Part shown: one piece after another, positions 1 to 42,679 of the stretch | Numbering within the stretch: position 1 is the first letter of the stretch | How the letters are laid out: each line of letters starts with the position of its first letter | Virus record (IMG/VR): IMGVR_UViG_3300042673_001139 | Span: 1-42,679 of that record | Reading direction: 5' to 3' (one strand) | Length of the DNA stretch: 42,679 bases | Source: a virus | The notes under the pieces: generated by a model | Seen by the model: only the letters and a program-made list of their open reading frames with translations | What the model was told of the DNA's origin: nothing | Databases searched by the model: none | Position numbers and translations under genes: made by a program

Positions 1-328
1 CACCAGATGCCCTAATGAAACCGAGAACCGTAGCCCCACCGTGATTTCCTTGCGATGCAGCGGCAACTGCTGCACCTCCAGCCCCCACTTGGTAGGCAAT
101 GCCAGCAATGGGTATTCGGATCAAACCGAAAACAGTTTCACCAGCACCACCACCACCGCCGCCGTCTGTTGAATCACCACCCGCACCACTTGCGCCGCCG
201 CCTGTGATCTCGAAGCGATACCACATATTGTTTGCGGCAGGAATGAAGGTGCCAGAACCAGAAGTGAGTTCTGTGGGATTTCCTTTTGGCCTGAAACTCT
301 TGCCCGTGAAATCGCTGCTTGCGCTCAT
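1..328 (-). CDS. Glycine-rich tail adhesin, 5' part (runs off the window)
   Basis: N-terminal 109 codons of a glycine-rich protein starting at ATG 328-326, which overlaps the upstream stop by four bases (ATGA). After about 45 ordinary residues (a stretch with WYRFEITGGG) it becomes glycine-rich with a run of six glycines. It leaves the window at base 1. The minus-strand gene entering at 42679 is also glycine-rich and ends at 42325, so both are probably one protein of about 227 residues. Glycine-rich repeats at the end of a tail operon are known from receptor-binding adhesins; a host-recognition role here is inference. Confidence 0.7.
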   Translation of the reverse strand, partial: MSASSDFTGKSFRPKGNPTELTSGSGTFIPAANNMWYRFEITGGGASGAGGDSTDGGGGGGAGETVFGLIRIPIAGIAYQVGAGGAAVAAASQGNHGGATVLGFIRASG

Positions 329-957
329 GTGGAAATCCTCCAAACGTTAGAGCCGGTGATCTTGATGAATTCATAGGGGTCATCCAACAGCATCGTGGCG
401 TCTGTGCTGTCTTCATGGCCCGCGCCGCCCCAGTTCACAAGGTTGTCCATGCGCCCGTTTTCCACCTTGATATCGCAGCGGAAGCCGTTTGTGAGCGTCG
501 GCATGGTTACCGTGCAAGCGCCTGCCGTGCGAATCTTGATCGTGGTGCGGTGCGCTGCTGCGTGTGTGCTGCCGGTGACAATCACCTCGGTAAATTCATC
601 GGCCATCAGCTTCCATCTTGTGGGGTCAGCAGAGGGGTCTGTCGTGCTGGAGCCAGCCAGGATGCAGCGGTAAAGAAGTTGATTGATCGGGCTGTATCTG
701 GCGGTTCCTACCGTGTAAGTCCCTGATGTCCAAGCAGGCGCAGATACACCAGCAGCCGCATCAATCGCTGTCTGAGCGAATGCAGCCGCCTCGGTTGCGT
801 TGGTGTAAGAGGCTTGCGCTGATGTGTTGACTCCGGTGTAAAGCGTTGTCCTGAGCCAAGTCAGGAGCGACGACATGCGAGATGCAAACGTGGCTTTGTC
901 GCCAGGGTCTGGCGCAGCAAGTGGAGGCGGTGAGATTACGCCTGGGTTTGTAGGCAT
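325..957 (-). CDS. Tail fibre/tail tip protein
   Basis: 210 residues, minus strand, sharing one base with the upstream 305-residue gene (957). Residues about 75-115 carry a module common in phage tail fibres (SGTYTVGTARYS, then LLYRCILAGSSTTDP and a tryptophan), which resembles small carbohydrate-contacting modules. The rest is Ala/Thr-rich, without membrane segments. Position after the tape measure and before the glycine-rich adhesin supports a tail-tip or fibre-shaft role. Exact function not known. Confidence 0.6.
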   Translation of the reverse strand: MPTNPGVISPPPLAAPDPGDKATFASRMSSLLTWLRTTLYTGVNTSAQASYTNATEAAAFAQTAIDAAAGVSAPAWTSGTYTVGTARYSPINQLLYRCILAGSSTTDPSADPTRWKLMADEFTEVIVTGSTHAAAHRTTIKIRTAGACTVTMPTLTNGFRCDIKVENGRMDNLVNWGGAGHEDSTDATMLLDDPYEFIKITGSNVWRIST

Positions 958-1874
958 TAGGTTATTCCTTCCATCTTCAGTGAAATCTTGGAGTGAGTCG
1001 GGCCTTCTGCGGTGATGTCCGCATCAAGGAATCCGAAGTTGATGAGGTGCCTGTACTTTTCCAGTGAGCTAGGAATGACAGACACAGGGGTGTTTTGCAG
1101 TCGTTTAATCAACTCAAACGCTGCGTTTGCTTTGTCAACTTCAAGCACACAAGAGCCGGACAAATCAACAGCCGTTCGGCCCGGAATAACAGTGACGTTG
1201 CCAAAGTCGTCTGTTTTGATCTTGCGGAAACTGCGCGGCTTGGCCGTGATGCCGTACTCAGGCAATCCAACCGACTCAAGGTTGCCGAAGTTGGCGCGCC
1301 CACACTCAAAGTGAGTGCCTGTGATCCCAACAGTCACAGTCACCTCGCAAGCTGGTTCAGGGTAGATGTCGGTAATGACGAGGCTGTCAAGTTGCAGAGG
1401 GAAATAGAAGAAATACTCCCAATACAAATCCAAGCCAGGGTAGTCGTAGAGGCTGTATGCGTCCGTGAACAACACCGACCCGCCTGGAGCGTCTTTGACA
1501 GTGACGGTGATGGCGTCTCCAACAAGGCCCTGGAACGTCATCGCCGTAACGGTGCCTGGTGTGGCTGAAAAAACAATTGGCACGCTCGACACAATGGCGG
1601 TGTCGCTGTAACTGTCCGCCCACCCCCATTTATTTGTAGGGCCAGCGTCAGCCCAAATAACCGCGTCGTCTTCAGGTGGTATCGTGCTGACACCAGTTGT
1701 GATTCGCTCATAAACGCGGTGCGTTTGCGTCCTGATGACTCGTGTGCCGATGGCGCTGTTATTTCCAGATACCCAAACAGCCTCTCCCCTTGATAGGTCA
1801 GGCTCGGCAATGCTTGAATAGGTGTAGTTCGAGTCTGTGATTTCTTGCGGAAATAGAACGTTCAATTCGCTCAT
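957..1874 (-). CDS. Distal tail / tail tip structural protein
   Basis: 305 residues, directly after the tape measure gene (start and stop share base 1874). Beta-rich and aromatic-rich (for example YWEYFFYFPLQ near residue 155), with no enzymatic motif recognised. In siphoviruses the gene after the tape measure usually encodes the distal tail protein or another tail-tip component. Role assigned from position and general character; the family was not identified with certainty. Confidence 0.55.
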   Translation of the reverse strand: MSELNVLFPQEITDSNYTYSSIAEPDLSRGEAVWVSGNNSAIGTRVIRTQTHRVYERITTGVSTIPPEDDAVIWADAGPTNKWGWADSYSDTAIVSSVPIVFSATPGTVTAMTFQGLVGDAITVTVKDAPGGSVLFTDAYSLYDYPGLDLYWEYFFYFPLQLDSLVITDIYPEPACEVTVTVGITGTHFECGRANFGNLESVGLPEYGITAKPRSFRKIKTDDFGNVTVIPGRTAVDLSGSCVLEVDKANAAFELIKRLQNTPVSVIPSSLEKYRHLINFGFLDADITAEGPTHSKISLKMEGIT

Positions 1875-4800
1875 TACTGCACCTCCACTGCCAACGGCTG
1901 GTTGCCGCGTGAAGCCTTGTCCAACACCTCGGCAGTCGTCTGAGCGCTGGTAACCAACAGGTCAACCCTTTCTCGAAGCAGCTTCACTTCAGCAATCAGC
2001 GCGTCATTGTTTTGCTGTGTCGCACCGGAAGGTGAATAGGACGGCGTGAAGTTGGGCGTGAACGTTGTGGGCGAACTGACCGCTGGGCCTTGCCCAATAA
2101 TTGCCCGCGTTTCCATCAGGCTAGACAGCGCGAAGCCTTGAGCACGCCTGACCTCCAGCAATGAGGATGCTGACTCCTCGACAGCCTTGATATAGGCCTG
2201 GCTCGCGCTTGGTAGCAGCTTTCCAGCCTCCAAGTCGCCAGCCCGCGTTTGCGCGGTCAGCGTTGCGAAGCTGGCAAGTGCGCTTGCCTTGTCGCCACCA
2301 GTCAGCACGCCGCGAATCCGCTTGATTTCATCGGTAATGGCATCACCAAGACCAGCAAAAGCATTTGATGCGCTTTGCAAAGCAGAGCCAGCGCTATTTG
2401 CCGCCGCAGCCAGGTCGGTGGCATTACCTGTTATGTATGTGACGCCATCTTGAACGTAGGAGCCATAGGCGGCATAGGTTGGCAGGGCCTGGAATGCTTG
2501 CTGCGCTGATACAACTATTTGCTCAACAGCTACTTGAGCTGCGTCAGCGGCGGGAACCAAAGACGCAAATTCATCGTTCAGGTTGATGAGTGACGCATAA
2601 AGCCTTTGGCCTGACTCCGTGCTGGTGTCGATACCCTCCACCAAGTCGCGGAAGCCTTGGCGCGTTTCTGGAAGCTCAACACCAAGCCGGTCAAATTCGT
2701 TCGACAACTGAGACAGGCCAAAGTTAAGCCGCTCTTCGTCGCTGAAAAAGTTGGCCCAATAAGAATCAACCGAAGCGCCGAACTGCTGCATACCGCCAGC
2801 GCTTTTGATGATGCTGGACAACGCCTCATCTGACGCAGCACCAAGCGAGCCGATGGCAAGCTGCATATTCGACAACTGCGTCTGAAAGACGCCTATTTGA
2901 TCGACCAGCGCGCCGATTTGCTCAAGTGAAGCGTCGTCGTTTAGGCGGGCAAACTCGTCGCGCACATACGCTGGCAAACCAGCCATCTCTCGGGCAGCTT
3001 CAAGGGTTCCCCTGGAAACATCACTGAAGAACGCACGCATGGCCTCTTCTTGGTTGTTTCCGTACAACTTATAACCAGGCCCCCCGTTTGCTTCGTGTCC
3101 AAGGTTAAACAGCTCACTGCCGTTTTGGCGCAAAACGAAATCCCCAGGGCTTGCGTCCTTGCCGTCTGCTGCAAATTGCAGGTTTGCGCTAAACCCACCA
3201 GACCCGCCAAAAATTTGACTCAGCGTATTCAATGAGCCGACACTGCCCAACCCAAGAAACCGAAGCGCATCGTCTGTCTGTTGATTGAAGTTCCCAGCAA
3301 GGTAACCGCCGCGATTTGTGGTGGCTTGACCTTGTTCACTGACATTTACGTCGCTTCCAAGGTGTGGCGTTGCGCGGTGCCTGAATGCGTTAAAAAGCGC
3401 CAGCGCGCCGCCGATGTACGGCATGGCCGCACCAATAGCACCAAGGCCAGTGCCAAGTCCACCACTGAAGTTTCCAGCACCAAAGGCCGCACCAGCCGCG
3501 CTAAATGCGCCACCAAAACCACCTTCACCGCGAGCTGCGTTGAAACCTGCGCCTATGCCAGCGCCGAAGTTGCCAAAGCCGCCAAATAACGACCCGAGAC
3601 CACCAAGGCCGCCGCCAGCGGCTCCGCTACCCCCTCCAAACAGAGACTGAAGCCCGCCAGTAATGGGGGCCAGCGCGAACTGAATGACAGGCTTCAAAAC
3701 CAAAGTCTTGAACATATTTTTGAGCGTGTCGCGGAATGTCTCCGCAAAAGACTTGCCGCTCTCGAAGCTGCGCAGAATGGCGTCAGTCAGGCTGTTGTTG
3801 ATGGATTCGGCTGCTCGCCTTGCGTCTTCTTGCATCTTTTCAAATGCACGTTCAGACTCTCTTGCAATCTCAGCGTTCGTTTCCGACGTGGCGCGAATCT
3901 TTTTGGCTTCTGCAAGCTCCCTGAGTGCTTTTGCTTCTTCGCGGTACTTCTTGGCTAACTCGCCTGAGTCGTCGCGCTCATCCTCCAGTGCAGCGAGCCG
4001 GTCTTTTGTGATGGCCAACTCTTCCAACTTCGCGGCTGCAAGGGCTGCGATCTGCTCTTTGCTTTTGCCAGCAGCATTTGCGGCCTCAAGTTCTTTCTCT
4101 GTTTGCTCGCGGAGTGAATCAACAGACTTTTCAACAATGGCCAACTGGTCTTCGTAAGCCTTGCGTGAATTCTTGATGGCCTGCTCTTTGATCCTTATGG
4201 CTTCTTTTTCAGCATCTGACTGAGCAATAGTTTGGCCCAACAGTTTTGCCTGCTCTAGTGCCAATTCTTTCTGCGCACGAACTCTTGGCTCAAGTTTTCC
4301 GTTCAACTCGTTTTGCAGCTTGATTGCCGCACGCTCTCCCTCGTTCAGCTTGTCGGCTGCAAGGCCGCGCTGCTGGATGAGTTCAAGGTAGATTTGTTCC
4401 TGCTGAACTCGCGCCTTTAGGTTCGTTAGTTCGGAGTCGCTGATGGAGCTTGAGCGAGATGAACCACCCTTAGATGCCGAGGCTCTAGCCTCAGCCTCTG
4501 CAGCTGCAAGTTCTGCTTTAATTTTTTCCTGCTGTGGGCCATCGGCACGTTTTAGCGCGGCATTTGCTTTTGTGCGCAGATCAGTGATTGTTCTTGTAAG
4601 TTGCTCTTCTCTTGTGAGGAACTTGGAGCGCACCTCATCCCAGCTAGCGGCAGCTTTTACAGATGCCAACTTTTGCGCCTCAAGAGATGCGCTCTTTGCC
4701 TCAAGGCGAGCCATTTCCTCGCGCCCGTAAAGCTCATCCTTAATGTTTTGCGTCGCTTTGCCGTCAGCAATCCCTAGCGAAGCATTGCGCTCTTGTCGCG

Positions 4801-6046
4801 CAGCCAGTTGTGAACGAAGCGCAGCGATTGCTTCGTCGTTTGTTTGTGGTCGGCCAATATCTAGTAGTGCGTCGTATGCGCCTTTAGTTGCGTCCTTGAT
4901 GGCATTCCATCCGCGCTCGATAAGCCCGAGGTTTTGCAACAGTTGCGGCGTGCGGTCGTTCAGTGCGGCGTTATAGGCTTCCTGTGCCAGCCTGGCCGCT
5001 TCGGTACCGCGGCCTTGATCCTCCAGCGCCTTAATCTGCTCGTAGAGCGATTTGGTCAGGAAGTTCATGGAGTTGTTTAACTCCAGGCTCGCCTTCAGGG
5101 GATCTTTGCCTAACTTGGCGAAGTTCTCCGCAACCTTCTCAATTGATCCGCCACCGGCACGCTCAAACTCGATGGCCGCTGCGGTGAAGCGTTGCAGGTT
5201 GTCAGCGCCTTTGATGCCAGCGTTTGCAAAGATATTCAAGGCTTCAGCGGCCTTGCCTTGTGTGGCACCGCTGAATTGGTCAATCTGTGCAGCAATGTCT
5301 GATAACTGCCCAGCAGTTACACCGGCTGCGCCTCCAGTGAGAATCAGCGTCTTTTGAAACTCGCGCTGCTCTTGTGCGCCTTTTTCAAATGCGAATGCAA
5401 CCACTCCAGCCGCAGCGGCCACGGCAGACAGTGGGTTGCTTGCGACAAAGCCAGAAATGGTGCTACTTAGCGCCTTGACTACATTGCCAACACTGCCGAA
5501 AACATCCCTAAGCTGACCGCCTTGCTGCAAAAGAACAGTAAGAGGGGCCTGTCCGCCTTGAAGGCTGACGATGATGTCGGTGAACTGAGCGGGAACTTGG
5601 CGCAGTGCTGCGGTGGTTTGCTTTGCCGAAAGACCAACATAGTCAAGGCTCTTGGCGCTGTTGAGCATGGAGTTTCTAACAGCGTCTTGCTGTTGGCGGA
5701 TGCGCTCCAGTTGGTCAAGGTAGGGCGCGAACTTGGCGGGGTCAGCGCCACGGTTTGAAATGCGGGCTTCGTCAATTGCCCGCTGACCTTTGAGCGATGC
5801 TTCCTCAAGTGCAATGCGGCGTTTGAGTGACGCTTCAATCCTGCTTTCAGCCTGTACGATCTTCTTTGCCGAACTTTCGGCAGAATCACCAGGGCCAGCT
5901 ATCGCTTTTGATGCGCGCTCTCCAGACTCAGCCAAGGACTGGGCGGCATCACGCCCAGCCTTTTTGACACTCTCGAATCCTTTTAAGGCGGGGTCGGCAT
6001 TTAAACCGATCTCCGCTTGGATTTTTGGGTTTTGGTTGTCGGACAT
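1874..6046 (-). CDS. Tail tape measure protein
   Basis: 1390 residues, the longest gene here. It sets tail length and is threaded through the tail tube. Residues about 150-200 (LRQVPAQFTDIIVSLQGG) match the conserved start of lambda-type tape measures (TMP_2 family). The centre is Ala/Glu/Lys/Arg-rich coiled coil (about 400-800). A later segment (LTDAILRSFESGKSFAETF, then FKTLVLKPVIQFALAPITGG) resembles the lambda gpH C-terminal domain, followed by a glycine-rich hydrophobic part. The G/GT chaperone genes just upstream support the call. Start 6046 has GGGG about seven bases upstream. Confidence 0.95.
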   Translation of the reverse strand: MSDNQNPKIQAEIGLNADPALKGFESVKKAGRDAAQSLAESGERASKAIAGPGDSAESSAKKIVQAESRIEASLKRRIALEEASLKGQRAIDEARISNRGADPAKFAPYLDQLERIRQQQDAVRNSMLNSAKSLDYVGLSAKQTTAALRQVPAQFTDIIVSLQGGQAPLTVLLQQGGQLRDVFGSVGNVVKALSSTISGFVASNPLSAVAAAAGVVAFAFEKGAQEQREFQKTLILTGGAAGVTAGQLSDIAAQIDQFSGATQGKAAEALNIFANAGIKGADNLQRFTAAAIEFERAGGGSIEKVAENFAKLGKDPLKASLELNNSMNFLTKSLYEQIKALEDQGRGTEAARLAQEAYNAALNDRTPQLLQNLGLIERGWNAIKDATKGAYDALLDIGRPQTNDEAIAALRSQLAARQERNASLGIADGKATQNIKDELYGREEMARLEAKSASLEAQKLASVKAAASWDEVRSKFLTREEQLTRTITDLRTKANAALKRADGPQQEKIKAELAAAEAEARASASKGGSSRSSSISDSELTNLKARVQQEQIYLELIQQRGLAADKLNEGERAAIKLQNELNGKLEPRVRAQKELALEQAKLLGQTIAQSDAEKEAIRIKEQAIKNSRKAYEDQLAIVEKSVDSLREQTEKELEAANAAGKSKEQIAALAAAKLEELAITKDRLAALEDERDDSGELAKKYREEAKALRELAEAKKIRATSETNAEIARESERAFEKMQEDARRAAESINNSLTDAILRSFESGKSFAETFRDTLKNMFKTLVLKPVIQFALAPITGGLQSLFGGGSGAAGGGLGGLGSLFGGFGNFGAGIGAGFNAARGEGGFGGAFSAAGAAFGAGNFSGGLGTGLGAIGAAMPYIGGALALFNAFRHRATPHLGSDVNVSEQGQATTNRGGYLAGNFNQQTDDALRFLGLGSVGSLNTLSQIFGGSGGFSANLQFAADGKDASPGDFVLRQNGSELFNLGHEANGGPGYKLYGNNQEEAMRAFFSDVSRGTLEAAREMAGLPAYVRDEFARLNDDASLEQIGALVDQIGVFQTQLSNMQLAIGSLGAASDEALSSIIKSAGGMQQFGASVDSYWANFFSDEERLNFGLSQLSNEFDRLGVELPETRQGFRDLVEGIDTSTESGQRLYASLINLNDEFASLVPAADAAQVAVEQIVVSAQQAFQALPTYAAYGSYVQDGVTYITGNATDLAAAANSAGSALQSASNAFAGLGDAITDEIKRIRGVLTGGDKASALASFATLTAQTRAGDLEAGKLLPSASQAYIKAVEESASSLLEVRRAQGFALSSLMETRAIIGQGPAVSSPTTFTPNFTPSYSPSGATQQNNDALIAEVKLLRERVDLLVTSAQTTAEVLDKASRGNQPLAVEVQ

Positions 6047-6055
6047 TGATGCCCC

Positions 6056-6084
6056 AATAAAAATAGGCCACGAAAGGCCTATTT
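6056..6084 (-). terminator. Hairpin terminator between GT and the tape measure
   Basis: Nine-base stem AAATAGGCC / GGCCTATTT with a six-base loop (stem 6061-6069 and 6076-6084), followed on the minus strand by a T-rich stretch. It overlaps the stop codon of the GT reading frame and lies just before the tape measure start, so it would reduce readthrough into that gene. T-rich on both sides, so possibly bidirectional. Confidence 0.6.
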
Positions 6085-6773
6085 GTTTTTGCTCGCCATG
6101 ATTGAAAGCGCTTCGACTTCCATCACTTGAATGTCATCGAATAGCTGCCACCATTCGGCGTCGTCTTTTGTTGCTTTGTCCAGCAGCGGGTAGAGGGCGC
6201 AGTAATCAAGACCTGTTGCCCCGGCCATGCCAGCCCGCCATTGGGTTCCGACCTTCGCAAATAGATTGAAGGATGGCCAGTTTTCAGGCCAAACCTCTAC
6301 GTCTCTCGGCTTTGAAAGGCCAGAGATATCAAATGCGTTTCCTCTTGGAGCCTGTGTCGCGCCTGAATAAAGCGCAGCGACACAGGCTTTTAGTTTCCCA
6401 AGCGGCCATTCAAAACCGCGCCCCAATAGGAATCGCGCATGGCTTCAGCGGCGGCTGGGAATTCGTTGCACAGCTTCTCGACGTTCTCGCGGGTAAAAGG
6501 CTCGTCCAAATCCCAGCCAAGAACGAAGCCCATCAGGCCATCAACGTTTGACTCGTCGGCCATCTGGATCAACTCGGAGAGTGTTTTGTCATCGCTCACA
6601 TCACCAACGCGGGCTTTTGCCTTTGCGCGCAATTCGTCTTGCAGCTTGGCCGCTTCCTGGCGTGTGATGTATTTGTACTTCACTTGGATAGAGGCATTCG
6701 TTCCGTCAAGCATTTGGAATTTGACGGTGTGTTTGAATTCGGTGGGGCGATTGCCCAGGGTGATTTTTGCCAT
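6079..6773 (-). CDS. Tail assembly chaperone GT (-1 frameshift fusion)
   Basis: Predicted long product: 127 residues of the G frame, a -1 slip at GGGAAAC (6399-6393), then 104 residues of the overlapping frame ending at TAG 6081-6079, about 231 residues in all. The downstream frame (LKACVAALYSG onwards, with the Trp-rich part EWWQLFDDIQ) resembles DUF1799-type tail chaperones that occur behind G proteins. It has no well-placed start of its own. In lambda-like phages G and GT hold the tape measure during tail assembly and are absent from virions. Fusion inferred from the slippery site and frame arrangement. Confidence 0.85.
6390..6773 (-). CDS. Tail assembly chaperone G
   Basis: 127 residues (MAKITLGNRPTEFKHTV...), between the tail tube gene and the tape measure, the standard place for the G chaperone. 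Acidic and helical in its second half, with no membrane segment. Its TAA stop (6392-6390) directly follows the slippery heptamer GGGAAAC, so this is the product of normal termination and GT is the minor frameshift product. Two hairpin terminators lie between the tail tube gene and this start. Confidence 0.85.
   Translation of the reverse strand: MAKITLGNRPTEFKHTVKFQMLDGTNASIQVKYKYITRQEAAKLQDELRAKAKARVGDVSDDKTLSELIQMADESNVDGLMGFVLGWDLDEPFTRENVEKLCNEFPAAAEAMRDSYWGAVLNGRLGN
6393..6399 (-). promoter_or_regulatory. Programmed -1 frameshift slippery site GGGAAAC
   Basis: Reading frame ...TTG GGA AAC TAA contains G GGA AAC in exactly the X XXY YYZ phase. Slipping back one base gives GGG AAA CTA, the codons of the overlapping frame. 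The zero-frame stop is the next codon. The layout equals that of the lambda G/GT site (GGGAAAG). Confidence 0.88.
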
Positions 6774-6793
6774 GATGTTTTGTCCTTAGAAGT

Positions 6794-6828
6794 AAAAAAC
6801 GCCCGGACTCAGGAGCTACCTGCGGGCG
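6794..6828 (-). terminator. Terminator after the tail tube gene (distal)
   Basis: Stem CGCCCG/CGGGCG (6800-6805 and 6823-6828) with an inner CAGG/CCTG stem, followed on the minus strand by six T (6799-6794). Second of two tandem terminators between the tail tube gene and G. Confidence 0.7.
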
Positions 6829-6830
6829 AT

Positions 6831-6861
6831 AAAAAGCCCACCGCGATTTCTCGGGGTGGGC
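6831..6861 (-). terminator. Terminator after the tail tube gene (proximal)
   Basis: Seven-base stem GCCCACC/GGTGGGC (6836-6842 and 6855-6861), followed on the minus strand by five T (6835-6831). First of two tandem terminators behind the abundant tail tube gene. Confidence 0.75.
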
Positions 6862-6883
6862 ATGGCAACTGCGGGGCAGTCGA

Positions 6884-7528
6884 TTAGGAGTAGCTGATGG
6901 TGCGGCCCAGCATCGTGAAAGATGCAGACACTTGGTTGACCTGGTTGCTGTTCATCTGAGGGGTTTCAGACACGGCCATGTAGCCGTAACCGTAGGAAGT
7001 CGAACCACCACCCAACAACAACTTGAACGCCACTTTCTTGAGCGAACGAGTGATTTGCAGCATTTGCTTGTAATTGGCGTTTGCTGGATCGTGAGCCAGA
7101 GTCAAATCAACCTGGGCAGGGTTGAAGCCTGTTGGGATGCTCAGGCCGTTACGACGCGAGAGAAGGTTCACCTCGGTGAAACGAGGATCGCCGCCAGACG
7201 TAGCGATGGTCAACACTTGAGGGATTTCAACCCAGCCGGTTACCCTTTGGGCTGTGCCAACACCGCCACCAGGTGAATACCAGGTGGTGTCCGTGGTGTT
7301 GAAGTCCAACAAACTGAAGGTGTTGGCCGTCAGTTGATCGACTTTGAAAACGGTGTCGGTTGCGTCTTCCCAGCCTGAAGTCAACAAAATCTCGTCGTTG
7401 TCAACGAGCGCGTGACCAGTCGATGTGCAAACTGCTGGGTCTGCATTGGTGATGGCGGAAACAGTTAGTGCTGATCCGAACGTTTGGGAGAAGTAGAACT
7501 TTGCTCCCTCGGGAAAATTAAAAGCCAT
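6884..7528 (-). CDS. Major tail tube protein
   Basis: 214 residues, beta-rich. The N-terminus (MAFNFPEGAKFYFSQTFG) and C-terminal segment (NQVSASFTMLGRTISY) resemble siphovirus tail tube proteins, which polymerise as hexameric rings around the tape measure. It sits between tail completion genes and the G/GT chaperones, the canonical order. Double terminators before and after it isolate it as a highly expressed cistron. Start 7528 is preceded by GGAAATCC on the minus strand. Confidence 0.85.
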   Translation of the reverse strand: MAFNFPEGAKFYFSQTFGSALTVSAITNADPAVCTSTGHALVDNDEILLTSGWEDATDTVFKVDQLTANTFSLLDFNTTDTTWYSPGGGVGTAQRVTGWVEIPQVLTIATSGGDPRFTEVNLLSRRNGLSIPTGFNPAQVDLTLAHDPANANYKQMLQITRSLKKVAFKLLLGGGSTSYGYGYMAVSETPQMNSNQVNQVSASFTMLGRTISYS

Positions 7529-7548
7529 TTGGATTTCCTTTCAGAAAC

Positions 7549-7572
7549 GAAAAAGCCGCCCGAAGGCGGCGG
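7549..7572 (-). terminator. Terminator before the tail tube gene (distal)
   Basis: Stem GCCGCC/GGCGGC (7555-7560 and 7565-7570) with a four-base loop; five T follow on the minus strand (7554-7550). Confidence 0.75.
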
Positions 7573-7594
7573 ATGGATGCCCGAGGTGGGCAAC

Positions 7595-7625
7595 AAAAAA
7601 GCCGCCCTGGTTTCCCGTGGCGGCT
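7595..7625 (-). terminator. Terminator before the tail tube gene (proximal)
   Basis: Stem AGCCGCC/GGCGGCT (7600-7606 and 7619-7625) with a 12-base loop, followed by T residues on the minus strand (7600-7595). Lies after the tail completion gene that ends at 7645. Confidence 0.75.
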
Positions 7626-7644
7626 TATGCGGAGGGCCTAAGCC

Positions 7645-8001
7645 CTATCGGTTGTGGACAACGGCGAAGTCTTGCCGCGTGCCCCTTAAATTTGGTTCGT
7701 CGTCTTCAAACACAGAAACAGGGTCTGTCTCTGGTTTGGCGTCAAAAACTGTTGCTGTTCTCATGGCCGCATCAATGGCCCAAGACAGCGCGTCGGCTTG
7801 GATCCTGGTGTCTGCCCAAACGTTGATCTGGTACATGCTCAAGGCTTTGTTTGGAACCAGCTTCCCGTACACATTGATGGGCCTGCCGCCTATCTTTTGA
7901 TAGGTGACGTATGGGCGCACTGTGCTCAAAGGCGCGAAGTCCGGGAATACGCGGTCGCATTGCGTTTTAAGCAGGGTGTACAGGTCGGCTTCTACTGTCA
8001 T
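7645..8001 (-). CDS. Tail completion protein (DUF3168-like)
   Basis: 118 residues from the ATG at 8001 (MTVEADLYTLLKTQCDRVF). The open frame extends farther upstream, but that extension is antisense-like shadow of the neighbouring gene. Start 8001 overlaps the upstream stop by four bases (ATGA). Length, an N-terminal helix and the segment RPYVTYQKIGG match the tail-terminator/DUF3168 family, which caps the tail tube. Followed by terminators. Confidence 0.75.
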   Translation of the reverse strand: MTVEADLYTLLKTQCDRVFPDFAPLSTVRPYVTYQKIGGRPINVYGKLVPNKALSMYQINVWADTRIQADALSWAIDAAMRTATVFDAKPETDPVSVFEDDEPNLRGTRQDFAVVHNR

Positions 8002-8546
8002 GCCAGCCTCCGCGCGAATTCGTCTTTCATTGCTTGAACCGCTTTTTCTCCGTGCGAGACAACAGCAGCACGAACCAATGGAATTGCCGGAACGTATTTC
8101 GGAGTTGGGAGAACAACGTAGTAAGCGTCTTTGACGGCCTGTGATGCCCTGCGGCTTGGCTTTGGTGTGCCTTGCATTGCCTTGCGCACTGCGGTGTACC
8201 AATTGCCATCAGAACCAACGTAAACCTTATATCGCTGGGCGTGGCCCCACTCCAAAAGCCTTCCGTGTGGTGCCTTGATGTGATTCCAGCTAACGTGATA
8301 AGTGGCCCTCAGTTCGGAGCTATTGGTTTCGCTGTACTTTTGGTAAATGGAGCGCTCAAGGTTCCCGGTTTTTTTGTTGCGGCCAGCGTTTGACTTCACG
8401 GCCTCATACAAAACCTGAGCACCAGCCTGGGCGGCAGGGCGCACGGCGGCTTGAATCTTCTCTTTCGACTCGTTGACAAAGTTCTCCAGGTCAGACAACT
8501 TCAAGCCCATGCTGACGGTTTTGGTATTACCTCCTTTACCCGCCAT
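7998..8546 (-). CDS. HK97 gp10-like tail/neck protein
   Basis: 182 residues from ATG 8546 (MAGKGGNTKTVSMGLKLSD), chosen because GAGG lies six bases upstream; an internal ATG at 8510 is possible. Basic, with VLYEAVKSNAGRNKKTGNLERSI and HGRLLEWGHAQRY matching the HK97 gp10 family (tail completion or head-tail joining). Overlaps the end of the preceding connector gene by 11 bases. The order connector, stopper, gp10-like, DUF3168 is typical of HK97-type phages. Confidence 0.8.
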   Translation of the reverse strand: MAGKGGNTKTVSMGLKLSDLENFVNESKEKIQAAVRPAAQAGAQVLYEAVKSNAGRNKKTGNLERSIYQKYSETNSSELRATYHVSWNHIKAPHGRLLEWGHAQRYKVYVGSDGNWYTAVRKAMQGTPKPSRRASQAVKDAYYVVLPTPKYVPAIPLVRAAVVSHGEKAVQAMKDEFARRLA

Positions 8547-8868
8547 TGACAACCTCACAAACCAAGTCGGTGTAGTCCTTGGCCCCAATGTTGGGGAGAA
8601 CCACTTTGATGTGATAAACGGTTGAACCATCAACCACGCGCATTGCTGATGTGATATCGCTGCGGTAGCGGATGCGGATGCTGGCAACAGCCACTGAGTT
8701 TTGAGCATCAGCGGTGATGTTTTCCAGGTTCTTGAGACCAGTGTTGAATCGAATGTCGGCCCAGACAGTGGCAAACGTTGACCATGTGTTGACGGGCTGG
8801 CCAACGGCGTCAACGGTTGGTGTTTGAGCCTGGATCACCACACGACGATTCAAGCGCCCGATGTCCAT
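8536..8868 (-). CDS. Head-tail connector/stopper (SPP1 gp16 / lambda gpFII type)
   Basis: 110 residues from ATG 8868 (MDIGRLNRRVVIQAQTPT), in TGATG overlap with the upstream stop; an ATG four codons earlier is less likely. The start pattern and the WATFATVWADIRF-like segment (here WSTFATVWADIRF) are typical of the head-tail joining family that closes the portal channel and binds the tail. Context agrees. Confidence 0.8.
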   Translation of the reverse strand: MDIGRLNRRVVIQAQTPTVDAVGQPVNTWSTFATVWADIRFNTGLKNLENITADAQNSVAVASIRIRYRSDITSAMRVVDGSTVYHIKVVLPNIGAKDYTDLVCEVVNGG

Positions 8869-9425
8869 CAGATGGCCCACACTTTCACTGTGTCCAGAAG
8901 CGCATTCACGCCAAGAGGAACGCTGGCAAGCTTCTTATCTGTCGCTTCTTGGCGGTTCTCGTACAGATGCCCAACGATCAACAGGATTGCGGCCTTGACT
9001 GCCGGGTCAAGCGTTGTGCTACCGGCCATGTACCGCACGCGCACAACGTTTGCGGCCTCATAAGTAGCAGGCCAGTCAGAACCAGCAGCAGACATGGCCC
9101 AATGGGAAAGACCGTAGTTATCAAGCGCATAGGCGGTGGTCGCAAGCGTTTGTTCTGTAGCGGCTTCGTCCACATAGATGATGCTGACCAGTGACGAAGC
9201 TGGGGCTAGTGGAAGGCTGATAGCACCAGGCGGAAAGCCATCTAAAGCCAGCTCGATTTCCTGCTCACCAATGGCTGTTCCGGTGTAGTGCTGGGCATAA
9301 GCCATTGCGGCCATCAGGTAGGCGGAAATCAAAGAATCATCAAAGGCATGATCCACACGCAGGTGTGCCTTCAGCGTTGGCAAGTCAATGACTGCCGCAG
9401 CGGGAGTGATGATCTTGTGGCTCAT
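8868..9425 (-). CDS. Head-tail connector protein (HK97 gp6-like)
   Basis: 185 residues. LPTLKAHLRVDHAFDDSLISAYLMAAMAYAQHYTG near the start is the typical helical signature of the gp6/gp15-like adaptor that forms a ring under the portal, and VKAAILLIVGHLYENR is the matching C-terminal helix. Followed by the stopper with a TGATG junction and preceded by a terminator (9463-9438), so it may rely on antitermination. Confidence 0.87.
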   Translation of the reverse strand: MSHKIITPAAAVIDLPTLKAHLRVDHAFDDSLISAYLMAAMAYAQHYTGTAIGEQEIELALDGFPPGAISLPLAPASSLVSIIYVDEAATEQTLATTAYALDNYGLSHWAMSAAGSDWPATYEAANVVRVRYMAGSTTLDPAVKAAILLIVGHLYENRQEATDKKLASVPLGVNALLDTVKVWAI

Positions 9426-9437
9426 GGATGTTCAGAC

Positions 9438-9463
9438 GTAAAAAAGCCCGCACGTGGCGGGCT
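9438..9463 (-). terminator. Terminator before the gp6-like connector gene
   Basis: Stem AGCCCGC/GCGGGCT (9445-9451 and 9457-9463), five-base loop, six T on the minus strand (9444-9439). Separates the inserted accessory virion genes from the connector genes. Confidence 0.75.
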
Positions 9464-9482
9464 GGTTGTGTGTGACGCTTGC

Positions 9483-10187
9483 TTAGTGCCTGTAGCCTGA
9501 TTGGCGGTTAGATGGGCGCTTCGGGTAGCTTGTTTTGATGGTTCCAGCCAAAGAACCAAGCACGTTTGAAAGTGCGCCGTTCGTAGCCCTGCCGCCTCGA
9601 ATAGATGCCGTGACGGTGATCTGTGCGCCTTGGGCTGTTGCTGTGCCGCCTACAGATGAAGCAGAACCGCCTTGGATTGATGTGGTCGCCTGAATCGTTG
9701 CGCCCTGGGCTATCGAAGCACCACCACCTACGGCAGAACCACCAAACATTGACGCAACACTTGTGATGGTTGCGCCCTGTGCCGTGGTGGCGCTTCCACC
9801 TGTTGCCGATCCGCCAAATATCGACGCGCCTACAGTGATTAGTGCGCCGCTTGCTGTTGTCCCGATAACAATGGTGTTGTTCGACGTGCCGCCTAGAACA
9901 CCATCCTTGAACCACTGGCCGTTTAATGGATACGAGCCATCAGGCGCACCCGTCAGCGTTGCCGAGCTGTCCTCGTTTAAAACAAAGGTTCCAGAACCAG
10001 GCGCTGTGCTTGGAACCCACCGAAACTCTGCCGCTGCGTCACCAGGAAGCACGACATGCTGGTAAAGCAGCGCTGGGCCGTGTGCGCCGGTTGATGGGAC
10101 TTGATCTCCCCTGACGCCGTGGCCTTCATACGCGGAAGAAAGCCAACCACCACTAACCAGCTCGGTCGAATCAGATAACCAGCTCAC
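9483..10187 (-). CDS. Repeat-containing virion accessory protein
   Basis: 234 residues, not recognised by family. Residues about 113-204 are four imperfect 24-25-residue repeats built on GA-x-I-x-VxASIFGGSATGG-x-A-x-AQ, as expected for a beta-solenoid or stacked beta structure. The C-terminus is basic (KRPSNRQSGYRH). It overlaps the upstream 316-residue gene by four bases, and that protein carries one further copy of the same repeat. Position among head genes suggests a surface or neck-attached component; inference. Confidence 0.6.
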   Translation of the reverse strand: MSWLSDSTELVSGGWLSSAYEGHGVRGDQVPSTGAHGPALLYQHVVLPGDAAAEFRWVPSTAPGSGTFVLNEDSSATLTGAPDGSYPLNGQWFKDGVLGGTSNNTIVIGTTASGALITVGASIFGGSATGGSATTAQGATITSVASMFGGSAVGGGASIAQGATIQATTSIQGGSASSVGGTATAQGAQITVTASIRGGRATNGALSNVLGSLAGTIKTSYPKRPSNRQSGYRH

Positions 10188-11134
10188 GTTGCAGCCTTAC
10201 GCGGCATGCGCCGCTGTCCGCCTACTTCCTCCCAGTCAATCGCGTAGGTCGTTCCTGCAACCAATGCCGCATCTGTGGTCGTGAAAACTCCAGCGCCATT
10301 TGTGGACAGACCTGCCCTTGTAAGCACAAGTGCGCCAGTAGATATGTTGTAGAAGCGCACATAGTTAAGGCCGATGCTTGCTGCAACAGTTCCGTTATTT
10401 CGCCTCAAAACTTCACTTGTGAACGTGCCAGAAGCAACGCCTCCTGTCGCCGCTCCTCCAAATATGGAGGCTGTGGCGGTTACGGTTGTGCCTTGTGCTG
10501 TTGATCCGCCGCCTGACGCTGGCGTCAATGCAATTGCTATTGCAGAGGCTTGAGTGGGGCTTGTTCCAGTCCACGAAAAGCTCGTGGATGTGCCATTCAG
10601 GAGATACGAGACAGAGCTTTCACCAATCGAGCCAACGTTTGTGCCTGCGCTTGGAGTTAAGGCCGATCCGCCAAATGCTCTAGCGGAGAAAATTCCAAAT
10701 CCGCCCGATGGAGTTGCTATCGATGGCGCTGCGATTGGACTAGAAACACTGCCGCCACTGACTGCTTGAAAGGCCGCAATTGGCGAAACTTGGTTAATTG
10801 CATCAAACACCAGGACAGTCAACGCGCCACCGTTTGAGCTTGAGGTGTTGAAGTTAATGGATACGTTGTATGTCCCGGAAGCTGGGGCCAATAGATACCA
10901 GGCCCTTAACGAGCGATTCGCTAGGGCCGCACCAGAATTTCCAATATCCACTATTCCAGTGGAAGAGCCGTTAACGGTTATGCCTGTATACGTTGACCAG
11001 GGCAAGTCGTTGTTGCAGTCCTTGATGATGACCATGACCGAATTGGTCAGGCCAGAAGGAACTGTCACCGACAGGACGTGTGAGTTATTTGTGAATGAGT
11101 TGAGAGAATTTTGCGCAGAATATTGAAACGGCAT
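10184..11134 (-). CDS. Putative virion surface protein with jelly-roll-like N-terminus
   Basis: 316 residues, Ser/Thr/Gly-rich and beta-strand-rich, without cysteine pairs or membrane segments. Residues about 1-205 read like a single large beta-sandwich (LRAWYLLAPASGTYNVSINF, SAIAIALTPA). Residues 211-233 (STAQGTTVTATASIFGGAAT) match the repeat unit of the next gene. The C-terminal part (about 240-305) looks like another small beta domain. Two bases separate it from the SGNH hydrolase stop. A carbohydrate-contacting or decoration role is inference. Confidence 0.5.
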   Translation of the reverse strand: MPFQYSAQNSLNSFTNNSHVLSVTVPSGLTNSVMVIIKDCNNDLPWSTYTGITVNGSSTGIVDIGNSGAALANRSLRAWYLLAPASGTYNVSINFNTSSSNGGALTVLVFDAINQVSPIAAFQAVSGGSVSSPIAAPSIATPSGGFGIFSARAFGGSALTPSAGTNVGSIGESSVSYLLNGTSTSFSWTGTSPTQASAIAIALTPASGGGSTAQGTTVTATASIFGGAATGGVASGTFTSEVLRRNNGTVAASIGLNYVRFYNISTGALVLTRAGLSTNGAGVFTTTDAALVAGTTYAIDWEEVGGQRRMPRKAAT

Positions 11135-11136
11135 TG

Positions 11137-12447
11137 CTAGCCTCTCAAGCTAAAGCAGCGCACATCAAACGATCCGATGCTTGCGCCGCTGAATGTGTTT
11201 TGCCACTCCAAAGCAAGCGCCAACGTGACGCCGCTTTCTGTCGCGCCGCTTTGCCGTGGCAGTGCGCTTCGCATCACCACTGTTTTTGTCACGGTCGTTG
11301 CTTCAGGGCCAAGCCCCAACCAAAACTGAGGCAGTAGGTATTGGTTGTTGGTGGTGTTGCCACGAGCAAACAATGTCAACCGCCTGGCGTTGGATATGTC
11401 AAGCGCGTTGAACCGAACCTCAACAATTGCCTCGCATCGGCTTGGGTCGCCGGAAGTGATCGACCGGCCAGACGTAGCCATGCGCAACTCAGCCCAGCCG
11501 CCGCCCTGCCCGCCTGTTGGCGTTACGCGCTGCCAGGGCGTTTGGTTTGGATCGCCACCAGCAGCAGCAACGATTGACGCAGTTCCTGCCCCGAAGAAGG
11601 TGTCAATGCTGTAGCCGGTAGCAACCTGACCACTCCAAGCGCCACCAGACAGCGTGCCGCTCCCAGTGGTTGCTGGGTTATTGGCCCACTGGTTGCTTGC
11701 TGGCGTGACCAGATAGGTGTCGGTGTTGCTTGTGACCAGTTGCAGCGGGTAGCTGTAGCCTCTGGCAGCGTAGGCGGAAACCAGTAAATCGCCTCCAGCA
11801 ATGCCCATGCGGCGCAACCCGGCATAGTTCATGTGGACGCCGTCAGTGAAATAGCTGCTGACACCAGCGCCAGATGGCACGCCACCCACCCGCAAGGCCG
11901 CGCCATCGTCTATGTAAACAACACCAGCAAACGCGCCACCTCCGTATGTGGAAAGCAAGCCAGCGTTGATGTTTTGCACTGCCGCGTCTTTTGCGGCGGC
12001 GCTTGCTTCTGGTGACGTGATCGGCGGAACCGAACCGATGATGACTTGATCCGCGTAGGTCAGACACTTGGTCACAAGCGTTGCGAAGTTGCTTGATATG
12101 CCAGACCAGTTTGTCAAAGCTCGCGCATCGTTCGTGCCACAGCGCAGGAACACTGAGCCCAACTTTGGCAAGCCAAGCGCACTCGCCAAACCAGCCAAAC
12201 CTGGTGAGCCTGCGGTGTAGCTGTTGTCGATGCGCGCCAGTATCTGAGCCGTTGTTTCACCGGCCACGCCAGCGTTATGAACTGGTTTCAAAACGCCACC
12301 AGAAATGCCGCCCATCCATGTCGCCGTTGTCAGCTCATAAATGGCGTTCTGGGTCAATGAATCACCGACAAGCGCCGTCGCAACATGTGGGTTAAAAAAC
12401 CTGCCAATCCCAACCGTCGCCCCAGAAACTGCAACGTAAACAGTCAT
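11137..12447 (-). CDS. SGNH/GDSL-family hydrolase, virion-associated
   Basis: 436 residues from ATG 12447, chosen for AGGAAAG upstream and an ATGA overlap with a small membrane gene; the longer open frame is shadow. All SGNH blocks are visible: GDS with nucleophile Ser30, block II Gly near 63 (NAGVAGET), block III GTND (104-107), block V DGVH with Asp202 and His205. Such enzymes deacetylate or de-esterify surface sugars. Residues about 240-436 form a beta-rich C-terminal domain. It lies between major capsid and connector genes, so it may be carried on the capsid; no signal peptide. Substrate unknown. Confidence 0.8.
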   Translation of the reverse strand: MTVYVAVSGATVGIGRFFNPHVATALVGDSLTQNAIYELTTATWMGGISGGVLKPVHNAGVAGETTAQILARIDNSYTAGSPGLAGLASALGLPKLGSVFLRCGTNDARALTNWSGISSNFATLVTKCLTYADQVIIGSVPPITSPEASAAAKDAAVQNINAGLLSTYGGGAFAGVVYIDDGAALRVGGVPSGAGVSSYFTDGVHMNYAGLRRMGIAGGDLLVSAYAARGYSYPLQLVTSNTDTYLVTPASNQWANNPATTGSGTLSGGAWSGQVATGYSIDTFFGAGTASIVAAAGGDPNQTPWQRVTPTGGQGGGWAELRMATSGRSITSGDPSRCEAIVEVRFNALDISNARRLTLFARGNTTNNQYLLPQFWLGLGPEATTVTKTVVMRSALPRQSGATESGVTLALALEWQNTFSGASIGSFDVRCFSLRG

Positions 12448-12554
12448 TTCTTTCCTACCCCAACGCCAGCCAGAAAAAGCAGCGCAAACAAGGCAATAAC
12501 CACCAATAAGCCGATGGAGCCAAAGGCCAGCCAAAGCAGCAGCGAATCAGTCAT
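12444..12554 (-). CDS. 36-residue single-span membrane protein
   Basis: Short frame MTDSLLLWLAFGSIGLLVV... ending GVGVGKK, one strongly hydrophobic segment (residues about 4-32) and a basic tail. Its start overlaps the upstream stop by four bases and its stop overlaps the SGNH start by four bases, so it is an integrated cistron. Function not known; inner-membrane insertion is likely. Confidence 0.6.
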   Translation of the reverse strand: MTDSLLLWLAFGSIGLLVVIALFALLFLAGVGVGKK

Positions 12555-12775
12555 AGGGGAAACTCACTGTCGAAATCGTCTTTGCGCGCTTTGCCGCCAA
12601 ACAGGGCTTCTTGCACGCGGCGAAACATGCCGCGCCAGCCTTTGTTCTCAGCACGGCACTTGTCTAGATCGGCTTGCAGTTCAGCAACCTCCTTGGCGGG
12701 CACCCATGCGCCGCGCTCGCGTACATCAAGCAAGACAATGTCGCCTTGCTCGACTGGAGGCTTGGTGTCGCTCAT
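12551..12775 (-). CDS. Small charged protein in the head module
   Basis: 74 residues (MSDTKPPVEQGDIVLLDVRERG...). The centre (EVAELQADLDKCRAENKGWRGMF) is a probable coiled coil. No family recognised. One base separates it from the upstream stop, and it overlaps the next tiny membrane gene by four bases. Confidence 0.55.
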   Translation of the reverse strand: MSDTKPPVEQGDIVLLDVRERGAWVPAKEVAELQADLDKCRAENKGWRGMFRRVQEALFGGKARKDDFDSEFPL

Positions 12776-13210
12776 TTAGTTCTGGAAGCGAACAGACGTG
12801 GCGTTTAGCGTGAAAGTTGCTGCCGAAGTAGTGACATCAGCAGATGTGCCAGTGCCGCCGAATTCATCGTTCACGCAAACCAACTCATCGGCACTTGCAG
12901 CGCCGCCGCGTCGTTTGTAGTAAACAGCTTTGCGTGCTGTGATGGTTGAGCTAGGCCAAGTCACCGTTGGAAAGGTGATCGTGACGCGATCAGTTGCGGT
13001 GTCTTTCGCAATGGTCGGCACAACTGCCTGTCCGCCTGCGGTGTATCCAGTGCCGCTCACCTCGTTGGTGATGTCTGAGCGCTTGGTGTGTGTGTCTTTG
13101 TTCTCGGTGTAGCTCGATGTGGTGAGCATGACAAAGAATGTGTCTGTATCGAAGTCAACCGCGCCACGCGCCATGTCTTCGATCACGCTGGTATAGATGA
13201 GTGATGCCAT
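12776..13210 (-). CDS. Phage structural protein of the MASLIYTSV type
   Basis: 144 residues beginning MASLIYTSVIEDMARGAVDF, with DTFFVMLTTSSYTENKDTHTKRSD and GTGYTAGGQAVV. This pattern is common in siphovirus and myovirus structural modules, usually annotated as hypothetical virion protein. Predicted all-beta, without enzymatic residues. Lies two genes after the major capsid; decoration or fibre-base role is inference. Confidence 0.65.
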   Translation of the reverse strand: MASLIYTSVIEDMARGAVDFDTDTFFVMLTTSSYTENKDTHTKRSDITNEVSGTGYTAGGQAVVPTIAKDTATDRVTITFPTVTWPSSTITARKAVYYKRRGGAASADELVCVNDEFGGTGTSADVTTSAATFTLNATSVRFQN

Positions 13211-13414
13211 TTATGCCTCGGCTTTCTTGCGTTTTGGCTTGGTTTCTTCTGGCTCGGAACTGGGCTTCACGGCATCAACGTACTTGGCCGCCGACGCCTC
13301 GTTAACCAAGTGCTTTGCGAAGTCGGCATCAGTGCGCAAGATGTCGCCGCTTTTAAGGACTCCATAGCGCTGCGTGATGACCATTCCAAGAATCTCAACT
13401 TCAACTTGTTCCAT
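13211..13414 (-). CDS. Small head-module protein
   Basis: 67 residues from ATG 13414 (MEQVEVEILGMVITQRYGVLKSGDILRTD), preferred over the ATG at 13426 because GGGGGA lies four bases upstream. A small beta-rich domain with a Lys/Glu-rich tail (ETKPKRKKAEA). Similar short proteins often follow the major capsid gene in HK97-type phages; function not established. Confidence 0.6.
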   Translation of the reverse strand: MEQVEVEILGMVITQRYGVLKSGDILRTDADFAKHLVNEASAAKYVDAVKPSSEPEETKPKRKKAEA

Positions 13415-13436
13415 TTGTTCCCCCATGTTTTGGAAA

Positions 13437-13461
13437 GTGGGCGACTACAAAAGCCGCCCAC
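13437..13461 (-). terminator. Hairpin after the major capsid gene, weak T-tract
   Basis: Stem GTGGGCG/CGCCCAC (13437-13443 and 13455-13461), followed on the minus strand only by TTTCC. Lies between the capsid stop and the next start. Could be an mRNA 3' stabiliser rather than a terminator. Confidence 0.4.
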
Positions 13462-13469
13462 ATCACTAC

Positions 13470-14636
13470 TTAGGCAGGGGTCAAATCGCCGTAGCGAGCT
13501 GCGGCTGGTTTCTCAACCGTCAAGGCCAAACGACGCTCGGCGCGGATGGTTACCAAGTTCAACTGGAAGTTGTTTTCATCCGAGTCGCTCAACTCAACAA
13601 CGACGCCCTCACGGTTGTGCAAGGTTGCGGCCTGAGCCAAGCTGCCCACCCACACGTTGTCGGCTGTCATGGCGTTGGATGCCACGACAGGGCGGCCAAA
13701 CAGACTTGGGGGGGTCATGCTCACAGGATCGCCCAACAGGTAGCGGCCAGTGCTGTCTTTGGCAAGACGCATAGTCCACCAGTCGGCGGTGTTGAGGATG
13801 ATCGCGTCGGCTGGGTAGTCAGCCAGCGCCGTGTCACCAATCATCTTGCCGATCAAGTCGAAACGGTTGGTTGGAGAAAGACCCAAAGCAGTCAACGAAG
13901 CGGAGGTATAGCCGTGTGCCGTGAAGTTGCCTGCGTTGGTCAAGCCGTTGATGTTCGGTGCGATGCCGTTACCAGAAACCAACTGGGTCTCAACACGCAG
14001 ATTCACGCCATACACCATGCGGCGGTTGATGTACGCAGTCAAAGCCGCGTTATCCATCGCCAACTGACGGGTGATCTTCAACCAGTGAGCAACCGTACTG
14101 ACTGGCATGGTGCCGGTCGTGAAGGTGATTGAACTTTCAGGTTTTGCAGTGCCTTCAGCTCGTTCTGCCGCAGCATTGGTGAAGACGTTTTCACGGATCC
14201 AGTCAATTGATGGCGCGGTTGTTGGAATCGAGGTGAGCAAGTCTTCAATGGTGAAGACACGAAACGCACCTTCAACCAAACCAGGCTTGCGGTCGCTGTA
14301 GGTGTTGCCGATGGCGTTGGTGATGGTGTTTTTCACCTCAAGACGCAAACGCCCGCGAGCATCTTTGCGCAGGAAACTGTCGTACTCGGCATTCTTGGTG
14401 AATTGAGCGCCGACAGATTCGTCCTTTGCTTCTTGGGCGGCGGGCGCGGTGGCTTTTTGCTCCAACTTCAGCAGGCGGTCGGCCAACTCGCGCTGGTCGA
14501 TGCCGATGGCCTCAATTGCAGCCTTTGTGTCGGTTGTGACTTTGCCGAGTGTCTTCATTTCGCCTTCTGCCTTTTCAGACATGGCGATCAGTTTGGATTC
14601 AACAGAATCGAGGGCTTTCAGAATTGCGTCAGACAT
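13470..14636 (-). CDS. Major capsid protein, HK97 family
   Basis: 388 residues. The first about 80 are a charged coiled-coil delta/scaffolding-type domain (SVESKLIAMSEKAEGEMK..., LADRLLKLEQKA) expected to be cut off by the protease encoded just upstream. The rest matches the HK97 coat fold: FTIEDLLTSIPTTAPSIDWI, the E-loop region around AKPESSITF, ILNTADWW, and GDPVSMTPPSLFGRPVVAS near the C-terminus. Flanked by a strong terminator upstream and a hairpin downstream. Confidence 0.95.
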   Translation of the reverse strand: MSDAILKALDSVESKLIAMSEKAEGEMKTLGKVTTDTKAAIEAIGIDQRELADRLLKLEQKATAPAAQEAKDESVGAQFTKNAEYDSFLRKDARGRLRLEVKNTITNAIGNTYSDRKPGLVEGAFRVFTIEDLLTSIPTTAPSIDWIRENVFTNAAAERAEGTAKPESSITFTTGTMPVSTVAHWLKITRQLAMDNAALTAYINRRMVYGVNLRVETQLVSGNGIAPNINGLTNAGNFTAHGYTSASLTALGLSPTNRFDLIGKMIGDTALADYPADAIILNTADWWTMRLAKDSTGRYLLGDPVSMTPPSLFGRPVVASNAMTADNVWVGSLAQAATLHNREGVVVELSDSDENNFQLNLVTIRAERRLALTVEKPAAARYGDLTPA

Positions 14637-14654
14637 GGTTTTTTCCTTCGGAAA

Positions 14655-14679
14655 TAAAAAAGCCGCCTCGAGGGCGGCT
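14655..14679 (-). terminator. Terminator between protease and major capsid genes
   Basis: Stem AGCCGCC/GGCGGCT (14661-14667 and 14673-14679), five-base loop, then T residues on the minus strand (14660-14655). Just upstream of the capsid start 14636, so late transcription must pass it. Confidence 0.78.
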
Positions 14680-14699
14680 GTAGGGGTTGCGGTTATGCG

Positions 14700-15377
14700 T
14701 CAGTGATTGATGATCTTGTTGAGTCTTTCGAGCACCATCGCTGTGGTTTTCGCTTGTGCGTCTTCTGGAGAATCCCTCCCCTCAAAGATCGCCTTAGAGC
14801 GGGAAACAATCGCCATTGCCTCCCACTTGCCCAGCCCCGCATCCCGCAGTAGCCGTTCAATGTCTCGCTCTGTTTTGCACTCAGGCAACAGGGCCTCAAA
14901 ATCAATTGATTTCACGCTCGCCAGGTCAACGCGGGCAAATTTGTCAGCGGGGAAAGTGACGATTGAAGTCTCTGCAAGCCGACTGACTCGCTTTATCAAT
15001 CTTCCACCGTCTTTTTCCTCAAAATCACCCTTTTTCAGCGCGTAACCAATGGACATTGAGTCCAAAGTGCCATGTTTTAGGGCTGCTTTGACCTCGTTTG
15101 CGAGCGTATTTCCAGGGGTGAATTCGCCCGTCAACAACAGGCCGTAATCGTCCTCTTTTGCATCTACCCACTTGCCAATAGGCACAGCGGACGAATCATG
15201 GTTAAAAAACATCTTTGGGAGGCCGTTTTCGGCCAAAGTGCCCGCATAGGCACCTTTAACGATCGTGTCGCCGTAGCTGTCCACATTCCCGAACGTGGAG
15301 GCGTAGCCTGTAAACGTCGATTCATCGCTGCGCAGCTTGAATTGCGCGGCTTCTAGGTTGATTGATTTGTGTTCCAT
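14700..15377 (-). CDS. Prohead maturation protease, HK97 gp4-like
   Basis: 225 residues. N-terminal FTGYASTFGNVDSYGDTIVKGAY, FFNHD with the likely catalytic His60, and DSMSIGY with the likely nucleophile Ser109 are the marks of the HK97 prohead protease (peptidase family S78/U35). It cleaves the capsid N-terminal domain during prohead maturation. Located between portal and capsid as usual, six bases after the portal stop. Confidence 0.92.
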   Translation of the reverse strand: MEHKSINLEAAQFKLRSDESTFTGYASTFGNVDSYGDTIVKGAYAGTLAENGLPKMFFNHDSSAVPIGKWVDAKEDDYGLLLTGEFTPGNTLANEVKAALKHGTLDSMSIGYALKKGDFEEKDGGRLIKRVSRLAETSIVTFPADKFARVDLASVKSIDFEALLPECKTERDIERLLRDAGLGKWEAMAIVSRSKAIFEGRDSPEDAQAKTTAMVLERLNKIINH

Positions 15378-15383
15378 GTTCCC

Positions 15384-16616
15384 TCACTGGGCAATGTTTG
15401 CGCCTGTGCCGCCAGATGCGACGGCTTGACCTAGCTTGCTCATTGGCAGCATGTTTGATTGCACTGTCAGCTCATCGCCGCCTGCTATTGGCTCGTCGTT
15501 TTCCAACTGCCTGCACTCGTTTCTGGTCTTTAGGCCGTTTTGAACCGCTTTCGCATACACCTCGAATCGGTCTGTGATGTTTCCGCGCAAAAGTGCGTCG
15601 TGGCTAAACTCAGCGGTCATTCCTGCGCGCTGACGCGAAGTCATCACGCGCTTTCTTACTGCCTGCTCGATGCCAACAAGAATCGGACGGATCACCAACT
15701 TATGCCAAGAGTCGATAACCTGCTCTGAGCCGTTGTAGGTAACTCCATCGTTGTGCTGCACAAGAACGGGTGGCGTTGCCATCCATCGGCAAACCTCAAC
15801 AACTCCATAATTTCTCGTCTCAAGAAGCTGCATCTCCTGAGGACTCAGGCTGATTTGCTCATACTTCATGTTGGCCTCAAGAATCGCCAATCGTTGGTTG
15901 GATGTTGAAGCCAGCTCGCCGTAGTTGTTTCTCAACGCTTCTCGTTGGGTATTGCTTAACGGTGCATCAACCATCAAGACGCCAGTTGGTTTACCGCTAG
16001 CTGAATAGAGTTTCGTCGCTGCTGTTTGTGCACTAGCTAGCTCATCAGTTGTTGCCGCCATGTAGGCCAAGCGCTCAAGGCCAACAGTGCCATTGCCTAA
16101 GCCCTTCAGGTGCAGAACACTGTCCTCTTGCAGAATTACCGTTTGCCCAGAAACTGTGTATTCATAGACAACAGAACCATCATCAAGAACAACTAGTTTT
16201 GTTTGGTCTGGAGACATGGGCCACATGGCCAACACTTCGCCGCTTTCGTCACGCTCCAGCCTTGCATATGCGTTGCCTTTTACGTCGTGACTCATCATCA
16301 TGGCCCGCCAGAACTCAATCGGCGTCATGCGGCTATTTGGTGACTCATGGAGGAGTGAGTAGAGCCGCGATGTCCTGGCTAGTTTTCTTTGCCCACTAGA
16401 GTCCTTGTAGGCGAAGAATGGAAGGCTTGCGATGGTGTTCGCACGAAGTTCAACGCACGCCCAAAACGTACTTATCTGAAGTGCGCCATCAACTCCAATG
16501 GTTCGAGTCCCATCAACCAAACGAGAAGTAGGCGCAGCAATCTGCTGGCCTTTTGATTCGCCCATGGCTGCGCCAAAGCTGAACCAACTCCCGAATTTTT
16601 GGAGGAATGACGCCAT
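15384..16616 (-). CDS. Portal protein, HK97 family
   Basis: 410 residues. STFWACVELRANTIASLPFFAYKD near residue 50 is the family signature, and the C-terminus carries the extended segment NGLKTRNECRQLENDEPIAGGDEL seen in HK97-type portals. Forms the dodecameric ring at the packaging vertex and binds the terminase encoded just upstream (start and stop share base 16616) and the gp6-like adaptor. Confidence 0.93.
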   Translation of the reverse strand: MASFLQKFGSWFSFGAAMGESKGQQIAAPTSRLVDGTRTIGVDGALQISTFWACVELRANTIASLPFFAYKDSSGQRKLARTSRLYSLLHESPNSRMTPIEFWRAMMMSHDVKGNAYARLERDESGEVLAMWPMSPDQTKLVVLDDGSVVYEYTVSGQTVILQEDSVLHLKGLGNGTVGLERLAYMAATTDELASAQTAATKLYSASGKPTGVLMVDAPLSNTQREALRNNYGELASTSNQRLAILEANMKYEQISLSPQEMQLLETRNYGVVEVCRWMATPPVLVQHNDGVTYNGSEQVIDSWHKLVIRPILVGIEQAVRKRVMTSRQRAGMTAEFSHDALLRGNITDRFEVYAKAVQNGLKTRNECRQLENDEPIAGGDELTVQSNMLPMSKLGQAVASGGTGANIAQ

Positions 16617-18124
16617 TAAAAGACCAAGGGTGAATTTATGATTGCGTCAATGTCTATTGACGGCTCCGCTTCTGTCGGCATCACACCAACAGCCATAGCC
16701 AGCGCAACCATGCCGTCAATACGGCCAGTCGCTTTGTGTTTCGTAAATTTGCGGTTGCCCGCTGGGTCACTGACGGTGACAGCGTTTTTCGCGCACATCT
16801 CTAGAACCTTGTGGTTGCCGTGGCGCAATTTCTTGGAAAGCAGCTTTGATTCAAGCTCACGGATGGCCGGGGACATGCTGGCGTAACCCTGGCCAAAATC
16901 GATGAAGCGTTCTAACTCTTCTTCTGTGAAGCCGACCTTTTCTAACCAAGGCTTGAGGTGCTTCATGTTGTAGCGGTCGAAAGCCAGCGCTTTAACGTCA
17001 CAGCGATCAAACAAGCCGCGCAGGTGTTCGGCTACGAACTCATATTCAATTGCGCGTCCAGGCGTTGTTTCCAGCAGCCCTTCACGCGCCCACACGTCGT
17101 ATGGGACTCGATCAGCCCTGCTCTTTTCTTCCAGGCCGTCACTTGGCAGCCAGAATGTGGAGTGAACATCCCCATCTTGGGTGACACACACAAGGGCGGT
17201 CAAATCGCTGACGCTGGACAGGTCAAGCCCGCAGAAGATGGATTGACCATCTAACGAATCTGGCGAGTCGCCGTTTTCTTTCCACACCGAAGCGGTGACA
17301 AACGGGCTTCTGGCCTCGACCCGTTGATTCAGGATGAGGTTTCTAAAGCTGGCTTCCCGGCTTGGCAGTCGTTTCGCGTCCTGCGCCTGCCGGAAAACCT
17401 CTTCCTTGTTCATGAACTCGTCAAAGTGAGGATTCGCCGCTCTGATGGCCTCCTCACTGAACGGGTCAATATCTACTGGCGCGGTGCAAAGCTCTACTTT
17501 GATCCGAGGATCGGCACCAGTCATCCCGTCATCAATCAGAAGGCTTAACAGGTCTGCGTCTGTTGGTGCCTGGGTGCTGATGACGATTGAAAGTGGGTTC
17601 TCTTGCGCTGCTGAAGCGGTTTCCAGCGCCTCATACAACTCAGAGCGCGGCCCCTTAACCTGCCCCAATTCGTCATGCACCGTGAAGACTGGGCTCAGAC
17701 CGTAGGCGGTCGAAGCATCTGCACTAAGGGCACGGTAAACCGTTCCCAACTCAGGGCACAACAACTGCTTGGCAGTCTCACGAAGGTGAACGCACTGCGA
17801 CAACTCGGGCGACATGCGCACAATCTTTGCCGCCAACGAAAACAAAATAGCCGCTTGCTCGCGGCTCATAGCACCCGAGTAAAGCTGACTGTTCGGCTTT
17901 GCTTCAGGGCCACACAGATGGAGCAACAGCAAGAACGCGCTGAATGCCGTCTTGGCATTCTTGCGGGCCATGCTCAGGATAAACAGGCGGGTCGGGCTGT
18001 CGTAAATGCGAACCAGCCACTGCCTTTGCTTCTTGGTCAGCTTGACAGGTTTACCGACGAACTTGCCCTCGGGGATGCGACAAAATTGTTCAATCCATGC
18101 CGCATTCCGAGCCGAACGCTTCAT
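16616..18124 (-). CDS. Terminase large subunit
   Basis: 502 residues, the DNA-packaging motor and nuclease. ATPase part: variant Walker A ARKNAKT (53-59), Walker B plus catalytic acid FTVHDE (147-152). Nuclease part: Asp301 in CGLDLSS, Asp383 in AFDRYNM, and acidic residues near the C-terminus. HK97-like Terminase_1 type. Overlaps the small subunit stop by four bases. Confidence 0.95.
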   Translation of the reverse strand: MKRSARNAAWIEQFCRIPEGKFVGKPVKLTKKQRQWLVRIYDSPTRLFILSMARKNAKTAFSAFLLLLHLCGPEAKPNSQLYSGAMSREQAAILFSLAAKIVRMSPELSQCVHLRETAKQLLCPELGTVYRALSADASTAYGLSPVFTVHDELGQVKGPRSELYEALETASAAQENPLSIVISTQAPTDADLLSLLIDDGMTGADPRIKVELCTAPVDIDPFSEEAIRAANPHFDEFMNKEEVFRQAQDAKRLPSREASFRNLILNQRVEARSPFVTASVWKENGDSPDSLDGQSIFCGLDLSSVSDLTALVCVTQDGDVHSTFWLPSDGLEEKSRADRVPYDVWAREGLLETTPGRAIEYEFVAEHLRGLFDRCDVKALAFDRYNMKHLKPWLEKVGFTEEELERFIDFGQGYASMSPAIRELESKLLSKKLRHGNHKVLEMCAKNAVTVSDPAGNRKFTKHKATGRIDGMVALAMAVGVMPTEAEPSIDIDAIINSPLVF

Positions 18125-18570
18125 TCTTCAGCGGGCGCAAGCTCCCAAGGTTTGCGAGCCTTGGATTGATTCTTCAGAGAGGTGCCGACAGTGGCTGGAT
18201 GCTCAACTGCCTGGCGGGTAATACGAAGGCGCGTAGCCAGTGAAGATGCGGCGCGGCTTTCGCGCTCATTCATGGACAACAATCTGTCATAGCGCTTCAA
18301 CCCTTCGTCGTCAGCCATCCAGGCGCGGTCGAAGTTGGTTAGCTCATCAGCAAGGATGCGGGCCTGGACAATGTGGCGGCAATACAACTCAAGCAGCGGG
18401 GCATGCGTGGCCGTGAATGCGCTGGCTGGTTGGTCGTTCACCACCTCCAACCACACCGTCAACTCTGCTTCAGAGATGTGCGCCGGGGCAGGAAGCCGCC
18501 TCTCGTGCGAAACAGACGCAACTTGGGCCGCCAACACCATCGAATCACTCGATTTGCGGCCTCTTTGCAT
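18121..18570 (-). CDS. Terminase small subunit
   Basis: 149 residues, helical, with LPAPAHISEAELTVWLEVV and LLELYCRHIVQARILADE typical of phage terminase small subunits (P27-type). It recognises the packaging site and recruits the large subunit. The C-terminus is basic (KNQSKARKPWE). A hundred noncoding bases with an eight-cytosine run separate it from the HNH gene, a plausible neighbourhood for the packaging site. Confidence 0.82.
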   Translation of the reverse strand: MQRGRKSSDSMVLAAQVASVSHERRLPAPAHISEAELTVWLEVVNDQPASAFTATHAPLLELYCRHIVQARILADELTNFDRAWMADDEGLKRYDRLLSMNERESRAASSLATRLRITRQAVEHPATVGTSLKNQSKARKPWELAPAEE

Positions 18571-18669
18571 AATTTGTCGCCTTAAAACAACTAAATTTGT
18601 CCAGGTTTAGCAAAATGAACGGTACAGACCGGTTTCCCGAGGCCCCGTGCTGAACTTTTCAGCCCCCCC

Positions 18670-18975
18670 CTACCACCTGACCCTGCCGTCCTCGTCAAAC
18701 TTTGCTCGCTCAACGTAGCCGAGGTCTGCTGCGGTCTTGTCAACGTGACAACCTGTCTTAACACCATCAACAACCTCGACGCACAACACCTGTAAGTTGT
18801 CATCGCTGTTGTCTACCTCTTGGTTAACAGCCTTGATGTGGTCAAGCTCAAATCCGCGAGGGAAGGCAACCAGCCTGCGACACATAGCGCAGTGCGGGTC
18901 TTGCGTCCATATGCGCAAGCGTGTCGCCTGGAGGCCTCGGCCTCTTAGCCGCTTGTCATGGTTGTTGTAGGCCAT
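18670..18975 (-). CDS. HNH endonuclease, terminase-adjacent
   Basis: 101 residues. HNH core: CAMC (29-32), FELDHIKAVN with the HNH His, DNLQVLC, then CH in GVKTGCHVDKT. The short free-standing form next to terminase resembles HK97 gp74-like HNH proteins, which are needed with terminase for cos cleavage in some phages. Metal-dependent nicking is expected; the role in packaging is by family analogy. No strong ribosome site before 18975. Confidence 0.82.
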   Translation of the reverse strand: MAYNNHDKRLRGRGLQATRLRIWTQDPHCAMCRRLVAFPRGFELDHIKAVNQEVDNSDDNLQVLCVEVVDGVKTGCHVDKTAADLGYVERAKFDEDGRVRW

Positions 18976-19136
18976 TGATGCTTACGATCTCACGCGCCCG
19001 CCGCCTAATCGGGTAGGTGGAGTTCCGCCGATTGCTTGCCACCACGTCGCGTGATGCGGCCCATGTGTAGAGTGGGTCACGCTTGCCCTGTGCGTTGACG
19101 CTGCACGCGCCACCCTGGTAGCCGTGACCTGGCGGT

Positions 19137-19352
19137 CTAGTGCGGGCTGATGCGGGTGGATTGGGGTTTGGTGCAGGATGGGCAGTAGTCCAAGTCCGTC
19201 GCTTGATGCGTCCAACCTCTTTGTGCTGCCAGCCTTCGAAGTTCACTCCCCTGTCTGCGGGTAAGTGTTGGAATGCCCTGCTGTTTGGGCGTCACATCCT
19301 CGCCGCCAATAGTCACGCCGCAGTTATCGCACTTGAGGTGAATGCCGTACAT
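19137..19352 (-). CDS. Small zinc-ribbon protein
   Basis: 71 residues with CDNCG near the N-terminus (8-11) and YCPSC near the C-terminus, two CxxC pairs able to bind one zinc. Between them a basic helix (RRQGSELRRLAAQRGW). First coding region after the late-leader terminator. Similar small proteins are frequent near phage terminases; function not known. Confidence 0.6.
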   Translation of the reverse strand: MYGIHLKCDNCGVTIGGEDVTPKQQGIPTLTRRQGSELRRLAAQRGWTHQATDLDYCPSCTKPQSTRISPH

Positions 19353-19387
19353 TGGTTGTGATGTGTGTGGATTAAAGGCTGAAATGC

Positions 19388-19412
19388 AAAAAGCCGCTCA
19401 CTTGGGCGGCTT
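19388..19412 (-). terminator. Terminator in the late leader
   Basis: Stem AAGCCGC/GCGGCTT (19391-19397 and 19406-19412), eight-base loop, five T on the minus strand. It lies about 95 bases after the antiterminator stop and before the first late gene, the place of tR' in lambdoid phages. Confidence 0.72.
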
Positions 19413-19449
19413 ATGTTTCTTGCGGGGACAGCAAAGCTTCTTCTGTGAG

Positions 19450-19501
19450 AAGCCCTCTATTATTCTGCGAGCCCGACCGGGCTTCCATTATTGGCTGCGA
19501 G
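19450..19501 (-). promoter_or_regulatory. Putative late promoter/pause leader with duplicated AATAAT
   Basis: Directly after the Q-like gene the minus strand carries an imperfect direct repeat: CTCGCAGCCAATAATGGAAG (19501-19482) and CTCGCAGAATAATAGAGGGC (19471-19452). Each contains AATAAT, one base off TATAAT, 28 bases apart. The first could be the -10 of the late promoter and the second a promoter-proximal pause element as in Q-dependent late promoters. A hairpin (AGCCC/GGGCT) lies between them. No convincing -35 seen; assignment is inference. Confidence 0.4.
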
Positions 19502-19507
19502 TTTGTA

Positions 19508-20020
19508 TCACAAATCAAGACTTGGCGCAATAGCTCGCATGGCTTCCTGGCCTGCCCTGCTTTGCGCCATCTCTATCTGCGCCTGAGCCCAGTCTGCATA
19601 TTCAAGCTTGGATCGGTGGAATTGCCTATGAAACAGCGTCTTGCCTGTTCCTCGACATGACTTGCATTCCTTGTCGCTTAGGCTTGGTGTACCTGGGATC
19701 ACCTCATATCCTGAGCCATGACATACAGTGCAGACATTGGCCCTATTCCATGCCAAGACGCCAGTTGCCACGGTTCGAGCCTCTGATTCCCTCAAGCTCG
19801 CCGGGAAGTGAGTTAGCAGCTTCTGAGTCAGAGCCTCAATAACCGCCTGAGCAGCATTGTTGTCGCCAGTAAAAAGCCGCATAAGCGCGGCCCCCAATGG
19901 CTCACGCTTCCCAGCAAGCCCAAATGCCCCAATTACATCAGGGTCAGAAAACGTTGTATCTGGCCTGCTGCGCAAGTCTGAACTGCGGACGGCTGAGGCG
20001 TATCTGTCGATGATTGACAA
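19508..20020 (-). CDS. Late gene antiterminator Q-like protein with CxxCxGxG zinc motifs
   Basis: 170 residues. Two CxxCxGxG motifs: CTVCHGSGYE and CKSCRGTGKT, separated by about 15 residues, as in DnaJ-type zinc fingers and in Q antiterminators of the phage 82/21 group. Predicted helical elsewhere. It is the last gene before the late operon, same strand, with a promoter-like leader and terminator behind it, which is exactly where Q stands. Q alters RNA polymerase at the late promoter so that it ignores terminators; the many late terminators here make such a function necessary. Family match by motif and context only. Confidence 0.65.
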   Translation of the reverse strand: MSIIDRYASAVRSSDLRSRPDTTFSDPDVIGAFGLAGKREPLGAALMRLFTGDNNAAQAVIEALTQKLLTHFPASLRESEARTVATGVLAWNRANVCTVCHGSGYEVIPGTPSLSDKECKSCRGTGKTLFHRQFHRSKLEYADWAQAQIEMAQSRAGQEAMRAIAPSLDL

Positions 20021-20090
20021 GTCATGTCCATATCCCCGAAGCCGTTTCCTGTTGCACGTTGATTCTTTGCCGACGCGCTATGTGGGCGCG

Positions 20091-20120
20091 ATTCTACCTG
20101 ATGCACAAAGTCAATAGCAA
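20091..20120 (-). promoter_or_regulatory. Putative promoter for the Q-like gene
   Basis: TTGCTA (20120-20115), 18 bases, TAGAAT (20096-20091) on the minus strand, 4/6 and 5/6 matches to the consensus. Start would be near 20084, about 64 bases before the Q-like ATG. Needed because the genes upstream of Q run the opposite way. Confidence 0.4.
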
Positions 20121-20148
20121 CAATCAATGGCGAATCTGACAAAAGTGC

Positions 20149-20177
20149 TTGCATTGTTTTGATTGTGCATATACAGT
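20149..20177 (+). promoter_or_regulatory. Promoter P1 of the plus-strand accessory operon
   Basis: TTGCAT (20149-20154), 17 bases, TACAGT (20172-20177). The -10 lies in the 12-mer GCATATACAGTA (20167-20178), which recurs exactly at the second promoter of the operon. Start expected near 20184, 33 bases before the first ATG. Confidence 0.5.
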
Positions 20178-20216
20178 ACATACATCGACAACACGCAACC
20201 AACCGGAGCAACCAAC

Positions 20217-20444
20217 ATGACAAAAAACATCATCAACAGCTCAATCATCGAAGCTTCAAAGCTGATTGCAGTGATTGATCCCGCCATGTCAAAAGCATTC
20301 CTTTCTCAGCCGTTTCATCGCCACGCATTGGTGACCGCCTTTTATCAATCGCTGTTAAAAAGCGAGACCTACCGCGACCTGGCTGAAGAAATTGCCGTTC
20401 GCCTGCGCAGTGCCATAGACACCACCGAATTGGCTGCCGGATGA
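20217..20444 (+). CDS. Accessory operon protein 1 (75 aa, unknown)
   Basis: Starts at ATG 20217 with GGAG eight bases upstream; the longer frame from 20163 is ignored because it begins before the expected transcript start. Helical, no cysteines (MTKNIINSSIIEASKLIAVIDP...). First gene of the plus-strand accessory operon; overlaps the next gene by four bases. Not recognised. Confidence 0.6.
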   Translation: MTKNIINSSIIEASKLIAVIDPAMSKAFLSQPFHRHALVTAFYQSLLKSETYRDLAEEIAVRLRSAIDTTELAAG

Positions 20445-20641
20445 AGACACCAACAAAAGGCCAGCGCGGCATATATACCCATCACAAACTCGGAGAAATC
20501 AAGTTCGTAGTGCATTCAATCGATGGGAATTTGTGCTGGGCTGAGTACGACAACGACAAGGGCAACGTTCAGCCGTTTATTTGGCGTTTCAAGGATGGCT
20601 ACAACACGATGCACAGATTTATAGGCAAAGTTGAGGCATGA
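20441..20641 (+). CDS. Accessory operon protein 2 (66 aa, unknown)
   Basis: MKTPTKGQRGIYTHHKLGEI..., a small beta-rich protein reading like an SH3-like barrel (IKFVVHSIDGNLCWAEYDND, IWRFKDGYNTMHRFI). ATGA overlap with the gene before and the frame after. Function not known. Confidence 0.58.
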   Translation: MKTPTKGQRGIYTHHKLGEIKFVVHSIDGNLCWAEYDNDKGNVQPFIWRFKDGYNTMHRFIGKVEA

Positions 20642-20673
20642 ACGGCAACACGCAAACAAACGGAGTAAACATC

Positions 20674-20838
20674 ATGACATTCCAGCAAGCCATCACAGCC
20701 GACCTGATCGGCTCTATCGTTGCCAAATGCGGCGTTAGCAAAGAGCGGGCCGCCGCTGAACTTAAGACGGCCGCAAAGACCGCAAAGACATTGGGCCTTC
20801 CGCTGGCCGACACGCTCAAGACATTGGGCCTGGTTTGA
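20674..20838 (+). CDS. Accessory operon protein 3 (54 aa, unknown)
   Basis: Start ATG 20674 has GGAG eight bases upstream; an in-frame ATG at 20638 is less likely. Helical, Ala/Lys-rich (CGVSKERAAAELKTAAKTAKTLGL), with near-repeated KTLGL motifs. No family recognised. Confidence 0.55.
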   Translation: MTFQQAITADLIGSIVAKCGVSKERAAAELKTAAKTAKTLGLPLADTLKTLGLV

Positions 20839-21206
20839 AGAAAAACGGCAAACACGAAACTAGCCGCGCCTGGATTCGCGCATCAAAGCGCGATAACGCT
20901 ATCGCTGCGATCTTTGCAGGATTGGATAGCGCACCAAAACAAGGGGCAGCTATCAAAGACATGAACAAACAAACATCAGACCTGACATACACAATTACCG
21001 GCATGTTTGTGCGGTTTTTTCCAGAAACTGCCGATGGGCAGAAAGCGTGGGCTGAAATGGCAAAAGAATGCGAGGGCGGGGTTATCTACGCCTGCCACCT
21101 GGATAGCACACTCAAACAATTGCGGGATGCTGGCTACCGCGTCACTAAGTCCCGGCCTGCCAAAAAGCTTGACGATGAAGCGCTATTCGCGGAGTTGTTC
21201 GCATGA
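20835..21206 (+). CDS. Accessory operon protein 4 (up to 123 aa, unknown)
   Basis: The frame opens with a TTG (20835) overlapping the previous stop. An alternative ATG at 20961 (MNKQTSDLTYTITGMFVRFF) would give 81 residues; neither has a good ribosome site. The N-terminal part is basic, the rest mixed alpha/beta, ending in an acidic helix (LDDEALFAELFA). Translationally linked to the next gene by an ATGA overlap. Not recognised. Confidence 0.5.
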   Translation: MKKNGKHETSRAWIRASKRDNAIAAIFAGLDSAPKQGAAIKDMNKQTSDLTYTITGMFVRFFPETADGQKAWAEMAKECEGGVIYACHLDSTLKQLRDAGYRVTKSRPAKKLDDEALFAELFA

Positions 21207-21427
21207 CGCGAGGCGGCAAACGCGAAGGCGCAGGCCGAAAGCTAAAAACACCAGGAGAGCCCATGAAAAACCGCGCCATGCGCTGGACTGACGCCGGGTG
21301 GGCCGACGTGCTACTGATCGGCATGGATCGGGTGCGAGAACTGGTTGCCAAAGAGGCAAAGCGGGGCGCTTCGACCGATAGCAAAAAACAATCAAAAACA
21401 CCGAAAAAAGATGTTGACATTGAATGA
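21203..21427 (+). CDS. Small basic protein with GGKREGAGRK motif (74 aa)
   Basis: N-terminal MTRGGKREGAGRKLKTPGEP is a motif widely seen at the start of small phage proteins that may bind nucleic acid. A helix (WADVLLIGMDRVRELVAKEA) and a Lys-rich tail follow. The second promoter of the operon sits in its last codons. Biochemical role not established. Confidence 0.62.
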   Translation: MTRGGKREGAGRKLKTPGEPMKNRAMRWTDAGWADVLLIGMDRVRELVAKEAKRGASTDSKKQSKTPKKDVDIE

Positions 21428-21442
21428 ATACGCATATACAGT
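21414..21442 (+). promoter_or_regulatory. Promoter P2 inside the accessory operon
   Basis: Perfect -35 TTGACA (21414-21419), 17 bases, TACAGT (21437-21442). Shares GCATATACAGTA (21432-21443) with P1. Start near 21449, about 60 bases before the next gene. A 15-codon frame (21450-21497) begins almost at the predicted start; no ribosome site seen for it. Confidence 0.62.
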
Positions 21443-21510
21443 AACACACATGGACAGCGCATCGCGTCCACCGCCCAGGCGGCACCTGGAATCCTGATAG
21501 GAGCATCAAC

Positions 21511-21789
21511 ATGGGCACAAAAGGTGAACTTTCACGCGATGAAGCTGTGGCAATCGTCGGCGAACAGGCAGTTGCTGCGGTAGAGCGAGAAAACTGCGAG
21601 GCCAGCAGCCGCTTGATGCCAGACCAAGATGACAGAGTGGAGTTTGTGGCCTCAATCTGGTGCAAAGACAGCGACGGCGAAAAATGCTCTTTGAGGGCCT
21701 ACTACTACCCGACTAAACAAGAGCTGGACGATGCAGGAGAAGACCTCTCAAACGTAAATTGGGAAATCGAAGGCTACGAAATCGTCTGA
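21511..21789 (+). CDS. Accessory operon acidic protein (92 aa)
   Basis: ATG 21511 preceded by ATAGGAG. Strongly acidic (EQAVAAVERENCEASSRLMPDQDD, DDAGEDLSNVNWEIEGYE), mixed alpha/beta, with one helix at the start. First gene behind the strong promoter P2. Small acidic proteins in this position are often DNA mimics or inhibitors of host enzymes, but nothing specific is shown here. Confidence 0.62.
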   Translation: MGTKGELSRDEAVAIVGEQAVAAVERENCEASSRLMPDQDDRVEFVASIWCKDSDGEKCSLRAYYYPTKQELDDAGEDLSNVNWEIEGYEIV

Positions 21790-21802
21790 TAGGAGCAACA
21801 TC

Positions 21803-22138
21803 ATGGCAAAACTTTACAAAACATATCGCAACGCAAGCCGCAATGCGAGCGCCGACTCTGTTTCGATGGATGGCGTCGATGGCTTCATGCGGGTCACGGA
21901 CTTGATCGTTACCGAAATAATAGTTACCGACAGCGCCGCCTGGAGTCAATTCGGCAAAAGGACGTTCAGCGTTGTAAAAACATCAAGCGGGTTATTCGGT
22001 ACGACGTGGAGCGATTCCGGCGTCGAGAACCATTGCCAAACACTCTACTCGTCACTGGAGGCAGCAATGGCCGCGCACCGTGAAACGATTTCAAGGTATG
22101 CCGCCGATCCGAAGTGGCAGTACAAAGATGCAGCCTGA
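21803..22138 (+). CDS. Accessory operon protein (111 aa, unknown)
   Basis: ATG 21803 with AGGAG upstream, the same ATAGGAGCAA-type leader as the gene before. Alpha/beta, with VTDLIVTEIIVTDSAAW in the middle and an aromatic C-terminus. No cysteine pairs or membrane segment. Its end overlaps the RHH-like gene by 11 bases. Not recognised. Confidence 0.6.
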   Translation: MAKLYKTYRNASRNASADSVSMDGVDGFMRVTDLIVTEIIVTDSAAWSQFGKRTFSVVKTSSGLFGTTWSDSGVENHCQTLYSSLEAAMAAHRETISRYAADPKWQYKDAA

Positions 22139-22280
22139 CGCCACCATCCATCTCCGCGTACCAGCCGCCACCAAGGCGGCTTGGGTGCTTCAAAGCCGTG
22201 CCGCAGGGATGCGGCTATCCGATTGGATTGCACTGTGTGTTGCGCGGTCGCAGCAGCAAACTAAGGACAAAACACAATGA
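22128..22280 (+). CDS. Ribbon-helix-helix-like small DNA-binding protein (50 aa)
   Basis: MQPDATIHLRVPAATKAAWVLQSRAAGMRLSDWI: a short strand (TIHLRVP) followed by two helices, the pattern of Arc/MetJ-type ribbon-helix-helix proteins. Such proteins act as dimeric repressors or antitoxins. Overlaps the previous gene by 11 bases and the next by four. Could autoregulate the operon; inference. Confidence 0.6.
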   Translation: MQPDATIHLRVPAATKAAWVLQSRAAGMRLSDWIALCVARSQQQTKDKTQ

Positions 22281-22489
22281 AAGCAGTAAAAATCAAAGGC
22301 CAACAATTCCCAGCCATTGAAGCCAGCAAACTTGAAAGCGGCCTTGTTTATTGGGATGGGAGCGAAATCGACAATGTTGAAATTACTGGCAAGACGGTAC
22401 GTTTCACTTTGGCGGGCAATGTTGAGCGTACTGCCCGCGCAAGCAGCCTGATTGCTCTTTCCAATGGCCAAGTGGCGGTTGCGCTGTGA
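22277..22489 (+). CDS. Accessory operon protein (70 aa, unknown)
   Basis: MKAVKIKGQQFPAIEASKLESG..., beta-rich with alternating hydrophobic residues, probably a small barrel. ATGA overlaps on both sides. Not recognised. Confidence 0.58.
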   Translation: MKAVKIKGQQFPAIEASKLESGLVYWDGSEIDNVEITGKTVRFTLAGNVERTARASSLIALSNGQVAVAL

Positions 22490-22749
22490 TACGGCGATCT
22501 GAAAAGGCAGTTTTGCGACTGCGCATTGATGTTCGTGGGTCTAGGTATGACTCATTGGCCGGAGAAACACGAAGCCTGAGATGGTTTCAAGAGGTGCCGC
22601 GAGTTATTGCCAAGGCCAGAGCCCAAGAGCCAATAGATTGGGGCGGCGCTATGGTTTCAGCAAATGGCTATGAATTGCTGGAGGGTGCAGCCATGGCTTC
22701 TTATTTTGACAAGATAAAACTGCTCGCCGCATCGTCTACTGCACAATGA
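22486..22749 (+). CDS. Accessory operon protein (87 aa, unknown)
   Basis: Starts with GTG 22486 in GTGA overlap with the gene before and ends in ATGA overlap with the HTH gene. Basic N-terminus (RRSEKAVLRLRIDVRG), then mixed. No recognised domain. Confidence 0.5.
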   Translation: MIRRSEKAVLRLRIDVRGSRYDSLAGETRSLRWFQEVPRVIAKARAQEPIDWGGAMVSANGYELLEGAAMASYFDKIKLLAASSTAQ

Positions 22750-22967
22750 CTTTCTCGCCAGAATCCGCCAAAGCCCTACGCCTGCGACTCGGGCTAACCC
22801 AACAGCAGATAGCCGAACTTGCGGGCTATGCCGGTGCCGCATGTCGCAAAAACTGGTCAATGATCGAATCAGGGGTGCGGGGCATGGACTCTGCGCGCTG
22901 GGAGTTGCTGCTGCTCAAAGCTGGGGTGCATCCAACACTGGAGCTAAAGCAGCGGCACCCCCTGTGA
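22746..22967 (+). CDS. XRE-type helix-turn-helix regulator, end of accessory operon
   Basis: 73 residues. ALRLRLGLTQQQIAELAGY then WSMIESGVRGM is a lambda-repressor-like HTH (helices 2-3 at about 18-40), followed by the frequent tail WELLLLKAG. Last gene of the operon, like the Aca regulators that close anti-CRISPR operons and repress their own promoters. The inserted CRKN before WSMIE is a small departure from the usual HTH spacing. Regulation of P1/P2 is inference. Confidence 0.7.
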   Translation: MTFSPESAKALRLRLGLTQQQIAELAGYAGAACRKNWSMIESGVRGMDSARWELLLLKAGVHPTLELKQRHPL

Positions 22968-23042
22968 TGGAATTTTTTAGGCCTGACCCCCTGTCGTGGG
23001 ATTTTTGGGCTTTTGGGGTGTAGTGGGATTTTTTGATCTAAC
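22958..23042 (+). repeat. Three imperfect tandem repeats of about 28 bases
   Basis: Units starting near 22958, 22987 and 23015 share the core TGTNRTGGRATTTTT (TGT at 22963, 22992, 23019; spacing 29 and 27). The first two are preceded by CCCCC, the third by GGGG. They overlap the end of the HTH gene and fill the gap between convergent operons. Could be a transcription-end region or protein-binding array. Confidence 0.5.
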
Positions 23043-23046
23043 CCGA

Positions 23047-23226
23047 TCAATCGCAATCGCATCCATCAAACCTACTGTCAGGAAACAAATCAATCTCCTC
23101 GCAGTTTTCTCTTATAAGTTGCTTCACAGCCTCAAAAGCCGCGTTCACTTCTTGCAAGTTTTCTCTAGGTGCGGCACGGAATCGTGCCATTGCGTTACTG
23201 AATTCCTCTTCTTCAAGCCACTGCAT
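23047..23226 (-). CDS. Small acidic protein (59 aa), end of left early operon
   Basis: ATG 23226, two bases after the upstream stop. MQWLEEEEFSNAMARFRAAP..., helical and acidic, ending in CDCD. Last gene of the minus-strand early operon. No family recognised. Confidence 0.55.
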   Translation of the reverse strand: MQWLEEEEFSNAMARFRAAPRENLQEVNAAFEAVKQLIRENCEEIDLFPDSRFDGCDCD

Positions 23227-23228
23227 GT

Positions 23229-23408
23229 TTAAATTTCCTGGTGCGTCGCATGTTTGCGCCTAACCCGATCAATCGCCCGCTCAATCAAGTGAGCATCCCT
23301 CACCCTGCCGACTGCTTTTAGTTCTTGGCGGAACTGGCGCAGGATCGCGAGAAGTTCGTCTTTTTCTGATGGGCGCTCAATTTCTTCAAATTGGCCTAGC
23401 GAGTTCAT
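23229..23408 (-). CDS. Small helical protein (59 aa)
   Basis: Start ATG 23408 chosen for AAGGA five bases upstream; the longer frame overlaps the neighbour more. MNSLGQFEEIERPSEKDELL..., charged coiled-coil-like. Unknown function. Confidence 0.55.
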   Translation of the reverse strand: MNSLGQFEEIERPSEKDELLAILRQFRQELKAVGRVRDAHLIERAIDRVRRKHATHQEI

Positions 23409-23598
23409 GCAATTCCTTGTGCTTGCAACCCTGGCAACGTGAGTCAACACCACCGAGGTCTGTTGCTGTGTATTCACAGATCGGGCTCATCCTGAACGGA
23501 ACTTCGATCATTTTGCGCGTTCCGTCTGGTTTGTAGCCGTCCTGGACAGTCAAGGTGCGCTTGAATGGATGGCGGTTGTGGCATTGGTATGGCTTCAT
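23386..23598 (-). CDS. Small putative zinc-binding protein (70 aa)
   Basis: MKPYQCHNRHPFKRTLTVQDGY..., with Cys near 6, Cys near 41 and CQGCKH near 56, enough for one zinc site. Overlaps the next gene by 23 bases. Unknown function. Confidence 0.58.
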   Translation of the reverse strand: MKPYQCHNRHPFKRTLTVQDGYKPDGTRKMIEVPFRMSPICEYTATDLGGVDSRCQGCKHKELHELARPI

Positions 23599-23622
23599 CT
23601 GGCGCTCTTCTGCGGTTCGCTT

Positions 23623-23841
23623 TTAAGTAGCAATAGCTTCATTTATGCTTCCCCGAATGCCAAGCGCCGCCATTTGCCAACCCAGCAAAGCAAGTCGAAC
23701 TGAAGGCGCATCCGACACAAACCTATTGCGCCGCGTAATAAAAAAGCGCCGGAACTTGACCTCGCCGTCACAGTGCCAGCAGCCTTTTCTGAAATAAAGC
23801 CTTGGCTTGGCGCTTAAAACCTCTTGAAGTGTTGGGCTCAT
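23623..23841 (-). CDS. Small basic protein (72 aa)
   Basis: MSPTLQEVLSAKPRLYFRKGCWHCDGEVKFRRFF..., one CxxC pair (CWHC) in a basic N-terminal half, helical end. Seven bases after the upstream stop. Unknown function. Confidence 0.55.
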   Translation of the reverse strand: MSPTLQEVLSAKPRLYFRKGCWHCDGEVKFRRFFITRRNRFVSDAPSVRLALLGWQMAALGIRGSINEAIAT

Positions 23842-23848
23842 GTTCGAC

Positions 23849-24145
23849 TCACTTCACCACCAACACGCCGCGCTCAATCATCCGCACAATCGTGGTGATG
23901 AACGCATCCTTCCAAAACTCGCGCCGTTCTTCCCTGGTCATCTTTGTTCCTTGGTCTAGCTCGCGGTGACAGATCGGGCATAGGGCGGCACAGCGTGCAT
24001 CGCTGACCTTCAGGCCCATGCCCTTGTTCATGTTCTCGTGTGCGGCCTGTGAGCCTGCAAACGAATCACAGGCCCCGCATTCCTGGCTTGCAACTGCGCG
24101 GCGGTGCTTCTCGCTGCTGAATGTTGGCGTCTTTAGGTAGTTCAA
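23849..24145 (-). CDS. HNH-like nuclease, nin-region type
   Basis: 98 residues. CGACDSFAGSQAAHENMNKG, then LCPICHRELDQG: two CxxC pairs around a conserved His, the layout of small HNH proteins (DUF968/Ref-like) found in nin regions. ATGA overlap with NinB. Probably a recombination or replication-associated nuclease; family call is tentative. Confidence 0.65.
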   Translation of the reverse strand: MNYLKTPTFSSEKHRRAVASQECGACDSFAGSQAAHENMNKGMGLKVSDARCAALCPICHRELDQGTKMTREERREFWKDAFITTIVRMIERGVLVVK

Positions 24146-24579
24146 GCAGCCTCCAGCGTTGCCGCGTAAAAGTCCAAAAACTCGATGAACCCGGATGCTT
24201 CCTCCTTGAGAAAGCGACGTGTTTGCACACCAAGCTGCACAAAGCCCTGCCTGTCCAGCGCCGGAACAATGCGGCCATCCTGGCGCAGCGGCTTGCCTAA
24301 CTCCCTGCGGTACTTGACGTACATATCAACGAGAAGCCGCTTCCAGTCTTCTGCATCTAAGCGCATACCCATGTATTCCGGGTTGGCCTTGGCAATCTCG
24401 CCGATGGCTGCGTGATACTTTTCCTCTTGGTCTCGGGTCTTTGAAGGCTCAGACACCGTTACCTTGTAGCCAGCTGGCGCATTCGCAACGGCTGCGACGG
24501 CATTGCGGCGGGCTAGGTCGTGCGAAAGCACAAAAACCATATTTGAACTATCTTTTCCAGGATATTTTTGGATAGTCAC
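24142..24579 (-). CDS. ninB: NinB-like recombination protein
   Basis: 145 residues from GTG 24579, which has GGAGG seven bases upstream and overlaps the RusA stop (GTGA). The segment VFVLSHDLARRNAVAAVANAPAGYKVTVSEP and the downstream KYHAAIGEIA, DWKRLLVDMY match lambda NinB (YbcN/NinB family), a single-strand DNA-binding recombination mediator. Placed beside RusA, as in lambdoid nin regions. Confidence 0.85.
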   Translation of the reverse strand: MTIQKYPGKDSSNMVFVLSHDLARRNAVAAVANAPAGYKVTVSEPSKTRDQEEKYHAAIGEIAKANPEYMGMRLDAEDWKRLLVDMYVKYRRELGKPLRQDGRIVPALDRQGFVQLGVQTRRFLKEEASGFIEFLDFYAATLEAA

Positions 24580-24950
24580 GCCAAAACCTCCGGCCCAGCC
24601 GTCAATCGAATCTTCACCATGCCGCCGATTTGCTCGTGGAAATAAGGCTGCAACTTAAACCGGCTGTCATCAACGCCTATGGCTTTTGCAACGCCGTCTA
24701 ACCCGTGTTTCATTGCCGCAATAGCGTTGTCTTCATCGCGCCGCCTGCGATCAGGTGGGTAGAAGTCGATCCACACGAAAATCCGCCCATCTGTCTTTGG
24801 CGCTTCAAACTTCGCGGCCCTACACGCCCACCAGCACGCGGCCTTGTAATCCTGAGCAATCCTGTTTTTCTTGGCCCAGTGAATCTTTTGGATTTGGTTT
24901 GGGTTTAGCTCCTTGGGAGGCCAAGGCAGTGTTACTTGATGCTCAGACAT
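24576..24950 (-). CDS. rusA: RusA-type Holliday junction resolvase
   Basis: 124 residues from ATG 24950 (GGAGG six bases upstream). LPWPPKELNPN at the start and YPPDRRRRDEDNAIAAMKHGLDG carry the family marks; Asp72 and Asp74 in RRDEDN and the Asp pair 94-95 (VDDSRF) match the metal-binding acids of RusA. Resolves branched DNA during replication and recombination. Next to NinB. Confidence 0.92.
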   Translation of the reverse strand: MSEHQVTLPWPPKELNPNQIQKIHWAKKNRIAQDYKAACWWACRAAKFEAPKTDGRIFVWIDFYPPDRRRRDEDNAIAAMKHGLDGVAKAIGVDDSRFKLQPYFHEQIGGMVKIRLTAGPEVLA

Positions 24951-25158
24951 TCCCAACCTCCTTATTCAACCCAAGATAAGCCAGACCACGAAGCCTTTGC
25001 ACTTCGCCCTCCCATATCTCCAAGGTGTTGAAGCTGTGGCCGTTCTCGCATACCCTGCCGCGCTTGGTTTGGTTCAATGCGATGTCAACGGCCAAATAAG
25101 CATTTTTGCTGCGCCTTGCGGCTGGCGTTACTTTGGCTCCGCAGATAGGACACTTCAT
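24943..25158 (-). CDS. Zinc-ribbon protein with NrdR-like N-terminus (71 aa)
   Basis: MKCPICGAKVTPAARRSKN and RVCENGHSFNTLE: CxxC at the start and C-x-x-GH in the middle, as in the zinc ribbon of NrdR, but without its ATP-cone domain. Overlaps the RusA start by eight bases. Perhaps DNA-binding; function unknown. Confidence 0.65.
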   Translation of the reverse strand: MKCPICGAKVTPAARRSKNAYLAVDIALNQTKRGRVCENGHSFNTLEIWEGEVQRLRGLAYLGLNKEVGNV

Positions 25159-25168
25159 ACATACCCCA

Positions 25169-25378
25169 TCAAGGCCCTGTAGCCTTCTTCATCATGTCGA
25201 GTATTTCCTGCCTGCTTGGGCCGTTCCTGCTCATTGCTATTGCAGCCAGCATGCCCTCTTGCGCTTTCCGATTCGGCCTTGCTGATTGCAATAAACTCAC
25301 GCAGCATTTGATACACGTAAAGTTCGTGCGGCCTGAGTACCGGTTCTGATTCCTGGCTTCGCATGATTTGCATGTCAT
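25169..25378 (-). CDS. Small zinc-finger-like protein (69 aa)
   Basis: MTCKSCEARNQNRYSGRTNFTCIKCCVSLL: two CxxC pairs, then SARPNRKAQEGMLAAIA and a helix with PSRQEILDM. This arrangement occurs in many small phage proteins. A second frame over the same bases (25382-25155) lacks the pattern and was rejected. Start lies directly behind the upstream stop (TGAATG). Confidence 0.62.
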   Translation of the reverse strand: MTCKSCEARNQNRYSGRTNFTCIKCCVSLLQSARPNRKAQEGMLAAIAMSRNGPSRQEILDMMKKATGP

Positions 25379-25588
25379 TCACGCCGCAATCCTTTCCATT
25401 CTGCGAATCTCTCGCGCTTCAGCGCATGCCGCGCACATCATCAATTTGGTTCCGGCAATCCATTTGCGCGACCCTATGCCGTCGTGCTTGCGCTGGCATG
25501 CAGGAATTGCGCATGTGAGCCTGTAGCGCGGGCTGGGTTGCGCCGGGGTGAATTGGCCGAAGTTTGGCCGCTGTCCGTCGTCGATCAA
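25379..25588 (-). CDS. Small cysteine-containing protein (69 aa)
   Basis: Starts with TTG 25588, GGAG seven bases upstream. Contains CAIPAC and MMCAACAEAREI, two paired cysteine sites, probably one zinc. Lies between the zinc-knuckle protein and another zinc-finger-like gene. Unknown function. Confidence 0.52.
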   Translation of the reverse strand: MIDDGQRPNFGQFTPAQPSPRYRLTCAIPACQRKHDGIGSRKWIAGTKLMMCAACAEAREIRRMERIAA

Positions 25589-25589
25589 T

Positions 25590-25682
25590 TCATTTCTCCA
25601 TGTAGTTGCCCCATTTAGGCCACTTGCACTGATGTGAGCTATGGCCTTTTCGACCGCACAGCAGGCAGTGCTTTTCAGTCAT
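25590..25682 (-). CDS. 30-residue zinc-knuckle microprotein
   Basis: MTEKHCLLCGRKGHSSHQCKW..., exactly one CCHC zinc knuckle (C-x2-C-x4-H-x4-C), as in retroviral nucleocapsids, and little else. ATGA overlap with the gene before; three bases separate its stop from the next TTG. Such knuckles bind single-stranded nucleic acid. Similar tiny proteins occur in phage replication regions. Confidence 0.68.
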   Translation of the reverse strand: MTEKHCLLCGRKGHSSHQCKWPKWGNYMEK

Positions 25683-25885
25683 GCGCTCACCACTTCCGAT
25701 TTCTCGCGCCACCAGCCAGCAGCCTTGGTCGGCCTGAGCGCCCAAGTAATCGAACGCGGCCTGTAGCCATCCACAAAACCGCGCCGGTATTCGTTGTCCG
25801 CGTCAGGCATGGCCCGAACGAATCCAACCTTGCGGTCACGGAATGCGGCTTTCTCGCCATCGCTGAAGCCTTGTTCGTAGTTCAT
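25679..25885 (-). CDS. Small protein behind the initiator gene (68 aa)
   Basis: MNYEQGFSDGEKAAFRDRKV..., charged N-terminus with aromatic residues, then GFVDGYRPRSITWALRPTKAAGWW. The repeated GFxDG pattern (GFSDG, GFVDG) is notable. ATGA overlaps on both sides. Unknown. Confidence 0.58.
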   Translation of the reverse strand: MNYEQGFSDGEKAAFRDRKVGFVRAMPDADNEYRRGFVDGYRPRSITWALRPTKAAGWWREKSEVVSA

Positions 25886-26754
25886 GCTGCCCCCACCAAT
25901 TTCGCCCTGATTTCAGCCGCCCTAGCGACCGCGCCAGCACCACTCACCGCCTGTGCCGCGTGTGCGGCCTGGGTCGCAAGCAAACGGGCGGTTTCGTCTG
26001 CTGCTTTCGATGGAACGGTGATGGGCGGGCCGGTGTCCTTGCGCTCACCCTTCAGGCGCTGACAGGTTGCAATGAGGTACTCGGTCGCCTCTAGTGGCTG
26101 CGCCTGAACCGAAGCTCGCACCGCATCCAAGGCAACCTCTTGCCCGTAGTCCTTCGTCAGCTTCGCGATGAAGCTCCCGCACTGAGCCTTCGGCATTCCG
26201 CGAAGCTCCAACAGGGACTTGCCAGCGGCGTAAAGCTCTTGTTTTTCATCCCTCGGGGCAGGCGGAACGCCCGAAGCTTTAGCTTCGGAACTAAGGGGTT
26301 CAGGGTTCAGGATTCGGGAATCAGGAATCAGTAATAGGGAATCAGCAGGATTGCCACCGTCTTTGCATGGTGCTTGCACCGTGCTTGCACCGTGCTTCTT
26401 TGGTGTTGGTGCGTGTTCAGCAATGTGCCCGTTACGATCTGGCAGGGTGCTTGCCTTTTCATCCTTGTGCGGGTTCTGGTGTTTGCTGAAGTTCACCACT
26501 TGGATAACGCGCACACCACCAGACTCATACCGGTCAATCACACCAATAGAGGCAAGCTCTTGCAGACAAGAGCCGCAATCAACATCGTCCGCAGGGAACA
26601 GCTCCATCTTGATTTGCTTTGGCCGATCCTCAAGGCGACCAGCGCGGTCTGCAATCGTCCACAAGCCGATGAAAAGAAGCCGCGCAGTCATTGACAGCTC
26701 GACCAAATCGGCGTTTCTGAAAAATCCGGGCTTGATGTTCCGCGCTCTAGCCAT
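25882..26754 (-). CDS. Phage replication initiator (O-like)
   Basis: 290 residues. N-terminus MARARNIKPGFFRNADLVELSMTARLLFIGLW... then LQELASIGVIDRY and VIQVVNFSKHQNPHKDEK: the winged-helix DNA-binding domain common in phage replisome organisers. A linker (about 105-165) is encoded by iteron-like repeats (LIPDSRILNPEPL). The helical C-terminus may contact host replication proteins. No helicase or loader gene was seen, so host DnaB/DnaC-type proteins are probably recruited. Confidence 0.72.
   Translation of the reverse strand: MARARNIKPGFFRNADLVELSMTARLLFIGLWTIADRAGRLEDRPKQIKMELFPADDVDCGSCLQELASIGVIDRYESGGVRVIQVVNFSKHQNPHKDEKASTLPDRNGHIAEHAPTPKKHGASTVQAPCKDGGNPADSLLLIPDSRILNPEPLSSEAKASGVPPAPRDEKQELYAAGKSLLELRGMPKAQCGSFIAKLTKDYGQEVALDAVRASVQAQPLEATEYLIATCQRLKGERKDTGPPITVPSKAADETARLLATQAAHAAQAVSGAGAVARAAEIRAKLVGAA
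26295..26352 (-). other. Putative replication origin: iteron-like repeats inside the initiator gene
   Basis: Short repeats on the plus strand (GGTTCAG twice, GATTCGG, GGAATCAG several times) spaced seven to eight bases, encoding LIPDSRILNPEPL on the minus strand. Lambda and many other phages keep their origin as iterons within the initiator gene at the linker. Function inferred. Confidence 0.5.
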
Positions 26755-26756
26755 GT

Positions 26757-26963
26757 TCAGCAGCCCTTAGCCAGCGTGTAAGCCTTAACCCGACTGCCGC
26801 CTTGCGTGGTCACCCACTTGTCGCGCACCTTGTAGCCTTCGCGCTTCAGTTCCCCGCATCGTTGGCTGAGGGCCATAGGGCACCCAAGCAAGGCAGAGTC
26901 AAGCGCCGTAACCCAGCGCTTTGCCATGATCTTTTTGAGCCGTTCAATCTTTGTCTGCTTCAT
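26757..26963 (-). CDS. Small winged-helix-type DNA-binding protein (68 aa)
   Basis: Start ATG 26963 (MKQTKIERLKKIMAKRWVTALDSALLGCPMALSQRCGELKREGY...); the longer frame is shadow. LSQRCGELKREGYKVRDKWV followed by SRVKAYTL matches the short winged-helix proteins common before phage replication genes. Two bases before the initiator. Confidence 0.65.
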   Translation of the reverse strand: MKQTKIERLKKIMAKRWVTALDSALLGCPMALSQRCGELKREGYKVRDKWVTTQGGSRVKAYTLAKGC

Positions 26964-27148
26964 CGCGTCTGCACTCCTGTTTGAATAAACCTGACCGCCA
27001 ACAACAGCAGCCGGTGCTTCTCTGAACTCAACACGCCACCGATTACTGGTGCGCAATGGACAACGGCTGCGTCTTCTTGGTCGTAGGCGATCACTTGTAT
27101 TTCTCGACCGCTGGGTAAGCGCCAGCGTTGGCCGGGTTGAACGGTCAT
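26960..27148 (-). CDS. Small protein (62 aa)
   Basis: MTVQPGQRWRLPSGREIQVIAYDQ..., beta-rich small domain. ATGA overlap with both neighbours. Unknown function. Confidence 0.58.
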   Translation of the reverse strand: MTVQPGQRWRLPSGREIQVIAYDQEDAAVVHCAPVIGGVLSSEKHRLLLLAVRFIQTGVQTR

Positions 27149-27531
27149 GCCGCAAACCTCTCTGCCTGACTATCTTCAAGAACAGCAGGAAATTGCCAGC
27201 GTTGGCGCATCTTGATAACGCGCCGCATTTGCTCACTAAAAAGTTTCTCGGTAGAGCTGCCAAGAGCAACATCACTTAGAAGCGCCTCACGAATTGATTG
27301 CGCGTTGAGCCCGATAAGCACGGCATAAGCCTCAAAGTTCGAGCCACTTTTGAACAAAAACTCAACTGCACTTCTGGCAAGAGAATTGTTTTTTCTAAGC
27401 TGTAGTTCGTCTTTTGTTGGCTTTTCTGCCGCGTCTCTTATCGCCTGAACAATGATTGCCAAAACAAGATTCGCGCATCGTCTTGTTTCAATACTTGTGG
27501 TTTCTCGTGTAGATAAGAAATCGACGCTCAT
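27145..27531 (-). CDS. Early protein (128 aa, unknown)
   Basis: MSVDFLSTRETTSIETRRCANLVLAIIVQAIRDAAEKPTKDELQ..., helical, with LARSAVEFLFKSGSNFEAYAVL in the middle. Overlaps its neighbours by four bases. Family not recognised. Confidence 0.6.
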   Translation of the reverse strand: MSVDFLSTRETTSIETRRCANLVLAIIVQAIRDAAEKPTKDELQLRKNNSLARSAVEFLFKSGSNFEAYAVLIGLNAQSIREALLSDVALGSSTEKLFSEQMRRVIKMRQRWQFPAVLEDSQAERFAA

Positions 27532-27944
27532 GCAGCCTTCTCCAGTTCGTTTAATCGCTGTTTCAAAGCCGCCACTTCAGCCGCCCTGCTGTCACGCTGC
27601 ACAAGGTCGCAGCCCATCTGTTCAGCCAACCACTGAAGCGGCGCAAGGCTGTTGGTGGAGCGCATGAAGCGAACAAGGCGCTTTGCCCACTGCTCGGCCA
27701 CACCACGCATGAATCTGCTCATGTAGCCGCTGCTGATGTGGATTTCGTCGGCGATCTCTTGGTCTTCTTTGCCGCTATGCCGAACTGCGTCATTCAGGCA
27801 ACCGCTGAACGTGGCGCGGGAAACAACGTGTGGTGGCATGGGCTCAGGAAGCGCGACAGCAGACAGAAAAGGCATGGCAACTTGCGAGTGGTTTCCACCA
27901 CTTGCTTGCAGTTTCCATTCGGTTGCGGACACAGTTGAGGTCAT
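27528..27944 (-). CDS. HTH regulator in CII position
   Basis: 138 residues from ATG 27944. HTH-like part at about 55-90 (LNDAVRHSGKEDQEIADEIHISSGYMSRFMRG), then a helical tail ending in a leucine-rich coil (VAALKQRLNELEKAA). Second regulatory gene of the left early operon after the Cro-like gene, the place of CII in lambdoid phages. Role as activator or repressor not shown. Confidence 0.6.
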   Translation of the reverse strand: MTSTVSATEWKLQASGGNHSQVAMPFLSAVALPEPMPPHVVSRATFSGCLNDAVRHSGKEDQEIADEIHISSGYMSRFMRGVAEQWAKRLVRFMRSTNSLAPLQWLAEQMGCDLVQRDSRAAEVAALKQRLNELEKAA

Positions 27945-27965
27945 GACAAACACCAAAAAATCAGA

Positions 27966-28148
27966 TCAGGAGTGGGCAGCCGCCGCAGTGCGGGCGCTTG
28001 TGCAACGTGCGCTAATGGCCTTGGCTGCGCAGTTCGTGGCAGCAGCTAAGGAGCGCAGGCTTTGAATAAAAAACACCACCGTGGCGATGGTGAAAGAGAT
28101 GCTGGCTTCGAGTCCGTAGCATCCCCAGGAGGTTTGGTTGTGGCTCAT
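27966..28148 (-). CDS. Small putative membrane protein behind cro (60 aa)
   Basis: Starts in ATGA overlap with the cro stop. One hydrophobic segment (ISFTIATVVFFI, about 17-29), Ala-rich end. The opposite strand also has a plausible small frame (27943-28065). Kept because of the overlap with cro, but uncertain. Confidence 0.38.
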   Translation of the reverse strand: MSHNQTSWGCYGLEASISFTIATVVFFIQSLRSLAAATNCAAKAISARCTSARTAAAAHS

Positions 28149-28339
28149 GGCTTCACCTCATCAGGGGTTAGAAGCTCTGGCGGAAGGTGTTGTCTTGCGA
28201 GTGCTGCAAGAACACGGTCAGAGATGCGCGGCGGCAGCAGTTCAGGCCACTTCCTTACAGCCTGATATGTCACGCCAAGCCGCTTTGCAGCTTCTGCAAC
28301 AGTCCCGCCTAGAAGTTCAATCGCTTGTTTTTTCAACAT
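28145..28339 (-). CDS. Cro-like repressor
   Basis: 64 residues: MLKKQAIELLGGTVAEAAKRLGVTYQAVRKWPELLPPRISDRVLAAL, the HTH pattern of lambdoid Cro proteins (recognition helix YQAVRKW). Divergent from the CI-like gene across a 67-base operator region. The ATG coincides with the predicted transcript start, so the mRNA may be leaderless. Should bind the AACTATRGTT operators. Confidence 0.82.
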   Translation of the reverse strand: MLKKQAIELLGGTVAEAAKRLGVTYQAVRKWPELLPPRISDRVLAALARQHLPPELLTPDEVKP

Positions 28340-28345
28340 GGCGAC

Positions 28346-28384
28346 ATTGAACCATAGTTCATCGCTGTGCGCAACTATAGTTTT
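28346..28384. promoter_or_regulatory. cro/cI operator-promoter region with two operators
   Basis: Operator A TGAACCATAGTTCA (28348-28361) and operator B AACTATAGTT (28373-28382), centres 23 bp apart. The cro promoter on the minus strand: TTGCGC (28374-28369), 17 bases, TTCAAT (28351-28346). For the CI-like gene, TATAGT (28376-28381) within operator B is a fair -10 without a good -35, with start near 28388. Binding would block cro and could modulate cI. Confidence 0.72.
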
Positions 28385-28406
28385 TTGACATCGTTACGTT
28401 GAGACG

Positions 28407-28799
28407 ATGGAAACGCAAAAAAACCCGACTGAGTATTGGTCTCGACTTGAATCAGCCATGAAGGCGCGCAGCGTCTCGCTTGCTGACTTAGCGAAGCATT
28501 TAGGGCTAACGATTCAAGCCGTAAGAAAGCTGCCAGACGGCAAAACAAAGGAGTTGTCGGCGACCAACAACGCCAAAGCGGCGAAGTTTTTGGGGGTTGA
28601 CCCAAGCTGGCTAGCTATAGGTGAGGCGTCTTCCTGGCCGTTCTCTACAGACATATCAAGATTCGAGGCGCTTACAGAGAGACAGAAAGGAATGGTTCAA
28701 CAGGCTATTGAACAAGTTTTGGAAAAGATCGAGGCCTCAGACCTTGCGACAGAAGACAAAAACCGCATACAAACATCCAGACAAACGCCCAACTTTTGA
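28407..28799 (+). CDS. CI-like repressor without peptidase domain
   Basis: 130 residues. HTH at about 20-50 (SVSLADLAKHLGLTIQAVRKLPDGKTKEL), where LTIQAVRK parallels the YQAVRK of the Cro-like protein. Then FLGVDPSWLAIG, typical of phage repressors just before the linker, and a helical tail (RQKGMVQQAIEQVLEKIEASDL). A normal CI adds an S24 self-cleaving domain of about 100 residues; here it is missing without a sign of frameshift in the sequence. Confidence 0.78.
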   Translation: METQKNPTEYWSRLESAMKARSVSLADLAKHLGLTIQAVRKLPDGKTKELSATNNAKAAKFLGVDPSWLAIGEASSWPFSTDISRFEALTERQKGMVQQAIEQVLEKIEASDLATEDKNRIQTSRQTPNF

Positions 28800-28911
28800 A
28801 TCTTCCAAAATATCCACAATTGGCAAATACCCCATTTAAGGGGGTTGCATCGAAGGTTAAAGTAGAGTGCATTAGACGGACATGGGGTCTGTTTTGATGA
28901 AAAGGAACACT

Positions 28912-29328
28912 GTGAAAAAAATTGTTGTGTCTGCCATTTGCTTGGCAATTGTGCTATCTGGCTGTGCAACAGCATCTAAGGACGTTGCCCCGGCTTACGT
29001 TTCGCCAATGCAATATCAGTCTTTTGACTGCGAACAGCTTGCCGCAGAAGCCCAGCGCATACAAGTACGAACAGCACAACTCGGTGGCAGGCTTGATGAA
29101 GCCTCATCCAACGACAAAGCGCTAATGGGCGTCGGAATGATCTTGTTTTGGCCCGCCCTTTTTGCTCTTGGTGGCACGAAGCAGCAGGAGGCGGAGTACG
29201 CCAGATTGAAGGGTGAATATGACGCGATTCAGCAAGCCGCTGTAGCCAAAAAATGCACCATTGCGCCGCCACAACAACCAACGCCAGCAGCTAAACCGCC
29301 CGAGGTGGCGGCATCTTCACCAAGTTAA
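28912..29328 (+). CDS. Small lipoprotein, probable lysogenic conversion gene
   Basis: 138 residues from GTG 28912 (AAGGA five bases upstream; ATG 28897 possible). Signal peptide MKKIVVSAICLAIVLSGC with lipobox LSGC, then YVSPMQYQSFDCEQLAAEAQRI, a pattern frequent in small proteobacterial lipoproteins, a hydrophobic FWPALFALGG segment and a Pro/Ala-rich end. Downstream of the CI-like gene on the same strand and closed by a terminator, so it can be expressed in lysogens. Could block superinfection; inference. Confidence 0.72.
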   Translation: MKKIVVSAICLAIVLSGCATASKDVAPAYVSPMQYQSFDCEQLAAEAQRIQVRTAQLGGRLDEASSNDKALMGVGMILFWPALFALGGTKQQEAEYARLKGEYDAIQQAAVAKKCTIAPPQQPTPAAKPPEVAASSPS

Positions 29329-29346
29329 CCAGCACTCTCCCCCAAC

Positions 29347-29370
29347 AGCCCGCCGCGTGCGGGCTTTTTT
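29347..29370 (+). terminator. Terminator after cI-lipoprotein unit
   Basis: Stem AGCCCGC/GCGGGCT (29347-29353 and 29359-29365), five-base loop, six T on the plus strand. Separates the lysogeny unit from the right early promoter. Confidence 0.85.
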
Positions 29371-29423
29371 ACGCCCGCTCACCGCTTACTGACCGAGGAG
29401 TCAGAAATAGCAAATCTTTTTTA

Positions 29424-29462
29424 TGAACTATGGTTGCGTCTTTGTATGAACTATGGTTCAAT
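29424..29462 (+). promoter_or_regulatory. Right early promoter with two operators
   Basis: Operator C AACTATGGTT (29426-29435) and operator D TGAACTATGGTTCA (29447-29460), the latter the exact reverse complement of operator A; centres again 23 bp apart. Promoter: TTGCGT (29434-29439), 17 bases, TTCAAT (29457-29462), start near 29469. The region aligns with the cro promoter over its whole length, so it is a second phage-repressor target like lambda OL/pL. Confidence 0.75.
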
Positions 29463-29497
29463 ATCCCCATCGCTTCCAACAAGCCAGGAGAGACAAA

Positions 29498-29812
29498 GTG
29501 AGCAACGCAGCAAGAGTCAGCCCCTTCCCAAAAGCAGCCAAGAAGCGCAGCGAGCCAGTCGATGCATCAATGCTGCGTGTTGAGCATAACCAGCCATTGC
29601 CAACTGGTGTGCGCTTGGTCAAGTCGAAATACGACGAACTGTTTTCGCAGCTCAAGGCTGGTTCGTGTGTGGTGTGCGAGTCAGACGAAATCAACCGCAT
29701 CAGCAACGCGCTGCGCAAGTACATCGCCACCCGCAAGAAGCCTTTCATGGTGCGTGCAGTCACGCGCTGTGAAGACGGGCATGGCCGGGTTTGGGCATTA
29801 GCTAAGAAGTAA
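29498..29812 (+). CDS. First right early gene (104 aa, unknown)
   Basis: Starts at GTG 29498 with AGGAG seven bases upstream, about 29 bases behind the predicted transcript start; the longer frame begins before it. Basic, with one CxxxC-like site (CVVCESDE) and KKPFMVRAVTRCEDGHGRVWAL at the end. First gene after the operator, a spot where early regulators or anti-host factors occur. Not recognised. Confidence 0.6.
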   Translation: MSNAARVSPFPKAAKKRSEPVDASMLRVEHNQPLPTGVRLVKSKYDELFSQLKAGSCVVCESDEINRISNALRKYIATRKKPFMVRAVTRCEDGHGRVWALAKK

Positions 29813-29822
29813 GGGGCAAATC

Positions 29823-30131
29823 ATGGCAAAAGCAAAAGTAGTCCACAGCGACGATGCTGTACTGATTGAGTTCAAGGGCAACAAGAGTAATCCTGAGCCA
29901 TCAACGGCGGTTATCAGGTTTCCAGGCGGGGAAGTTGAAGTAGCTCGCTGCTCAGACGGAACCTACTGGGTTCACACCTTTGCCGTCTCAGAGAAAAACA
30001 TTGTTGGTAGCCGCGTCGATTACTGCCACGAGGCAAACCACGGCGTTGGGAGCATCCCGGACGCTCACCTTGTCAACAAGATGAGCCTGCGTATTGCCAA
30101 CACGGTCAATCACTTTGACCCAAACGCTTGA
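29823..30131 (+). CDS. Right early protein (102 aa, unknown)
   Basis: MAKAKVVHSDDAVLIEFKGN..., beta-rich with few helices; ten bases after the stop before it, with AAGGGG-type ribosome site. No cysteine pair or membrane segment. Not recognised. Confidence 0.6.
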   Translation: MAKAKVVHSDDAVLIEFKGNKSNPEPSTAVIRFPGGEVEVARCSDGTYWVHTFAVSEKNIVGSRVDYCHEANHGVGSIPDAHLVNKMSLRIANTVNHFDPNA

Positions 30132-30141
30132 GGTGAACACC

Positions 30142-30489
30142 ATGCAGCACATCGAACCAGTAACAGCAGCAGCGCAGTACACAGAAGCTCAGGCGATTGA
30201 AGCCGAAGCGCTTGATGGTGCGGCTGATGTTTATTCGGATTGCATCATCAACGCAATCAAGGCAGGCGGGCATCAAATCATTTCCGCTCCCTGGAATGCC
30301 GCGCCACGCCAACACCTGCGGGCTTGGCAAGTAGTCCAAGACCTGCCATGCCATCCAGCCGTGAACGACCGGGTGATGCAAGACCTGGTGCAGCTTTTGG
30401 GGCAACGCATCAAGGCTGGCGACTCGTTTGCCATCGCTATCGGACACCGTATTGGTGCTGTGTATGGCGTTAATTGTGTGGAGGTGTGA
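30142..30489 (+). CDS. Right early protein (115 aa, unknown)
   Basis: ATG 30142 chosen for GAGG eight bases upstream. Begins MQHIEPVTAAAQYTEAQAI, mostly helical, ending in VNCVEV. Followed by the next ribosome site within its last codons. Not recognised. Confidence 0.58.
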   Translation: MQHIEPVTAAAQYTEAQAIEAEALDGAADVYSDCIINAIKAGGHQIISAPWNAAPRQHLRAWQVVQDLPCHPAVNDRVMQDLVQLLGQRIKAGDSFAIAIGHRIGAVYGVNCVEV

Positions 30490-30490
30490 G

Positions 30491-30796
30491 ATGACCGACC
30501 GCAAAGCCATCGCTGCTGCGTTTCGTGCGGCTAAGTCGTTGTTGTGGGATGGGGCACCTTCTTTTTATGCAGACAAATTCACCTTCATCTGCAACGCATT
30601 GGTTGATTCGCGGCACGAGGCTAGACACGCGGCAAGCGATGTAATTCGCATCCGCCTATCGCCATTCAATTTTCTTAATCAATGGCTTAAACACAAAGGT
30701 ATCGATGCAGAGGACTACCCACCAGAACGCCTCCAAGCCCACCGCCACGCCTGGCTAGACATGCTTATTGCTGAGTTTGAGGGAGAAGAGAAGTGA
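30491..30796 (+). CDS. Right early protein (101 aa, unknown)
   Basis: ATG 30491 with GGAGG upstream. MTDRKAIAAAFRAAKSLLWDG..., helical. Resembles in its opening MTDRK the next gene, suggesting shared leader sequence. One base after the gene before it. Not recognised. Confidence 0.62.
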   Translation: MTDRKAIAAAFRAAKSLLWDGAPSFYADKFTFICNALVDSRHEARHAASDVIRIRLSPFNFLNQWLKHKGIDAEDYPPERLQAHRHAWLDMLIAEFEGEEK

Positions 30797-31014
30797 CCGA
30801 CCGCAAAGAGATCGAGCGCGATCAGATTTGGAAAACACGCGCAGGCAACAAAGCCACTGTGATTTCAACCGAACTGCCTGGGCTAATGCCGGTGTTGTCT
30901 TGGGTGCATTCAGCTATTGCTGGGTATCGACTGGTTCACACCAGGGCAGACGGTAAGGCTGGGGCGCGAATCGGTGTTGAACACCCTGACGACTTGGTGG
31001 AGAGGCTGGTATGA
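30793..31014 (+). CDS. Right early protein (73 aa, unknown)
   Basis: GTG start in GTGA overlap. MTDRKEIERDQIWKTRAGNKATVISTEL..., a small beta barrel by pattern (IWKTRAGNKATV, VHTRADGKAGARI). Not recognised. Confidence 0.58.
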   Translation: MTDRKEIERDQIWKTRAGNKATVISTELPGLMPVLSWVHSAIAGYRLVHTRADGKAGARIGVEHPDDLVERLV

Positions 31015-31283
31015 GCGAACACACACCTGGCCCATGGATTCTTCGTGAAGACTCTTGCGTGGTTGTTGATTCTGTCGTTGGTTACCCAATTGCAGGCACT
31101 AGGACAAAAAGACCGGACGAGGAAAACGTGGCCAACGCAAACCTCATATCAGCCGCGCCTGACTTGCTCGAAGCGCTTAAAGCTCTTGTTGAAAGGTGCG
31201 AATTCGACGGAATACCGAACGACTCAATGCCTTTTGTTATTGCAGCCCGCACAGCCATAGCCAAAGCGAAAGGCCAATCATGA
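31011..31283 (+). CDS. HTPGPW-type phage protein (90 aa)
   Basis: MSEHTPGPWILREDSC... with NANLISAAPDLLEALKALVER: the combination HTPGPW and NA.LI.AAP.LLEAL is very common in early regions of phages of proteobacteria. No function has been shown for this family as far as I know. ATGA overlaps on both sides. Confidence 0.75.
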   Translation: MSEHTPGPWILREDSCVVVDSVVGYPIAGTRTKRPDEENVANANLISAAPDLLEALKALVERCEFDGIPNDSMPFVIAARTAIAKAKGQS

Positions 31284-31417
31284 ACCACTACGGACTAAAC
31301 GAACAAGACCACGCCGAAGCGCAGCAAGACGAGATTGGCGGAATGGCAGTTATTGCTTGGCTTCTTGTCTGGGCTTGCTGGGCCGTTGCCTTGACGTTGG
31401 CCATGGTGTCGGCATGA
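31280..31417 (+). CDS. 45-residue single-span membrane protein
   Basis: MNHYGLNEQDHAEAQQDEIGG, then a hydrophobic segment (MAVIAWLLVWACWAVALTLAMV). Acidic N-terminus, C-terminal membrane anchor. Overlaps both neighbours by four bases. Function unknown. Confidence 0.6.
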   Translation: MNHYGLNEQDHAEAQQDEIGGMAVIAWLLVWACWAVALTLAMVSA

Positions 31418-31494
31418 GTTGGCGCGTAGTTGACCGCATCAATGCGGCGCTGCTGGTGGCTGTTGTTGTGGCTTTGGTGGCGGGGGTTCTATGA
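31414..31494 (+). CDS. 26-residue membrane microprotein
   Basis: MSWRVVDRINAALLVAVVVALVAGVL: a short basic start and one membrane span. ATGA overlap with the genes before and after, which makes it likely to be translated. Directly follows another single-span protein. Function unknown. Confidence 0.5.
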   Translation: MSWRVVDRINAALLVAVVVALVAGVL

Positions 31495-31895
31495 GAGTAC
31501 TAACGAGGGACGACACGGCTCACGACGAGTACTACGTTTTGTATTCCGAAGCGCTGAAAGAAATCGACGCGATGCAGGCACAGATAGACAGCCTGCAAGT
31601 TGAAGTCCCACGGCTTCGCGGCATGGTTGACAGGATGACTTTGATTCTCAAAGAGAAAGACGAAGAGGCGAATCAACTGCGCAGGGATGCGGATCGTATG
31701 CGCGAGATTTTCTGGGACAAAGACACCGAAATTATTCGGAAAAATTTAAAGATCACCCGACTCAGCGACCTGTTGCGCAGAGGTTTGTCGGTGCTTGAGT
31801 ACCACACAGAGCTGACAAGGCCAATTGCTCAAACAAACGAAGTTATTCACGAGATCTACGCCGCGCTGTCCGAAGAATCCAAAGGAACGATATGA
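31491..31895 (+). CDS. Coiled-coil early protein (134 aa)
   Basis: Residues about 20-85 form a heptad-rich coiled coil (LKEIDAMQAQIDSLQVEV, LILKEKDEEANQLRRDADRM), followed by a helical C-terminus. Such proteins are common in phage early operons without a known role. ATGA overlap with both neighbours. Confidence 0.62.
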   Translation: MRVLTRDDTAHDEYYVLYSEALKEIDAMQAQIDSLQVEVPRLRGMVDRMTLILKEKDEEANQLRRDADRMREIFWDKDTEIIRKNLKITRLSDLLRRGLSVLEYHTELTRPIAQTNEVIHEIYAALSEESKGTI

Positions 31896-32050
31896 ACACA
31901 ACCCTACTACGCATGGCCCGCCGTCACTTCAACAGTGATCTTGTGCCACCGAGCACAAATCGCCACAACAGGTTGGCATGGGCGCGAATGATTCGGCTGC
32001 TGGGGCCTAACTGGAAGGCGCTTCCGAAACAGAAGGAACAGATGCAATGA
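31892..32050 (+). CDS. Small basic protein before recT (52 aa)
   Basis: MNTTLLRMARRHFNSDLVPP..., basic and helical (RHNRLAWARMIRLLGPNWKAL). Starts in ATGA overlap and ends in ATGA overlap with recT. Could be a RecT-associated factor; no direct evidence. Confidence 0.58.
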   Translation: MNTTLLRMARRHFNSDLVPPSTNRHNRLAWARMIRLLGPNWKALPKQKEQMQ

Positions 32051-33018
32051 GCAACGCACTACAGATCATTACGGGCGACATCATGGGCGTGAAAGACACG
32101 TTCAATTCGATAGCGCAGAACACACTGAGCTTTGAGCGTGAGGCCGGGTTTGCAATTCAGTTGCTGATGTCGAACGACTACGCGATGAAGATCGCCACTC
32201 AGAACCGGCAATCAGTCATCAATGCGGTGACAAACATTGCGGCCATTGGGATCAGCCTGAACCCGGCGAAGAAGCAGGCGTATCTGGTGCCGCGTGATGG
32301 CCGCATCTGCCTGGACATTAGCTATATGGGCTTGCTCGACCTGGCGATTCAGTCGGGTTCACTCATGTGGGGGCAGGCAGAACTTGTTTACCAGCAAGAC
32401 AGCTTCATGCTGAACGGCTTTGACAAGCCGCCCACTCATGGCCGCAATCCATTCTCTCCAGATCGAGGCGAGATTGTCGGCGCTTACGTTGTCGTGAAAA
32501 CAAAGGACGGCGACTACCTGACCGCCTGCATGAGCATCCAAGAGGTTTACGACATACGCAACCGCTCAAGCGCATGGAAGGCATGGGAGAAGGACAAGCG
32601 CAAATGCCCGTGGGTGACAGACGAAGGCGAGATGGTCAAGAAGACCGTTATCAAACGCGCCTACAAGACATGGCCGAAGACAGACCGCCTTGATGCTGCT
32701 GTTCACTACCTCAACACAGAGGGCGGCGAAGGGCTAGCTGACATAGCGGCCAATGAGACATACGCCAAAGGCCCCGGTGTCATCAAAGGCACCGACGGGA
32801 TGCTTGAGGCTATGTCCATCGAAGACCAGAACTACATGCGAGAACTGGCTGAAGAAATGAAGATTGAGTTCACGCAAGAAAACGGGCCGAAACTGGTTTT
32901 CGACAAGTACACGAACCAGAACTTTGACAACGATCAGCGTGTCGCCTTCTGGTCGCTGCTGCCGTCGAACATTCGTTCATCAATTAAGAAACTTGCAAAA
33001 GAGAAGGAAGCAGCGTAA
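32047..33018 (+). CDS. recT: RecT-family single-strand annealing protein
   Basis: 323 residues. [49 protein letters not shown] is the RecT core signature; further on [18 protein letters not shown] and [16 protein letters not shown] match. Anneals single-stranded ends for phage recombination and circularisation. Followed directly by SSB (shared base 33018). No exonuclease partner was recognised beside it. Confidence 0.94.
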
Positions 33019-33458
33019 TGGCATCTGTGAACAAAACCATTCTTATAGGCAATGTCGGAAAAGACCCGGAGGTGCGCTACACCCCCAGCGGGTCAGCAAT
33101 CTGCAACATCAGCGTTGCCACCACTCGCTCATGGAAAGACAAAACCAGTGGCGAGAAGCAAGAAGAAACCGAGTGGCATCGGTGCGTGTTCTACGACCGC
33201 TTGGCCGAAGTTGTTGGCGAATATGTGAAGCGCGGGCGACCAATCTACATCGAAGGCCGACTCAAGACGCGCAAGTGGCAAAACAAAGAGGGGCAAGACG
33301 TTTACACCACCGAAATCATCGCCCATGAGATGCAAATGCTTGGTGGCCGCGACGATGCTCAACAGTCAGCCCGCCCTGCACCGGCTGCTGCGCCTAAGGC
33401 TGCGCCAGCGAAGGCATCGACGGGGTTTGACGAAATGGACGATGACATCCCGTTCTAG
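33018..33458 (+). CDS. ssb: Single-stranded DNA-binding protein
   Basis: 146 residues: [20 protein letters not shown], the OB-fold of bacterial SSB (1-110), an Ala/Pro-rich linker and the acidic tail [10 protein letters not shown] that recruits host replication and repair proteins. Encoded just after recT, so the two likely act together on single-stranded DNA. Confidence 0.96.
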
Positions 33459-33466
33459 GAAAAAAC

Positions 33467-33910
33467 ATGCACTACTCAGCGCGACAAATCGTAGCCAGTT
33501 CTGAAAAGGCCGGCATTCCATTCAGCAACATCGAAAAAATCATGGTCGATGACTATGGAAACATCATTGGAAGAAAGATGAACGTTATGACAAAGAACCT
33601 AGACGAAGCCACAGAAGCGTTTGAAACAGCAACCAAAACCATCTTGCAGTCGTCAGACGCCATGCATGCTCAGATGGACAGCCTTAGCAAGCGAGCAAAA
33701 GACTCCATTGGCCGAGCAAAGGATATGTCTGCGCAAATGACCGATGCCATGAACAAAGTAACCAAGCTGGTTGGGCCTGATTTCGAGAAGCGGCTAGACC
33801 AGTTGGAACAGTTGACCAAATGCCTGGAGCGGTTAAGTGCGTTGAACGATGCCGGAAAACTTGCCCCGATGCTGGCTGCGCTACATCCGAGCAATGGCCC
33901 GGCCAAATAG
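33467..33910 (+). CDS. Early protein with helical rod (147 aa)
   Basis: MHYSARQIVASSEKAGIPFS..., then a long amphipathic helix region (DEATEAFETATKTILQSSDAMHAQMDSLSKRAKD) repeated through residue 125. No enzymatic motif. Eight bases after SSB. Not recognised. Confidence 0.6.
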   Translation: MHYSARQIVASSEKAGIPFSNIEKIMVDDYGNIIGRKMNVMTKNLDEATEAFETATKTILQSSDAMHAQMDSLSKRAKDSIGRAKDMSAQMTDAMNKVTKLVGPDFEKRLDQLEQLTKCLERLSALNDAGKLAPMLAALHPSNGPAK

Positions 33911-33966
33911 ACAACAACCCCCTGGCCACAGGATGCAACCCGGCCAACCAAACGAAGGGAATGATG

Positions 33967-34470
33967 ATGGAAGTTGTTTGCCCGCACTGCACATCGAAGT
34001 TTGAGACTCGCAGCGCTTACGTCAACAGAGCGGCCAAGGCCGGTGCCCCGCTCTACTGCGGGCGGGTGTGTGCTGGACTGGCGAGACGACGCGCAGTGCC
34101 GCTGACGGATGCCGAACGCAAAGCTGCAAAGAGCGCGTACGACGCAAAGCGGCGGCTTGCTTTGGCCGAAAGGCTTAAAGCCGAAAAGGCGGCTTACTTC
34201 AAGCGCGCCTATGACCCAGTGAAGGCAGCAGTTGAGCGCAAGGCGCGGATGCCGAAGCATGTCGAGTACTGCCGCCGCCCAGAGTACCGCGAATGGAAAA
34301 GAGAGTACGACAGGAAGCGTAGAGCAAACCAGATGTTTGGCGAGTTCTCTGACGCATTCATGTTGCTCCAAGACATTGAAAACGAGATAGCTGCGCGGGC
34401 CACGCGCTATGAGATTTATTCGGCCAATGGAACCCTAAACAAAGCGCTTCAGCGCAGGAGATCACTATGA
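33967..34470 (+). CDS. Zinc-finger early protein (about 167 aa)
   Basis: Three consecutive ATGs (33961-33969); the third is best spaced from AAGGG. MEVVCPHCTSKFETRSAYVNRAAKAGAPLYCGRVCAGLARR has CPHC and YCGRVC, one zinc site of the HNH-like or zinc-ribbon kind, then a long basic helical part rich in Lys/Arg and Tyr. Resembles small phage proteins of unknown role that may bind DNA. Confidence 0.6.
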   Translation: MEVVCPHCTSKFETRSAYVNRAAKAGAPLYCGRVCAGLARRRAVPLTDAERKAAKSAYDAKRRLALAERLKAEKAAYFKRAYDPVKAAVERKARMPKHVEYCRRPEYREWKREYDRKRRANQMFGEFSDAFMLLQDIENEIAARATRYEIYSANGTLNKALQRRRSL

Positions 34471-34685
34471 CCACAGATAGCAAAGACCTGACCGCAACGA
34501 ACCTCAAAAAAGCGTTGTGGGAAACACTCAACGACATCAAGACCGGCACTGTGCAGCCGGGGCAAGGGGATGCCATCGCAGCTCAGGCAAGAGAGATTCT
34601 GCGAACCGTCAAAGTTCAACTGCTGGTGACGAACCAGTCAAAGCGCAGCGTGCCAGCCGATGTGATCGCCTTCTCCGAGAAGTAA
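34467..34685 (+). CDS. Small phage protein (72 aa), LKKALWETL type
   Basis: ATNLKKALWETLNDIKTGTVQPGQGDAIAAQAREILRTVKVQLLV is a helical pattern common in early regions of phages. ATGA overlap with the gene before. Function unknown. Confidence 0.65.
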   Translation: MTTDSKDLTATNLKKALWETLNDIKTGTVQPGQGDAIAAQAREILRTVKVQLLVTNQSKRSVPADVIAFSEK

Positions 34686-34732
34686 CCCCGCCCGCCCAGT
34701 CTGAGCGATGTACTAATTTGGAGTGAGTAAAG

Positions 34733-35335
34733 ATGGCATATAGCGACTATGGCGGTTACGCCTACAGAAACGGGCAGCGCGTTGCAGAGCGCAGCGACGC
34801 CACGATTAGCCCCGATGGCGATGTGTTTGGGTCGCCGGGGATGTGGCCTGGGTTTGCGGCCTATGCGGCGGGGGGCAAAGAAGAGTACGAAAAGCGCCGC
34901 GAATGGCCGAGCGGGCATGTTGTGCTTGGTGATGGGCCAATTTACGTTGTGCTCTACAAGCAAAGCTACGTCAGTATTCATCGCGGCCCGGATGGACTGG
35001 ACGAGCTTGTGCTACTGAAAGACATGACGCCGGACGCTGTTGCGACGTGGACGGACAAGGAAGGCAAGACGCACCGCTGGCTAAACACCGATTACTTTAG
35101 GAACAGCGAAACGCATTGCGCGTTTGAAGTTGATGGCTGGCTGCTGGAGGTCTTTTTTAGAGAAGAGGACAACCATTACCAGTATGCAAAGCTGACTCAG
35201 CCTGACGGCAATCTGTGGCATGGCTGGAGCGGCTACGGGGTAGGCGCGGGCCTTGAGGATGCTGGCTATGGCTACAGCACAGAAGACCGCGAGGACGTAA
35301 TCCGCTCACTGTGGCCGGAGAGCATTGCTGCCTAA
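34733..35335 (+). CDS. Early protein (200 aa, unknown)
   Basis: Aromatic and Gly-rich, for example MAYSDYGGYAYRNGQRVAER and EDNHYQYAKL, mixed alpha/beta with strands through the centre (GPIYVVLYKQSYVSIHRG). Preceded by 47 noncoding bases, so possibly a new translation unit; start has GGAG 12 bases upstream. One of the larger unknowns of the operon. Confidence 0.6.
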   Translation: MAYSDYGGYAYRNGQRVAERSDATISPDGDVFGSPGMWPGFAAYAAGGKEEYEKRREWPSGHVVLGDGPIYVVLYKQSYVSIHRGPDGLDELVLLKDMTPDAVATWTDKEGKTHRWLNTDYFRNSETHCAFEVDGWLLEVFFREEDNHYQYAKLTQPDGNLWHGWSGYGVGAGLEDAGYGYSTEDREDVIRSLWPESIAA

Positions 35336-35371
35336 CCCTGCACCCCACACCCACGCCGCACAAGGATGAAT

Positions 35372-35692
35372 ATGACAGACGCAGCATCGACGCCTGAGCC
35401 CGCCACCTGGTACGAGGTGGAGGCCAGCAAATTCGGAACCACAGCCACCATAAGGCCGGTGCGGGTGCTTCGTGAAACGGCACAGCAGATCGTGCTCGCT
35501 GATTGCACTCCAAGCAATGCCCGCCGTGCGAAGGCCGACAACTACTTCCCGACATGGGAAGAGGCGCACAAGTACCTGCTGACGATGACGAAGAGCCAAC
35601 TGGAGGCGGCCCGCCGCGAACTAGCCCGGGCGCAGGGCAGGCACGGAAACGTAAAGGGCATGAAGCCCGGCACACAAGGAAACACCAAATGA
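35372..35692 (+). CDS. Early protein (106 aa, unknown)
   Basis: ATG 35372 favoured over 35366 because AAGGA is five bases upstream. EPATWYEVEASKFGTTATIRPVRVLRETAQQIVL, a beta-rich half, then a helical basic end (QLEAARRELARAQGRHG). Overlaps the next gene by four bases. Not recognised. Confidence 0.58.
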   Translation: MTDAASTPEPATWYEVEASKFGTTATIRPVRVLRETAQQIVLADCTPSNARRAKADNYFPTWEEAHKYLLTMTKSQLEAARRELARAQGRHGNVKGMKPGTQGNTK

Positions 35693-36003
35693 CAAACCTA
35701 GAAATTGACCGCCGCCTCGCGCTGGCTATTGGCTACCAGACGGAGGATGTTGAAGCCAGCGTTGCCGCAGTGTTTGTGCGCAGATGCTGGCGCGGCCCTG
35801 ACTCTGCTTGGTGGTTGTTTGACCACAGCGCGCTTGATGTAATTTACCCCATCGCTGAGAGGTACAGGATGATGCCGCAGTGGTGGCCGAACTCGATGGC
35901 GTTTGGCATTCAACAGCCCGGAGTCTTTGCCTGGCACACCGACCCCCGCACCTGCATCGCCCTTGCCGTAATCGAAGCGGCGGAGAGGGGGGTGCTGAAG
36001 TGA
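35689..36003 (+). CDS. Early protein (104 aa), WWLFDHS type
   Basis: MTNLEIDRRLALAIGYQTEDVE..., tryptophan-rich (CWRGPDSAWWLFDHSALDV, QWWPNSMAF) and ending DPRTCIALAVIEAAERGVLK. The last part resembles a motif seen in many phage early proteins (R..AI..A.L.A). ATGA overlap on both sides. Function unknown. Confidence 0.65.
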   Translation: MTNLEIDRRLALAIGYQTEDVEASVAAVFVRRCWRGPDSAWWLFDHSALDVIYPIAERYRMMPQWWPNSMAFGIQQPGVFAWHTDPRTCIALAVIEAAERGVLK

Positions 36004-36272
36004 GCGCCGTTCTGCACGTCCACGCGCCGCAGCCAGACTCGTTCGGCATAAGCCGCAACCATTGCCCAACATGCAAGCGCCGCACGTACATGGTCTGGCG
36101 ACACACGCCGTGGTACGGGCATGACCACACATGCCTGCGCTGCGGGGAGTCGTGGCAAGACGGCCAGATGTGCGAAAGGCCGTTTGCGCCACGGTGGCGT
36201 GAGCGGAGCAAGAAGGAAGCGCGGGTGATTTATAGGCGGCTGCGGGACAACGCACCAAGGAGCACAGAGTGA
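36000..36272 (+). CDS. Zinc-ribbon early protein (90 aa)
   Basis: GTG start at 36000 in GTGA overlap. HCPTCKRRTYMVWRHTPWYGHDHTCLRCGESW is a four-cysteine zinc ribbon; the rest is basic (PRWRERSKKEARVIYRRL). Probably binds nucleic acid. No family name known. Confidence 0.65.
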   Translation: MSAVLHVHAPQPDSFGISRNHCPTCKRRTYMVWRHTPWYGHDHTCLRCGESWQDGQMCERPFAPRWRERSKKEARVIYRRLRDNAPRSTE

Positions 36273-36469
36273 GCAAAGCAGAAGAGTTGAAGGCGTCAGC
36301 CATCGCATTCGAGAAGCGCTACAGCGACGACAGTGGCGTGGAATTTGCAGTCCGCCTTAACGTCTCGAACATTGAGTTTGAGAGCGTCAACGGCATCTCA
36401 TTCCCAGTAGAAGAACTCGACTGGCTCATTGCATCTCTGCAACGTATTCGTGATGAGGTGACACCGTGA
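36269..36469 (+). CDS. Small early protein (66 aa)
   Basis: GTG start in GTGA overlap. MSKAEELKASAIAFEKRYSDD..., helical and acidic, with a strand (VEFAVRLNVSNIEFESV). Not recognised. Confidence 0.58.
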   Translation: MSKAEELKASAIAFEKRYSDDSGVEFAVRLNVSNIEFESVNGISFPVEELDWLIASLQRIRDEVTP

Positions 36470-36852
36470 AAGACAAAAGAGAACTGCTTGAGCTGGCGGC
36501 GCGGGCGGCGGGGTATCAAGTGCGCTGGGACGAAGAGGCAGAGTGCATGCTGCTCATCGACAAACTCGGCACAGTGCCATGGCGCCCAGACCTTGAGGAT
36601 AAGGACGGCGTAGCACTAAAAGAAAAGCTCCACATGCGCATAACCTGGAGTGGCGGGCTGGTAACAGCTTCGATACCGCCACACAGGGGCTCCACGGAAA
36701 ACATTTGGGATCACGGCGGCTGCTGTGCCACGGCTGCCAGGACGGCTGTCTTAAAAGAGGCGGCGTTTGTAGCAAGACTGTTCAACGAACAAGCCGCACG
36801 CAGACTGGCGAGCACGAGGGCTGCTGCGGAAGTAGCGAGGAACATGAAATGA
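36466..36852 (+). CDS. Early protein (128 aa, unknown)
   Basis: GTG start in GTGA overlap. MKDKRELLELAARAAGYQVRWD... resembles the N-terminus of other early phage proteins of unknown role (LLELAAKAAGY). C-terminus helical and Ala/Arg-rich. ATGA overlap with the next gene. Confidence 0.62.
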   Translation: MKDKRELLELAARAAGYQVRWDEEAECMLLIDKLGTVPWRPDLEDKDGVALKEKLHMRITWSGGLVTASIPPHRGSTENIWDHGGCCATAARTAVLKEAAFVARLFNEQAARRLASTRAAAEVARNMK

Positions 36853-37601
36853 CACAGCCTATCGACACCTCCCCGGCGCAGCCCAGCGAGCCAGCGCCAC
36901 GCGCGGACGGCATGCCCTCAAGCAGTGATGAGCGCCACCTTCGCATCTTGCTTGCACTTCGCACAGCAATGCCGAACACGTACTTTGACGACGGTGAGGC
37001 ACACGGCCAGCAGCACGGGATCAGCATCGACTTCATGCGCGATCCAGTGGCTGACATTGACGCAAAGTTGCGGGCGTTGAGTTTTGCTCGGTTGGAGTGC
37101 AGCGAGCCAGCGGCCACCGCGAGCAACCCAAACAACTGCGCGGCATGCGATCACAAGCGCAACCCGGATGGCGGATGGTGCTACATGTTTCGCGACGAGC
37201 CGAAAGAGGTGTGCATGCGTCACACCGCACGGAATCTGAGCCCGGAACTGAAAACGGTACTGGTCGAATCAATCCGAGATTCCGCTGAGTTGGTTCGTGG
37301 TGGTATTGCTGGCGAGGCTGTGGACGTGCCGCTGCCTGAGCCTCTAGCGCAGGAATGGGACTACGACCATAGCGGTGAGGGTAGAAACTTCCTAACAGGT
37401 GACTTCACCGCAGAACAAATGCTCGCCCACCGCGAAGCCTATGCCCAGGCCGTGCTGGCAGCGGAACTAATGCTATGGAGGTCTCACGCTGACGCCATGG
37501 CACATGCGCTTGAGGTTTTTGAGGCGCAAGGTTCTGACAAAACAAAAGCCTTGCGCGACTACATGGATTTTAAGAATTCATATAAGAAAGAAACCACATG
37601 A
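36849..37601 (+). CDS. Early protein with a cysteine cluster (250 aa)
   Basis: Start ATG 36849 in ATGA overlap; the longer frame is shadow. Pro/Ser-rich start (1-30), then helical; NNCAACDHKRNPDGGWCYMF and EVCMRHT form a probable zinc or metal cluster (about 98-126). The C-terminal part has LMLWRSHADAMAHALEVFEAQG. Largest gene behind SSB. Not recognised. Confidence 0.58.
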   Translation: MTQPIDTSPAQPSEPAPRADGMPSSSDERHLRILLALRTAMPNTYFDDGEAHGQQHGISIDFMRDPVADIDAKLRALSFARLECSEPAATASNPNNCAACDHKRNPDGGWCYMFRDEPKEVCMRHTARNLSPELKTVLVESIRDSAELVRGGIAGEAVDVPLPEPLAQEWDYDHSGEGRNFLTGDFTAEQMLAHREAYAQAVLAAELMLWRSHADAMAHALEVFEAQGSDKTKALRDYMDFKNSYKKETT

Positions 37602-38056
37602 GCGACAAGCTACTGACGCCACGCGACTGGCAAGCCCAGGCCCAGCGAGAAGCGTCCGAACTACTCGGCACACCAGAAGGCGAGGCGAAACTGGTTGAGG
37701 CTAAACGGTACGGCATGTTGGCTGACGCACTGGATCAGAACCATGTTGCGCAAAACCGCAATATGGTCAGGCAACGAGCTGAAGATGTGGTGCGTGCTTT
37801 TGAGCTGCTAGGTGCAGCGCGTGGAATTGCTGAAGACCATCAGGCGCGCTTGGAGTGCGAGGGCACGATGGTTGCGTTGAAGAACGCGCTGAATGCGCAA
37901 CCAAAGCGCGAGCCGGTGAGGTTGACGGATGAGCAGTTGAGTGTGCTTTTTATAAAAAGCGGGCTCCCCTTGAAACTGGATCGAGAGGAGTTCGAAGAAA
38001 TTGCAGACATCATCGAGGCGGCAGTTCTCAAAGCCAACGGGATTGGGGGTGAGTGA
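37598..38056 (+). CDS. Early protein (152 aa, unknown)
   Basis: ATGA overlap with the gene before. Helical, charged (TPRDWQAQAQREASELLG, VVRAFELLGAARG), ending LKANGIGGE. No domain recognised. Confidence 0.58.
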   Translation: MSDKLLTPRDWQAQAQREASELLGTPEGEAKLVEAKRYGMLADALDQNHVAQNRNMVRQRAEDVVRAFELLGAARGIAEDHQARLECEGTMVALKNALNAQPKREPVRLTDEQLSVLFIKSGLPLKLDREEFEEIADIIEAAVLKANGIGGE

Positions 38057-38286
38057 TGGAGTGGCAACCTATTGAATCAGCACCGAAGGATGGGTCTTAT
38101 GTGATGGTTTTCCCGCCAACCTGGAAAGGTGTTGCCTCGTGCGCGAAATGGGATTTAGACAGCAACGCCAAGAGATCAAGACCATTTTGGAACCGAACCG
38201 ACGACATGGGTCGTGTGTCAATCAGCAGGGAACGACCACCTACGCATTGGATGCCGCAGCCACCGCCACCAGGAGAAAAGCCATGA
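38056..38286 (+). CDS. DUF551-like phage protein (76 aa)
   Basis: MEWQPIESAPKDGSYVMVFPPTW... ending RPPTHWMPQPPPPGEKP: the patterns W.PIESAPKDG and THWMP.P are typical of DUF551-type phage proteins. Start ATG 38056 in TGATG overlap. Function unknown. Confidence 0.78.
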   Translation: MEWQPIESAPKDGSYVMVFPPTWKGVASCAKWDLDSNAKRSRPFWNRTDDMGRVSISRERPPTHWMPQPPPPGEKP

Positions 38287-38429
38287 GCCGCCGCCAACGA
38301 CAACGCCAGCAAGCCACACAGGCCAAGCGACAGCCAGCATACATGCCGTATCGATTGGCCGATGTGTTTGCTCAGATGGAACGGGAACGGAAGCAGAGGG
38401 AGCAGTTGGATGCACAGCGCAGAGATTGA
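38283..38429 (+). CDS. Small basic protein (48 aa)
   Basis: MSRRQRQRQQATQAKRQPAY..., strongly basic, Arg/Gln-rich, helical end. ATGA overlap with the gene before, and overlaps the Xis-like start. May bind nucleic acid by charge; unknown. Confidence 0.5.
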   Translation: MSRRQRQRQQATQAKRQPAYMPYRLADVFAQMERERKQREQLDAQRRD

Positions 38430-38637
38430 CGAGGCAAACCTAGTTGACACCGCACAGATCGCAGCGATGGCAAAGGTCACTCGAAAACAGGTAACGAACC
38501 GATGGACGAAGCGGCCAGACTTTCCAGAGCCGGTTCAAAACGCGACGCAGAAGACACGCCGCTGGAACATCAATGACGTGCGCGAGTGGCTGCGTCAGCC
38601 CAGACGGGCCGCTATCTCTTCCTCGGTTGTTCGGTAG
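38410..38637 (+). CDS. Excisionase / AlpA-like DNA-binding protein
   Basis: 75 residues from ATG 38410 (GGAG seven bases upstream). LVDTAQIAAMAKVTRKQVTNRWTKRPDFPEPVQN..., then RRWNINDVREWLRQ: the winged-helix MerR/AlpA pattern of phage excisionases. Last gene of the right early operon; its final 43 bases overlap the end of the convergent integrase. Would bend attP DNA for excision and may act as regulator. Confidence 0.8.
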   Translation: MHSAEIDEANLVDTAQIAAMAKVTRKQVTNRWTKRPDFPEPVQNATQKTRRWNINDVREWLRQPRRAAISSSVVR

Positions 38638-39584
38638 TAAACCGTCAACAGAATGCGGAGGTCTTTGTGCCCACTGATTCGCGCCAGCTCCATTACGCCC
38701 ACCTTTTTGCTGAACAGTGTCAGTGCATAGGCGCGGGCATCGTGGAAGTGGAGGTCTTCGATGAGCAATGAATCACGGGCTCGCCGAAATATAACGTCTA
38801 GGGATTCGCTTGATATGGTGAAGCCATTGAACCCCTTGAGCAGCCGCAGCGCATGCTTAGAAAGCGGGATTTTGCGGGGCTTGCCGGTGCGGTATTGCAT
38901 CTTGTGCTTGACCGTGGCGACTGAACCGGTGATGACGGACGGGCCAAGCTGCAAAACCTCACCCGCCCGCATGCCGGTGCGCAGGGAAAGCATGAAGGCA
39001 AATGCCACCTCTTCTTGCTTGGACTTTGGAATCCGCCCGGTCTTGAACCCAAGCCAGCGAACAATGCGTCGAATCTCGCTGATGGTTGGCAATCGTTCGC
39101 GGGATGGGTTGTCGCCTGGGGCTTGCAGGCCCTTGAATGGGGATGATGGAGCCCATTGCCATTCTTCAACGGCTTTGGTGAAGACGTGCGCAAGCAGGTT
39201 GATGTCGCGCTGCACTGAGCCCTTGCTGACTTTTGCTAGTCGGGCATCACGCCACGCCGCCAAGTCTGATGTGGACACTTCCACAAGCTGCTTGCCAGCC
39301 AGAGCCGGGAAGTCTCGCTTGAACGCCGCCATGCGTAGCAGTTCAAAGCGCTCGCCAGCCTTGCCGCTGCTCACATCTAGAGCGTACTTGTCGAGAGTTT
39401 CGGAAAACGTCTTTCTCGGGAATGCGCCGTTCTTCTCGGACAGAATTTCGGCCTCTTCCTGCAATGCCCAAAGTTGGGCCGCAGTCTTGGTGTCGAAGGA
39501 CGCAGACCTGCGCACGCCGTTGCGCTCGACTTCGGCCCGCCACTTGTTGCCCTGCTTCCTGAGATACGCCACGACTGCTCCCAT
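38595..39584 (-). CDS. int: Tyrosine recombinase integrase
   Basis: 329 residues. N-terminal arm-binding domain (1-60), core-binding domain (about 65-155), catalytic domain with Arg206 (LRTGMRAGE), His281 and Arg284 (FHDARAYAL), His306 (SGHKDL) and nucleophile Tyr317 (TVYYR). The common HDLRH is here HDARA. Integrates the phage at a bacterial attB; the attP-like tRNA fragment lies just upstream at 39739-39760. 3' end overlaps the Xis-like gene. Confidence 0.95.
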   Translation of the reverse strand: MGAVVAYLRKQGNKWRAEVERNGVRRSASFDTKTAAQLWALQEEAEILSEKNGAFPRKTFSETLDKYALDVSSGKAGERFELLRMAAFKRDFPALAGKQLVEVSTSDLAAWRDARLAKVSKGSVQRDINLLAHVFTKAVEEWQWAPSSPFKGLQAPGDNPSRERLPTISEIRRIVRWLGFKTGRIPKSKQEEVAFAFMLSLRTGMRAGEVLQLGPSVITGSVATVKHKMQYRTGKPRKIPLSKHALRLLKGFNGFTISSESLDVIFRRARDSLLIEDLHFHDARAYALTLFSKKVGVMELARISGHKDLRILLTVYYRTTEEEIAARLG

Positions 39585-39601
39585 TGCACGAGGTGCGCAG
39601 T

Positions 39602-39802
39602 GTAGCGGGATCGAAAGCGGGAACTTAGCGGGCCGCTCAAGCGGCTAATGGGAATAAATAGCGGGAATTTGCGACAAACACAAAGCTACTTTGAGAGACA
39701 AATAGCAGCTAAAAGCGATAAAAAAGTTGTGTTTGTTCTGGTGCCTCGGGTCGGAATCGGCTTACCTATGAGAAGATCACGGTTAGCGGGAATCTAGCGG
39801 GG
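39602..39802. other. Putative attP: tRNA 3'-end core flanked by arm-type repeats
   Basis: The core, 39739-39760, reads on the minus strand as the 3' end of a tRNA: GATTCC of the T arm, CCGAC, the acceptor part CCGAGGC, then ACCA (tgg at 39739-39741). Around it lie six copies of a TAGCGGGAA-like repeat in one direction: 39603, 39616, 39627 and 39660 on one side, 39785 and 39796 on the other, as arm sites of a lambda-type integrase. A ten-base inverted repeat ACAAACACAA/TTGTGTTTGT adjoins the core. No protein gene fits the 289 bases from 39585 to 39873. Confidence 0.7.
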
Positions 39803-39873
39803 CGGCTTGTGGTTAGTTTAGCGCAGGCGGAATCCACCCACCGACTCAGATAGAGTTATCACCAACCAAAACG

Positions 39874-40362
39874 CTACTCAAGCGCCAACACAAACCCCTG
39901 AAGCCCAATTACTTGCTTGGCGAGTTCGCCAGCTTCTCCCGCCAGCGCTGTATATCGGCTTGCGCATTCTCCGAGTAAGTCTCGGGCGGTTTTGGCTTCT
40001 GCATAAGCTCTGGCGCTGGCTTCGGTAGTGTTACCGGCTTTGGGGCGATTATTGAGGGCGGCGATGGTGTCGTGCAGCCCTGCAACAGTGCCGCTAAGGC
40101 GAGCATTGGCAGCGGCAACTTTCTTGGCATTCTCGAAATCATTTTGTCGGCTCCTATCCACTGACTTTTGTTTGAGCAGCGAGGTTTCTTGGTTCGCAAG
40201 GCTGGCTTGCAGCGTGTCGGCGTTTTGTTTGGCAATGTAGGCATCGAATTTGGCCTGAACATCTGCCCTGCCCTGCTGCTTCTGGTGGTGCCCATAACCC
40301 CAAAGAGCGCCAACAATCGCCAAGACTGCGGCGGCATAGATGTACAGGCGCAGCGGGATCAT
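39874..40362 (-). CDS. Rz: Inner-membrane spanin, Rz type
   Basis: 162 residues: one N-terminal membrane helix (LYIYAAAVLAIVGALWGYG), then a long periplasmic coiled coil (QADTLQASLANQETSLLKQ-like through about 150). The family (Rz/DUF2514) joins inner and outer membranes at the last step of lysis. Contains the complete outer partner in another frame. ATGA overlap with the putative holin. Confidence 0.87.
   Translation of the reverse strand: MIPLRLYIYAAAVLAIVGALWGYGHHQKQQGRADVQAKFDAYIAKQNADTLQASLANQETSLLKQKSVDRSRQNDFENAKKVAAANARLSGTVAGLHDTIAALNNRPKAGNTTEASARAYAEAKTARDLLGECASRYTALAGEAGELAKQVIGLQGFVLALE
39909..40142 (-). CDS. Rz1: Outer-membrane spanin Rz1, nested inside Rz
   Basis: 77 residues from ATG 40142 (GGAG eight bases upstream), fully within Rz in a different frame. 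Signal peptide MISRMPRKLPLPMLALAALLQGC with lipobox LLQGC, then a Pro-rich stretch (TTPSPPSIIAPKPVTLPKPAPE) as in Rz1. The Cys is lipidated and the protein meets Rz in the periplasm. Start ATG 40130 is also possible. Confidence 0.82.
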   Translation of the reverse strand: MISRMPRKLPLPMLALAALLQGCTTPSPPSIIAPKPVTLPKPAPELMQKPKPPETYSENAQADIQRWREKLANSPSK

Positions 40363-40538
40363 TGCGCGTCTTTCGTCAGCGCTTTTTGGGTAACGTTGCC
40401 TGTGATGTAGGCCGCGACTGTTGCGATAACGACAGCGCTATAAACCCCGTCAGCAATGTGCCCGCTGTACACAAGCCAAGTCGCGCTTGATAAGGCCGAC
40501 ATGGCGGAGATGAATTTGCGGCTGAGAAAACGATTCAT
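40359..40538 (-). CDS. Small holin-like membrane protein
   Basis: 59 residues from ATG 40538 (MNRFLSRKFISAMSALSSATWLVY...), preferred for AAGGGG upstream and ATGA overlap with the endolysin stop. Two hydrophobic segments (about 9-26 and 32-50). In the lysis cassette between endolysin and spanins. With a SAR endolysin a pinholin is expected, so this or the next gene could fill that role. Confidence 0.65.
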   Translation of the reverse strand: MNRFLSRKFISAMSALSSATWLVYSGHIADGVYSAVVIATVAAYITGNVTQKALTKDAQ

Positions 40539-41098
40539 GGAAGCCCCTTCAGGCATAGCGCTGTTTCTGCCAAGCGCCGGTTGTATAGGCCTTGCACAAA
40601 CTTGAACTCTGGCTTTCCATCAACAATCCGCCCAGTCTTGACCGAAGACCAATTCGGCTTGCCGCTTGGTGTTTTGCTCAACGACTCGCAGCCTTCACGA
40701 ATCTTGCCCGCATTGATTAGCTCGACAGCCTTGCTTGAACAAGTTGCGGAGACGCCAAAGTTGTGCGCGTGCGAGCTAAGGGCGTTAAATGGATTCTGTG
40801 GCACACCCGGCTTAAGGCACTCCACAAGTGATAGCTGCGTCTTCTTGATGACGTTGCCAATGATTTCTTGGCAAACTTCCTCAGGCCAAACCTCGCCGAC
40901 AACAACAGGGATCGGGCTGGTGTGCTTTGTTATGCCGCCGCATGCAGTTGGCAAACCTCCAGCTAGCTTGTCTGCGTAGACCGTGGTTCCGCGCCCCTCC
41001 CACCTGGAGATGAACGAAACCAAATCATCTTGGACTAACACTAGGCCACTGACAGCCAGTGCTGCACCACCAGCGATAACCCGCGCCTTGACGCTCAT
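40535..41098 (-). CDS. SAR endolysin, GH24 lysozyme
   Basis: 187 residues. N-terminal signal-anchor-release segment rich in Ala/Gly (ARVIAGGAALAVSGLVLV, 5-22), then ISRWEGRGTTVYADKLAGGLPTACGGIT with Glu34, Asp43 and Thr51 as the E-D-T triad of the P21/P1 type lysozymes. Cysteines at 53 and beyond may take part in activation. Cleaves peptidoglycan after release from the membrane. ATGA overlaps on both sides. Confidence 0.9.
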   Translation of the reverse strand: MSVKARVIAGGAALAVSGLVLVQDDLVSFISRWEGRGTTVYADKLAGGLPTACGGITKHTSPIPVVVGEVWPEEVCQEIIGNVIKKTQLSLVECLKPGVPQNPFNALSSHAHNFGVSATCSSKAVELINAGKIREGCESLSKTPSGKPNWSSVKTGRIVDGKPEFKFVQGLYNRRLAETALCLKGLP

Positions 41099-41490
41099 TT
41101 GATGCCGACGCCTGTTTTGAATGCGGTGTAAATGCCAACACAGGCCGCAATAAAACCTGCGATGTAGCTAAGAGGCTTCGCAAGCGCCCCGATCCAGTTC
41201 AACACCTTGATCGCGCCCTTTGCAGCCTTCGCTACTTCGATCATCTCTACCAATTCTTCGGATAGCGAAGTCAACGTCTTGTCAATCTTGTTGGTCTTGC
41301 GGGTGTTCTCTGCAAGGTCTTGTTCTATGCGGCTGAAGCGTCCATTTCCCTCCGCAAATTTCTCCATCATCAGCCGATGGTTGTTGTTGATTGCTCTAAT
41401 GACTTCAGCGTCGCGCGCCTTGAACGTAGCGCCAAGCTCATCAAGCGTGCCAGGGATGGTGCCGATGGGGTCGATTTGGTCTTCTGGCAT
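41095..41490 (-). CDS. Lysis-cassette membrane protein, XhlA/holin-like
   Basis: 131 residues from ATG 41490 (GAGG six bases upstream; ATG 41502 overlaps the stop before it). A long soluble coiled-coil part (FKARDAEVIRAINNNHRLMM..., FSRIEQDLAENTRKTNKIDKTL) and a C-terminal membrane helix (LSYIAGFIAACVGIYTAF). This layout resembles hemolysin XhlA-type lysis proteins. Followed by the endolysin in ATGA overlap. Confidence 0.6.
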   Translation of the reverse strand: MPEDQIDPIGTIPGTLDELGATFKARDAEVIRAINNNHRLMMEKFAEGNGRFSRIEQDLAENTRKTNKIDKTLTSLSEELVEMIEVAKAAKGAIKVLNWIGALAKPLSYIAGFIAACVGIYTAFKTGVGIK

Positions 41491-41498
41491 GGCTGGCC

Positions 41499-41930
41499 TC
41501 ATAAAACATTGAAGGACTGCGTGGGTGTAATTCGCCACACGTCGGAGTCAAAACGGCGGCGTCCGCCTGCGATGAATGCCGCCTCTACAAGCTCGCTGCA
41601 AAACCAGCGCCCTGGGTGTTCCCAAGGCTCGCGGAACGGGATTCCAAGCACCGCGCCCCAGTCGTATTTCTTGCCTTTTTGGCCCAGCGCAAACACCAAA
41701 GAGGCCAGCGGGTTGGGGCATTCGCGGCGCACAGCCACACAGGCACTCACGCGCGCTTCAAATTCGCGCAGTGGGGTTTCAACAACCCCTGTGCTTGCCA
41801 TGGCTTCGATCACCGTGTTGTGCGGTGTGACGATGCCGCAGTGTGCCCAAGGCCCCCACCACGACGCGGCACGGATGGCCAGGCTTCCAACGTCATGGCT
41901 GCGGCTGTAGATGAGGGTGAGTTGGCTCAT
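41499..41930 (-). CDS. Permuted NlpC/P60-like cysteine peptidase or hydrolase
   Basis: 143 residues. WAHCGIV with His30 near the start, a conserved Glu in TVIEA, KKYDWGAVLG, and WFCSELVEAAF with Cys111 near the end: the order His first, Cys last is that of the circularly permuted papain-like YiiX/YaeF group. Located between tail and lysis genes, it may act at the tail tip as peptidoglycan enzyme or in the lysis cassette. ATGA overlaps with both neighbours. Confidence 0.7.
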   Translation of the reverse strand: MSQLTLIYSRSHDVGSLAIRAASWWGPWAHCGIVTPHNTVIEAMASTGVVETPLREFEARVSACVAVRRECPNPLASLVFALGQKGKKYDWGAVLGIPFREPWEHPGRWFCSELVEAAFIAGGRRRFDSDVWRITPTQSFNVL

Positions 41931-42325
41931 ATAGCTGCGGCTGCGATAAACAAGTCGTCCAACTGTTGAGATGTGAGGTTCAGTGACTGAGCCAGCGCCA
42001 GCAATGTCGGGTTGTTGCGTTCAAAGTGCGTTGACTCTTCAATGTCAATCCGCATCAATGTTTTCTGAGGGTCTGGCAACGCATCTGCCATTGCTAGCAA
42101 ATCGGCCTTTGTCCTGTTGAGTTGAGTAAAAATAATCTTTAAGGCAGGCCCGCGCAGCACTCTTTGCGGAACGGTTGGTTCTGTCGTTGGTGGCGACCAC
42201 GTTTGGCCGTCAAAAAGCCAGCCTGGGCCTTGGGTTGTGCATTGCACCCAATTCCCGCCAGGTGGATTTGCGGATTCAATGACGTTGACAGCCACGCCGT
42301 TGATAATTTGTGCGTATCGGCTCAT
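41927..42325 (-). CDS. Tail accessory / fibre assembly-like protein
   Basis: 132 residues from ATG 42325 (TGATG overlap with the adhesin stop; GGGAG seven bases upstream). MSRYAQIINGVAVNVIESANP..., then GPGWLFDGQTWSPP: a start very common in small phage proteins coded next to tail fibres (YAQI.DG.V.NVI, GPGW..DG..W.PP). The second half is helical (FTQLNRTKADLLAMADALPD). Probably fibre chaperone or tip component; uncertain. Confidence 0.62.
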   Translation of the reverse strand: MSRYAQIINGVAVNVIESANPPGGNWVQCTTQGPGWLFDGQTWSPPTTEPTVPQRVLRGPALKIIFTQLNRTKADLLAMADALPDPQKTLMRIDIEESTHFERNNPTLLALAQSLNLTSQQLDDLFIAAAAI

Positions 42326-42679
42326 CACCAGACTCCCAGCGGCTCTAGGTAAATGCGGCCACCGGAACCTGCGCCGCCTGTTCCAGTGTTGCGCCCGCCC
42401 CCGCCGCCCCCCGCGCCGAAGCCGGAACCGGCTGAACCGTTAGAACCGGATGAGCCGCCAGCGCCTCCCTGCCCGCGATAAGACGATCCGCCTCCGCCCC
42501 CAGCATTTAGCCCGGTGTTTGATACTCCAAGCCCATTCGCGTCTGCTGAAGTAAGCCTAATGGGGTATCCAGAAGGAAGTGCAGGCGCGGAATCAAATCC
42601 ACCAGTTCCGGCTGTTCCGGTTCCGCCAGCGCCACCAGGAACCGACGAGCCAGACTTACCACCGTGACCGCCACCCCTG
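42325..42679 (-). CDS. Glycine-rich tail adhesin, 3' part (enters from outside the window)
   Basis: 117 codons up to the TGA at 42327-42325, strongly glycine-rich (RGGGHGGKSGSSVPGGAGGTG..., GAGGGGGSSYRGQGGAGGSS) and ending RIYLEPLGVW. It is the natural continuation of the frame that leaves at base 1. Joining the ends leaves two bases instead of three in the junction codon, so one base (or 1+3n) is missing. The Gly-rich stretches suggest polyglycine sandwich-like folds as in phage adhesins; inference. Confidence 0.7.
   Translation of the reverse strand, partial: RGGGHGGKSGSSVPGGAGGTGTAGTGGFDSAPALPSGYPIRLTSADANGLGVSNTGLNAGGGGGSSYRGQGGAGGSSGSNGSAGSGFGAGGGGGGRNTGTGGAGSGGRIYLEPLGVW

Follow-up and report, generated by a model that had tools for sequence, protein, structure and literature searches.

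Matched operator pairs at both early promoters of an uncultured temperate phage probably form a lambda-type OR/OL control region

The window analysed here is the 42,679-base record of a virus. It very probably comes from an uncultured temperate phage whose lysis-lysogeny switch is of the lambda type, with OR/OL control, and on the sequence evidence this reading is given a probability of about 0.9. Four near-identical palindromes with the consensus GAACYATRGTTC form two pairs. One pair is located in the intergenic region shared by the divergent cI and cro genes, and the other early promoter has a second operator set. What can be read directly from the window and its relatives is where the sites lie and in which register, how they are conserved, and how they covary with both repressor proteins. 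The switch itself is an ordinary, well-formed one of lambda type with a reduced operator set; the added value lies in a co-varying series of relatives and in a branch of them devoid of cI. The genes and elements around the switch are as follows.

25882–26754, minus strand: replication initiation protein, leftward early operon (PHROG 12556, E 1e-54)
27528–27944, minus strand: weak CII-type regulator, encoded second in the leftward early operon (PHROG 2345, E 2e-7; PHROG 101, CII-like, E 0.04)
28145–28339, minus strand: cro, 64-aa P22-Cro-like repressor with recognition helix VTYQAVRKW; about 80 homologous loci
28407–28799, plus strand: cI-like repressor, 130 aa, HTH only, recognition helix LTIQAVRKL
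28903–29328, plus strand: small ORF resembling a lipoprotein gene, located after cI and before the right promoter (PHROG 13472, unknown function)
29347–29370, plus strand: terminator-like hairpin with a T run, separating the cI unit from the right early promoter
32047–33018, plus strand: RecT annealing protein, rightward early operon (Pfam RecT, E 1e-27)
33018–33458, plus strand: SSB, rightward early operon (Pfam SSB, E 8e-41)
38595–39584, minus strand: integrase, in keeping with a temperate phage (PHROG 1, E 4e-42)

Cro, the CII-type gene, and replication are arranged leftward, while cI is arranged rightward and is followed by RecT and SSB behind the second operator pair. Except for the reversed map, this is how a lambdoid phage arranges its genes. 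Cro matches Pfam P22_Cro with E 8e-7 and 29.2 bits, just below the curated cut-off of 30.2, and it has a weak match to the solved P22 Cro 1rzs. CI matches HTH_26 above the cut-off, with the 434 repressor as the best solved match. At the position of the lipoprotein-like ORF, the relatives have 0.15–3.8 kb of varied DNA, which is likely an accessory-gene slot. The terminator-like sequence (29346–29373) has a 28-base inverted copy, 96% identical, at 9437–9464.

The four operators, placed in a common 12-mer register, and the two predicted early promoters are listed below. Scores and ranks are those of a weight matrix built from 166 sites of relatives, with the window excluded.

28349–28360, no strand: operator A (OR1-like), GAACCATAGTTC, sharing bases with the cro promoter −10; rank 2 with a matrix score of 19.1
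28372–28383, no strand: operator B (OR2-like), CAACTATAGTTT, sharing bases with the cro promoter −35; rank 4 with a matrix score of 14.1
29425–29436, no strand: operator C (OL2-like), GAACTATGGTTG, overlapping the −35 of the right early promoter; matrix rank 3
29448–29459, no strand: operator D (OL1-like), GAACTATGGTTC, overlapping the −10 of the right early promoter; matrix rank 1
28346–28374, minus strand: predicted cro promoter (pR equivalent), TTGCGC (28374–28369), 17 bases, TTCAAT (28351–28346); predicted start on the cro ATG
29434–29462, plus strand: predicted right early promoter (pL equivalent), TTGCGT (29434–29439), 17 bases, TTCAAT (29457–29462)

An earlier sequence-only reading of this DNA had located the operators correctly to within 1–2 bases. 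It had described A as the exact reverse complement of D, which holds over 17 bp (28346–28362 and 29446–29462) within 25-bp arms that are 92% complementary, and it had given both pairs a spacing of 23 bp, which is exact for A/B as well as for C/D. The pattern TTGCGY-17-TTCAAT was also found at both promoters as it had been described. The second operator, however, is not wholly inside the 17-bp spacer, because A and D run into the −10; their last bases are the start of this hexamer, and the last bases of B and C are the start of the −35.

By chance, the window should contain the exact paired pattern 2.8e-7 times; it was observed twice. A motif-free search for two equally spaced palindrome pairs, with reverse complements allowed, returned this quartet alone, and none of 100 shuffles has one. 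When the relatives-only matrix was run across all 42.7 kb, A–D took ranks 1–4. Operator B is weaker than the other three and alone would not stand out, as shuffled maxima average 13.5 and reach 17.8. Neither early promoter was detected in a sigma-70 consensus scan of the window, because the hexamers are non-consensus.

Much stronger evidence for the operator pairs than the window alone comes from the relatives. No match was obtained in a nucleotide search against cultured phages, and CI as a query in viral contigs gave one weak relative only; Cro was therefore chosen as the search anchor, and the relatives were collected with Cro and then by Cro alignment. About 80 viral loci and six loci in bacterial genomes were found, with the named relatives mostly from Burkholderiales (Ramlibacter, Variovorax, Aquincola, Aquabacterium). 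One 5-kb contig (L037) in this otherwise Burkholderiales-associated phage group is binned as a Planctomycetota MAG, probably a binning error. In 81 distinct loci, the cro-proximal palindrome begins 19–23 nt 5' of the ATG, and when this site was compared with upstream sequence at offsets of 12 to 41, peaks appeared only at 23 bp (46/81) and 24 bp (17/81). A second, inverted pair of the locus's own motif was found upstream in 55 of 78 loci; at the same score, none appeared in 75 downstream flanks or in 78 shuffles. For the remaining loci, the distal pair was judged by reading the sequences; a regex search gave almost nothing.

In the sequences compared, the operator, the Cro recognition helix, and the CI recognition helix change together. 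Loci with AAC..GTT operators have a Cro helix of the YQAV.KW type, with K before W in 47 of 49, and a CI helix ending in K in all 42 that are readable. Loci with AATCATGATT (AAT class) have Cro ending in QW in 7/7 and K before W in 0/7. R in CI occurs in 0/42 loci of the AAC class versus 6/7 of the AAT class, the seventh (L055) being without cI at this place. Other Cro helices, and CI helices mostly ending in Q, accompany (T/A)AG..CT(A/T) operators; the Cro Y is present in 54/56 AAC/AAT-class loci versus 1/22 of the AAG/TAG class. Fisher values for the association of helix and operator are extreme but ignore kinship, and a tree computed without the helix offers only four well-supported independent pairs, of which an average of 3.8 agree with the expectation and none contradicts it (p = 0.125). 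The clearest single case is the window versus L043 (starred fork), which has the closest Cro to that of the window but the helix ISVSAVSQW and the operator TAAAGCGTGCTAA. The window Cro and CI, with VTYQAVRKW and LTIQAVRKL, fit the window's own AAC class. Joint covariation of both helices with the operator argues indirectly for an operator specificity shared by CI and Cro. With about 80 loci and at least three operator classes, the helices of two repressor families and their shared sites are readable side by side, and such a natural covariation series makes a phage-repressor specificity code directly testable. If specificity follows the helix, a QW-helix Cro is expected on GAATCATGATTC and not on GAACTATGGTTC, and a KW-helix Cro the reverse.

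From this arrangement we infer which sites are occupied, that the promoters are repressed, where transcription starts, and how CI and Cro share the work. Cro and the CI-like repressor, with the matching helices YQAVRK and IQAVRK, would both bind GAACYATRGTTC sites as dimers. At each predicted early promoter, the outer operator holds the −35 and the inner one the −10, in the same register; since hexamers lie in both operators, a repressor on either site is proposed to block RNA polymerase. In a lysogen, CI would silence both early operons, and during lytic growth, Cro made from a leaderless mRNA would turn down both of them and regulate its own gene. The earlier proposal that one repressor serves both early operons through an OR/OL with two sites each is supported by the comparative evidence, with a putative assignment of proteins to sites.

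In a lambda-type switch, CI and Cro occupy the operators in opposite order. Lambda CI loops DNA between OR and OL, and its oligomerisation is carried by the C-terminal S24 domain. The same OR/OL control with CI additionally looping the two pairs together seems unlikely here: two CI-site pairs about 1.1 kb apart and the lambda precedent suit it, but the window CI is without this domain, and the distance between the pairs in the relatives ranges from 152 to 3813 bp (median 1300) without helical phasing. In favour of a loop, PaaR2 of CP-933P octamerises in solution (PMC8630535). Looping over 1.1 kb had also been suggested from the window; such variable and unphased distances remove its comparative support and leave a loop in this particular phage a small chance.

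No third OR or OL site was found in the window by the relatives-based weight matrix. Many AAC-class relatives have such a site 32–34 bp from OR2, over the cI start codon, and "simplified", as this OR/OL had been called, is apt for two sites each. OR3 at the cI promoter is present in lambda itself and not in every lambda-type member. Likewise, an S24 domain with RecA-dependent self-cleavage is typical of lambda-type CI and not universal. No S24 peptidase was detected in the record, the window CI included, while S24 is present in 17 of 20 cI-bearing relatives tested. RecA-driven cleavage of CI is therefore unlikely in this phage, and induction must use another route. A short CI without S24 is likewise present in L101 and L115. 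Activation of cI from OR2 in the lambda style was considered and is unlikely, as the centres of B and A lie about 30 bp and about 53 bp, respectively, ahead of the predicted start of cI, and not at −42.

Less probable than looping is that Cro binds only some of the sites, such as one on the cI side, and that the pairs serve CI alone. Cro of phiKO2 binds only OR3 and Cro of PY54 one site despite lambda-like layouts, and Cro thus need not bind all sites here (PMC4997575, PMC4488713). The window phage, however, has no recognisable OR3, 54/56 and 21/22 loci have the operator class that goes with their Cro recognition helix, and in relatives without cI the cro promoter, and often the other early promoter too, still has operators. 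In L037, L047/L048, L055, L057, L071/L079, L089, L105, and L116, no cI is located between the divergent promoters, which are less than about 200 bp apart. These eight distinct loci still have sites, clearly kept at both promoters in L037, L047/48, L089, and L116, and fewer or more degenerate in L055, L057, L071/79, and L105. As loci without cI keep operators, Cro is the likely constant ligand.

An integrase was identified in 0/9 cI-less virus records versus 17/20 cI-bearing ones, where absence is not proof since the records may be fragments; among records of at least 18 kb, the counts are 0/5 (two of the five being near-identical) versus 17/19. S24 was found in none of the nine cI-less virus records, which may be fragments. 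On the simplest reading, these relatives are likely lytic descendants whose Cro continues to depend on its operators, and they offer a way to see the role of Cro with no lysogeny left to prevent. A wider proposal stands at about even odds: in this uncharacterised Burkholderiales-associated group, cI and integrase would have been lost repeatedly with operators kept for Cro alone as a regulator of the lytic cycle, the specificities of Cro, CI, and operator would switch together, and the leaderless cro mRNA would keep Cro low. No precedent for cI-less lytic relatives retaining cro operators was found in the literature searched, which is not proof that none exists.

The 23-bp spacing itself seems to follow from the promoters. 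In both pairs, the last bases of the outer site are TTG and open the −35, those of the inner site are TTC and open the −10, and the two hexamers begin at an identical operator position. From this alignment, the spacing would be hexamer length plus spacer (6 + 17), and the "same geometry" noted earlier at both promoters would come from hexamers embedded in the same operator register. The asymmetry of the outer site (GGTTG, not GGTTC) would be due to the −35. In the relatives, TTG is present at the −35 of 61/81 cro promoters and 50/55 distal promoters, and the −10 is most often TTCAAT; the 61 cro promoters with TTG have hexamers spaced by 17 in 40 cases and by 18 in 16. Because the sites overlap promoter hexamers, a part of their conservation is promoter constraint, but the view that the palindromes are host regulator sites or plain promoter sequence and not phage operators is already largely refuted and keeps hardly any probability, as the left half of the palindrome lies outside the hexamers yet covaries with the Cro and CI helices, and palindromes differ among relatives with promoter geometry unchanged.

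Among characterised systems, lambda, CP-933P, and the N15 group come closest. Operators at lambda pR are spaced by about 23–24 bp. Lambda and the window phage have in common divergent cI and cro, operators inside both early promoters, the spacing of about 23–24 bp at pR, and recombination genes behind one promoter with replication genes behind the other. They differ in the number of sites per promoter (three in lambda, two here), in the P22-like Cro and the CI without an S24 cleavage/oligomerisation domain, and in cro, which has a leader in lambda and appears leaderless in the window. In the cryptic prophage CP-933P (PaaR2/YdaS/YdaT), the CI analogue is leaderless by 5' RACE, pL has the same −35 and −10 as pR and related operators, and both repressors were shown to act on pR and pL (PMC8630535). 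Its immunity region resembles the window in the leaderless CI analogue (predicted in the window) and the matching pL/pR hexamers, but has three operators and additional repeats per region, a different operator sequence with a GTTTAGTAA half, and a toxin-antitoxin operon behind cI. The immB regions of N15/phiKO2 have three OR and two OL sites, and the cI and cro mRNAs of PY54 were both shown to be leaderless (PMC4488713, PMC4997575). The telomere phages N15, phiKO2, and PY54 differ from the window in T-A-N10-T-A operators and an OL at a plasmid replication gene, and phiKO2 and PY54 also in the restriction of Cro to OR3. Pseudomonas phage vB_PaeS-D14O (L121:2900-3004) is the closest cultured phage with a recognisably related Cro. 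It shares paired CAAGCATGCTTG sites 23 bp apart and TTGCTT-17-TTGAAT, but its Cro is 53% identical over just 36 residues, its CI has 277 aa, and its cro has a leader with a Shine-Dalgarno (SD) sequence.

The predicted cro −10 of the window ends six bases 5' of the ATG. An SD-like tetramer upstream of cro was found in 0/81 loci, versus 6 in shuffled controls. Distal promoters, by contrast, are followed by an SD and a start codon in 43/55 cases, and the right early promoter of the window has a leader with AGGAG and then a GTG start at 29498. Among relatives with the cI start inside OR3, an SD is present in 1/34, and the commonest end position of the best −10 is 7 nt 5' of the ATG. Judged by these spacings and SD counts, cro, and usually cI, looks leaderless across the group. 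The window cI is a candidate leaderless gene, predicted from the following element.

28395–28400, plus strand: TACGTT, a weak candidate −10 for cI transcription, 6 nt 5' of the cI ATG

Lambda and CP-933P also have a leaderless cI, and in PY54 both cI and cro are leaderless (PMC8630535, PMC4488713), so the leaderless start is a shared trait and not a new one.

A search for a conserved SD-sequestering hairpin in the right-promoter leader gave no more than a weak overall excess of structure. At the start of the right-promoter transcript (window 29462–29500 and the same place in relatives), CCATCGC is conserved. A short hairpin at a fixed position was seen in about 15 of 52 loci; it is of boxB-like size, but no boxA was seen. 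Its stems differ among the loci (GCGGC/GCCGC, GCCTC/GAGGC, GGCAC/GTGCC), and the window leader has only GCTT/AAGC at this position.
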